DNA from: Pempheris klunzingeri
Lineage: Eukaryota; Chordata; Actinopteri; Acropomatiformes; Pempheridae
Assembly: GCF_042242105.1 (NCBI RefSeq)
Contig: NC_092016.1
Span: forward strand, 8,136,501-8,200,500
Length of the DNA stretch: 64,000 bases
Direction of reading: 5' to 3'
The translations under genes and the position numbers were made by a program. This document shows, piece after piece, positions 1 through 64,000 of this stretch; the stretch's first letter is position 1, and each line of letters begins with the position of its first letter. The notes under the pieces are model-generated. The model was not told the origin of the DNA, ran no database searches, and worked only from the letters and a program-made list of their open reading frames with translations.

Positions 1-3000
1 GGTCAAGCAATCTGCCAACAACCTGTTGTACGAATGTGACGCTGATTCGATGTTGGAGAGCTGTGGAAAAGTGGAAAGTGAGATTGAAAATATCTGAAAG
101 GCAAAACCTTCACCCGCTAGGTGTTGTTTGTGTTTATTTATATTTATATACAACTAACTATAAGAAGAAGAAACTGCAGGATAGAAATGCCAAAAATATA
201 GCTGAGGTCATTTAGAGACAGTCTCTGTGGTGCAGCTAATAGGAATACGCTCAGTCTAGGCAAGATCTGTGTTTGTCAGCCACTTAGGGCCAAATACTCC
301 ACAGTATGAAATAAAGAGCTGAGAGAGGGTTCCTTCAACAGCTGGGTGTGTGTCTGGTTGTGGTTTTATAAGAGAATAACAAATACAGCATTTGTAAACA
401 CTGCTTTCACTCATACGCTGTAATATATATAATATTACCAAACTAATACAAACTATATTACCAGTGCTGAGTGAAAATGATATTTAACGTTCTTAAAGAG
501 AGAAGAATAAATGTGCAACAATAGGTAAAAACACTAACTTGTAACTTCAAGGATGTTGTTTGAATCATCCTGTTTTGCAATAATGGCCGCCACTTGCTGT
601 ATACTTGTTACACAGCTACATACTAAAGACTTGAAGACTGACTTGCAAGTGATTTTATTGATTTAAAAATGTTTCGGCTATCAGAACTGTGTCCAAAGCA
701 GCAGCCGGCTACGCAAAGATAATAGACCGCAGAATTACGTAATTGATCAGAATTGAGTATTCAGCAAAGCCGTGTCATAAAATGTTTTAGCAGTCTTGAG
801 ATTTATGTTTTCAATGATGTTCAGCTCTGTTCTGCAACCTTCACCCAGGGAAGAGTCCCCGGTCCATCAGAAAGTTCTACATCACATCTGTGAGCAAGAA
901 GCTGTCCAGAAACCAAAACTGCAACATGGGTCCTGTGGTCAAAATGCAGGAAGAGACACAGGTAAAAATACATAAAGTTTCCAATTAAGGTTTCATCTAG
1001 TCAAAAAGGAAACTTGTTCCCATGTTTCCAAGAGAGTTAAGGTGATCACACATTACAATATACTTGGGTGATCATTCTGGCTGCCCTACAGGGAGGCGGT
1101 AAATGGGCGGTGATGTGTTCTAAATTTAACAGCTAGTAATCTGTCTCTGGAGGAGGCCATTTATCGCACCCAATGACTTTAACACGGCTGTCGCAGCATG
1201 GACCTGTGTTTGACTGAAATCCAGATTGTGTGGAAGCAACTTTCTTCACTTCCTCGCAGTCTATCTATAATCAAGTGTCTATTTAGAGGAAGTGTTCGAA
1301 TAGAAGCTGACGACTCAACTGGCACAACAGCCAATCTCCTGTTTCTGCCTCTCTTTCACAAATAGGATATTAAAGCTGAAGCCGAAGGTCTGCGCAGTCT
1401 TCTTATCTGAACACCATGGGAACTTGGCTTTCTCTCCATGCGGACTTACATTGATGTTTAAAGAATTCCCTAACTCAGATAGACATTAGTGTAATACTAT
1501 ACAATTAATCTCCTTTTGGTTAAACTGCTTTTTCATAATCTGGTGCAAAGCTGTATCAGATGTTGACTGATTTCCTGTTTAGCTCCTCACTGCCAGGCCT
1601 GTTCACACAAAGGAATGACACAGCAGGCTATTACAAATGCTGTCAAACTGAAATCACCTAACTATGTCACCTGCGTATATGTTTCTTAAATTGACATTTA
1701 AAGGTAATTTCAGTTTGCTCTATGTCTTCAAAAAGCACTGAAAGTCCTCCCAATAAATGGCATCATATATTAACTCTACATTTAGATTGTGTAAGAGTAC
1801 AGTAGGTGAAAGTAAAGGAGGTCCAGCAAAGTAGGCTCCTTGTCAGTTTACCTCTAGCTACTGTGGTCATAGCTTGCTATGCTAACACGGCTATTTAACC
1901 ATCCTTTACACAACCGGCAGAAGAAACTCGCAACCTCATGACGACATAAAATACGTTCCTCCCCACAGGTCACCATCAGCTCTGCCCATGGTGAAGTGGC
2001 GAAGGTTTCATCTGAGCTTTGAGGTGACATAATGCATATACCCAGTGGAGGAGAACAGATTATTTGTTGCATCCATCAAGGGGTTTTCCATTGGCAGAGT
2101 GCAGGTAGACGAGTGGTGCTGGTAGCTTGTACTTAGGAGCCATGTGAAACTGCTCCACAGTCCACTACTGTACGCATTTTCAAATCTTCTGTCTTCAAAA
2201 ATGATTTTATTCAATAATAGCCAAAAGAAAAGACAGGTATGAATGCATGACTGGATATCTCAGCAACACTGACTCCATGTTGCATTCAAAGTCATTCCCA
2301 GTCGTCCAATAACCAGCCTGCTGCATTGATAGTGCAGTTTCGTTTCTAGGACAGCATGATCTAAGTAATTTTAAGCAGTATTTCATAAAAGCTTCCACAC
2401 AGGCGGTAGTTGATGACATACATATTATAGTATTCTTAACAAAAGAAAAAAAAAATTTCTGAGGCCCAACCACACGTCTTCGACATTTAGGTTGCTGCTG
2501 TTTTTTTGAGTGCTTTCTTTTCATTCAGTTCTTCAAAGCAGAGAGGGTAAAGTGACAGATGACAAAAGCTCCAGGCCAGATCAAAACCAAGGACACAGTT
2601 GTACGGGTTGCACCTTCGCCAACTTTGTCACCACAACACAATGACACGTTTGTTTGTTGAAGAGCACGCTATAAATAAACCTGAATCCTTATTTGCTCAG
2701 AGTCCAAAAGACAGAACAAAGTGTTCCATTAGAAAATGGGAATTGAGTTTGTCTCTGGCGCCGTCTTGTCTGTTCAATGTATTGACTTCAAAGTGGCCAC
2801 ATTTTAGGATGCTAATTTGTAACTGAGCTAGATGATTTAGCGTAACTATGGCTGTCTCTCTTAGTAGCAGGGATTCTCCTGAGCAGCTTTTTCAGTGTTT
2901 AATTGAAAGCTGAGCAATTAACATGCAATTACTTCTCAAACACAGTAACGAATAAGCTAATGGACCATACACGAGTAACAATGAGAATTGCTTTATTCCA

Positions 3001-4243
3001 ACCATGTGAAATACTTGTATATTATAGGAAAATCATTAAGTTTGTTTCCAATGTGATTAAATGCTTCCAAACTTCCTCAACTGATCAAATAAAAAAAACA
3101 TCTAATGAATGGATTCTATAAAAGTTAGTCATATTATTAGACAATTAAGGTTATTTTGCTATTGCTGTTTGTTAGATCATGTTTCAATGTAGGAGTGTAT
3201 TTTAATATATATGACTAATTTTAGAGCAGATTCCCAGAAATTACATCATCAGTAATGTACAGTGTAAACAGATATATGGCCAGATGGTGTTGTTGCTTCA
3301 CACTTTGCATCTCTTACTGTTCATACTATAACCAACTGCACAAGTTTCATTTGATCCGTAGGCTTTACTCGTCAGTAGCATTTGGTACATAAGCCTTCAA
3401 ATGGGTTTATAAAGCCTGTGTTTGTACAAGGTAGACATCTTATCAAGACTGACTTAAGTGTTTTACAAGATTGGAGCTATTTTACAAAGGCATTTTTCAT
3501 TTATGGTGCACATTTCAGTTCTGAATCATATTTGTATTTGTCAAAAGACTGCCCAGAATTTTGGTAATTTTCTCTGGCTTTGGTTCATGTGCAGCTGCTT
3601 TAAAATACTGGAGTCTTGCCTCCAAGATAATGCTTTCCCCTCTGTGTTTAGCAGGTGGAATGAGAACCTGTCTGACAGCAGATTTGTCATGGATGTTGAC
3701 CATGTACTGCTGCTTCATCACTTCCAGGCCTCTGTGTGGGTGTTTGTGACCTACCAGGCCTGGACACAGACCCAGATCAGCCTGCTCTTTGGGAAATAAT
3801 AACTACTTTCGCAGGAACAGGTTGAAGGTTAGGACAGAAATCCAATAATAAACCGTGCTCTAAGTCCTTGTTCCTGCGTACTGGATCCTGCATTGACATT
3901 CCCCATATGTCAATAGATCCACTTTCTGATAGAGCTGACTTAGTGCTGTAGACGCTAAAGAGCTTTGTACAGCAAATGTCAAAACCAGCTGGCTTCATTG
4001 ACTGACCTTCAGCCCCCACAGTTCAAGTTGACACCAACAACAATGACTCTTTCTTTAACAAAAGATGATGACACGCTGAGTCAGTCAGCAGAGTTAAATG
4101 GCAAACCTTTGGAGACTTTCAAATTTCTATACAGAATTATTTTCGACTACTTTTATGCAAGTAATAGCGAGCTCCCATTAACAGACACGACTGGGTTCTG
4201 TCAGTGAAACAAGCTTGATTTGCCGTGGGATGTCTCGCAGATT

Positions 4244-4279
4244 GTGTCACACCGGTGAAATGTGTGCAGGGTGTGACAC
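4244..4279. promoter_or_regulatory. Inverted pair of T-box-like half-sites
   Basis: GTGTCACACC at 4244-4253 is mirrored exactly by GGTGTGACAC at 4270-4279, with 16 nt between. The core TCACACC/GGTGTGA is the half-site bound by T-box factors. The perfect inversion is seen directly; binding is inference. A plain hairpin or chance is the alternative. Confidence 0.25.
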
Positions 4280-4639
4280 CACTGTGTGTACTTTAAGCCC
4301 GTCCATTACCGCCCACTTAATCGGCTACTATTTTAATTAAGTGACTGGATCAAAGAATCAAATTCAGATTCAGTTTCTGTTTTGCTTTTTCTTTAGCCTG
4401 CACTCTGTATCTGTCTCTTTTGGAGATATCACAACTGAAAAATTAAAACATATCCACAATCAAGCTGCTCTGTGTAAAGTGCTAGCATGTGACGTTAGCT
4501 CCTCTTCCAGTACGCAGACTGTAAAAGCAGCAAGGTGTAAATCAAGCTCTGTCCGATGAAACACCTTACAGGATGGAAGCCTAAATGAGGATTTATAGTT
4601 GTGTGCTAAGGGATTACAGCATAGTTTCGGAGCCTACGC

Positions 4640-4662
4640 ATGTATGTATGTATGTATGTATA
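4640..4662. repeat. TATG microsatellite
   Basis: Five to six tandem copies of the tetranucleotide TATG, uninterrupted. It is a simple repeat with no associated gene. Confidence 0.85.
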
Positions 4663-6493
4663 GCTATGTGTTAAATCAAAACTTATGTACACCTATGTGC
4701 AACTTAACCAATGTCAACACAGCGGTTAACCCCTTGAGTCAAATATAACTCCAGCCTAGGTGGCTTGCAGGACTCCTAGTGTGGATACAGAAGTCTGCTG
4801 TGGCAAAAAATGCATTTACCTTATAACACATTTAATAAAATTAATTAAAAATGAATAAAAGACATGGCATATGAGAGACAGCAAGGAGGAAAAAAGGGAC
4901 AAAAGTTTCTAATACAAGTTCAACATGAAGTGACCAAGATGATGCAGGCCTACAAAACTGACTAAACCACTCAGTAAAAGGCCTCATTCCTGTTTTTGTC
5001 TGTGGACCATGAGACCATGTGATCTTAGAATAAATACTAAGGCACCCTGAGGACCGGCTGAACCCTGAGGAGACCCATTTAGCATATATGATCATGTAAT
5101 CTAAATATGATTTGTACGGAAGGAGCAATAACTTACACTTCAGATGACTCCAGTTATGTTTCATGGGGGTCGCCACCACAACAACAGTGGGAATACACTT
5201 GCCTTGCAATATTAAACATTCTGCTTCAATATGAATTATGCATACCATATAAATGTTAAAATGGATTAAGTGCCAAGATATACACAAATTAAATTAAGCG
5301 AAACAAATGCTGTGGATGGTGGAACACTTGTCATCCTAATCTAGATTTACAAGCCAACAGCCAACTACTGCCTGTATCATTATTAACTCCTGCTAGATTG
5401 TCCTCCCTGATGATACTTAAAGTATTATGAATGCAAAGTAGTACTTGAGCAGTACTTTTTTATTTAAAGAGGGTAGTAATTACACAAACATCTAACATTT
5501 GCAGGGACAATTATTCACTGCTTTGTCTGCTTACTAGTTTTACCGATATGATGAACTTGTGAAGCCAAAGATTCTTTGACAAATCTGGAGATATACATTT
5601 TGTTTTATTTGACAATAATAAAAGGTAAAAAAAAAAGGTGACTGCTATCACCCACTACAGCTTATATGGGCAGTTCAGATTATGAATAAAATCCTTTCCA
5701 TAAAAAGAAAGTAGCGCTCAACAACAATCATGCACAGTCCTTTAATAACTGTCCCATTTGAATAAAGAGGCAACTAAAATCTACATATGACCTTAACATA
5801 AAATAGCTCAAAACCTCAACAGAAAATTACAATAATTTAAACGTTTTACTTTCATAACTAAATACTCAATTTCCTCGCACTTAAATACATAGTGCACATT
5901 TCTTGGTCAAAATGTTTTGTTGGGTCTCTGAAGTACGTCACAGAATTACAAAATTTACAACATGTAGGTCTACTGAAGAGCCCTTGCTTGCTATGTCCAA
6001 TTCTATTTCTTGTGAAAGAAAACAAGCACATCCTTGGCCAAGGCATCAACAGTCTGTTAACCACTTACCCCGCAGTGTAAAACAGTCTCTGCAGACACGG
6101 CGGTGGCAGGAATAGCAACGTACTGTTTGGCAAGGACATAAAGTCTCTTGAAACAGCTTTCCTTCCTTTGCCATGAATTAAGTTCATTTTGGTTTTACTT
6201 TTGAGGATTCTCTTGAAACAATGAGATGAATCAATAGCAAAATCGAGTCAAGAAAAAGGTAAAGTCAAACGTGCAGAGGAATGAAGAAAAAGAAAGAATA
6301 AATGAAAATAATAAGAACATAGAATTATAATAAGAGGCTACCAGTTCGCTTTGTACTGAGTGCTTATGAGGGCAAAGTATCAGAACTCAAGCAAAGGCTG
6401 TGAGAAATTAGCTGGTTGAGTTGAGTCTCATCTAGGGGAGCAAGAAATGGGTCCCAGATAGCAGAGATTACTTAATTGAGTTGGTTGTTAACA

Positions 6494-6843
6494 AGGGCAG
6501 TGTGGTGGTGGTTTGCACTGCTGCCTCACAGCCAGATGGATCCAGGTTGTGGCTGGCAGAGAGGCAGTTTGCACTTTGAACCTGAGGCCTTTCTGTGCGG
6601 AGTTTGCATGTTCTCCCTGTGCTTAATACTCCGGAGTTCCAAAACATCCAGGTTAATTGGAGACTCTAAATTGCCCGTCGGTGTGAATGTGGGTGCGAAT
6701 GGTTGTCTGTCTCAATGTATCGGTCCTGTGATTGGCTGACGACCAGTCCAGGGTGAACCCCGCCTCTCGCTCAATGTCAGCTGGGATTGGCTCCAGCCCC
6801 CCTGCGACCTTTAAAGATAAGCGGTATAGACAATGGATGAATG
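6494..6843 (+). mobile_element. tRNA-derived SINE, near full length (copy A)
   Basis: This is a diverged copy of a very common teleost SINE. The 5' part has the tRNA-like head that contains CTGCCTCACAGC. It is followed by the conserved body (TGTGCGGAGTTTGCATGTTC, then GACCAGTCCAGGGTG and CAGCTGGGATTGGCTCCAG) and the GATAAGCGGTATAGACAATG end leading into the GGAT-type tail. Copies B and C share the body. I think it belongs to the V-SINE/AFC-like group, from memory; the subfamily is uncertain. I could not find a convincing target-site duplication, and the head carries extra sequence, so the copy is old. Confidence 0.75.
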
Positions 6844-9800
6844 TTAGTTTTGGGATCTTTGAGGATTTTCAAGCCAAGACAGGTAAGGTGATCAACTATT
6901 TTTTGAGTGCTTACTTGACCTGTACAGAGTGCCTTGTAAATGGCTATTTATTTCCTTGGTGTTAGTTAACAGGATGCCTGGCCTCGACTTGATGCAATGG
7001 ATCGACTTTGAGACTTGGGCAACCTTGAGCTGCCACACCAGAACACTCCCAGACTTATCCTCAACTTCAAATTGCTTTTGTCTTAATTTTAAGAGGAAGT
7101 TGTTTATTTGATCACCCAGAATACAGTTGTGTCCATATTTAAGCTTCATTGTCTTATTATAGTCTGTTATAATGGCTAATTAAATGAGAATTACCCACTG
7201 CTGTAGTTTTTGAATATGAGAATAAACTGAACCCTCCATATGTCTACTAAATTCCTGGATTTCAGGTTGTTTAGACCCTGCACTCGCATGACATTTGGGG
7301 ACAGGCCTGAGGACAGTCTGTCTAAATAGGGATCTAAATAGCAAAAGTCATTGCCATTTTTTTTTGTTTGAGTTACAAGCACCTGGAAGGAAGTCAAAAC
7401 ATTTCATCCATATTTCAACTGCAAATACTGAGGAAGGTTAACTGACAATAATTAATGTGCTGATTGGTGATAGCTAATGATAATTGTAGAAACAAATACA
7501 TGTGAAACATTCTCTGTAGTCTATGCTTTATCAGCTCTAAGTGCTTAGCTTTAAGATCACTAGCAGTTTGCTGTGGTTAACCATGCAGGCTTATAAGTCA
7601 GGTTATGAGGTCATAAGTGACTGAAAGTTAGTTTCAGAAGTTGTCAAAGCGTTCAGTAACGCCGTGCTGAACTAACTCAAACATCCTCTCGCATAATTCT
7701 TTTCACATACCAAGTTTTGTGTAGTGGTTTTTCCAACACGGAGAGAGAGCTAAAACCTGAGCTGTAGAAGTAACACTGGCTTTGGTGGCTTGAAAAGTCT
7801 TTACCTTTGTTGGAGGTGTTTGCCTTTGGTGTTATCAGACTTTTCCATGTACTTAGTTTAGATAAAAGAAGTAAACACACTGAGAGGAGCACTGACCGAA
7901 CACATCGATGTCAGAATCATGTGCAGTACTGCCGCAGGGAGTGAAGCCTTTGCAAGTAAACTTTCTGTAATATTTTGCCCTGCCTCTGTGGCACAGTAGC
8001 CCTTCACAAAATGAGTGCTACTAAATCTCACCAGTGGTTTACAGTTGGGGCTCTCAAGCATTCCTGTCTTCTTTCAGGAACTCCAGTCAAACCTGTTTAA
8101 ACAGACTATATTTGGATCATCATGTTTAATGTAGGACATTGTTTTTACTTGGCTACAGTTAGTTGGGTGTATTACCTATCCTTTAGTTTTACAAACCCTC
8201 CAGATGGAGCAGTGTTTGAGAACCTGATTAATGACCACTCATACTCTGACTTGAGTGAAACTTTGTCTCAATTTAGAACTTTTTCACCCTTGATTTTGTA
8301 TAGCAGAGTTAAGACCTCACATGATGTAACATCTCAAAACTGTATGGTGTTAGATTAGTGCAAGCAACACCAGAGCCCGTTTTAGCTGGCTTTAACAAGT
8401 GGAGAGACGAGAACAGATGAGACACAGCATGAGGGGCATGACACAGCGGAGCCAGAAGAAGTGCCTTCATAAACTCCCACCTGGTGCCCCACCTAAAAAT
8501 CCTGTACCTTGTTAAAATTTCTCAGCTGAGCCCCAAGAAAAGAAGCCTATGTCTCACTTCATACTTTATAATACCTCAATAATTGCAGAGATTCTCTGCT
8601 GTTCTGTGACTGATCACCTAGAACCAAGCACTTGAAACAGGCCCTCATATTCTGAATTCACATCCCTCAGCGTTAACATTTCGTAATGGAGTTATATGAA
8701 CTATTGTATGAACAGACTGTATGTATTTAATAAAGATATAATTAAATCTTGCTTTGACAGAGTGAACTTACTGCTATTTCTAAATAGGCTATTTCATTCT
8801 AGCTACAACAGAACATAAGAGCTCTCTTTGACTTCACTGACTCTGAATTAAAAAGTGGCATCTTTCTAATTGAGCACTTTATAAAGAATTTAAACTAGAA
8901 CACCACCTGTCTTCAGACCCTGTTAGCCTGCCAATTCAACTTCAATAAATTTTAACTACACTGGATTCATTTTAGAGCACATTTTTCTTACAAGCACAAT
9001 TAGAGAACACATTTGCATAATGACATTGGATCAGTAAGTGCAAGTATAGACAATAAACCTACATATTAATTGTCCTTGTGGATGCCTCTTGTCTTTGATG
9101 GGCACCAAGTAGCCTAACATCATTATACTAAACAATAAAACATTCAAATTGGTAAGATATGATCTTATTCTTTGTCTTTATCAATTCATGTGCCCATTTA
9201 GAGAGAGAAATAGTGCCCATTTCCTCTGACTAATTGCTTTGACCTGCTATGCTGTTGTAATAGGATTTTGAAAGAGCCATTTTCTAAGGGATTATAGGGC
9301 TGGTTGGTATAACTCGCAGCCTCCAGTGCACGCTCTTCCTTGAGTCAGTTTCATTTAAGAAGGTCAAAATACCTTACAGGGGCTGAGTCCAAGGGAATAA
9401 ATGCCTTTATACTGTCTGTACATTGGGGATTTTAATTTATCCCCTAGTGTGTTTGTACAAAATGGCTCTAGAAATATTTGGTGCTGCATCTGTAATTTCT
9501 CCAAAACTTTGCTATTACATGAAGACATATAACATGTATGTCAGACTTGATTCACAACATATAAACTGGTAAAATCTCATAAGGCGTTATGGAGGATTAC
9601 AAAGAATTGCACCACTTGGTCAGGGTGGGGGGGTGAGGCAACGTTTGGTCACATTGTAATTTCCAGTCAAATCAAAGTTCTTTGTGAAGTTTACTTATTA
9701 AAGTGACTGTATAGGCATACTCGTTAAAACTACACAAAATCCAAGTTTGGCCTGGGAGCAGGCAATAATCTTGTCAAAGAAATCCAATTAAAAGCACCTG

Positions 9801-12219
9801 GATCCTGAGGAAACAGGGGAGACTGGTACCTTTTAAAAAAGCTATTTCTGAGAGCCGCAGGCCACTGGGGGCTACCAGGGCTCTGCTGCTAATAGTCTGA
9901 AGGAGCTGGGATTCCCTTTTCTGACATACGATCCAATGACATATGTACAGAGGACCATGTAAGCACGCTAGCATACACCCTGATCCTGATCTGTATCCTT
10001 TGATATTGGGTCTCTGCCAATACCAAGTACGACCCAGTACTGGATTTGCCTAAATGTTAATTTCATACGTATTTGACAAATTGCAGTGACAGCTGTAGCC
10101 TTCTAAATTTGGCCCACCTTATTTTATATGAGGTACTGATCCAAATACTGAAGGTCCTGATTCAAAACTGTAAAGCTGATCAGCTTGAATTATAATTATG
10201 ATGTGAATAAAAGTTAAACTGGGAGAATGTGCTCACATTTTTCCACATCCAAACTCTTTCTGTCACATATGGAACAAACTTGCTTGCACTAAGAAAAGCT
10301 GTGTTGCAATGCTGACAGGATGAGGTGGGCAAAACACAGTAGAGTTCAGTAAAGGAAGTATGGGATTGATAGGCTTTATTTTAACCATCACTGATCCATT
10401 ACAGTATGCCCAGATCAGCCCAGACACTGATCCTGAGACGGGCTCAAACATCCCTATGAAACACTCTATCAACCTGACAAATGTATAAAGTACTCATACT
10501 ACTAATATTCTGACTGTCCTTCATTTCAAATGATCTTCAACACACAATAGAGGCCTTATATCAACATAAAATAGGGATCTCTTATGGACATTCCAGCTAC
10601 AATGCAATTATACAGTGTGTATATCTATCGTCAGCCTGCTGTGATAATTAGAAGAATTATCCCAATTTTAAATGTCATTTTAGAAATTGCAATCTTCTGT
10701 AAAAACCTTGTGTTACGGCTTCTTTGTATGACCTTCAGGACAGTCAGTGGGCTAAAGGCATGTCACCTCAAGTGAGAAGGACAAGAGACAAAATGACAAG
10801 AAATTGGTGTAGTACATCTGGCTGTAGTGCTGTTTGCAGTGCCATCACAGAGTCCATCCTCAGTGACAGCAGTAACAGAAAGAAACTGCCCTCGTTTTTT
10901 TTTTCCATTATGATGTTTCTTCATTTAGACTATATGTAGTTGCTGGTAACTTAAGTTGACTGTTGAATGATTGATTATCACTCATGTCTTTATAGTTTGA
11001 ATACTACCTAAGAGCAAAAATGAATATCAAATATTGATAATTATCACAATGTTTCAAATTGTTTTCAAGTTTTCAACTTGCAAAAATTATACTTCAGGTA
11101 AACCTGATAGCCTGTAATACTGCAACTCTGAGCATGAATTTTAAATATACATAAAATGTGGAAGCTTATGGCTGTTTCATCCTTACAGAGTAAAACATAA
11201 AAATAACTTTTTTATGGCACATTTATTCCTAAACATGATGGACTGTACAGCCCCTTCCAATCAGAGGATGAGAAAATGGAGCAAAGAAAGATGAAATGAA
11301 GAGTGGAGAAGACCAATCACCTGAGGGGTTTTCAAGGTAACTGAAGCTGAAAGCCAATCATGATGCGGCAGGGTGTCAGGGTGTCACAGGAGGTAGCTAA
11401 TTGGGAGCAAACCCTTCCACACCACGTAGAGATTAAGACAGAGGGCTGGAACAAGTTCAATTGGTTGTGTTGAATAACTTGATAACTTTTTAGGTTTCTG
11501 TTCATTCGTGTGATCTCTACATTTCTGATTATCTACCAAGAATAACGGGCTAATTCTTCTGATCATCTCTGAGAGAACAGCAATAGTACTCGCATATAGG
11601 TGATGCAACAAGGATGGCCATAATTGGCCACAAATCAAAGCATCTCTTTTACATGTGCACCTGCTTTTTAATAGAAAATGCTGTGATGTCTCACTCTTTG
11701 AAGAGAAGCCTGGTTTTCCATTTGAAGCAACGAGTTGTAACTGGATTTGTGACAAACATGATCAAAACAAAAGACCTGCTGCAAAGCAGATTGTAAATTA
11801 GCTTGCAGAATAAAATATCTAAGGAAAATGATTAAAACTAGTTTTTGTTTACTCTGATCTTGAAAGATGTCTTCATTTGTAATTGAGTTCTGGCTAATTA
11901 CAGTTTTTGCTGCTAGCTGGGAAGAAAAGTATGAAAGCAGGGCAGTTAATACCACGGTAATGTACAAAAGCAGTGTTCATATTTCAGAAAGCTTCGTCAG
12001 CTCGACTGGTGACATTTTATTATCAAACAATATTTTTTTCCCCTGGTATATAGCATTCGGTACTTCCTGTGAGCCTGCCTGGATGTATTCTACATCTTGT
12101 ATTGAGTATGAGGATAAATTACTATCTATGACGTGACTGTGTCTTCCTCCACAACTGTCAAACCTGGAAAGTAAAAGCAATTCACAGGAGAGGGAATATT
12201 CTCACACATTTCCTAGAAG

Positions 12220-12274
<55 letters not shown>

Positions 12275-13381
12275 AGAGAGAGAGAGAGGATACGCTGGTT
12301 TCCATAGCAATTGTCGGCACTGTCACATGGTTACCTAGAAACTAGTGCTGTGATGCTGTGCAATTTATTTGTTTATGTTTGGCAAGTCTCCAGCTGTCGC
12401 TTACATAGAACAAAGCCATATCTTGCCATTTTGTTTTTGACAGATGAGAAACTGGCAGTGAAATTTGAGAGGTCGGGTTTGAGAGATGTCAAATGTGCTA
12501 CAAAGGACAAAAAAAACTCCCCCTTGCCTCACATAATTTGTCCAAGTACCATAATTACGTTAACATGTAGAAAACGCTGGGTCACAAGCAGGTCAAGAGG
12601 ACCACTCACAGGCAGTATCAACCCCGAAGCTCCATCTGTTTTGCGTACTGACGTTAGAAACAGATAGTAGCCAGAGTCTCCCAGGCCATACTGAATGGAG
12701 TTTAAATGCAAAGGCTGCCTCAAGTAATTAATGTAAATATGAATCTCTCTTCAAAGCCTCACTTTCACCTTTGATGAAGACAAGCAAATGCTCTTTTTGT
12801 CTAAAAGCCTGATCCATTTTTTCCCCATAATTTGATGATACTTGCAAGTTGCTGAATTATGGTAATAACATTTTAAAGTATCAGAACCTCTTATTACTTA
12901 TAGATACTGAACTAAACCCAGAGTAGTAACATATCAGATACTTTTGGCTTGAATGTATGATTGCTCAGAAACATGTCTCCATAATAAAATATATTTCACT
13001 GTGAGATTGCAGACATAAATCTACTGACAGATAGTATGATGTCTCAGATCATAATGAAGTATGATGACAATTAAAAGCACTAATACAACCAAATGTGACC
13101 AAAGTGCCTTGCTCAGTTGGAATAATTAAATGGGTTTTATTGCAATACAATTTTAGAAATTACCCCATGAAACACAACTGATCATTTTAAAAGATAATGT
13201 CCTAAACGATGATGAGTACGATTGAACTAAAATTTCATACAGATGAATATCTACTATTTTATGAATGAGAGCTACACCTTTGAAGGTAAGATTGAAAAGA
13301 TATACGTCACAGTTAAAAAGAGCACTGTGAGAAAGTGTGAAAATGAAGTGTGCTTGTGTGGCAGCAAGGGTGTAAGAGAGC
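6844..13381. other. Gene-free stretch
   Basis: No supported gene. Contents are AT-rich unique sequence, a GA microsatellite at 12224-12289, and a patch near 9975-10170 with GATCCTGAT/GTATCC/TACTGATCC-like motifs that may be a degenerate DNA-transposon relic which I cannot assign. Open frames of 60 to 120 codons here overlap each other on both strands and have no domain signature. Confidence 0.55.
12224..12289. repeat. GA microsatellite
   Basis: About 33 GA units with one TGG interruption. It lies in gene-free DNA. Confidence 0.95.
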
Positions 13382-13494
13382 GCTTACACCAGGGGTCCCC
13401 AAACTTTTTCCTGTGAGGGCCACATAACTTTTCCCTTCTCTGATGGGGGGCCGGGGTCAGTTTGTAACAGAAAAAGTGTGACGATCGCAGGGGT

Positions 13495-13798
13495 CGGGGT
13501 CTTTCTGTGTGGAGTTTGCATGTTCTCCCCATGCTAGCGTGGGTTCTCTCCGGGTACTCCGGCTTCCTCCCACAATCCAAAGACATGCACATTAGGTTAA
13601 TTGGTGACTCTAAAATTGCCCGTAGGTGTGAGTGTGAGAGTGAGTGGTTGTCTGTCTGTCTTTCTGTATGTGGCCCTGCGATTGGCTGGCGACCAGTCCA
13701 GGGTGTACCCCGCCTCTCGCCCAAAGTAAGCTGGGATAGGCTCCAGCTCCCCCCGCGACCCTGACGGATAAGCGGTATAGAAAATGGATGGATGGATG
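13495..13798 (+). mobile_element. 5'-truncated SINE inside the hAT element (copy B)
   Basis: This is the same SINE body as copies A and C, lacking the tRNA-like head. It starts near CGGGGTCTTTCTGTG and ends in tandem GGAT. A 12-bp direct repeat, GATCGCAGGGGT, lies at 13483-13494 and 13799-13810, although the GGAT tail makes the right edge ambiguous by a base or two. The 5' truncation and long target duplication fit LINE-driven target-primed reverse transcription. It must be younger than its hAT host. Confidence 0.85.
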
Positions 13799-13862
13799 GA
13801 TCGCAGGGGTGCCTAAACGTAAACATTTATTGTTTTCCAGAAAGCCACACATAACCAAATAT

Positions 13863-14010
13863 TAATAACCCTTTCCGGGATCTTCACAGAAAACAAAGTC
13901 AGGAAATAAATAATACTATTTATGAAATAAATAATAACCAAATAACCCTCTCTGGGATCTTCACAGAAAAAAGTCAGGAAATAAATAACACTATTTCTGA
14001 AATAAAATTA
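13863..14010. repeat. Internal tandem duplication in the hAT element
   Basis: Two imperfect units of about 79 bp follow one another. Each has the order AACCCT-(T/C)-TC, GGGATCTTCACAGAAAA, AAGTCAGGAAATAAATAA and ACTATTT. The units are diverged, so the duplication predates at least some of the element's decay. Confidence 0.7.
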
Positions 14011-14241
14011 CACTATTTATGAAATCAATAAAATTTCTGGGGGGGGTTTCAGATAGGGGCACAGACTGCAGAAGGGTGGAATAGAATGTCACGTTCTATG
14101 CGTGTATTAGTCTCGATCGCGTGGCCAGACTGAAAAAAAAAATCATAATGCGTCTCTGGTATTGTTCAGGGGGCCGGGCCAAATGTGGAGGCGGGCCGTA
14201 TCCGGCCTGCGGGCCGTAGTTTGGGGACTGCTGGCTTACAC

Positions 14242-14730
14242 AGTGACAAGAAGCTTCAAGCTCATCTGCCTAATGAGAAGACGACTTGATTACACCTCCA
14301 CCCCCATGAATGCCAAAACCCACTCCTCTTCTAATCAGAGATCACTGCAATTATTGTTCTCTACAGGGTGGTAAAACACGACTGCACAAATGTTTCACTT
14401 TAGAGAGAGAATCTCGATCACAGGAGGCTATTAAGCAGAAACTCTTCACACTCCAACACCAAATTGTTTAATATCTTTATGATGTATGTAGAAATCATGG
14501 CTTAGCTTGAAAACAAATAGAGTTCTGTTTAAAGACAAACAGAAAACAACTATTTGTTCCTCAACATCACAATCTATTTTCTCTGCACCATCACCATATC
14601 ATGTTTCAGAGTGCCCTCTGCTGTTCTGGCAAGTACACTGCACTGTGGCCAGGACGTGTGTGTGGAATGGAAGTAACTAAAAACATATACAGATTACAGA
14701 AATCTGCTTCTTTATATCCAGATTTTTACT
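14242..14730. other. Unique sequence between the hAT element and the U4 array
   Basis: No gene or repeat seen in about 490 bp. Homology to the U4 array spacer begins abruptly at about 14731. Confidence 0.5.
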
Positions 14731-15354
14731 AAATTGTATTTATATAAGCTGTCACTACCATGCTGTGGTTCATGTGGATCACATTATGTTATCAGGTCAG
14801 CTGTTGATTACCGGTGTTTCTTACATGATTAGGCAAACATGCCTTGTGATCGCAGCTTGGTGGGACTAACTATTTCCGTGTTTGGGACGGATGCGCTTTC
14901 CAAAGAACATGTTAAAACCCATCTGACCCTGCTCTTTATTTTAGCCTGATAAAACACTGATTTCATCCACTTTAGCCTGAGTATATTTGATAAATCTGCC
15001 CAAAAACACAGAATCACCTCATCGACTTATGTAAGGCACATCCTTTTTTCAAACACTGTACTGCTCTTTTAATTTGATTAAGCTTTGCAGAACTTTTATT
15101 ATTACTATTACAATTAGATATTATATTTATTGTGTTATTATATACCATTAAATGTTATTTCATATTTGGCAATGAATCGGATTTTGCTATATAAATTAGA
15201 ATTTATAGAACAAGAGGTGAAGCCATAACATAATGTATACCATATTGTTCTTAGGTGTGGCATAGTTCTCTCTATTTACATTACAAGAAAGGCCACTTGC
15301 ACTTCTCTATATCATTGACTATTAAGTACTTTGATATTTGCTTTAAACATAATA

Positions 15355-15499
15355 TCAGTCTCCTTAAAGACCGTCAAAAATTGCCGTTGCCGACTATATT
15401 TCAAGTCGTCTAGGCGGGGTATTGGGTAAAGTTTTCAACTAGCAATAATCGCGCCTCGGATAAACCTCATAGGCTACGATACTGCCACTGCGCAAAGCT
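15355..15499 (-). ncRNA. RNU4: U4 spliceosomal snRNA, copy 1
   Basis: Read on the minus strand, the 145 nt begin AGCTTTGCGCAGTGGC and end GGAGACTGA. They align without gaps to vertebrate U4 as I remember it. Visible parts are the 5' segment that pairs with U6 (stem II), the 5' stem-loop with its kink-turn (about nt 20-52), the TGCTAGTT stem I strand, the central and 3' stem-loops, and the Sm site AATTTTTGA (nt 118-126). U4 chaperones U6 in the U4/U6.U5 tri-snRNP. A good 3' box, GTTTAAAGCAAA, lies 6 nt downstream (15337-15348). Its promoter flank (15500-16302) is unlike that of copies 2 to 6. It looks intact. Confidence 0.95.
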
Positions 15500-16302
15500 G
15501 ACGAGCTGTAAGCAGCGACGGGGAAGGGACTCCGCTCCGCACGTCTCTTTGTTATGGTTTTAAACGTGGGCGTGGCTTCAATCCCACTTTGCAATCTATC
15601 GCTACAATTATATAGAAATAAAAACCAGCCATGGGGACGTAATAAATGCATCTCTACAAAAACACACAGCTAATCTGAATCTCAAGAGAGATGATAGAGA
15701 ACGGCGATATACAGTGTCCGAAAGTGTAATCTTGTAACCATACGGTCGTATGTTCAGTCTTTATGATACATAAAACCTTTTGATGCAACTCCACGGTCGA
15801 GTCGTGTTGTAAAGTGTAATCAATATACGAATAAAGTCACAAATGAGCATTAAAAACTCACACATAACGTTAAATAAATACACAACTGGAATAAGTTATA
15901 AACGGAAATGACGTAGCCTTGCGTGCGTCGTTGTTTAACGTCCCCTTCCCTCAGCCACACCACAAACACGAATGTTTTTAACTTTAACCAAATATCAGTG
16001 GCATTTTTAACCATTTTAACCATGAGGAAACGACAGCAGAACAAACCGAAACTGCTGTTACCACGTCTGCACGGAGTCCCCAAAATAAAACATCCAAAAG
16101 ACTGGTCATTATAACTAAAACATATTCCACTGTCATGCGCCAGAAGGAAAGTAGGCATCGCATTAAACTAAGGAAGCACACGTATGACACACCACAACGT
16201 CTAATGATCGGTTCATTCAATCCACAGCACAGTTCAGCAAAATATGCTAAGTGCTACCTGTGTTTGTTAACTTGTTGATACACTTCGTATTGAACAAAAT
16301 TA
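15500..16302. other. Unique spacer between U4 copies 1 and 2
   Basis: These 803 bp are not homologous to the S spacer of the other units. The left end acts as the 5' flank of copy 1 (PSE at 15540-15560). A weak ZNF143-like match in inverted orientation (ATCCCACTTTGC, 15581-15592) lies at about -90. An open frame of about 100 codons on the minus strand (15850-16158) has no recognisable domain and is probably chance. Confidence 0.6.
15540..15560 (-). promoter_or_regulatory. PSE of U4 copy 1
   Basis: On the minus strand AACCATAACAAAGAGACG lies at about -59 to -42 from the U4 start. It matches the vertebrate proximal sequence element pattern (ACC-N-T-N-A, then AAAG-rich), which is bound by SNAPc and directs Pol II snRNA transcription. 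There is no TATA box downstream of it, as expected for Pol II U genes. Confidence 0.6.
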
Positions 16303-16447
16303 TCAGTCTCCGTAAAGACCGTCAAAAATTGCCGTTGCCGACTATATTTCAAGTCGTCTAGGCGGGGTATTGGGTAAAGTTTTCAACTAGCAATAATCGC
16401 GCCTCGGATAAACCTCATAGGCTACGATACTGCCACTGCGCAAAGCT
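16303..16447 (-). ncRNA. RNU4: U4 spliceosomal snRNA, copy 2
   Basis: 145 nt, differing from copy 1 only at nt 136 (C instead of A), which restores the CTTTACGGAG form closer to mammalian U4. The 5' flank is the S type shared with copies 3 to 6, but the 3' flank is the unique spacer. Its 3'-box-like sequence (GTTCAATACGAAG, 16283-16295, 8 nt past the end) is the weakest of the seven, so 3' processing may be less efficient. The RNA body looks intact. Confidence 0.95.
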
Positions 16448-16487
16448 GAAGAGAAAGAGATAAGGAGGGGACGTCTTTTAGAACCGC

Positions 16488-16507
16488 ACACCCCTCCGTC
16501 AGGGTTT
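16488..16507 (-). promoter_or_regulatory. PSE of U4 copy 2
   Basis: On the minus strand AAACCCTGACGGAGGGGTG lies at about -60 to -42. It is the S-type PSE shared by copies 2 to 6, weaker against the consensus than those of copies 1 and 7 but at the same distance. Confidence 0.5.
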
Positions 16508-17241
16508 ACAACCGTACTAAAGAATGAATGAAAGGGAAACCTATCAGGCTTTATACTGATATTGTGTTATTATTGTTTGGTTAAATTGCATTTATATAAT
16601 CTGTCACTACCATGCTGTGGTTTATGTGGATTACATTATGTTATTTGACTGTCAGGTCAGCTGTTGATTACCGGGGTTTCTTACATGTTTAGGCAAACAT
16701 GCCTTGTGATCGTAGCTGGGTGGGACTAACTATTTCCGTGTTTGGGCCGGAGACAGACACTGGTTTGGGCTGGATGAGATAAGAACACTCTCCAAAGGCT
16801 CAGAGAAAACATGTAATAATCAGACTAACCCTGCTCTTTATTTTAGCCTGATAAAACACTGATTTCATCCACTTTAGCCTGAGTATATTTGATAAATCTG
16901 CCCCAAAATACAGAATCACCTCACAGACTTCTCATGTAAAGCACATCCTTTTTGTTTCAAACACTGTACTGCTCTTTTAATTAACATTTGTAGAACTTTT
17001 ATTGTTATCTCATATTTGGTAATACATCTGATTCTGCTATATCAGTGAGAATTTGTAGAAAACGAAGTGAAGCCATAATATAAAATAAACTGCCTTTGAA
17101 TAAAGAAATAAATGATGCAAGTTATCATTATTTCATAACCTCTTTAAGATAATATAAGTCATTCTATCGACAGTGTCATTTTATTTGATGTTATTTTGAC
17201 GAGAATCTTCTGATAATTTTAGTGTTCTCTTTCACAAGTTA

Positions 17242-17386
17242 TCAGTCTCCTTAAAGACCGTCAAAAATTGCCGTTGCCGACTATATTTCAAGTCGTCTAG
17301 GCGGGGTATTGGGTAAAGTTTTCAACTAGCAATAATCGCGCCTCGGATAAACCTCATAGGCTACGATACTGCCACTGCGCAAAGCT
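17242..17386 (-). ncRNA. RNU4: U4 spliceosomal snRNA, copy 3
   Basis: 145 nt, identical in sequence to copies 1 and 5. A 3'-box-like motif, GTGAAAGAGAAC, lies 6 nt past the end (17224-17235). The promoter flank is S type. An octamer-like AATTGCAT (one mismatch to ATTTGCAT) lies at about -150 (17532-17539). Confidence 0.96.
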
Positions 17387-17426
17387 GAAGAGAAGCAGAT
17401 AAGGAGGGGAAGTCTTTTAGAACCGC

Positions 17427-17446
17427 ACACCCCTCCGTCAGGGTTT
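17427..17446 (-). promoter_or_regulatory. PSE of U4 copy 3
   Basis: Same S-type element and spacing as copy 2, unchanged in sequence. Confidence 0.5.
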
Positions 17447-18189
17447 ACAAGCATACTAAAGAATGAATGAAAGGGAAACCTATCAGGCTTTATACTGATA
17501 TTGTGTTATTATTGTTTGGTTAAATCAGTTAAATTGCATTTATATAATCTGTCACTACCATGCTGTGGTTTATGTGGATCACATTATGTTATTTGACTGT
17601 CAGGTCAGCTGTTGATTACCGGGGTTTCTTACATGTTTAGGCAAACATGCATTGTGATCGTAGCTGGGTGGGACTAACTATTTCCGTGTTTGGGCCGGAG
17701 ACAGACACTGGTTTGGGCTGGATGAGATAAGAACACTCTCCAAAGGCTCAGAGAAAACATGTAATAATCAGACTAACCCTGCTCTTTATTTTAGCCTGAT
17801 AAAACACTGATTTCATCCACTTTAGCCTGAGTATATTTGATAAATCTGCCCCAAAATACAGAATCACCTCACAGACTTCTCATGTAAAGCACATCCTTTT
17901 TGTTTCAAACACTGTACTGCTCTTTTAATTAACATTTGTAGAACTTTTATTGTTATCTCATATTTGGTAATACATCTGATTCTGCTATATCAGTGAGAAT
18001 TTGTAGAAAACGAAGTGAAGCCATAATATAAAATAAACTGCCTTTGAATAAAGAAATAAATGATGCAAGTTATCATTATTTCATAACCTCTTTAAGATAA
18101 TATAAGTCATTCTATCGACAGTGTCATTTTATTTGATGTTATTTTGACGAGAATCTTCTGATAATTTTAGTGTTTTCTTTCACAAGTTA

Positions 18190-18334
18190 TCAGTCTCCTT
18201 AAAGACCGTCAAAAATTGCCGTTGCCGACTATATTTCAAGTCATCTAGGCGGGGTATTGGGTAAAGTTTTCAACTAGCAATAATCGCGCCTCGGATAAAC
18301 CTCATAGGCTACGATACTGCCACTGCGCAAAGCT
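18190..18334 (-). ncRNA. RNU4: U4 spliceosomal snRNA, copy 4
   Basis: 145 nt with one private change relative to copies 1, 3 and 5: T instead of C at nt 92, in the central stem-loop region. The 3' box is GTGAAAGAAAAC, 6 nt downstream (18172-18183). The unit that follows is almost identical to the copy 5 unit, so the duplication or conversion is recent. Confidence 0.95.
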
Positions 18335-18374
18335 GAAGAGAAGCAGATAAGGAGGGGAAGTCTTTTAGAACCGC

Positions 18375-18394
18375 ACACCCCTCCGTCAGGGTTT
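18375..18394 (-). promoter_or_regulatory. PSE of U4 copy 4
   Basis: S-type element at about -60 to -41, identical to those of copies 3 and 5. Confidence 0.5.
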
Positions 18395-19137
18395 ACAAGC
18401 ATACTAAAGAATGAATGAAAGGGAAACCTATCAGGCTTTATACTGATATTGTGTTATTATTGTTTGGTTAAATCAGTTAAATTGCATTTATATAATCTGT
18501 CACTACCATGCTGTGGTTTATGTGGATCACATTATGTTATTTGACTGTCAGGTCAGCTGTTGATTACCGGGGTTTCTTACATGTTTAGGCAAACATGCAT
18601 TGTGATCGTAGCTGGGTGGGACTAACTATTTCCGTGTTTGGGCCGGTGATAGACACTGGTTTGGGCTGGATGAGATAAGAACACTCTCCAAAGGCTCAGA
18701 GAAAACATGTAATAATCAGGCTAACCCTGCTCTTTATTTTAGCCTGATAAAACACTGATTTCATCCACTTTAACCTGAGTATATTTGATAAATCTGCCCC
18801 AAAATACAGAATCACCTCACAGACTTCTCATGTAAAGCACATCCTTTTTGTTTCAAACACTGTACTGCTCTTTTAATGAACATTTGTAGAACTTTTATTG
18901 TTATCTCATATTTGGTAATACATCTGATTCTGCTGTATAAGTGAGAATTTGTAGAAAAAGAAGTGAAGCCATAATATAAAATAAGCTGCCTTTGAATAAA
19001 GAAATAAATGACACAAGTTATCATTGTTTCATAACCTCTTTAAGGTAATATAAATCATTCTATTGACAGTGTCATTTCATTCTATGTTACTTTTATGAGA
19101 ACCTTCTAATAATTTTAGCGTTTTCTTTCACAATTTA

Positions 19138-19282
19138 TCAGTCTCCTTAAAGACCGTCAAAAATTGCCGTTGCCGACTATATTTCAAGTCGTCTAGGCGG
19201 GGTATTGGGTAAAGTTTTCAACTAGCAATAATCGCGCCTCGGATAAACCTCATAGGCTACGATACTGCCACTGCGCAAAGCT
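19138..19282 (-). ncRNA. RNU4: U4 spliceosomal snRNA, copy 5
   Basis: 145 nt, identical to copies 1 and 3. The 3' box is GTGAAAGAAAAC at 19120-19131, 6 nt downstream. The spacer on its 5' side is almost identical to that of copy 4. Confidence 0.96.
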
Positions 19283-19322
19283 GAAGACAAGCAGATAAGG
19301 AGGGGAAGTCTTTTAGAACCGC

Positions 19323-19342
19323 ACACCCCTCCGTCAGGGTTT
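19323..19342 (-). promoter_or_regulatory. PSE of U4 copy 5
   Basis: S-type element at about -60 to -41, same as copies 3 and 4. Confidence 0.5.
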
Positions 19343-20085
19343 ACAAGCATACTAAAGAATGAATGAAAGGGAAACCTATCAGGCTTTATACTGATATTGT
19401 GTTATTATTGTTTGGTTAAATCAGTTAAATTGCATTTATATAATCTGTCACTACCATGCTGTGGTTTATGTGGATCACATTATGTTATTTGACTGTCAGG
19501 TCAGCTGTTGATTACCGGGGTTTCTTACATGTTTAGGCAAACATGCATTGTGATCGTAGCTGGGTGGGACTAACTATTTCCGTGTTTGGGCCGGTGATAG
19601 ACACTGGTTTGGGCTGGATGAGATAAGAACACTCTCCAAAGGCTCAGAGAAAACATGTAATAATCAGGCTAACCCTGCTCTTTATTTTAGCCTGATAAAA
19701 CACTGATTTCATCCACTTTAACCTGAGTATATTTGATAAATCTGCCCCAAAATACAGAATCACCTCACAGACTTCTCATGTAAAGCACATCCTTTTTGTT
19801 TCAAACACTGTACTGCTCTTTTAATGAACATTTGTAGAACTTTTATTGTTATCTCATATTTGGTAATACATCTGATTCTGCTGTATAAGTGAGAATTTGT
19901 AGAAAAAGAAGTGAAGCCATAATATAAAATAAGCTGCCTTTGAATAAAGAAATAAATGACACAAGTTATCATTGTTTCATAACCTCTTTAAGGTAATATA
20001 AATCATTCTGTTGACAGTGTCATTTCATTCTATGTTACTTTTATCAGAACCTTCTAATAATGTTAGCGTTTTCTTTCACAATTTA

Positions 20086-20230
20086 TCAGTCTCCTTAGAG
20101 ACCGTCAAAAATTGCCGTTGCCGACTATATTTCAAGTCGTCTAGGCGGGGTATTGGGTAAAGTTTTCAACTAGCAATAATCGCGCCTCGGATAAACCTCA
20201 TAGGCTACGATACTGCCACTGCGCAAAGCT
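20086..20230 (-). ncRNA. RNU4: U4 spliceosomal snRNA, copy 6
   Basis: 145 nt, differing from copies 1, 3 and 5 at nt 133 (C instead of T, giving CTCTAAGGAG as in copy 7). The 3' box is GTGAAAGAAAAC at 20068-20079. The spacer on its 5' side starts as S type and diverges towards copy 7, so this unit marks the right edge of the homogenised block. Confidence 0.95.
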
Positions 20231-20270
20231 GAAGAGAAAGAGATAAGGAGGGGAAGTCTTTTAGAACCGC

Positions 20271-20290
20271 ACACCCCTCCGTCAGGGTTT
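20271..20290 (-). promoter_or_regulatory. PSE of U4 copy 6
   Basis: S-type element at about -60 to -41. Confidence 0.5.
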
Positions 20291-21026
20291 ACAAGCGTAC
20301 TAAAGAATGAATGAAAGGGAAACCTATCAGGCTTTATACTGATATTGTGTTATTATTGTTTGGTTAAATCAGTTAAGTTGCATTTATATAATCTGTCACT
20401 ACCATGCTGTGGTTTATGTGGATCACATTATGTTATTTGAGGTTATTTCAGGTCAGCTGTTGATTACCGGGGTTTCTTACATGATTAGGCAAACATGCAT
20501 TGTGATCGTAGCTGGGTGGGACTAACTATTTCCGTGTTTGGGCCGGAGACAGACATCGGTTTGGGCTGCATGAGACTAAAAACACTCTCCAAAGAAGAAT
20601 CAGACTAACCCTGCTCTTTATTTTAGCCTGATAAAACACTGATTTCATCCACTTTAGCATATATTTGAGTATATTTGATAAATCTGCCCAAAAACACAGA
20701 ATCACCTCACAGACTTCTCCTATAAAGCACATCCTTTTTGTTTCAAACACTGTACTGCTCTTTTAATTACATTAACATTATTAATGTTATTCTCTCATAT
20801 TTGGTAATAAACCTGATTATGCTTTTAAGTGAGATAAAGTGAAGCCACAAAATAAAATACACTGTGTCTTTAAATGAATAAACACATGACGCAAGTTACC
20901 ATTATGTCGTCACTTCTTTGGGGTTCTAGTGTAAATTCTCTCCCTCTATCGGCAGAGTCTATTCATTCTTCAATACTACGTTCATGTATCTGTACCAGTA
21001 CGACTTACGTTTCTTTCAACAAATTA

Positions 21027-21171
21027 TCAGTCTCCTTAGAGACCGTCAAAAATTGCCATTGCCGACTATATTTCAAGTCGTCAAGGCGGGGTATTGGGTA
21101 AAGTTTTCAACTAGCAATAATCGCGCCTCGGATAAACCTCATAGGCTACGATACTGCCACTGCGCAAAGCT
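21027..21171 (-). ncRNA. RNU4: U4 spliceosomal snRNA, copy 7
   Basis: 145 nt and the most distinct copy. Relative to copies 1, 3 and 5 it has T at nt 89, T at nt 114 and C at nt 133. Nt 114 and 133 move it towards the mammalian sequence, so it may be closest to the ancestral gene. The 3' box is GTTGAAAGAAAC, 6 nt past the end (21009-21020). Its 5' flank is unique and carries the best promoter of the array: a strong PSE and a ZNF143-like distal element. It is the first copy in the direction of transcription. Confidence 0.95.
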
Positions 21172-21211
21172 GACGATAGTCTGCTATGGGGAGCGAAGTG
21201 ATTCTGCCACA

Positions 21212-21231
21212 CACAGTCTTTGATTACGGTA
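21212..21231 (-). promoter_or_regulatory. PSE of U4 copy 7
   Basis: On the minus strand TACCGTAATCAAAGACTGTG lies at about -60 to -41. It is the closest of the seven to the vertebrate PSE, with ACCGTAA followed by AAAG. The spacing is the same as in the other copies although the surrounding sequence is unrelated, which supports function. Confidence 0.65.
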
Positions 21232-21366
21232 TTTCGGCTCTATTCAAAACAAACACACGATCATCTGCCCAGAATAAAAGCTATACTCTATACCGAATCG
21301 CTGAATGTGAATCATTCATTCAATCATTCATTTAAAGTTTAAATAGATTTAAACCTGTCGCCAAGA

Positions 21367-21384
21367 CGCAATGCATCATGGGAT
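21367..21384 (-). promoter_or_regulatory. ZNF143/Staf-like distal element of U4 copy 7
   Basis: On the minus strand ATCCCATGATGCATTGCG matches 16 of 18 positions of the Staf-binding-site consensus YWCCCRNMATSCMYYRCR as I remember it. It lies at about -196 to -213 from the U4 start, the usual place of the distal sequence element of vertebrate snRNA genes. The overlapping ATGCAT could also serve as a poor octamer. I see no equally good site upstream of copies 1 to 6. Confidence 0.6.
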
Positions 21385-21803
21385 TGAATCTCCCCCACTC
21401 TGATTATAATGCCGCTTACGCCCCAACGCGAAGCTTTCCCCTCTCGTTTAAAAGCATGCAAAAATTTCATGTTGAACGGACATTACGACTATGAATCCAT
21501 AACACACGGTTGTATGTATTTCTTTTAGATATACTGTAAACGGAGACCGTGTACGGTGGCCCGTTTGACTGAATTTATTATCGCGGATTCACGTTTAAAG
21601 GGGCTGGCGTTCACATACACACGCTAAATTAGGTAAAACAAAGCATGTATTGATGTTGGAGCGGAAGACAGCAGTGCCCCGTATATGTGTAATAATATGG
21701 CATAGATTTAGACAGTTTCTCTTAAAAAACAGCATTTCAAATGGTCTGGAAATCAAAATCCTTCTCATCATGGCGTCTCCCAAACGGCTATGTGACTGAA
21801 ACA

Positions 21804-21817
21804 CCACCAGATGTCAG
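21804..21817 (+). promoter_or_regulatory. CTCF-like motif
   Basis: CCACCAGATGTCAG matches 13 of 14 positions of the CTCF core CCASYAGRKGGCRS. It lies a few hundred bases right of the array. A short motif match alone is weak evidence; similar sequences also occur in fish repeats. Confidence 0.25.
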
Positions 21818-22200
21818 TATAGACAAGGGCAAGCCTGCCCTACTTTCCCTGTGAGGGCCTGGTGATTTTTAAAATAACCAAATAAACAATATTAACCAAT
21901 TCCACATTTAATAAATACTCGTATTCACATGTTAACACGCTGTTTTATGACCAACGGCCACGTTACCAAATAGTTTTTTAGCTAGCAGGCTAAATTGAAG
22001 GCTTACGCAACGTGTACAAATTAGGAAAATTAAAGTCAACAAACAGGATTAAACGCAGCCCAGTTTAAAATCATCATAAGAGTTCATATTAGAGCCAAAA
22101 TGACACTTTTTTTGAATGCAGTCTGGTAAATGCTATACCGTGCCAAGCTAGCTGCAGTTTCTGATGCACATTAGCAAGTACGAGGTTAAACTTTTCTCAC

Positions 22201-22410
22201 CTCCTCGAAAAGTCTGTTGAAGAAGTGAAAGTTTTCGGTGCACAAACTTGATAAGTGTCTTAAGTGTCATATCCCAAAAAAAAATTAATCCTCAATGTAC
22301 GTCCAAGGGTGATGAATAACCTCCACCTGGTCAGTACCTGTTGAAAAGATGCTGTGGGCTGATGCTGCCTTCAAGTTGTGTAACAGGAATGAAAAATGGC
22401 CGAACCGGAA
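22201..22410 (-). promoter_or_regulatory. Possible minus-strand promoter and first exon
   Basis: A YY1-like AAAATGGCC next to an ETS-like ACCGGAA lies at 22394-22410, a pairing common at TATA-less promoters. On the minus strand, two splice-donor-like sequences follow: CAACAG|GTACTGA (exon end 22338) and CGAGGAG|GTGAGAAAAG (exon end 22201). A leader exon of about 60 or 200 nt would fit. There is no CpG-rich block, no convincing reading frame and no identified downstream exon, so this is inference from motifs. It would be co-directional with the U4 array. Confidence 0.25.
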
Positions 22411-24281
22411 ATTGATCAAACGACTCCTCATTTTCGTATTTTTACTTGTGCTGTGTATTTCATCTATGTGGTGGATTCCCTTTCATAACAATGCTTTAAA
22501 CAAATTAATATTTGCAGAAGCCCATGAATTTTAAGCACGATTTTAAACTGACAACTATGGATGCATGTGACTTTGAATATTTTATATCCCAGACGGAGCT
22601 TTAAAGAGGTAAACTCTTGGTGGCTCATGTCGTCTGCTGAACTTGCTCATATTTCTCTTCATTTCAATGTACTATATCTCTTAAACTGCTCTAGAGGCAT
22701 ATGTTTGCAAGAGACAAAAAATAAGATGAAATAAACACATAGATTAACAAGCACAGACACAGAGCTCATGCAGACATTTTTGCACTGAGGAGCACAAGTT
22801 AGGGAACCAAGACAGTAAACTCTTGGTCATATTTGATCATCAGTTTGGATGTAGGCATTAATTATGCAGTTTAAATGGGAGAACAACAATTACAGATTGA
22901 AGAGGGACACAGTAACTCAGTAGGCTAACAGTAACAGGGCCCAGACCATTCGTTCTTTCAAAAAGGATAAACCACATTTCAGTCAGCTCTAAAATCCTCT
23001 TGGAGTCAGAAAGGACGCCACATTTGGTGATGTCTGATAGGTTACTGTATTCTGATGAGGTCATAAGCCTTTAGTAATGGTGCTCACTCCTCACACTGTG
23101 TGTTTGTGGTACGACACAAACTCTAATTTCACTGTGTGGATGTATTAGAAGCCCTTTCACTTGTTGTGAAGCTTCAGTGGGATAATGCAGCCGCTTTTGG
23201 GTGCTCAGCAGATAAGCATTGGCGTGCCAGGTGTTAAAGCTGCCTGGGCTGACACATTAGACAGGGATTTGCTCCTGCCAGAATGTCAGGCCAACGAGGT
23301 TCATAGAGGTAGGCTTGGATCACTGTCAGGGATAGGTAAGTACGCAGATAAGGGGATTACAGCATGTTTGCGCCAAGTAATCTCAAATGAATCCTGCCAG
23401 CCTCTGTTTCATCCTCACCTGGAAAGCACAAATTTCTCTTTTCTCAACCGAAGAAACACATTACATGAACAGAGTTCAATTCACAAGATGATCCTTTTAA
23501 CCTGGCTTAAGAAGCATTTTAGGACACATTGGGTTATGGTCATTTAACAACTGTGACAGCAATAATCTCCTCTAATTCTCTGGGGCTCCTGATTACTTTT
23601 TTGTATTAGCGCTTTCTCCTTTATCACCAGCTCTGCCCAGTCAAGCGGAGTGTTGGTTTTGTAATCACCTGGGCCACCCTATAAATGAGATCTGCTTTGG
23701 TGGTCCCTCACTGGAAGGCTTAGAATTGACCTGTTGAACAAATAGGACTCTGTGAGAGCAGTTGAAGTCCCTTTGGGCCGTGGCTCTACCCCACTGGTAG
23801 GCACAGAGATGAAAATAGACTGTAACAGATGGCTTAGCTGTTTCCACCATGCAGCACAGGCTGCTGGGCATCCCACAGAATACCATGCCATCCTGAAAGG
23901 GGCTCAATGGGCAGCTTTTTGTCTTCACCATGCTGAGAGCTATTTCCCCCCTGAACCATCAATCACAGCGCTCAAATTCGAGGATTCACAATCAAATTCA
24001 GCTCACAATTCAACCTTTATTACACCATGTGGAGCAGCTCATAGTAGGTTAAATAAGACTGTTTTGGTTTGGGGAAATGTAAGCTTGTCAGTAAAGTCTG
24101 TAGACTATGTACGTGCCAAGTAGGCTGATCCAGCTTAGACCACACAGTGCAGCTTTCTCCCCATAATCACACTGCTACAGACCACGTCAAGGACACACAA
24201 CCTCTTTGAATTACGGATGTTACTGACTCAATAGGGAGTAGATATGGCGAACACTTTGTGTACAATGGCGTACATGCAAGC

Positions 24282-24284
<3 letters not shown>

Positions 24285-24326
<42 letters not shown>
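24285..24326. repeat. TG microsatellite
   Basis: About 20 uninterrupted TG units. Confidence 0.95.
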
Positions 24327-24327
<1 letters not shown>

Positions 24328-24817
24328 CTATTTTTTTTTTTAACCTATGAGTGTAGTTGGATGGACACAGGCCATTGTGTAATCTGGGCTATATCACATC
24401 AGTCTGGTTAAAGACATTTATTGATGCTGAGAGTCCCTCTGTTCCCTCTCAGAGTGGGGCCACCTGGACAATACAAGATGAGCTGGGCAAACTGTGATTA
24501 GATTCTGTTATGAGCAGAGCAAAGAAAACAATGACATTTTTCTTTGGCAAAGTGGCAGCTCAGCCACTGCAAGGATACATCTGATAAGAGATGACAAATG
24601 TCGCTCATGGTACCTTTTAGTTTCCTCCTAAACTTCAAGGTCAAAGACACAGTGTTGCATTTGTATTACACTTTCACTCCTCAATGCCACACAGCAACAC
24701 ATATATACAACATATATCTACATGTATATTGCAGACATCTGTAATGTACTTTTACACTCAAGCAGCATCTTTAAACATAAATCCTCTAATTCAAACAGTG
24801 TCTTTCTTTCTCTCTGG

Positions 24818-24842
24818 CACACACACACACACACACACACAC
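24818..24842. repeat. CA microsatellite
   Basis: About 12 uninterrupted CA units. Confidence 0.95.
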
Positions 24843-25404
24843 ATGCTTGCAGACTGTTCACACCAACCCACACACTGCTGCCACCCTGCTATTCCCAGTT
24901 TGTGGTTATTCCCAGACTGAGTCAGAATGGCACCATAAGCCTGTCTGTCCGTTTTATGCCAAACCTGATGTCTCCTTGTCGCAGATGCCTTTGCGGAGGA
25001 TCTCAGCCCTGCATACAGTAGCCATAGCTCAGTTGCTCACACGTCCGTCCCTCCCTCCCTCTGTAATTACTTATAAGTCAAACTGACAGCTGGAGGTGCA
25101 CTTAGCTAGGTCAGGGAGCCATTCAAATCAAAGTGTGCCTTACGCTTTAAATAACCTTCCTCTGCCTCCCCGTTGAGTCTTTCTTCCCACCTTTATCATT
25201 CACCACCATGACAGTTTCCTGTGTCTGTGAACTACTCCATCTGTTATCTCTACATCTTTAGATCTGCCATCGCTGTATATCTGGCAACCTTCACCTGGTG
25301 ACACAAAAAATAACAAGACTAATGGATACAACAATACAGTTGCATAGCAGGGGCGCAACCGGTGGTACAACTGTGAGAATGTGTAGAATAATGAAGCAAA
25401 GCAG

Positions 25405-25431
25405 TTTTTTTTTTTTTTTTTTTTTTTTTTT
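25405..25431. repeat. T homopolymer
   Basis: 27 T residues in a row. No associated mobile element could be recognised on either side. Confidence 0.9.
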
Positions 25432-26303
25432 ACTGAACATGCGATGAGATGCATAGAGCATGACACGAACGTGGCATTAACATTCACATTATTGACTTTG
25501 GCCAACTGTGCTAAAATTGAATGCAGTGACAGTACTGGACCAGTTGGTTATTTACCAATTGACATATGATTAACATGACTTCATCTGTGAAAGTCCTATG
25601 TTTCTTATTGAGGAATTAAGGCGTTAGGACTGTATCAGGAAAAACGTACCAAAATAGTCACCAAACTGTAACGTTACTTTAACTCTTACATGTAATATCT
25701 TTAAATATAATGTCCTAATGAACTTGCAGCATTAGTACATTATAATACGTAACATTACTGTATACAATCATTACTGCAGTATAAATACTGGTCTTAATAG
25801 ACATATTGAGACCTGCTTGTTCATTTTTATGTTGTTGTATTGGATTGCATTCACTTTAATGTATTTGTTATTTCCTACATTTGTTAAACTCACACACTGT
25901 ACTCACGGTGAAGGTGGATATAAAACGTGCAACTAACAGCTAACCCTGTCGGCAACACATTATGTACATTAAGTACCCCAATTTATCACGCATAATCAGT
26001 ATATACTGTAGATATTGAATACATGGTTTGAAATACACTACAATAAGAAGTGTTTACTAATGCATTTGTCAGCAACTGTAACTCGTCTTGACATCACCTG
26101 TAAGTGGAGGCTGTATGAACAAATAATGAATCTTAATTGCAAACACTTAAAAGTGCCTTTGTAGCCATGTACAATATAGCTTGTTATAAACCATTTATCA
26201 AATGTTTAACACGCTGCCTATAAATGCGGAATAGGAAGATTTTTAATGTCACTCTCCCGTTTGTCAATGAGGTTGTTAGTTGATGAATCGATACAAGCCG
26301 CCA

Positions 26304-26317
26304 CCAACAGAGGGCAG
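26304..26317 (+). promoter_or_regulatory. CTCF-like motif
   Basis: CCAACAGAGGGCAG matches 13 of 14 positions of the CTCF core. Its orientation is the same as the motif at 21804. Motif only; no other support. Confidence 0.3.
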
Positions 26318-27654
26318 TCTACCCACATTGCAAGCAGACTCTGAACTATGAACCTTGAATCTGATATGACCACTACATCATTATGGACAAGCGAAATGCT
26401 GTGTCATAAATTAGGTTGTATAATGTGTTGATAGCCAAACCTTTTACAGCCTGGACCAGCTAAGGGACAGTATATGACAAATGGCACTGTTTGACACAAA
26501 CATGATAACAGATCATCACTATTCAAGCAACATAAAGGCGAGCTGCAGGAGGGTATAAGGCGCATTGATCAAAATGTCACCGTGGACGGGCTATCTGGTA
26601 GAACAAAGTGAACTTCTATTCCACTTTAGTGCATTTAAAGAGCTTTGACTTAGCCATTCCTGGCTACCGACATCCCTTGGGCTAACATGTTCCAAGACTC
26701 AGCAGCCTCATTACTCTTTAGACAAACAGGTTTGGACATATCGAACTCAGACCCAAAACAACCCTGCTCAATGCCGCCACTTTCCACCATCTCAGCTCTG
26801 TTTGTGATTGGGAAGTGTTTGTCTCTCTCACTCTGTCTCTGGGTGTCTGTTTGCCTGACACTTGTCTGGCTTGGCCTAGTTTCTCCTTGATCTCATCAGT
26901 CAATGTGAAGACCTGTGAAGGCCATCTCCCCATCTTGCTGTGTGAATCTCTGCCAGCTCTGTGCCTGTGTCAGCAGTTAGGGACTGACTCACACCCACGC
27001 AGTCTCCAGTCTTTGCTCCAGGGCCCACTGGGCAAAGGCAGCACATCTCCCCAAACAGACAGCCTCATTTGAATGCCCATAAATCACTCAAAAAAATGAC
27101 ACCCGGCCACAAAATAAGGCATGACATGGAGCCACAAAACCAAATGTGCCAAATTGCAGTGTTATGTGATATTAGGCTCTAAGGCAGAAATAAGCTATTC
27201 ATATAACCTCTTGGGTGGTGAGAGAGCCAATCAAGCCTGAGTAGTACTTACACACATATGGCCCGAGTCTGAAAGCGACTTCCAGCCACTCGCTGCATGA
27301 ATGTGTCAAAAGTCAGTGAGAATCTGACTAAAAAAGACCTAAACATATGGCTGATTTAAAGGGTGTTACATATTCACAGGGTAATGAAAGATTGTTGCAC
27401 TTTCTAAAACTTAGCTCTACTAAAGAGCTTCAAAATTATACTTCTTGTGATTAATGATTCAGCAGGCAAGGTGCAGCAAGCACACCAATAATTTGCGTTA
27501 TAATGAATACTAAAACGGCTCTTGTAAGGACATAGTCAAATGGGGCTCAGTGAAATATAAATAAATGAGGAATGCTCTTGGAAATATTTTTAAACCAAGC
27601 AATGTCCTCATATTCCCTTTCCCTCACTAATCTGTGTTCGTGTGCATGAAATAC

Positions 27655-27960
27655 CAATGGTTTATTATGTTTATGTTTTATTTAGTTGTTTATTTGACAG
27701 GGAAAGTGCAGTTAACATCATTACATTCAGTCACTTAAAACATAACAGATGTGTTTGCATGCAGAATTTATAGTGACAGCTAATTTACAATTATTGGCCC
27801 TAGATGGGCTTGTACGTAATTACATAATTCAAAATGACAAAAAAGGACAGTGCAATGCAAATCACATCATACTACACATCATTAAAAGAGCACAAACACT
27901 GGAACAGAAAAGTCAAGTAAAGTAGAAAGTAAAGTTTACACCGCAGGTAATCAACCTTAA
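27655..27960 (-). repeat. LINE/SINE 3'-end-like dispersed repeat
   Basis: On the minus strand the segment ends in CACTTTCCCTGTCAAATAAA followed by an A/T-rich tail. This resembles the 3' ends of non-LTR elements that are very common in teleosts. There is no reverse transcriptase frame, so it would be a 5'-truncated copy. The family and the 5' limit are uncertain. Confidence 0.35.
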
Positions 27961-29194
27961 AGGATCAGTTCGCCAAAGACAAAAAGAACTGTGATGCAGT
28001 TAAAAGTATCTGGTTTAAAGATAGCTGCTGCTGAGGTTTCTGCTCCCAGCGTAATACAATGAATGTAAATGGGAATGTGTTAGTAAAGCTCAAAGGATCA
28101 AGAAATGGCATTTGAAAGACTCAACGGCAATGTGTCTTTCTGTGGAGAACTGACAGACCTCCTTGTCAGCAGTCTCTGGGAAGCTTTTCCCTTCAAAAGC
28201 AAAGTTTGGTAAAGCTGTCTGCTGATTATCCTGAGCGAACACGGGGTTGTTCCTGAACAGACACGTGTTATAGGATTCTTTCAAATGCCATTTTACATTA
28301 TAAAACTACACACAAATCACACATGGTCGGCTTTCGAAACACATACTTTGATATTTTTTCGAGTTTATATCGTTAAAGTTGTCTTTTTCAGGCCAAAAAT
28401 GAAGATCAAATAGGTGTTATGGTGTCAGACATTAATTGGTTTGGGATGGGGTTGTGGAGTTTGGACCCATGACCTCAGCTTGTGTAATATCTCCAGGTCT
28501 TTTTAATGGACAGACAGTCACAGCGGGGAAAAAACAGAGAAGCAAATGATAACATCAGTGATGGCTGAATTCCATTAAGCTGCCTCAGTTTCAGGGTCCT
28601 GCTATCGTGCATGCTGGACCACTGCCACGCTGTCTTGTCATGACTTACTGGGGCACCTGAATGCAACAGAACCACATTAATGTCATTAGTAACATTATAT
28701 AAGTGTTTTTTTCCCTACTGGGATTAACTGTCAAATGTCTCTGCAGCCTGTATTCTTAGACTAATATAACCAATCTGCATCCTTGACACAGCAGAATGAG
28801 TTGAGAAATTATATTTTCGTGTTTCTGTGAACTTTTCTCAATTTCAACTGAATCAACAGATTTGTTATTTCATAGGTTCTTTTCTTTAAAAAACACACCT
28901 TATTTCTTATGGTATGACTTAGCAGAATTACGTAACTATGTAGGCAGAGCAGGGGCAGGGACGTTAGTGAAATGAACAGCATTACTTTTGAACACATCCT
29001 ATTCCTTATTTTCCTTGGGATGACCTGGAAACACCCCCACAGCCCCCTGTCGGTTCCGGACCACACTTGAGAAACCACAGCGCGGGGCCGCTGCTGCCGC
29101 TGCCGCTGCTGCCGCCACGCCGCTCCCACCGCTCCCTCCGCCCGCGGAAATATTCCGGTGCGTCGGCGAACAGACGCCACAACTTGTTTCGTTT

Positions 29195-29267
29195 TCCTCC
29201 TCCTCCTCCTCCTCCTCCTCCTCCTGCTCTTCCTCCTCCTCCTCCTCCTCCTGCTCTTCCTCCTCCA
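29195..29267. repeat. CCT-rich trinucleotide repeat
   Basis: Two runs of CCT/CTC with CTGCTCTT interruptions. It produces long spurious frames of Pro/Leu on the plus strand and Gly/Glu/Arg on the minus strand. Confidence 0.9.
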
Positions 29268-29384
29268 GGACCTGCCGCTCGTTGTGTCCACACACACGGC
29301 GCCTTGGCCGGCGGTGAGCGCGGAGTGGGAGGGGAATCATTCCTGTCTGGATCCGGACGCGTCGGTTCTCCTTCAGCTCGCCTG

Positions 29385-29385
<1 letters not shown>

Positions 29386-29424
<39 letters not shown>
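29386..29424. repeat. CT microsatellite
   Basis: About 19 CT units inside the CpG-rich first-exon candidate, followed by CCTCCCTCC runs. Confidence 0.95.
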
Positions 29425-29427
<3 letters not shown>

Positions 29428-29558
29428 CCTCCCTCTCTCCTCCCTCCTCCCTCTCTCCCTACAACCTCCCCGGTTTTCAAACGCGATGACAGTCAAGGCG
29501 AACGCGTGAGCGGATCCCACAGGTGTGCTGCTGCCAACTGAGCAGGCTGGCTCCTGGA

Positions 29559-29560
<2 letters not shown>

Positions 29561-29597
<37 letters not shown>
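29561..29597. repeat. CA microsatellite
   Basis: About 18 uninterrupted CA units inside the candidate leader exon. Confidence 0.95.
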
Positions 29598-29599
<2 letters not shown>

Positions 29600-29912
29600 G
29601 GAAATGACCATGTGACTCGGCACCTGGGCGTGGAGAAAGTCCCTGATATTGTAACCAGAGACTCTTTTGTTGAGGAGTTGTCCGGGTCGCCTTTCAACAG
29701 GAATTGACGAATCGGTGAAGCAAGTAGCCCGTGTTTTCTACGGAATAGTGCCTTTCTGAACCCTCTCACAGGACGCGTGAGGAGAGTAAAATGTGAACTT
29801 GCTCACGGACTTGTTTCTTTTTTCCCCCCCCATGATTATTATTCCACCGGAGGGTCACAATCTGGACTGTTCGCGTCTGTGCAACTACTCTCTTCGCTCT
29901 TTTCCCTCCAAG

Positions 29913-32900
29913 GTGAGTTCCTGGGAAGCTGGTGTCTCCCGTCAAAGTGGGGCTGGGACTGTTTGGATCAGCGTTTCACTACAGTGTCGTTTCCAAACGC
30001 TGGTGCACATGATCGCCAAGTTTTGATCAGTCTGTCACACGGCATGGCATGGGAGCCTAAACCGTGTCGAGCCTCTGATAACACCGCTTCTCTTTACCGT
30101 TTGTTTGTTTACTGTTCTTTATCGTGCAGAAGTCTTCGTTTACACCCGCTAGATGTGATCCTGAAACTCTACCGCAATCAAAGGTGCTTTACGCACAGCC
30201 AAAGCATCACATTAAACACAAAGATGCTTTTGGAAAGACTGGAAATAAAAGCAACAGCGGTGCGATTGTGCAGGATGGTGTGTGTATTGTGCGCCCTAGT
30301 CATGTCTGGGTGCAAAGTTGTTCTACTGTTAAACTCAACAGCTGTGTGTTTGGAGAGAAGAAAAAAAAAAAAAAAAAAAGCAGCCCCTGTAGACATGCTC
30401 TTCCGTAAACCATGCATTTCATCTCAGGAGCCACAGCATCTGCCCAGTCACCACCTCACAAGGAGCCGTCTGTCCCCACACACAGGCAATTTCAGTGAGA
30501 AATGGGCATGTGAACTGTGCTCCTCACCTCTGGACAGTAGCTGTGCATCCACAGCTGTGAGGACAGAAGTAGTAGCCTAGTGAGCGTCGCCTCTTGTTTG
30601 TTTTTTTTCTCTCTCTTTTTTTTTATTTCCCACCCCTCTCTTTCTTGTCTCTCTTGTGGAGAACAAGGAGACAGAAGCACTATTCATGTCCCTGTTGAAT
30701 CTCCTGTGCAGTTCTGTCAGTCTGTATCTCTCAGTCCCTGGCGCAGCCCTCGACAGACCACTGTACCGCCTTGTTGTCTTTCTAAATCGTCCTTTTATTC
30801 GCAGCCCCTGCCCTCTTCCGCCCCTTGTGCACAGACCTACTGTACATAGGATGCTCCATCTCCTGGGGATTATTCCTATTAAATAACATTATACAGGCAG
30901 ACTCATGGTGGGAATGGATTAGTGCAGGCAGGAGGCACGTGGAGGCAGGAAAGGCGCCTGCGGGTGATAGTGCTGGTGGCTTGAAGGGGGTTAGAGCAGG
31001 GGGTCAGCCTCCAGTCTCCTGGCTGAGCAGTGATGGTTTTCCAATAGATGCCATCTGCTCACATGGACACACACACAAGCGACTGAAAACCAAGCTGCTC
31101 CCTAGTCTTTTCCCTCTTTCCACTATCTCCCTCTCTTTTCTCTTTCTCTCTCTCTCTCTCTGTCCCACAATGCTTCATTCAGGGTTTATCTCTTCCACTC
31201 TGAATAAATAGAGACACCTTATCTGCGGAGAGGAGCGTGGTGATAAATGTTTTCTCCTGCTCCCCGCAAGGGTGAAAAAGACAAGCGCACCACACTTCTT
31301 CATCATAGATGCTCTTTTCAGGGCAAGTGAATAGGAGACATTTCTCATTCAGGTCATGTTAGTGTTTGAGGATTCTGCAAAACAATCCCAAAAGCTGGAT
31401 GCAAGCTCATACCCTGTAATGGAACAGAAACAGAGAAAATAAGAAACAAAGCAGGCATTTGCATGAGTCCCTATTTTGCTTTGGGTGATAGGCTGCTGGC
31501 TCTGCAAATGAAACTTTGCGGTGAGATCAACGCTGTGTATTTTTGGATCTAGTAAAATAGCCGCTGACCAACTGAGACACGGAGGTAGGGAGCACTCAGC
31601 TGTTAAGCTCCCACATATTTTGAGTGAGCTAAAGTTCATCCTGTCCTCTTTAGTGTTGCACAGTTCTCTGAGATACTTAAAACCGTGTCGTCTCCTGGAA
31701 GCACGCGCAGCATTTTAGAGAGCGTTGCAATTTTTTTTTGAGGTCAAATGAATTTGAACTCATCCCCAGTCTCTTTTGTTTCCTTTCGTTGGATTACTGA
31801 CTTCTGTCATTTTCATTTTGAAAATAAAACCATAATCCTCGTAAGCAACAAGCAATCCCATGCCTCCTGCCTGCAGCCTACAAACGGGAAAAGCAGCACA
31901 AAAAAAGCTGATGCATGAATAGTGTTTATTTCATTGGTGCCGTCTCCTTTTTTCCTGTCCCTACTAAAAACGGGATGCATTCTAAATCGTAATCATATTG
32001 CAATATCTGTTAGATCTGCTTTCACTTTAAAGCTGCCTGTTAGATACTGTTTGACCAGCATTTCCCCTCTGTAGAATGAACTTTATAAACCTTTTTAAAA
32101 TAAAATAGGTGTGGCACACATGAGAAAGACCCATATGCATTACCTTGTTCCTCTGGCTTATCTAAAGTACACATAGAGTTCAGGGGAGAGTGAGCAGATG
32201 CGTGAAGGGCGTGTCAGCTTGGCATTAGACTGCTGTAGGATCTGGGGAATAGAGATTTCCTTCAGATTGGAGATAGGCCCGTCTTTTCATGTCTGAGGAT
32301 TATCTCACGATGACGGGACGTCATGGTGAGGTGGATTTATGATCTTTTTTTCCGCCGGGTTTTACAGCTGCCACCTTTGCCCTTGGACTTCATGGCCTTG
32401 TCCTAAACTATCCCCTCAACACTGTTCCTGTCTTTTCCCCGCCCTCTTGCAGCCATGCGGCATTGTTTGTACTTCACACACCAAGCCCATGCCACCTTTG
32501 GCACTTCTTCCCTTTTATGTGCTTGAGATCGGAAATAACAAAGCTGATATATGACAGACCTACAAGGTGTGATCATGCTAATTCTCACACTTTCTCCCAC
32601 ACCAGCAGGCTATGAGGATGGGCTCTGTGGAGGGAGATAGCAGTCTGGCACTGCTTTGCTCCCCCTCCATCACCAACCCACCCCCTCATAGAGCTTTAAA
32701 TTCATTGCCATCCAGAGTTTAACCTGGTCTGTCTGCAGGCTTCCATGTCAAGTACTTTAGCCTGGGATTTTATGGTCAAGTTCAGCTCAGCGGGGTGTAC
32801 TTTTTACCTTTAAAACAACCTTGACACCCTCTCAACCCACACCGTCTTTCATCCCATGTCCATGGCCGACCACACCGTGCACTCTACCCGTTGTGGCTTA

Positions 32901-33207
32901 CTTTCTTCTCTGTGCCACTGCCAACTCATGCTGGTTTCCCCCGCTGCTGCCCACACCGCTTTTCTCCTACCCTCAGTTCTACCTTCAACTACTGTGACTT
33001 TTCCCTACACTCTCAGTGCTTGGAGCATGACTAAGATGAACATGATGAATATTGTACACATGCTCACGCTCCTGAAAGAAATAAATGATTCAAATGGGGA
33101 GGGAGCTGCCTTAATTGCTCGGTTGACAGGTTGTGGGCAGGATGTTCTGCATGAGAACTGAGACACCCTAATGTCTGAAAAAAAAACCAAAATCATAGGA
33201 TAACTAA
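29913..33207. other. Probable intron, first part
   Basis: It follows the splice donor at 29913. An 800-nt open frame on the plus strand (29777-30580) crosses the donor and an A run at about 30358-30379; its composition is not protein-like and I do not accept it as a gene. CpG density falls after about 30.1 kb. No other feature is supported. Confidence 0.4.
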
Positions 33208-33221
33208 GATGGGATGGAGCA

Positions 33222-33565
33222 GCGGTGGTCAGCAGTGTTGCCTCACAGCAAGAAAGGTTCCAGGTTCAAATCCAGGTTTGAAACTGAGATCTTTCTGTGT
33301 GGAGTTTGCATGCTCTCCACGTGCTTGTGTGGGTTTTCTCTGGGTACTCTGGCTTCCTCACGCAGTCATGCAGGTTAATTGGTTACTCTAAATTGCCCGT
33401 AGGTGTGAATGTGAGTGTGAATGATTGTCTGTCTCCATGTGTCAGCCCTGTGATTGACTGGCGACCAGTCCAGTGTGTACCGCGCCTCTTGCTCAAAGTC
33501 AGCTGGGATTGGCTCCAGCCCCCCTGCGACCCTGAAGGATAAGTGATATAGACAATGGATGGATG
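33222..33565 (+). mobile_element. tRNA-derived SINE, full length (copy C)
   Basis: The head GCGGTGGTCAGCAGTGTTGC and the B-box-like GGTTCAAATCC indicate tRNA ancestry for Pol III transcription. The body and the GATATAGACAATGGATGG end match copies A and B. An exact 14-bp target duplication, GATGGGATGGAGCA, lies at 33208-33221 and 33566-33579. It is the most complete of the three copies and relies on a partner LINE for movement. The V-SINE/AFC-like assignment is from memory. Confidence 0.85.
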
Positions 33566-36117
33566 GATGGGATGGAGCACAGAGGGTGATGGTTGACGTG
33601 ATATGAGGTTTTACAAGGTAAAACTTGAATAAAAAAAAGTTTTTCAGAGGAAAACATGATCTTCATTGCTGCTCAAAAGGCATTGTGGCTGGTGTTGACT
33701 GTCAGCAGCCTTGAGGTTGCATATTTGAGGACTGAACGGCTTTGATGGCTACACAATACAGACATCTGCCTCAATCTCCCTCCCCTTACCCACTTTCCCC
33801 TGGCAGCTGAACTGACAGGCTGACACAGACACATAGTATCGCAGAGGCTTTTGATGCTACCTGCTCACTGGAGGCATGTCAGCCAGCTCACCTACTCAGC
33901 CACTGGCAAAAGTTCACACCCAGCCAGGCATTTTAGCATGACTCCCCAGAAGCAGTTATCTGAAACCTTATCAGCAATGATGAGAGTGGTGGTGGTAGGG
34001 GGGGGTCACCTTGATTCCTATCCGGGGAAATCTTAGTCAGATGCTTTCTTTTCAAAGCTTGTGATGGCAGAGGAAAAGAGGGAGGGAAGCTAATTTATTT
34101 TTTGCTTTGGTAATTGAGTCTGGCAAGTATTGCTATCAAAATGCTATCCATTTAAACACTTCAGAGGGAAGTTGGTCGTGCCTGCTTCAATCAGTGTAAT
34201 GTGGCGGCCGATGTTTAGTCCAGCTCGCCTGCTTTATGATGAAAAGACGACTTACAGATCTCTCAGACTTTGACATGTCGAGGATGAGTCGACGCTTCAT
34301 TTCTGTGCAAATTGTGGGTGTCTGTGCAGGTTTTGGCAGCTTGCTGATATATCTTTCTCTGAGAGATTTGGATTTTAAATGGACTTAGGTTCACAGTAGA
34401 TGAGGAATAATGGAAACTATGTAGAGCCACTTATTCCACCTGTTATACATTTTCACAGCACTTTTCGTTCATGACTGAGAGTTGCTCTACGTTGAGTGCC
34501 ATTTAATCCTAGCTAAGGCACCAGAGGGTGCAATTCATTTTTATCCGAGTGAGTCATTTCACAGTTAATCCTCAAACTGACCAATTTACTCCTGCCAAGA
34601 TCATTTTTAATTATCACCTCTGCTTTACAGCTAATATGACGTCCAGCTGGTTCATGTTATTATGGTAGTTGCCGTAAAGTATTGGCCCTCTTCTTTTTAA
34701 TTTTTTTTTTCTGGGCGATTAATTATAAAGTACAGAATGTGAGCCTCAGCCAGGACTGGTGGGTGACAGATGCATGAAGGGTCAGTGCACTGGCAGCAGC
34801 TGGAGATGAAGGTCACACCAACCTGAGAGAGCAAAGGGGGAAGATAATGTGGCTGAGGAAGACATGGAGGGATGGTCTGTGCAGATGTAACTTTATAGAA
34901 GAGATGAATGATCCTCCTAAATCTAGAAAGTAACTCACTTGCAGAGTATCACCCTGAGCAACCTTATTTTAAATAGATGATGCTTTAAAAAAAAAAAAAA
35001 AACATGCATTCTTCACTGTGTCTCTGTGAAGACTGTTGCTTTGCTAGCATAATGAACTAAGTGGAAAAATATTTAAAATCAAAAATGTTTATCACTGGAA
35101 TTTCCATATTGCAAAGCAACTGCTGTTTCTATTACTATGTGTTACAGCCCCTGATTTACAATTTTAAGTGCATGGAAATTTAAATTTGTCGCATTTGCAA
35201 CTCATTTATTTTCATCTTTGCAAAATGTTAATTTAGATTTTATTGTATCTAAAATTGAATTTGACCATTGAAATTGACCAATGAAAAACAAAACCCTCAA
35301 TTTAATTTTAATAACGTTAAAAAACAGTGACATTAAATCTTTAGGCAGAACGTGCTTTAAAATAGCAATAGCCACATTAGATCTAGAGGAAACATATGCT
35401 GTCCTTATTATCTCTGGCATCTGCTGAAATCTGCTGGCAGCTGGAAGTGGACATGGGGATGGCAGCACTGCTGGAGGTTGTGTGTCTGTTTCTTGGTTGT
35501 CTGTTTCAATCAATATTAGATGTCAGGGATGATTTTGCGTTGGAAAGATGAGATGTTCTTCAGACATACCTGTTCTTGTCAGTGTGAAGGTTTTAGGCCT
35601 CATCTTTTATTACTCTGGTTCTCATCGCACAACCAGTTTATATGCACCTCCTCTGCAGTGTAGGCAAAATTCACAATCTTCACTATCAAGTTGAGCTAAT
35701 CAGTGTACAGACAAGGCTGTCTGCTGTTATTACAGTTCATAATGAAATGGTATTAAGAAAATGAAATCATTTCTTTGTCAGTATCATTCTTGTGTCTGTT
35801 AAATGAGGTGGTTATTGTGGCCTTTCGGTAGCCTATGATCCAAGAGGGACCTATTAAAATCTGTTCATACAGCAATTGTTAAAGTTCCTGAGAATCAAGC
35901 TAAATGCCACTGGCTCTATTGCTTCTCAGCTGTAAACTGACAGACCGTTTTACTGTGGCAGTCTCGACAGCAGTAATAATACTGCCAAAGATACTGCCTT
36001 AACCTTAGAGACTGACATTTTGTAGTGACCACTGGACGCTAAAATTTGTAGTTCCTAATGTCTGAGTTGGGATTTTCTCAGGTAATAGTCATGTTTTTTT
36101 TAAGATAAGTTCATTCT

Positions 36118-36180
36118 TAAGTTAAATCTTAATTGATCCCAATGGGGAAATTAGTCAAGTGGTGCACAGCTGAGAAGAGG
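36118..36180 (-). repeat. Non-LTR retroelement 3'-tail fragment
   Basis: On the minus strand it reads AATTTCCCCATTGGGATCAA followed by TTAAGATTT, a tail very common in fish LINEs and SINEs. It shares its core with 46041-46105. The family is not assigned. Confidence 0.4.
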
Positions 36181-39100
36181 GTGTGTAGAATATAAGTACA
36201 AAAACAAATAAAATCTGCAATAAAAACTGTAAAAATGAGCATAAATTGCAAATATGTTATAAAACAGTGAACATAATGTAGTCTGGATGTGAGCTTTGTC
36301 ACGTTTTGTTACATTCTTTTTTTGGAGAGCAAGCTCATGTAGGGCATTACTGTGAGTCAGGCCTTTACCTCGGCACTGACCTTGCTGAGTTGGGGTGTTG
36401 TTATGGACTAAAGGCAGACCTGTAGAAGTGAACACCTCTCTGGCATGGTCATGATCTACAGGAATGTTAGCTATGCCTGATCAGCCAACCATGATACTTG
36501 TGCTGGAGAAGTGATTAAATACCCACTACGCTTGTGTTTATAAATTCCTGTTTATGTTAACGTGTCCACCTCTGAACATACTGTACAGTCCAGTCCCCTT
36601 TATTAGCAGAACAGAGTCTCTCTTTTAAAATTTCTTGTGCTTCATAATTTTTTTTCTCTATCTGTTTTTTTTTTTTTTTTCTTCAACTTTCCTTGTCTTT
36701 CTTACCCAGTGTGTCAGTAGTCTACGTGGATATTAATCCTAGTGCTTCTAACCTGCCCGGGGCCCGGAGATGTCTTCTGAAATGCAGATCTGTGGAGGTG
36801 TCATCATAGCTCTATGTCTTGGGTGTCTGTGCTTGCCCCCCAGCCTCACTCTCCTATTCACGCAGCCGTGATGACATGCATTATTCCTCACTGACTCATC
36901 TGGGCAGCCTTAAAGCTGCCCAGTTATGGTGTCCCCCCCCTTAACTTTTTCTGCAAAAAAGGAAGTTTTGTAGATGGAGGATATTTTATGCTGGTGTCTG
37001 CAGCTCACATAGACATGACATCTGCATTTTTTTCTGCTATCTCCCTTCTTTTCCCTAATCTGTATACAGTTGGTCAGACATGTGATGGTCATGCAGATAA
37101 TTTGCGCATCTTGCACGGGTTATTTTTGCCCTGTGACACTCTGTTTCCCAGTGTTCCCCTTTTCACAGATCTGTGTTTACAGTTGCTGGGTTTTCAGCCT
37201 CTAACTAAAGCAAATGATAGACTTAGGAGAAATGACATCAGAGTCGCAGCCACATGCCCCTGTAAGAATGTCGAAATATTTACAGGCACTCATAACACAT
37301 GCTAGCCTACCACTCAGCCTCCCATTTGTACAGCCTGTAAGTTTTTAAACTCAGCCCTGTGGTCGCTCCCTTCTGCTGTAGCTACGTCTATTCGACGTCC
37401 TGTCTGGGCTGATCCCACGTCATTGATCCCTCCTTGAAAGTGGGCTCTTTAATTACAGTCATTAGCCAGAGTAGATCTGCTGCTGGGGTTAGAGAACCTT
37501 ATTACCAAGACCTTGTCTCTTTCCTCCCCACACAGCAAACAGTCTAATGCTGCTTGCTAGCGCATTCTTTGAAAACAAGCTGCAGTTACAATGTTTACAG
37601 AAAACAGGCTGCCAAATTGGATCCCCAAATCACACAAGTCTCACCAGGAGACATTTTCCCCTCCTACTTTCATCCTTTTTCAATTGGATATGGAGAAGTG
37701 TGTAGCATAGCAATAACAGATTGAAGCAAAGTGGGGTGTAAGAGGCCATGCCAGAGTCGTGTTGTTTACTGGTAGTCTGGTGCCGACTGGTGCCGACTGG
37801 TGGCACGGCCAGGCCCGAGTAGCCATTAATCCCCCACTCTAGACCTCCATTAAGATCTCTCTCTTTAGCCCTCCCTGGTGAGATCTACACTACACTTCCA
37901 CTGACATCTGCTCCTCCTCCTCCTCCTCCGTCAGACGGTTTTTATTTTTAAACAGGTTCTGTTCTGTTTCATTTCCAGTCCCCGTTTTTGCCTGCCATGA
38001 GGATGTCATCACACATTCCTCTGTGTCTGTTGTTTAATTAGTCATATGGAGTTCATCTCCTCTTTGGATGATGGAAAAAAATTAACTTACATCTTGGTCC
38101 CACTGGGTTCTTATGTGTTTCTCTACCTTCTGACTTGAAAACAAAACATTTTCCCCCTTGAGCAGCATGCTAAAACTACACATCTGTTCTGCACGTAAGA
38201 TATAAACAAGACACATCCTAATTACCAAAAACCAACAAGATTATTAAATATGGTCTAATTACAAGTTATTAAATGCCTGTATTTTCTGTATGGGAAATCT
38301 AATTAGACTGGATTAAAGTGACTTGGATTTTCATCAACACCTGCAGTGTTGTTATCCACAGGATCTCTGTTAGGACTGGCCACACCCAGTTCCAGCCATA
38401 GTGTCCATTAAATATTGATATTTATATGGTGGCTCCACAGCGTGTGACCATAAAGCTGCTGCTGTTTTTAATCTTATCAGTGAGCTAACATTTGAGAAGC
38501 TAATGATGGTGATGTGTCTAGACCGTATAAAGTTCAGGCATGGAGCCGCCTGACCTGCCTGCAAGCTGTTTTTGTTTTTGAAGAACTAGGCTATAACTTG
38601 GAAAAAGTAATGGGGTGCAAAAAAAAAGAAAAAAAAAAAGCATCATGTCATGTTGCCCAGTCCCTCATGCTGTCGATCACCATTGAGGAAGTGTTGAAAG
38701 TGTTCTGGGTTAAAGTGGACTTTTTGGTGTCACAGCCTCGTGACAAAATAAAGTCCCATCTTTGTCTAATGGCATGCACCTCATGATAGCTGACGCTGAT
38801 GTTAGTAACGGACCACAAGCTAAGCCAGTTCCTGTTTTTGAGTACATTATTAGCAGCAGCAGACCACCCGCGAAGCTCAGGCAAATAAAAATCCCATTTG
38901 CTCACTTTCTACTGTGGTATTAAGAGCTAAGGATTGTACTGTTGCCTGAGTGCGAATGAAAAAGCCACTCAGTGTGTGTGCAGTTAAAGCTCTCTCAGCA
39001 CAGCAAGGGTGAGGCCTTCCGTCTGTATGCATCACCCCAGTCAGCTTGATCGATTCACTGTTTGCTCTGGCTTGTCTAAGTGCGAGCTCACACTGCCCAC

Positions 39101-39650
39101 TCTGCCCACGGAAAATAATTCGGACTTCGACCAGTGCAACCTGCTTCCCCAAAGGCTTCCCCAGCACACACGTGCACACACGCATGAGGATACACCAATA
39201 TATACATGTACAGTGCGTCCTCACACAGTCTGTCTTTCAGCCTAAGGGAGCTGGACAGCACAGGCGTGGATCTATGAATTCCTCATAACACAATCTGTTG
39301 ACTGATCAATAATTCAATTCTATCTGTGAGCAAGCATGTCTGGATCTAATCTCACCTGCACCTCCCTCGGCCTTTTCTTAACAAGATGGGTGTTGTGTCC
39401 TTGAGCTGGACTCAGCTTATGTCTGTGTGGTTCTGTGTGTCCTTGTGTGTGCTGATTAGTTTGCTTTAGTTAGTTCTCAGGCAGTGCATGTTCTAGTCCA
39501 TCGTTGTGCATCCACTTCCCCTGTGCATGTGGGTACACGCATGAGAGCCCTTGGCCATTGTGGATTACAGTATGTTCATTATTTCGACTGTGTACGTCTT
39601 TGTGTCCACAGCAGTGTGTAAATGTGTCCATCTACAGTTGGCAAAGCTGA

Positions 39651-39673
39651 TGTGTGTGTGTGTGTGTGTGTGT
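39651..39673. repeat. TG microsatellite
   Basis: About 11 TG units. Confidence 0.9.
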
Positions 39674-42600
39674 CTGAGCTTATGCATGATCTGCCTCTCC
39701 CTCTAGGCAGCTAGACGAATCAAAGGCATGGATCTCATTAAAAGGTATAGAGCCTGTGGAGAGGTCAGCAGCTAAAGTCTCTGATTAGTGGGCTCCGGCG
39801 GGCTGTCTGGGTGCTGTATTTGCCGGGGATGGCGGTTGGGGGGGGGGGATCCTCATCGTCATGCCTCTCATCCTTCTCCAGCTCACACCTGGGGCTCAGT
39901 GTGCCCAAAACTCTTTCTCACCACGGGCCTCAGCCCCATCTGACAGGGTCAAGGACAGCACACAGGGGTGTGGATTTACCCCCAGTCCTTGTTGTCTGGC
40001 CCTCTCTACTTCCCCTACTTCCTATCACGGCCTAATGGGCTGCCTACTTCCAGTTCTGTTTTTATCCCTCTTTGAGTGTTTTATCAAAGGCCACATTCAG
40101 TTTCCATTCCAGTGACAGCCTTTCTCGCTGCATATCAAGCTGCACCAATAGCCTGACAAGCAGCTTTCTGGGTCGTTAGTAACTCATTCCAGGGCCCGGA
40201 CTCCTATCAAAGCCACCGACCATGAACCAGGGATGACTTTCAGCCAAGGGCAAAGTGTATGTGTGTATAACTGTGAGTTAGAGACGGAACGCTTCTGAAG
40301 ATTGCGTGACTTTGGACAGTTTCTCCTATTCCTCTGAATGGTCTTTCTCTTTACTCTTGCTGTCTCATCCCCTGTGTGCCTCTCACTTTAATGCCCTTCC
40401 AGATAAAACAACGGCAGTAAACTTCCTCTTTGTTTCTCTCTCTCCTTTCCTAGCTGATAACCACGCTATCTAAAAGTAGGCCTTGGCAGCACTCCCTGTC
40501 TATTCACCCCCCCCACCCCCACCCCCACCCCCCTCCTCCCACTCCACCCCTCACCTTCCCTTCCCCTCTCCTGGCATGTTAGGGTGCTTTGTGTGTAATC
40601 TGTAGATGGGGTGCGTGGGTGGGGGGGTGCTTTCTTTATTTTTTTTATTTTCCCTTTCTTTTCCGGGCCCACCAGAGGAGGAGGCAGTGGGAGCGATTGT
40701 GGGTGCAGGGGACTGGCGCGTATCTGCTGACTGTCACTTCCATTTAGTTTGCTGTCCTCAACTGCCTCCCCTATATGCCCAGACCCGGTTCTCAGTAAGC
40801 CAAGGTCCCCTTTTGTTCAGTGTCCAACCTTTCTAATCCACAAACCCTTCAGGCCAAAGATATGCTGTAGTAATTACAGGGCACTTTTTTTTCTGTAAAC
40901 TTTTCCTACATGAGGATTTAGATCATTTTTTAGGCTTATTTTTGTTGCTATTCAGAGTTTGTCAGAGTTGAGGATTTTTTTTTTTCTATGTTGGTGTAAG
41001 GTTTTGGCATCAATTTCCCTGGAGAGCAGAGGGGGATGAAATCACAATAGTCCACACACAGTCTCATAGCTTCCACCGCCTCACTGCATTCCCAGTCCCT
41101 GTCCCTCTCGGGCTCAATCAATTAATAAAGCTTGACATTTATTGGGGAAAACAAATAAAATTGCTTGGTTTGGGGATTGTCTCGTATGCAAACCTCTCTC
41201 CCATTTTTGTGTTTGTTTACATATCATTGAACGTCCTGATCCCTGGACAACAGAGGGCTGCCAAATACGTAGGCCTCAAAGGAATTCAGTTTAACGCTGT
41301 GCAAGTGCCTTTTTCTAAAGGGCAATGCTGTGCCTCTGGTTGTCGAAGTCTGTTTAGCAGAATAATCAGTGCTTTAATTAACAAAAGTCAGTTCAGAATA
41401 TCAATTATAGTTTCCCTTTATCTACAGTCATGTCACACCAAGAAACAATTATGAATGATTGTGAGTTTCTATTGTCTCTTGGTGGTGATAATTAGTTACT
41501 TTTTGCTTATAAATCACAATTTTTTCCACAAATAACTCCCCCTTTCTGCCCTCTGCTCTCATTTGTATCTCCTTTTTCATATTAATGAGGGGCCTTAAGC
41601 TCAAATCATGGGTTTGCAAGTCAGTCGTTGAGTGTGTTCTGCTGAAGAGAGAGGGCAGTGTGTTTTGGTTCAGTGTGCCTCAGGGACCTGCAGGCATTTT
41701 CTCTCAGTCTTATCCCAGTCCAGACACGCTCCTCGTTCTGGTATGACAAACATCTCCACAGCGCTCGCTCAAACTAGAGTTGAGCCTTGATGGCACACAA
41801 TCACCTCTGTGCACACACACTTTCATTCAGTCACACTTTCATCCACATTCAGAGTCTAACTCTTTCCCCTGCTCTCTGTTTATCTTTCTGTCATTGTCAA
41901 ACACCCTCACACAAACTCTGCCAACTCTCAGCAAGTCTCAGCATACCAGGCTGAGATTCCTCTTCTCACTGGCTAGGGTAATGACATGGCTGTGGCCCTC
42001 GCTGTGAAACAGCTGATCTGCTTCACAACCACACCTCTCTGTCTGTATGTGCGAGGTGATAGTGTGTGTGTGTGTGTGTTGTCATCTGGAGGTGTGCCGT
42101 CAGCTCACAGTCACACTGTCATCACCCTTAGCTTCCCGTAGCAGACAATGAACAATGGTTTGTTTCACCTCATCTCTTCTCTGTTTCATCCCTTATTTCC
42201 TTCTTCTCTGATTGAAACGGCCCTCTTTGTTTTCACTTCTTCCCCATGTTTGGAAATAATTTGTCATGGTTGATTGTCACTGAGACATGACCAGAGTTTT
42301 GTTCTCTTCCAGTTGCTGCAGAGTTGTTTGCATTTGGCGGTTGGCCCGTCCAAACTGGGTAAAGGGTGCAGTGGAGCCAATTATAGCAATGGGTTTTGTG
42401 TGCAGTAAGCGTAGCGTGGTGGTAGTGGGTGTGATGGGTTTTTAATGGGACTGAGACACAGTCACAGATGTAAAGGCTTGTTGTTTTTGGTGATTGCTAT
42501 GGTCAGTATGTGATAGGTGGGCCAACAGAGCATAGTCCACTTGAATCTGTGACTGATTGTTAAGATCAAGCACCACTCACAGCCAAATGGCTTTCCACCA

Positions 42601-45600
42601 GTGTTTGAAATCACTTTTTGTTCCCCTTGTTTATGTTTGAAATGAGAATCGCATTGCTAAGATTTTTAGCAAATCCCAGAAACACTATAAAAGGACTGTG
42701 CTGTTGGGGTTAAGTGCCTGTGCCTCCATCCGTTAGTCACATTGCTTGCAAGCTTTGTTTTGGTTGTTAAATCTAAACACAAAGTAGAAAAATAGAATTA
42801 AATAAGCCTGAGTTTTCATTTCCAACTTTCATAATTGATCCCCTAGTTGTGTGCTTATTCACAGTGGGAGTTGACAGCAAGACTCATCCCCTAGAAAGTA
42901 TTCTTAGGATGTTATCTTTTGAGTAATGAAAGTGTCCCTTCCTCCCCATCTTTGGAGCCAGTGTGTGATCCTGCATATGGCTAGGGGCTCTACGGTAAAT
43001 GATATGGCTAGGGCCATTAGCTAGATCTTTGTCTGTCCATACTGCTGGCTCTTCCTGATAGCTAAGGTGTTTTTGCTTATTAACCATGCTGTCATATGCT
43101 CTTTTGTAAGGATGCACATTAATCTAAATGCGTGCCAATGCATTAAAATTCTTTACAGCAGCTCATGTTAAACCGCAAGGGGCTTGATCAGCTAAGAAAT
43201 GAAAGAGAGAATGCCAGTTCACTAGTTTTTGCTTAGTGTAGACTATCGAAGAAGTAATTTGTATTCGTGCTGCCTTGCGCTCCCCTGCCCTGTTTGCAGT
43301 AGCAAATCTGGACAAGGGGTTGTTATCAGAGGGGCTGAATGAAACAGCTGCCTAGAACTCTTCACCACGGCTCCGTTCAAGTCCTTCTACGGCCTTTGAA
43401 AATGTCGTGTTCTGCCCGTTGTGTCAGACACACTGCTCGCTAATGGCTCCTGGCTCTGATCCAACCTCATCCCACATTCTGAACCTGGCTTTGGTTGCAT
43501 CAAGTCCCTCTCCCAACTCGGAGACTTACCTGGATCATGACAGCCAGCAGTCAGCCTCTGCGAGTGAACAGTTTTTCACAGTGGTTGAGGCATTTGGAGG
43601 ATAAGCCCTACCCCATGGACTGCTCTGGGAAAGGGATGGCTAGCACCTGCCACTGTTAACATGCTCATATTTAGTGACGAGAGGGCTTCAGCAAAGCCCT
43701 GTGGGTAAGCCACACCGGATTTTTCATTTCTCAAACTAGCCTAGTCACGTTGAAATGGCTTTTCCTACTGTTTTGGCTCTGCCCTCTCCCTGCCCTTGAC
43801 TCGGGGAAACTGCAATTGAAATCAACTGCACGTACAAAGTTGTCAGCTCCATGTAGCCACTAGCAGCTAGCCTAAGTACATCACCCTTATCTGTGATGTC
43901 ACTTGCTTCCTCCTCTGTCCATGCTTGTCTGAGCCAGGTCATAAGCCACTACCCCTCCCCCCTCTAGACCTGTCTCTTTGACTGTAATGCAGCCTAAGCC
44001 TTTCGTTGAGAAGGGAATTAGTCTATATATGTGGGCATGGGCGCTTTGTCATCCAGACCTGGGGATGGCTGTTCCAGATGGGTGATTAGTCACTACTGTG
44101 TGTATGGGTCTTTGAGAGACTGTGAGAGAGCTCCTGGTGTGTGTACGTGACCTAGGATTAGTGTGATTACAAGAAGATGAGATCGCCGTGCATGTGTGCA
44201 CAAATGCGTGGTTCTGTGTGTTTACTATCTAATAACCACACCACCCGACCCCCACTCTCCCGTACTCACATCCCCAATGCAATCTCATCTCTAGCTCTAA
44301 CTCGGCTAGCTGGTCTTCCATCAGCGATTTGGAGTGCATCTCTCCTGCCTGTAGGCTGCTGTAATGATAGCTTTTGCAACAAAAAAAAAAAGCCCAGCTG
44401 TTTGCTCACAAAGTATGAGACTGAGAAGAGGAGGATGATGATAAAAGTGTCACTAGCTCTCTATTGTACAGCTGCAGTCTCATACAAATTCACAAAGACC
44501 TAACAAAAGCAAGAACACGTGCACCATGAAAGATTAATTGGTTGCTGTTAGCTCTAACTCTCATCATCACCTGCGGCAGAGAAAGTAGGGAATACAGAAA
44601 AGAAACGTGTTGCCTGGTTTTGGGGAAGATAATAAGGCACCGGGGGAAAGGCGTTTTTCTCTCTCTGGCCACTGGCTGACAAAGTTTTATGAAGTCAAGC
44701 ACACCAAAGTTAGAAGTTGAAGCAGAGATGCTGTTTTGTGTTCACCTGGTCTAGTAAGCACGGTGACGGCTCATCAGCTGGCACTGATTACACTGTGGAC
44801 ATGGTTAACAGCCCATTTAGAGCTTGTGTCTTGTGTGTATGTGTATGCATGTGTGTGTGTGTGTGTGTAGCATTCTGTGCGTGTGGTACACCACTGTCCA
44901 GACACATCTGCCTGGCTTTAATTAGTTTTGCCTGGCACAGGGACCCACCAGTCTCTCTGGTGTTTAATAACAGCCTAGACAGTGGGCATTTATCAAGGTC
45001 TGAATACAACTGAAGGATCATGCATTCATTTGGCCAAAATCACTTTAAAGTGATTATGTTCTATTTATTTGGTTGCGAAGAAGTTCCTGTTTCCCCTACA
45101 CGCTGGGGCATGTTGAAACACAAATCCCCTCTGCTGTGCATATTTTGGGTTCCCTTTTGGTCCTTTCCTTTCATTTCCTTCCCCTTTCCTTTCTTTTCAT
45201 TTTTCTTTTTTCGTCATTGTATTAATATGTCATGTGTCTGACCCAAATTTCCAAGCCCTTTTAATGCTTCCAGGGCTCTTCCTCTGCCTTGTGGCCATGC
45301 TCTTTTTGATCAGAGCCATCGTAGTGAGAAGTATCCCAGACAGAGAGACTGAAGCTATGTTTCGTTGTCTCCTCAGTTAGAATCAGTAAACTGTCCTCCG
45401 GAGCAAACAGACCCACTCTAAATGCCTCTTCCTTCAAAGTGTCTCTGTCCTCCCCTCTCCTTAATGCAGTGGTTTCTAATCAGGGCAGGAGAATTTCGCT
45501 GATGAACCAATATGAGCTGACAGACACCCTCCCCTCCCTTAACCTATCTTCTCCCTCTTCTTCCCCTCCATCTTTTCACATCTGTGAATGTTACCTGACG

Positions 45601-46040
45601 AGACTCATTTGTCAACCCCACTCCCCAACCCTTCTCTTTCTGTCTGCTCGCCCCAGCCACCTGATCCCTCCCTCCTGTCGTTCTGCCAGTGCCAACAGGC
45701 CTGAAGAGTCTGCTATGTGTGTATTGGGGTGGGCGGGGGGTCTGAAGAGACAGAAACTAAACTGAGCTGAGCCGAGGTGCATACAGGTGCAGCTCCTCTT
45801 GCAGCCCGAGGGATAGCTGTCAAAGTCTCTTCATTTTGGCCCTCTTCCTTTGTGTCATCCCCACTGTGGCCTTTGTATGTCTTACTCTAGTCTTGCTCAG
45901 GTCTAGCAAAGCACTCTTTCGGGGCATGGTGGCCCCAAGAGGGGTAGTGCCCACAAGGACTATCCCTCCGGCTGTTGCTCCAGCTGTTGCTCTTCATAAG
46001 TCTTCAACTGCTGTGCTTTTGTATGGCCATTGTTTTTGTT

Positions 46041-46105
46041 ATTATCTCTGACTTACTACAAGGACAATTTCCCCATAAGGGATAATAAAGATTTCTACTA
46101 CTACT
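46041..46105 (+). repeat. Non-LTR retroelement 3'-tail fragment
   Basis: It contains ACAATTTCCCCATAAGGGAT followed by AATAAAGATTTCTACTACTA, the plus-strand counterpart of the tail at 36118-36180. The TACTAC run at the end fits a short 3' tandem tail. Confidence 0.45.
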
Positions 46106-49100
46106 GTGATATATTGCATGCCAGAAGGACCTGAAAAAGATGGTGAGGAATTCAAAAGCAGCTGGAGCAGCAGCTAACGTTGCCCCCAAGCTTCTCCAGC
46201 AAGCTGAGTGAATGCAAATGGACTTTTTTAAATAAAGCAGAGTTCCCCAGCCATAATAGTCTGCATGCGTAGCACAATGCTGCATAGCCCCATATCCCCT
46301 CATTCAATTCCACAGCAACTTCCTTTTTGGGTGGGATTGGCTGTCTGATTCCTTCCTCTGTTTGCTCTCTAGAGGAGATTGCTTTGATTTTGGGGCAGAC
46401 TTGACCAGATTAAATAGAGTCGGTCCAGGCCGCGTGGACGGGTGGCTCCCAGCCATCATCTCATTTGTGTTTCTCATTGTTGCTTGCAGCTCCCCTCCAT
46501 TTTTGTTCTCTCCCCTTCCCTTTGTTTGCCTCACGCTTCTGCTCAGTATCTGGCCAACGATTGATAAGACCCAATCCTTGACAATGCTTGGCGCGCTGCA
46601 CAGGATCGGTGGTGATGCCGCTCGCGCATTGTGGCGAGTGTGTGTCTGTTCAGGCTTTGGGAAGGAGATGGGATGTGGCTCGTGTCATTGTTTATCTACC
46701 TTTCCACTTCCAGATGGCGCTCACCAGAAAGAATGTGCTTCTTGACGCTCTCTCTTTCCCTTCCTCGCTCTTTCCTCACTCCTTCCCTTTCATCACCTCT
46801 TTCCGCCATCTCTCCTGTGGCTCACTCTGGTGTATGGACTTGGTTTCAGGTCCACATGCAACATGAGGTGAGGGGGAAGGTGGCGAGAGACAGCCAGGAA
46901 GACAGACTGTGACTTGAGAGGGAGCCCTGGAAAGTCAGGTGCTAGTCTCCGAGTGTAGCCGTGGCTGTGCTAAGACTTAGTGTGAGAACATATGTGCTTG
47001 TGATTGTACCTCTGGGACTGCAGCACTTTTCCCTCTCTTCACGAGTGTCTGTGGATCTGAATCACAATGCACGAGTGCGCTAATACAACAGCACATTTGA
47101 AACACTTGACACATTTTCTCATTTTTTTTCGAGGTCATTGAATCATAAAAATCTTGTCTCAGGCAACAATTGAGTTGGCCGGCCCCGGTCCTCTTGGCCG
47201 TCTGGATTGATGGACGGTCAATTCCAGCAGCGAGAGATAATCACAGTGTGTCAGCCTCCACCGATCCAAACTCTTATCTGTGTCTGCCCACTGCCGGTAT
47301 GCCACAAATGACCACAGGGACACGCATTTCTCTTTATTGTTCCAAAGTCCCAAGGGTGGGGATGTGTTTGTGCGTACCGAACTTGGCTCTTGCGGACTCC
47401 TACGCTGAATGAACACATTCACCTGAAGTGCACCTTCACCACAGGGGCTCTTCAACAAAACTCACTTCATGTTTCAGAAAGTGCATACACTTATGATAAG
47501 GCAGTGCTTTCAGATGTTTTTTTTTCCTTTTTGCCTGCTGCCTTTTTAGATGAATTATGCACTGTCTGAAGTGCCTGGCGATAAGCCTTTTTCGTCAGAG
47601 TCCTCGCTTGGAAATCTTCTACTGTAACATGTCAATGGTATCAGTTTTAATTCTGGTACTGTCCCATGGCACTGCAACGTGTCGGCACTACATGTTATTT
47701 TTTTAAGTCTTATTCTTTAAAGACCTTTTGCCTTCACCATCAAGTGTGATAAGTAAGATTACTTCTCCTGAGTGTTTAGGGCAACAATGGACCTTGGTGA
47801 AAGTCTTGTTTCTCTCATCCGCTCTCCTATCTAAAGGTCTTTGAGGGGTTTTTTTTTTTTTTTTGAGCTGTGCTAATTGTGGCCTAATGGCGAGCTGTTA
47901 TAGCAAAGAGTGGCAAAAAGCAGTTGGTTGTTGAGGCTTGCTGCCTTTCCTGTGCAGGCTGATTATGCTGTCTAGTTAATGCACCCTCCTCAGATACAAA
48001 TGGAGGGTGGTTATTGCACTAGGAGAGACAGTCAGCCTGTCAAAATCGCCCTCTCTAACAGACAAGAGAGGGAGATAAAGAGAGATGGAAAATAGTGAGA
48101 GAGAAAATATTCTGGAGAGCCAATTTCACTGAGGGGATAGAAGCGTGGTAGTGCAATTATGAAATATAGCTTTCTGTTTCAATAATGACCTTTTCTTCAC
48201 AGGCTATATATAATCCACTGTAAATGATTTAGAAAATGGTCGTATAGATGATGGCCTATGGATTCCTATGGAGAGCAAAGACCCTTTCTGGTGAAAAATT
48301 GTTTCTTGCTGGTACTATATTGAAGAAGAATGGTGGAAATGACAGGTGAGGACACTGGAGAAAGCAGTGTAGGGCACTTCAGCACCACGGCTTTCCCAAG
48401 TTGTAGTACTTATGCCTCTGTTAGTCATTTCCAGTTCCTATACTTGGTGTGTGTGTGTGTGTAGGAGTGTATGCCTGTTTCTATCTGCTAAAACTCTACA
48501 GAAAGAAAAAGGGCACTCTTGTGTGGGCTGTTTTTCTTTCACCGTAATTAATCACCAGAGGATCACATGATTGTTTCGTTCCAAGATTCACTTTCTTAAA
48601 AAAAAAAAAAAAAAATCTGCTTCATCACGACATTTGCTGCAAGTCACACATGAAAGCCCAGTTAAACGTGGCCTCAGCACTACTGCCAGTTGTGCCAAAC
48701 ACCCACACTGGCGGCAGCGCTGCTTACAGAGCATCTGTCTGGATAGATACTCAGAGGTGGTACAAGCCCTCCCAGCAGCTAAGCCAAAGTTGGGGGGGGG
48801 GGTGGGTGACTTGGGTCAGGAACTCCTGTCTGACCTGCTAATATAAGAAACAGACGATGGAATGTCGAGCTGCTCTAAAGTAGGAAACATGTTTGACTGA
48901 GTAAAAAGCATAGATAAGGACCTGAAATATTTATGTTTAACCACTTACCAGCAGCAATGCACATGTGTATTAGTGTGTTTACATACTTAATGAGTGATGT
49001 CTACACTCAGTCATTGACCATCATGTCTTAGAGTCTGTTTTGTACCCAGCAATAGTGTTCCAACACACACTTCTCCAATAACGTATGCAAAGCACCGTGT

Positions 49101-49886
49101 TTGTCCTATGGATTTATGCATGCATAAATGCTGGGATTGGACTATAACTCCTAAAATCTATATTTGGGATTTTACCTATCCTGAGCATGGGCTTGTCTGA
49201 ACAGTTAAAAATCCAGAATTGATGCATTTTTGCAAGGATAAGAAAAAGATAAATGCAGCAATTCTTCTATTGTATATTCTGTAGATTGAATAATCGACTA
49301 ATTCACCACCAAATTTTCAACACATCACACAACTCTGTATGTCGACACTAATCTAAAGCCCCACATTTACCATACTTCAGTGTATCAATCATATTTCAAT
49401 GCATATTTCCTTTTTTTGTGTTGGTTTACTACTGATATTTTTCTCCTGATTACTTTCATGCCTTCTGCATTGGACTGTGAGGCTCTTGGTTGAGTTCTTT
49501 TCTGTTACTCTCAGTTTATTTAGCTTGGATTTAGAGAATTGTTAAAAATTGCACTACGAGTAAATTCAATGAAAGCAGTCTATTTTCCAGCCCTAAACAC
49601 AGTCAGACACACACTACCTCCACACCCAGCGGTCGGTTAGGGGAAGCCCCCCTGTGGTGCCAGTGTACAGCCATGCCTGACTCCACACTCTTATTATCAT
49701 GATTGCCTGCAAAAGGTGGCGGGACGCTGAGTCCATTCACTCTGCCAGACAGCTTTATAAAGTGGCTGCCAATGGTTCCCAGTGGGGCCCTCATCAGCAG
49801 TAGAGAGCAGTGAAGCGCCTCTGGACTTTGCTTTCTGAAGTGACAATAGTTTTCCTGCCGATAGAGGGAGAAAAGAGAGCAGGGAG

Positions 49887-49910
49887 GGTATAAAAACAAG
49901 ATGGCCGCCA
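49887..49910 (+). promoter_or_regulatory. TATA-like box with adjacent YY1-like site
   Basis: GGTATAAAAAC at 49887-49897 is followed at once by AAGATGGCCGCC (49899-49910), a good YY1 core. Together they resemble a core promoter firing to the right. The ATG in the YY1 site opens only five codons. There is no CpG rise around it, so chance or a remnant is possible. Confidence 0.25.
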
Positions 49911-50570
49911 AGCAATAGGCATCTGTTGTCTCATAAGGAGGTCATTCAGGAAGTAATGAGGTGTAACTCTGCAGTAGAGCAGTAGCTGTCAATCAGTTTG
50001 GACATTGTTGAGTTATAATGAATGCCTGTTGTGAGTGGTAAGCACCTGCATAACTAGGCAGCTTTGTTGAATGTAGACCACCTTTAGCCTTCTCCACCGT
50101 CTGCCGCTCTTCCAGTAATCTCTCTCATCCCTCATTCTTTTTTCCTCCTCACTGAGAACTAAGGCAAGTAATGCTACCCATGGACCATTTCCCGAGCATA
50201 ATCCAACATCTGTCTTACACACGTCTCATGCTTTGGCATTAAAACCTTCCCTTTTCCCCACCCCTCCTCCTCCTTCCTCCACCTCCACCTTCTCTCCATC
50301 TTCCATTCCCCTCTGGTATCCGTCACAGCCGCTGAACGATTTCCTCTCACTGGGAGGCTCCTCCGAGTCACTATGGCAGTGTCAAACGAGGCTCCTATTT
50401 AAGCTCATTAAATGTTTCCAAGAGAATAGGAAATCAATGGTGCATACCGGTGCGCAAGAACTTTTCTCTTAATTTAATTTCCCCTCCCCCTTATCTGTTT
50501 GCACATCTCTCTCTTTCTTTTTTCCCGTATCTTTCTTGCTTGTTTCTTCCAGCCTGTCGTTCTCCTTTAA

Positions 50571-50600
50571 GTGGTGGTGGTGGTGGTGGTGGTGGTGGTG
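50571..50600. repeat. GGT trinucleotide repeat
   Basis: Ten tandem GTG/GGT units. Confidence 0.95.
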
Positions 50601-51323
50601 ATGGGTGAGGTGAGCTGAGCTGGGGTGTTGGGGGAGCTGAAACAGTTGCCTTCAGAAACCATTTCGGACTCGTATGCATGACAGGCACCATGGTGCGAGG
50701 CTGTCCAGACTTTTCAGTGTTGTTTAGAACTCACTACACGGAGGACAATCGACTTGAAAGTTCTGCTCATGCTGACCTCAGCCCTAGAGTTTTAGCTTTT
50801 GTTTCAGGCCATGCTGTTAAGGGAACAGGTTTCGACCAGTGGAGAATGTTGCAGTGAAAACATGCGTGGGAGTATAGCATGGTAAATTTTGGATTAAGAT
50901 GACCTTAGTTTAAAAATACTCCACCTCATGCTTGCTTCCTTCCCGTCTTGACTTTCACTTATGGTCTTCTCCTGCTTTGTCTGACGCTGGCTTTTGCTCA
51001 ATAGAAGTTTTTGTTAGATTAAGGCTCATGTGTGTATGTGTTTGTGCTTGTGAGTGCATGTCTGGCAGGGCTTTGTGCTGTGTGAAACTATGCCTCGGGG
51101 CTGGGCCCACACCTTCTCTGGAGCTCCTGTAATTGCTCTTTTGGGGCCTTGTCTCTGGCTCTGAGCCTGTCTCCATCACTCTCAGTCTGTCTTTCTCCCT
51201 CGCTCTTTGGCCTGCTCTCTTCTTTCTTTTTGCCCTCACTTCGACCCCCCCTACCTCTCTTCTGTCCCTGCATGGCTCATTATGGCTGATCCCCAACTGC
51301 CCAGTCTGGGAATTCTCTTCTCT

Positions 51324-51351
51324 CACACACACACACACACACACACACACA
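51324..51351. repeat. CA microsatellite
   Basis: About 14 uninterrupted CA units. Confidence 0.95.
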
Positions 51352-53104
51352 TTCGTACAGAGCCACTCAGCAGTTTTCAGAGGTTCCTGTCGCTTGGATG
51401 GTTTGTGCGCTATCTGCTATAAAACAGCTTTGCTAATACTGTTTGGCCAAGAATGGAAACAATAGTGCCGTTGCATTTTTTTTCCTCCAACTGGTGCAAA
51501 CAGACAGTTTCTCATCTCTGTTCTGGCTGTCAGCACCATTTTTCATAAAACCCTGGCCCTTCAACCCCAGCTCCTGTCTTTGTATACACTAGCTTCAGCC
51601 ACAGACTCATAACCACAGGCCTGGTCTTTTCCATTTCCATTCCAGCCCTCCCTCCAGCTTGTCACCCAGCAGCCCCGCCAGGCCTGTTCCCAGGCAAGGG
51701 GGCTTACTTTGAAGGATAATGGATGTGGCTAGTTGCAGCTGCTCAGCAGCAGGGCACTATCATAGGAGTTATCTAAGGGCCTGAGTGGCCTGTGATGAAT
51801 GGCTTGGAGCTGTGTGTCTCCACCGATCAATAAGCCACTAGCACCCAGATGAGCTAGATGCCCCCTCTCTCTTTGCTCCCCCCTTTCCACACATATATCT
51901 CCCTCTCATAATCTCCCACTATGTTTGTGAACTTTTCCCTCCAATTCGTGGCCTGAATTGGGCCATTGATCTTTTATCCTTGGCTTATTTTAAATAAAGG
52001 GCCAGTATCTCCTCTCCACCCAAGCATGCAAGGTTTCTGACAGCACTTATTGCTACACTGGCGACAAAGCGCGCAAACATTACTTTAGCCTGATCGAAGG
52101 CCCGTAATCGGAGAGGAAGCACAGACAGAATGAGGGAGAGAGTGAGTTGCTACCCCCACCCTGGAGCACCGTTGAGGCTCCCATCACAAGGCTGATGCAA
52201 GCAGAGGCCCCTTGTGAATAAACACACTTGTAATGCAGAAAAACACACACACGCATACACCAAACAGTGTTGTTGTCAGGGCTCATTGAGCGCAACCTGT
52301 CCCAAAGCACCTTGAACAGCCCCACCCAATCTGAATTGAAATGGGATATTGTCAGTTTACCCTCTTCTTTCTCTCATTGTTATATACACACATGTTTGTG
52401 AGGTCTCTCCAGACCACCAAAGCGTGTAAATTTGTATTTCTACGGCAGAACAACAGGTGTGTCATAGCTACTGTATCTGTTGTTTTTTTGATGTGTTTTT
52501 TTTCGCTCTGCTTGCCTGCACTCTGCCAGCAAGGGATTTGTGATGAAAAGAGCCAAATGGAAATCTCTCTCCCTCTCTCTTTCTCTTCATTCCCCTCGAG
52601 GGACTTTCAGTAGTCTGTATCTTCCTCTCAACCTCCTCGTCTCTCACCTCTCCTTTCAGTTTTCTCCTCTCTCCCTCTAGCTCTGATTTTTTTTCTCTGA
52701 TCTGCCGTTGTCTCTGTCACAAAGAGCAGATTCTCAGCCTGGTAACTGCATGTCTGCTGGCCACCACACCTGTTGCTGTCAGTGCAGAGGTTTGGCAGAA
52801 TGGAGGAAACTTATGTCCTCTGGCCTCTACAGCTATAACGCCCTCATCACCACCTTTGCTGCAGGTGCAAATCTACAGGGAGGTGGCAGTGTAATAGGGC
52901 GAGTGTGTACATATGTGGTGGAGTGTGCTCACACAGCTAATTGTGTTTATCTGTAACCTTGAGCTTCACCTCTAGCAGGTGTGCCCGTGCAAATGCATGT
53001 GCGTCTTGTCAAACCTGACCAGTGCTGATGGTTTCTCTCTCTCTTTTTTTCTCTCTCTCTCTCTGTCTTTCTGATCCTTGTCTTTCCCTTCTCCCCTTAT
53101 CCAG

Positions 53105-53291
53105 AGCCCGGGCCCTTAATGAAGCTGGGGGTCAGCGGCAGTGTGCGGCTAATTGGCCAAGTTTGCCCGGGGCTTCGGCTGCCTGTGATTGAAGTATCCA
53201 GTGAGGGCCCACTGTGCAGCTGCCGCTGCACCCTGCTCTGTTCCACTCCAACAGCCAAGACGCTCTCTGCACCCCTGTCTGCCTCTCCCTA
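53105..53291 (+). other. Exon-like GC-rich segment
   Basis: A long pyrimidine tract ends in CCTTATCCAG (acceptor AG at 53103-53104). After 187 nt comes CCCTA|GTGAGTAGC, a plausible donor. One frame is open across the whole segment (PGPLMKLGVSGSVRLIGQVC and on, about 61 codons) and is Cys-rich in the middle. GC content is clearly higher than in neighbouring DNA. I recognise no domain. It could be an alternative coding or leader exon of the gene that starts near 29.9 kb, or a conserved non-coding element. Confidence 0.3.
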
Positions 53292-56200
53292 GTGAGTAGC
53301 ACCCGAGGTCATTTTATTTTCATTTAAACTCACAATACTTTGTCCAGTTTTCTGTCTTCTGGTATAATTTTCACACAACGGGGAGTCCTCAGGCTCTGGC
53401 TTTTTTCTGAATCACTTGTTCTACATGTCATACCATGTTTCTTCTTTTAAACATTTATGTTTTATGCCTTTTTTAAACTTCTGTCTCTTTCTCTATCTGT
53501 ATTTTTTTGTTGCTAGACTATTGTTCCCACACTTGGTCCCAGCATTTCCTCACTTTCCTTGGCTTGCCACCCTGCCACACTCTTTCTCTTCATTTGCCAC
53601 AGTGGGATTTGGGCAATTACCACGCTCCCCCATTGGCCAGTAGCCAGAAAAAAAACAACTTCCAGCCCCTATTTCTCTCACAATGGGCCCAAAAGTCCCA
53701 GCCCTGGCCAAGCTGTATCACACTGTTCTGATTTAACAGGGAGGGTTGCAGCCAATGGCGTAAGGGGGGGGGTTGGTGTGATGGTGCTTCTAATTAGTCG
53801 AGCCTCCACTTTCTACTCGTTAAGGCAATCCTGGCTCCCATTGTTTGGCTGTCAGTACAAGAGGAGAAGTGGCGGTGCGATAGTGAGCTCTAGGGAGAGG
53901 ACTGAGCAGATAGGGTGTACAGACTAGAGGGAAGGGAGCGAGGCAGTAGCTTTGCTACCCAACAAATAGTTGACCATCTCACCTGGGAGAAGCACAAGCC
54001 AACCCCCTAAGTGCCACAGTACACCAATGAAAACACTTTTTGTTATTGTGCTCATAGAAGTGGAACATTGCTAGCTAGTTAAATGGTCAACACTGTGTGT
54101 TTGTGTGTCAGGAAACAATACTCCAATTACAAGTCAACTTGGTCTACAAGTAAGGATAAGTTGTATTCTGTCAAAACTTTATTCTCACACCAGTATGTAT
54201 CTACGCTTGTTTATTAAGGGCTGCAAATAATTAAATTTGCTCATATGTTCATTAAATGAAGATCCCCAGCAATTAACTGCTGCTATAATAGTTTATATAG
54301 CAGCTGTAAAAGCTTTCTTCTGTTCATATTTCACTAAAGAGTGGAAAATCTGCAGTTACCATGATTCACTGAGGCAGTGAGATGAATGAAAAGGTGAGGA
54401 ATATTAACATGTAATTGCACATGATATACTGTATTTGGGTTTATCCACTGTTCATCACTTCCACCTAAACAGTTTCAGTGGTGTACTTGAAAGCCCAAAG
54501 CTTTCACAAAGCCGCAGGACTTGCTGGTTTCTTAGTGCGCTTCGCTCGTCCATCTGTGGAGGGCTTAGCTTGACAGACAACTCTTTTCCTCACTCATCTT
54601 CTCCATAATCAGCTGTTTGCTTAGGTCATAACTCTTATGCCCCACTTTCCATCACATTTCCTTCAGTGGTGCATGCCCGCCAGCCTGCCCGCTGGTGAAA
54701 GATAAACAAAATATGGCTCATTTGAAATGTAGGGTACCCCAGGTGGTTGAGCTGAAGCATCTCTCCACCCAATTTCTATTAATTCAGCACAGCCAGAACG
54801 AAGTACTTAAGCTTCACTTGTGACCCAAAACACAGCACATTAAAAATTCAAACTTCTTATTTTTAGAGTTTTGTTCAGTTTTTATCCCTTTGTTGCTCCC
54901 ATGCTTCATTGCACATCCCAGAAGATGGTGTAAATGTCATGGTGATGACATGCTTTTTGGTATCCATGAGGATTAGAAGGTGTCAATCATTTCTCCCATG
55001 AGGCTTTGCCTCGGCACAACCCGGAGCAAAGAGCTACTTGGGGATGAATGAATTAAGATGCACAAGAGCAAATGAATCTTCTTTTTTATGTTGTCCTTTT
55101 TTATGGTGGTGAGAGTGGGGCCGATCGTATTTTTTTTTTTTTTCTCTGTTGTGACACTGACCTTTTCATCTGCTGCGTTGCTTTTAGATACTTTGAACAT
55201 TAATAAATGCAGTCAACTATGGAGCTTCACACTCTTATTCTTATGAGAGACTCATTTAGTTTACCTTTCAAATGTGTTTCTTTGAAGAATTTGGCAAAAA
55301 TAGGTAAGCAAGACCATTAAAACGACAGTAATGATAATGTTTCAAAGAGGAAGCCCATACAAAATATTGTTTTTGAAAAAGGCTCCACCTTTTTTTAAAA
55401 TATTGCTGATGGTGATACGCTAACTGTGTCACTTCTGAAGATGGTTCAGGTTAATCAAGTGAGGAGAAAGCTGTCCAACATCAAAAGTCCTTTCTATGAT
55501 ATTCAAAATGAGTCAAGATTTTACTATGCCTCCTCAGAGATGAGAGCGAATAATTCATTTGTCACACTAAATCAAAGTGATGATTCTTACTTTAATGCCT
55601 GTGATCTGCGGAAACGCTGAAATTGTCACAATGGTTTGTCAAATGACAATGTATCATGCAATCTAAAGCCGACTGCTTTATTAAGGTTGTAGTGTAAAAA
55701 ATGCACATGTTAAGAAAAACCTCATGTTCCAACTGTTGTGAAGCATAGGGGGTCATTTCTGTTTAGTTTTCTCTGCAGGTATAAATGTATAATTCAATTC
55801 CAGGTTTAAAAAATTAATCATCACCAGGGCAAGTTATTGCAGTGCCGGCATAAACTCACACCTTCAGAATGTGTAAAAGTGGTTTAAAATGCTGCTGGCC
55901 CCCTCCAGACAGACCTGCCAGGTGATAAACTTAATCACCACAGGCCAACACAGACGAGAGACCCACATCACAAGCCTATGTTTGGTTTTGCTCATCGAAT
56001 GCGGCAAATGCCATGTCCTTGTGGTACCAAAATAATATAAAACACCTTGTTCCTGACTCATCACCCCTTCCCCTCCTCCTCCTACTCCGAGCTCCCCCAA
56101 GTCCAACTCGGTACTGTAGCCCTCCAGTTTTCCATCGCCCCCTGTGAATATCCAAGCTGTCGAGGCTGACTGGGCTGAACGTTTTCTTGCCAGGGCACAG

Positions 56201-58044
56201 TTGGAACAGATCCGGCCTCCGGGCCACATATACTGCTCCACTCCAGCCCCTGCAAACAAGGCCTGCCCTGCGCAACTGTCATCTGAATGCTAAGCGCTTT
56301 GGATCACGACGGTAGACTCCTTTTGTTTGTACTTAATCACTTTTTTAGACTGCTTCTTCTTTTGGAACGCGATAGCTTGACACACTTTGTAGCTTGCTGC
56401 GCACGAGCTGCTATTTGAGCTTTTTGAGCTGTATTTGACTATTTATTGAATTTATTCTGAATCACCAATGGAGAAAGAGTCTTGGTTAATCAACATGGCG
56501 TATGATGGTGTTTTTTTGTTTGGTTCCCTTATTTGAGGATCCACTTCCTTTACTTGGTGGCATACTATTTTGAAGCAGCAAAGTGTAGTAATGGATATCT
56601 CTCAGATGATGGTATAAGACCTGTCTGCTGAGTTAATCGCCCGTCTGCACTCTTGAGGCCAGAGAAATGTGGCCGTCAGGCTTTATGGGAACATAAGCTA
56701 AACAGCCAGACCCACTTTAGGAGGAGGCACGTTGAGAGACAGACTCCAGACGAGCCTCTCAAACAGTTTCATATCAAATCCACAGACATACAAATCTCCA
56801 CAATGATCTGCCAAGTTTTTGCAGAATTCACTGGAGCAGGAATAGCAGAATTTCACACCCCCGCCCCGAACCCCCGCTTGCCTTCTCTCAGCCATCACTG
56901 GACGACGCTTGGCAGCAGAAGGTGATGGGAAACATCTGCGAAAGTCAGTGTGTGTGTGTGCGCGGATGGTTGAATAAACTTACTAGATAAAGAATTGTTT
57001 TTCTGTTTTTTAGTATTTTTGGAGGAATTTTTTACATGGCAGCAGATGATTCAATTATTGTAGCATAGATTTCAAAGTGGAATGAATGAGATTTGAATGC
57101 AGATACTACATGCAAACTGTTTTAGAAGTTAAAAGGTCCAGGGCTGATGTTTTAGAATGGACTCTGCAGCCCTGCTGGCAGATAAGAGCAAGTGGGAAAA
57201 GAAGAGATGATAATGCACTTCCTTTGCAGCTAAATGACTTCCTGTGGGTGGCAAAAAGGAAGTAAGGGCAGCCCTCTATTGGCTTCATTGATGTAGTTTT
57301 ACTCAGTTTTCTTTGCTCTAACAGTGTTGTGTGTGCATACTGACGAGTACATCGTCAGGAAAAACCTATGACACAATGATTCAGCAGGTCCCCCGGATGC
57401 TCCTCTGCAGCTGCCAGAGATGTGACTGCTCAGAGTCACTGAAGTCTCTTTTATTTGGGTATGCTGAGCAATATAAATAATGAAATGGAGCCAGTAATTG
57501 GTGGTTCTTGGTAATTAGGACCAAGCTGTCAGCTAGCGAAGTTGCAGTCTGATGGCACTGCAATAGGGGCAGTAATTACTATTATCTATGGGGGTTGTTG
57601 ACACAACAATAATCCTATTCTTAACCAGGATAGCAGGGCTTATGTTTACTGCCCCAATTTTTAAGAGATTTAGCCACAATAATGGCACAGTCCTAAATCT
57701 TTGTGTATTTGTGTTAATGCCTGTCAAATAGCCAACACCAAACCATTACTGTAAATGGAGAAGAAGACCCCTGGCTTTGAATTTTCTGCTTGGTGACTAC
57801 GTGAAGGGCTTGTCCATATTTTCATTAGTCAAACAGTTTGACTTTTTCCCTGCAAGCGGTGTGACGCCCAACCATAAACAGCATTATCAACCATCTCAGC
57901 AGGTTTTCTAATACCCCTGTAATCCTGTCATTTCATTCATGGATACTGCCGGGGTTATTCTGGGCCCGGAGCGTATCTGCCCGCCTGTCTCTGCTCCTCT
58001 GTGTGAGAGATTGGATTCCCCAACTCCCCTTCTGCTCCATCTTG

Positions 58045-58118
<74 letters not shown>

Positions 58119-60250
58119 CACAACCACAAGCACACATGTTCATGCCAGAGCGTTCGTTCATCTGTTGTCAGATCCCCATAGTGTAAATGGGCTGGTCAGA
58201 CCTGATGATATATAGGGTACAGGACAATGGCACCATATACCCCGTGTAGGGAATGATTCCCAGTAACGGATAATAACTTGCCCTCACTGAAGTGAAATTC
58301 TGCACATCTGGGCTCAAGATTTACAAGCACAGCATTTGCTCCACGAAATGAAGGAAGTGAATGCCCTAAAAAGCAGAGTTCCCAGGTGACATTTCCTCTT
58401 CCTGCTATCATGCAAAGTAATGAACCTGTCGGGGACTCGCATGACTTTAGAAATTGAGGAGAAAATGTGGAGTGTGATTATTGGGTGAGGAGTAGAAGGG
58501 GGCAGCTTGGGGATGTGAGGGTTGGCAAAGGGTGGACGAGACACTGTTTTCACCTTTTACAGTAGCACACAATACTCAAATTGCATCAGCTTTGAATTAA
58601 ACATGTGGCACCTCAATGCTTGAGGCATGATGGACATTTAAACATATTGCAAGACAGAGAAAATGGCTTTTTCAGTAGGTTATTTATGGTGAAGATATTG
58701 TATTCATTTGATTATAATAAAACATCCATTACACTCTGAGTGAATGGCATGGGGAGGTGAGGCTGGCAGAGTGCAGCTCAATGTAATAACAACTGTGCGT
58801 CTGCTCTAAATGAGCCAAGGAAAAAAAGCGGGTTCCTGTAGATATTAGTTTCCTTTGCAGGGGTGCTCAGATCTGCTGATATGCTTCGTGAGGAGTAATA
58901 AAGAAATATATCTGTTTTTATTGTGCCTTGGCGACAGAGTTATGTTTAGAGCTAGTATAAAAAGCTGGAACATGGCGTAAAATGATATTATGGCCCATTA
59001 GGTGGGGGCCCTAGCTAAGCGGCGCTAGCGGTAACTGAGGACTGGGGGTAATGGGGCCGCGGCGTATTGTCTGTGATCTGCTCTTTCACTTCTCACTGAT
59101 TGAATCGTCTACATCACTGGCACTCCATCTCCTGGGGAACCGAAGTAGACGAGGTGATTTTTGGCTGAAGACATCACTCTGTCAAACCTCTGAGATAGGA
59201 GAACGGGGTGGGGGAATTGGAAGAGGGGTATTCTGAAATGTAAAGGCAAGGTGACGCTCGGGAATTATATTTAGGTTGGTGTGTAGAACAAACTGATCTC
59301 AAGGTGTCTAGATATTGCATTTTGGAATAGAAAATCATCTTGGTTTTTTTTTATAGCTGCACATAGGGGCTCTTGCACCAAAACAACAATAAAGATGTTT
59401 TACTTCAGTTGGACTTCTGACAGTAAACAGTGGAAAATATATCTGTTCTCCAGTTCTCCTCTCATGTGGTTTAGACCTGCTAATGCTGCAGTGCAGCCTT
59501 AACCAATGCTCTCAAGGTTCTTATTCTCCTGACCTTATATCTCTGTCTCTCTGCTCTGGATCTTTACAAAGCTGACCTTCTACTGCTTGGCTTTCACCAG
59601 TAGATCTCAGTGAGAGGGATTAGAATCATATCAAGGTGCTGTTTTTCTTCTTGTGGAACCTTTAACGTGCCCTTCACCTGTGACCCGTTCCTGTTAGACA
59701 TACCGTAAGGAGAGGTCTGCAGTGGCTGTAAAGCAATAAGTTAGCACACCTGGCTACACAGGCATCTCCCACTTAAAGCTTGTCTACACCCACAACCCGC
59801 CTGTAAACTCAGCTTCACCTCTAGTCCTTGTCAACTTACACCCTTCCAGTTGCGTGTTGAATAGGCGAGACATTGTGTTGAGCGGCATAGTTTATCTGCT
59901 CTCCTGCGCAGCCAGTATGAGGGCTTGGGAAGTAATCTGAACCAAGCAGGCAAAGAATTCCTGGCATCCTGAATGGAACCAGATGTGTTTTTGTTCACTC
60001 TGTTTCACACGTGCTCTTGGTGATTTTTACTTGCAAAGAGACATAAAGGAATGTGCTTCTGGGTGCCATCTCTCACACACATACGATCACAAAAAGCCTA
60101 CAGGCTAGACTGACTTTCATAACAGAATTAAATGATATGATAAGAAACTGGATTGGCCAGAAACGGCCACTGCACTGTTTGTATTAACATGCTGGCATAG
60201 CACTATCATATAGATCACCACTCAGATTGTGCTTCTTGTACATATAGAGC
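53292..60250. other. Gene-free stretch, probably intronic
   Basis: About 7 kb without a supported gene. It contains a long CA tract at 58046-58117. Minus-strand frames at 55.86-56.28 kb overlap each other in several phases and are not convincing. Confidence 0.45.
58046..58117. repeat. Long CA microsatellite
   Basis: 36 uninterrupted CA units, the longest simple repeat in the window. It creates spurious Thr-His and Val-Cys frames. Confidence 0.97.
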
Positions 60251-60252
60251 TA

Positions 60253-61735
60253 CAGTGCTGTGAAAAAGTATTTGCCCCTTTACAGATTTCTTCTGTTTTT
60301 GCTTTATTGTCACACTTACATGTTTCAGATCATCAAACACATTTTAATATCACACAAAGATAACCTGAGTAAATACAAAAAGCAGCTTTTAAATGATGAT
60401 TTCATTTATTAAGGGAAAAAAGCTATCCAAACCAACCTGGTCCTATGTGAAAAAGTAATTACCCCCCCTTGTTAAATCATGAATTAACTGTGATTAACCA
60501 CATGAAAGCTGAGTTCAATTTCACTAGCCAGACAGACAAGAAACAAAGCCATTGACATCTATCAGTCTGGAAAGGGTTAAAAAGCCATTTCTAAGGCTTT
60601 GGGACTCCAGCGAACAACAGTGAGAGCCATTATCCCCGAATGGAGAAATCATGGAACAGTGGTGAACCTTCCCAGGGGTGGCAAGCCTACCAAAATGACT
60701 CCAAGAGCGCATCGACGACTCATCCAGGAGGTCACAAAAGAACCCTGAACAACATCTAAAGCACTGCAGGCCTCACTTGCTTCAGTTAAGGTCAGTGTTC
60801 ATGATTCAACAATAAGAAAGAGACTGGGCAAAAATGGCCTCCATGGGAGAGTTCCAAGGAGAAAACCACTGCTGACCAAAAAGAACACAAAGGCACATCT
60901 CACATTTGCCAAAAAACATCTTGATGATCCCCCACACTTTTGGGAAAATATTCTGTGGACTGACGAGACAAAAGTGGAACTTTTTGGAAGGTGTGCGTCC
61001 CGTTACATCTGGCGTAAAACTAACACAGCATTTCGGAGAAAGAACATCATACCGACAGTCAAACATGGTAGTGGTAGTGTGATGGTCTGGGGCTGCTTTG
61101 CTGCTTCAAGACCTGGACAACTTGCCGTAATTGATGGAACCATGAATTCTGCTCTCTACCAGAAAATCCTGAAGGAGAATGTCCAGCCATCAGTTCGTGA
61201 CCTTAAGCTCAAGCGCACTTGGGTTATGCAGCAGGACAATGATCCGAAGCACACCAGCAAGTCCACCTCCGAATAGCTCAAAAAAAACAAAGTGAAGGTT
61301 TTGGAGTGACCTAGTCCAAGTCCGGACTTAAATCCAATTGAGATGCTGTAGCATGACCTTAAACAGGCCGTTCATGCTCGAAAACCCTCCAATGTGGCTG
61401 AATTAAGACAATTCTGCAAAGAAGAGTGGGCCAAAATTCCCCCACAGCGATGTGAAAGACTCATTGCCAGTTATTGCAAACGCTTGGTTGCAGTTGTTGC
61501 CACCAAGGGTTATTAGGTTTAGGGGGCAATTACTTTTTCACATAGGGCCAGGTTGGTTTGGATAGCTTTTGTCCCTTAATGAATAAAATCATCATTTAAA
61601 AACTGCTTTTTGTATTTACTCAGGTTATCTTTGTGTGATATTAAAATTTGTTTGATGACCTGAAACATGTAAGTGTGACGAAAAAGCAAAAACAGAAGAA
61701 ATCTTTAAGGGGGCAAATACTTTTTCACAGCACTG
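60253..61735 (+). mobile_element. Tc1/mariner-type DNA transposon, inactive copy
   Basis: The 1,483-bp element lies between two TA dinucleotides (60251-60252 and 61736-61737), the Tc1 target duplication. Terminal inverted repeats of about 215 bp (60253-60468 and 61522-61735) start with CAGTGCTGTGAAAAAGTATT. Each repeat has a second GTGAAAAAGTAATT-like copy at its inner end, so the structure is the IR/DR type known from fish Tc1 elements. A transposase relic lies between. The subfamily is not named. The well-matched repeats point to a moderately young insertion. Confidence 0.93.
60506..61516 (+). pseudogene. Tc1-type DDE transposase, inactivated
   Basis: A single frame runs to the natural TAG at 61514-61516 without a frameshift. 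It shows the HTH-linker part (GLQRTTVRAII, NLPRGGKPTKMTPRAHRRL) and then the catalytic domain: ILWTDETKVELFG (first Asp codon 60962-60964), VMVWGCFAA, MQQDNDPKHTS (second Asp) and SPDLNPIEML (third acidic residue, Glu as in the DD34E class). Five in-frame stops break it: 60578, 60746, 61274, 61307 and 61349. The last three replace Trp codons of the family as I remember it. The start codon and first helix-turn-helix part appear to be deleted. It cannot make active transposase. Confidence 0.9.
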
Positions 61736-61737
61736 TA

Positions 61738-64000
61738 TGTTGACCTTGGGATGAGCAACACACACATCTCCATCAGCATTTCCTTCATCTGAACTGCCTG
61801 ATTTGTTCTTGCACACTTACATATGTTCTTTCTTTTCAGTTTTTTGCATTTTGTGTTAATTTTGACAGATAGTCATCTTCAGAGCCCAAGTGATAAATGG
61901 TTAACTGAAACCTCAGAGGAGGGATGACACAAAATATGTGCTACAGAGTACCACCACTAACTCAGTAACAAGTATAGAAATGTTTCTGCTGGAACAATAT
62001 AAGAATGCTATGAATCAAAAGCCTGTCAACAAATGTGTTGGAGGCTATATTTATTATATTAATTTATGCTGGTTTATACTAGACAGGTCATAACAGATCT
62101 AGCAGAGGCGGATCTGTGATTAACAGCTTGCCCACCCTGTCAGATTCCTAAAAAAGTAAAAAATAGAATAAGTAAATGAATAAGTGAATAGACAATGCCG
62201 GTTTTAATAATGATAATAACAATAATTACTTTAAATTTTTGTTTTGTCTTGAAAATTTTTAGAATTTAATATATTTAGCCACTAAAAATGACTTCTCTTA
62301 TCTGACTGACTTTATGCTACATTGTGTTACACACTGTCAAAAGGTAGTTTCATGTAGTGAGCAGCTTCTGCTAAATGGAGCTATGGCTCAGAATAACTTC
62401 CCCACACTAAAGGAATTACTGGATAGCTTCTCTGCAGATGTTTTTTTTCAATATCACCAGTCTGTTGAGGGTCATCATAACCCTTCCTCTAAAGTCCTGC
62501 AGCCGTGAGGGACTTGCCTCTGCAACAAACTATCCGAACGTGCCTGGTATCATCTACATTGACTGAACAACTTCATGTTTTTGTGTTTTGAAAGAGAACT
62601 AATTGACACTTTGGATTAAAATGATATAGTCAACCTTTTCAACTCAGAAAACTCCGCTTTGTAACCTGCCCCTCCTCCCCGAGATGTTATGATTGAATCT
62701 GTGAGGACCTTCTGGATTGTAACGTGTTTGTTGTTCAATTTGTGTTGGTAGCTACTCTAGTAATGAGAGTTATGCAGTTTGTTATTATTGTGTTATATGT
62801 GTTAAGTCCTGTTTTATATATAGGTGACCATTTATATGACTGGCTCATTGATATGCCTGTGGTATTGTGTATTAAAATTCACTACCAGTATGCCTGACCC
62901 CGTCCCCTCCCCATATATTTTTTATACTTATCTAAGCTTAAAAAAAAAAAAAATCTCATCCCATCCAGATTTCTCAAGGCCCATTTATTAACCATGTTTT
63001 GCATCAACCATTGGTCGTGACTAACAATATCAATGATGGCTGTGCTCCATAAAGGCTCCCAGTATGTCATGTCCATCAGCCACCACGCACAAAACAGGAT
63101 TTCTGCAACTGGAACACCTTAATGAAATGTATCCATTATTAATGTTATTAATTACACCTGCGCTTTTCCTGCTATAATATATTAATATTTCTGCTATGAA
63201 AAGGTCTGTTGCTTCAAACAATGAATAACAGAATAACAGAATGTATTTACATGTTTTATTGCCCAATGATTTTTTTTAATGTTGCAAGTGTCAGATTTGA
63301 AAATTCAGAGTGTGAAAAAAACAGTTAACTTCACCAGCTGGTTTTTGGCATTACACCCACATTGCGTAAGTGTTGACCCCGAGGCCGTGGCTAAAGCACT
63401 TAGATGGTGACGCCAGCAACACACAAAGGCTTTTCAAATCTATTCTACATCCTAAGACTTAGTTCTCCCTCTTTCTGGCTCCGATATACCATCAAAGGAA
63501 GTGGTGTTCATTGGCCGGGGTTTCGCTGGCAGGAATGTGTGACTAAGTGTGTGCGTGCTTGTTGCCTGAACATGTAGGCCCGTATCAGCCATCACCACAG
63601 GAAATGACCAGCCGTTTGCTTTGAAGTCCCAGCAGAGTTTTTCATTATTCCCACTATCTCTGGAGACACGAGGCAACAGACCCGCCCCCCCTCTTACATT
63701 TATGATGCTCTCTACTCACCCTCCGCTGCTCCCCACTCAGAGCCTTGCCACCAAATGCCTGTTAGAATGCAGAACAAGCGTCTATTAGCATAGAGTATGG
63801 GAGTGCTGGCCGCCACAGGGTACAAATCCCACCACTACCCCCTCACTTCTACACACCACACTTGCCCGAAAAGGCTGAGAGGGCACGTGTAATTGCATTT
63901 TCTTCTCCCTGTGCAGAAACTCAAATGCAAGATACGAGAAATTCTGAGATTCCTCAACCCTGGCCCATCCTTCCACTTCCTCTTTCTCAGTTATTCCCAC
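61738..64000. other. Gene-free stretch to the window end
   Basis: AT-rich sequence with an A run at 62941-62953. Open frames are short and show no domain. No repeat family is recognised. Confidence 0.5.

Follow-up and report, generated by a model that had tools for sequence, protein, structure and literature searches.

Maternal- and somatic-type snRNAs of zebrafish have reportedly been described by Pagano, Dekker et al. in a 2020 preprint (bioRxiv 10.1101/858944), and developmental switching of U4 isoforms in Xenopus and chicken is said to have been described by Lund and Dahlberg in 1987 and by Korf et al. in 1988. Zebrafish, according to PMC11075544, has two developmental snRNA classes, of egg and adult types; Region-2 of Chr4, a heterochromatic block, contains many maternal-type U1 and U6 genes, and the two U4 genes of Region-1 are somatic. 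Xenopus and chicken likewise switch between U4 isoforms (PMC4291461). The stretch of 64,000 nt from Pempheris klunzingeri analyzed here (the window) carries seven U4 genes, and in the reading that we favor, with a probability of roughly 0.75, they form a canonical-class cluster, probably of somatic type, that makes up half of a system with two snRNA classes, the other half being a divergent U4 on C13 and a divergent U6 on C1. The likeness to zebrafish lies in two sequence classes that occupy separate clusters, with zebrafish U4 somatic in one chromosome region (PMC11075544). The fish studied here may differ in its 50-copy divergent U4 array and in a match between nt 7 of U4 and nt 67 of U6, and it has no clear second U2 class. 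Xenopus and chicken resemble it as vertebrates with several U4 isoforms, between which they switch during development (PMC4291461). Vertebrate U4 genes in general (RF00015) are matched in the full-length covariance hit, Sm site, U6-pairing segments, K-turn residues, PSE near -60 and 3'-box-like motif, but here seven genes sit in a single cluster, and their upstream sequence is of three kinds.

The preliminary description of this locus had claimed seven U4 genes of 145 nt, and an Rfam covariance scan of the window confirmed all of them at full length. RF00015 was the sole family above its gathering score, with seven minus-strand matches (Table 1) that spanned model positions 1-138 and scored 122.5-130.4 bits (E-values 1.7e-29 to 2.1e-27), far above the cut-off of 46. 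The genes are spaced 939-948 nt apart over positions 15355-21171 and, compared as 145-mers, vary at nt 89, 92, 114, 133 and 136 only, exactly the positions named earlier. Small gaps in the Rfam alignment fell in the unpaired linker and in the loop of the 3' stem-loop. The Sm site (AATTTTTG, nt 118-125) and U31 G32 A33 / G43 A44, which we take to be the K-turn residues of the 5' stem-loop, were invariant in 16 aligned rows, made up of the five window variants and 11 of 12 C13 rows; the twelfth C13 row deviates only by an N placeholder. When copy 7 was paired with the C7 U6, 11 of the 12 positions of stem II were paired, with predicted energies of -19.8 kcal/mol for this stem and -6.7 for stem I, so that the claimed retention of the Sm site and the U6-pairing segments also holds. 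Pair 89/112 is retained in copy 7 but lost in copies 1-6, and the fold of copy 3 stood out less from its shuffles (z -1.3) than that of copy 7 (z -2.5). U4atac of the minor spliceosome was ruled out, as the scan named U4 for all seven window copies, and scans of three C13 pieces did so for the C13 copies there.

Table 1. Features of the U4 locus (positions in the window)
Feature	Position	Strand	Evidence and remarks
U4 snRNA gene copy 1	15355..15499	-	RF00015 124.3 bits; identical to copies 3 and 5; own upstream sequence
U4 snRNA gene copy 2	16303..16447	-	RF00015 123.5 bits; C at 136; 3' flank differs from copies 3-6
U4 snRNA gene copy 3	17242..17386	-	RF00015 124.3 bits
U4 snRNA gene copy 4	18190..18334	-	RF00015 122.5 bits; T at 92, U.G pair retained
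U4 snRNA gene copy 5	19138..19282	-	RF00015 124.3 bits
U4 snRNA gene copy 6	20086..20230	-	RF00015 126.2 bits; C at 133
U4 snRNA gene copy 7	21027..21171	-	RF00015 130.4 bits (top score); T89, T114; pair 89/112 retained; own upstream sequence
PSE of copy 1, from -61	15543..15560	-	10.4 bits, matched or exceeded at 1.7e-4 of window positions
PSE of copy 2, from -60	16490..16507	-	15.2 bits, 3.9e-5 of window positions
PSE of copy 3, from -60	17429..17446	-	15.2 bits, 3.9e-5 of window positions
PSE of copy 4, from -60	18377..18394	-	15.2 bits, 3.9e-5 of window positions
PSE of copy 5, from -60	19325..19342	-	15.2 bits, 3.9e-5 of window positions
PSE of copy 6, from -60	20273..20290	-	15.2 bits, 3.9e-5 of window positions
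PSE-like ATACCGTAATCAAAGACT of copy 7, from -61	21215..21232	-	by eye, missed by matrix
SBS/ZNF143-like distal element of copy 7, from -213	21367..21384	-	2 mismatches to consensus
Tandem array, copies 2-7, ~948-nt units (gene + shared intergenic block)	16303..21171	-	block alignment
Relic of intergenic unit, downstream of copy 1	14730..15233	-	79-80% over 402-431 columns + 82-84% over 74 nt
Degenerate U4 pseudogene	11014..11139	-	permissive scan, 28.8 bits, below gathering score 46; 75% over 61 nt

The genes had also been said to carry a PSE and a 3' box at fixed distances, and this stood for most copies. A matrix trained on U1, U5 and U6 genes from this genome, with U4 left out and the training 18-mers picked by eye, placed a PSE at -60/-61 in six of the seven copies, and a 3'-box-like GTN(1-2)AAAG was found downstream of six. 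The exceptions are copy 7, whose ATACCGTAATCAAAG at -61 went undetected by this matrix, and copy 2, in which GTTCAATACG is found instead of the 3'-box-like motif. The copy 7 element presumably resembles the vertebrate PSE. With their PSE and 3' box, the window genes would have snRNA-type promoters for RNA polymerase II. A scan for octamer and SBS elements found no strong distal element common to the seven copies; a one-mismatch octamer lies upstream of each copy (0.61 expected), and copies 2-6 have an SBS-like element with three mismatches to the consensus (0.19 expected per 800 bases).

The promoters proved not to be uniform over the array: an upstream block of one kind is common to copies 2-6, and the sequences upstream of copies 1 and 7 are unrelated to it. 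A relationship of the block between copies 1 and 2 to the others by virtue of its equal length (803 nt) was unsupported, its alignment score being 250 vs a mean of 222 in 100 shuffles (sd 15, maximum 255). The four intergenic blocks that separate copies 2 to 6 resemble one another at 94-99.5%, and the block between copies 6 and 7 is 85-87% like these. Relative to copy 7, the genes of copies 3-6 have 2-4 of 145 sites changed, vs 9-10% of aligned sites in the intergenic blocks compared (four non-independent comparisons, Fisher p 2e-4 to 7e-3). Among near neighbors the genes were no less diverged than their flanks (1/145 vs 0.5-3.1%), and since both diverge alike there, recent exchange may account for some of the sameness. 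Copies 2-7 would be an array spread by exchange of a unit of about 948 nt, with copies 1 and 7 at its edges carrying other upstream sequence. The covariance scores, the retained Sm site, K-turn and U6-pairing segments, the PSE position in six of seven copies and the smaller number of gene than flank changes relative to copy 7 argue that the window copies are intact and probably functional.

The scores and retained elements led us to reject an array of U4 pseudogenes. Passive spread of seven U4-derived pseudogenes, which would fit the turnover at the locus seen in the relic unit and the degenerate U4 nearby, is very improbable given full-length scores, retained elements, the PSE position and fewer changes than in the flanks relative to copy 7. 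Furthermore, a genome-wide DNA search for U4 gave 57 first-look candidates, of which 40 were scored; all 40 were on C5 or C13, and no canonical U4 outside the window was among them. This search is blind to decayed copies, since it missed the degenerate U4 of the window. If the window copies were dead, the assembly would be without any canonical U4. We also consider it unlikely, though less so, that the working genes are limited to copy 7, or to copies 1 and 7, and that copies 2-6 are a local amplification, redundant or silent. Copy 7 has the top score, retains pair 89/112 and has an SBS-like distal element with two mismatches, and the high likeness of the upstream blocks of copies 2-5, with that of copy 6 at 85-87%, also speaks for it; but the best PSE matches of the seven are those of copies 2-6, which also retain the main elements.

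The seven genes are probably a working cluster, and their genome contains a second U4 class. This class consists of 50 copies at C13:7124439-7168248, two of which sit 5.4 kb from the other 48, and of one further outlier at C13 6937090, so that the two classes lie in separate clusters, with seven copies on C5 and 50 + 1 on C13 (the copy numbers of all these snRNA arrays are assembly-dependent). Window U4 is marked by G at nt 2, G at nt 7 and T at nt 13. Compared with copy 7, C13 U4 has 31 of 145 sites changed, in part by compensatory stem changes: both sides are changed at pairs 23/49, 27/46, 34/42 and 92/109 and partly at 89/112. The covariation score and the number of paired cells were above 500 of 500 shuffles; the number of double-changed pairs was unexceptional, being reached by 150 of 500 shuffles, and further pair types were fewer than in shuffles (12 vs 15.1). 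Pair 20/52 is lost in C13 U4, and its 5' half, when folded alone, took a different shape. Multi-copy clusters of U1, U2, U5 and U6 are found in the same genome. The array had been presented as exceptional, a claim that is not borne out beside these clusters, the 50-copy U4 array and the two developmental snRNA classes reported for zebrafish (PMC11075544). As a gene cluster it is ordinary and of a kind already known.

If zebrafish and Xenopus are a guide, somatic cells would most likely be served by the small canonical clusters, and the oocyte and early embryo by the large divergent arrays, so that the window class is most likely somatic and the C13 class that of egg and early embryo. The reverse assignment, with the window array maternal and the C13 array somatic, is open to argument in that the sequence itself does not tell when either class is expressed. 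We regard it as quite improbable, as zebrafish has its many maternal U1 and U6 genes within heterochromatin and uses the two U4 genes of Region-1 in somatic cells (PMC11075544), and as the window U4 pairs best with the canonical U6.

The interesting part is a matched change in U4 and U6. Canonical U6 gave 10 matches, mainly on C7, and the C1 array 24. Over a 61-nt core the two classes differ at nt 67 only, which is C in 10 of 10 canonical copies and A in all 20 C1 copies read (one of these 20 is altered at nt 66 as well). This nucleotide faces nt 7 of U4, which is G in the window U4 and U in the C13 U4. In stem II, each U4 class and each U6 class had the better predicted energy with its matched partner: -19.8 kcal/mol for the window U4 with C7 U6 vs -13.3 with C1 U6, and -18.5 for the C13 U4 with C1 U6 vs -15.8 with C7 U6. 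When nt 1-64 of U4 were folded jointly with the U6 core, the window U4 preferred C7 U6 (-39.3 vs -32.8 with C1 U6) and the C13 U4 preferred C1 U6 (-32.5 vs -29.8), but C1 U6 was without preference (-32.8 with the window U4 and -32.5 with the C13 U4). A C5-A mismatch remains between C13 U4 and C1 U6.

In the proposed model, the window U4 RNA would pair with canonical U6, whose genes are mainly on C7, to give the U4/U6 di-snRNP, and in the second class the G to U change at nt 7 of the 50-copy C13 U4 is matched by the C to A change in the 24-copy C1 U6. It is close to an even matter whether this match is a coincidence or of small effect, both U4 classes working with both U6 classes: a single pair is concerned, roughly 3 of 183 single U6 core changes would restore a pair to C13 U4, the C-A mismatch persists, and stem II between unmatched classes still has -13.3 and -15.8 kcal/mol. 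The lack of preference of C1 U6 in the joint folds speaks for this alternative and against separate sets. Against coincidence stand the uniqueness of nt 67 within the core, its presence in 20 of 20 C1 copies, and stem II energies that favor the matched partner throughout. We advance only tentatively, and as the less probable outcome, that there are two mutually preferred sets, window U4 with canonical U6 and C13 U4 with C1 U6, separated in part by the stem II swap from G7-C67 to U7-A67. If such sets exist, egg and adult tri-snRNPs would be built from matched partners even when both sets are present at the maternal-to-zygotic switch. For fish, the literature searched gave no report of U4 and U6 classes that match each other, and one may still exist. 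Such a genome offers a natural experiment, in which two U4 and two U6 classes co-differ at a base pair that holds them together, and it makes separate U4/U6 pools for egg and somatic spliceosomes testable. In addition, it supplies natural U4 variants for comparison with the human RNU4-2 variants linked to disease (ReNU syndrome, named in PMC13083260).

A search of the window for host genes (a codon-usage score, plus Pfam for 10 selected ORFs; a weak test) returned a Tc1/Tc3-like transposase domain only. Elsewhere in the genome, U1 and U5 each fall into two classes, and U2 has no clear second array: C4 has 26 of the 29 matches, spread over several score bands. The canonical PSE matrix gave only weak matches at the usual place in genes of the array classes: 5.8 bits at -60 for C13 U4, 7.3 bits at -65 for C20 U5, 1.5 bits at -66 for C1 U6, and 6.0 bits at -62 for C9 U1, which has a stronger match at -23.

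The best reading of the U4 array in the window is that it supplies the canonical U4 genes of an snRNA system with two classes. The preliminary description had proposed seven intact U4 genes there, and a covariance search bore this out: an Rfam scan (RF00015) returned seven full-length matches on the minus strand (122.5-130.4 bits, cut-off 46), and every above-cut-off Rfam match in the whole window was a U4. Nt 89, 92, 114, 133 and 136, singled out earlier as variable, are the only sites at which the seven 145-mers vary, and copies 1, 3 and 5 (numbered from the lowest coordinates) do not differ from one another. A degenerate U4 lies about 4 kb outside the array.

Between copies 2 and 6 lie four intergenic blocks of 94-99.5% mutual identity, and the copy 6-7 block is 85-87% identical to them; the copy 1-2 block (window 15500-16302) shows no relation to these blocks by sequence comparison. 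Because the blocks of copies 2-7 are alike, the copy 1-2 block is unrelated and a relic of the shared block lies past copy 1, exchange of a unit of ~948 nt has probably made the array grow, and the upstream sequence of copies 1 and 7 is of other kinds. The copy 1-2 block is 803 nt, the same length as three of the shared blocks despite its unrelated sequence. Copy 7 differed from copies 3-6 at 2-4 of 145 gene sites, versus 9-10% of aligned sites in the compared intergenic blocks (Fisher p 2e-4 to 7e-3, four mutually dependent comparisons), a contrast that was absent in the same comparison of near-neighbour copies.

Further features of the window
Feature	Window positions	Strand	Remarks
Degenerate U4	11014-11139	-	28.8 bits, under cut-off 46, permissive scan only
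Diverged relic of shared intergenic block	14730-15233		beyond copy 1; sequence comparison
Open frame, Tc1/Tc3-like transposase domain	60749-61276	+	Pfam HTH_Tnp_Tc3_2

In the 646-Mb host assembly (439 contigs), in which the window occupies C5:8136501-8200500, the RF00015 search gave at least 42 matches, 7 on the window's contig C5 and 35 on C13 (best 42 of 38,909 candidates scored). When C13:7084000-7184000 was read (all but one base), 50 copies were found at 7124439-7168248, mostly spaced by 798 or 790 nt, two of them 5.4 kb ahead of the other 48 and 31 identical over 145 nt; one further copy lies at 6937090. A DNA search with a window gene gave 57 first-look candidates, and all 40 scored fell on C5 or C13; decayed copies may exist elsewhere, since this search omitted the window's own degenerate U4. 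Between the C13 RNA and copy 7, 31 of 145 sites differ. The C13 RNA has both partners changed at pairs 23/49, 27/46, 34/42 and 92/109, and retains the Sm site and the K-turn residues. Against a kept structure count the loss of pair 20/52 and the different minimum-energy shape that the 5′ half of this RNA adopts when folded alone. The covariation score and the counts of paired and of double-changed cells were higher than in any of 500 shuffles; the number of double-changed pairs was unexceptional (reached in 150/500), and further pair types were fewer than in shuffles. Controls of this kind are inflated by the close relatedness of the alignment rows.

U6 is likewise found in two classes. The RF00026 genome search gave 34 matches. 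Of these, 24 form a tandem array on C1; C7 has 8, including one whose 5′ end is diverged, and C13 and C18 have a single match each. In the 30 of 34 sequences read, nt 67 was C throughout the canonical group (10/10) and A in all 20 C1 copies, one of which was also changed at nt 66; over 61 nt (CGAUACAGAG to GAAGCGUU) nt 67 is the sole difference between the class sequences. The opposing stem II base, U4 nt 7, is G in 7/7 window copies and U in 50/50 array copies. Of the 183 single changes possible in the U6 core, 3 would restore a pair to C13 U4 (rough chance 0.016). For a specialist, the matched base change that links the U4 and U6 classes, two of each, is the feature of interest. Predicted stem II energies were -19.8 (C7 U6) and -13.3 (C1 U6) for window U4, and -15.8 and -18.5, respectively, for C13 U4, whose duplex with C1 U6 keeps one C-A mismatch. 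Folded jointly with the U6 core, nt 1-64 of window U4 gave -39.3 (C7) and -32.8 (C1), and nt 1-64 of C13 U4 gave -29.8 and -32.5, so that C1 U6 has no preference there (-32.8 vs -32.5). Each U4 class might pair only with its partner U6.

The claim of a PSE at fixed distance in all seven genes held for copies 1-6. With a matrix built from eye-picked pieces of same-genome genes (a pair each of U6, U5 and U1, U4 excluded), the PSE was found at -60 in copies 2-6 (15.2 bits, a score attained at 3.9e-5 of window positions) and at -61 in copy 1 (10.4 bits, 1.7e-4), but copy 7, with ATACCGTAATCAAAG at -61, was missed. Similarly, the proposed 3′-box-like motif, GTN(1-2)AAAG, follows six of the seven genes, but copy 2 has GTTCAATACG. 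As a candidate distal element, an upstream SBS-like site has 2 mismatches in copy 7 and 3, little above chance, in copies 2-6; a one-mismatch octamer upstream of each copy is also little above chance. Array-class U4, U6 and U5 (L011, L030 and L056, one gene each) carry ACCG(G/C) at -60 to -66, in contrast with ACCCTGA and similar in canonical genes, and perhaps represent a second promoter class. The C13 U4 unit (L011) contains two diverged internal copies (73-81% identity over 56-79 nt) of a stretch that includes ACATGCAAAAGG / ACATGCAGAGGG; this may be a distal element present twice.

According to PMC11075544, which cites a preprint for this, maternal U1 and U6 genes crowd Region-2 of zebrafish Chr4 and two Region-1 U4 genes are somatic; PMC4291461 describes U4 isoform switching during Xenopus and chicken development. 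By analogy, the window genes are probably of somatic type. Among the other snRNAs, for which counts are lower bounds because scoring covers the best candidates only, the genome search gave at least 34 U1 matches on C9 and at least 8 on C4 (8/164 sites differ between one C9 and two C4 copies), and at least 45 U5 matches on C20, 44 within one 40-kb stretch, plus at least 2 on C11. U2 gave at least 29 matches, of which 26 fall on C4 and spread over several score bands, and a separate high-scoring array was not found among the matches scored. A single stretch at C4:2.57-3.08 Mb holds U1 and U2 matches intermingled, along with many U2-like copies of low score.
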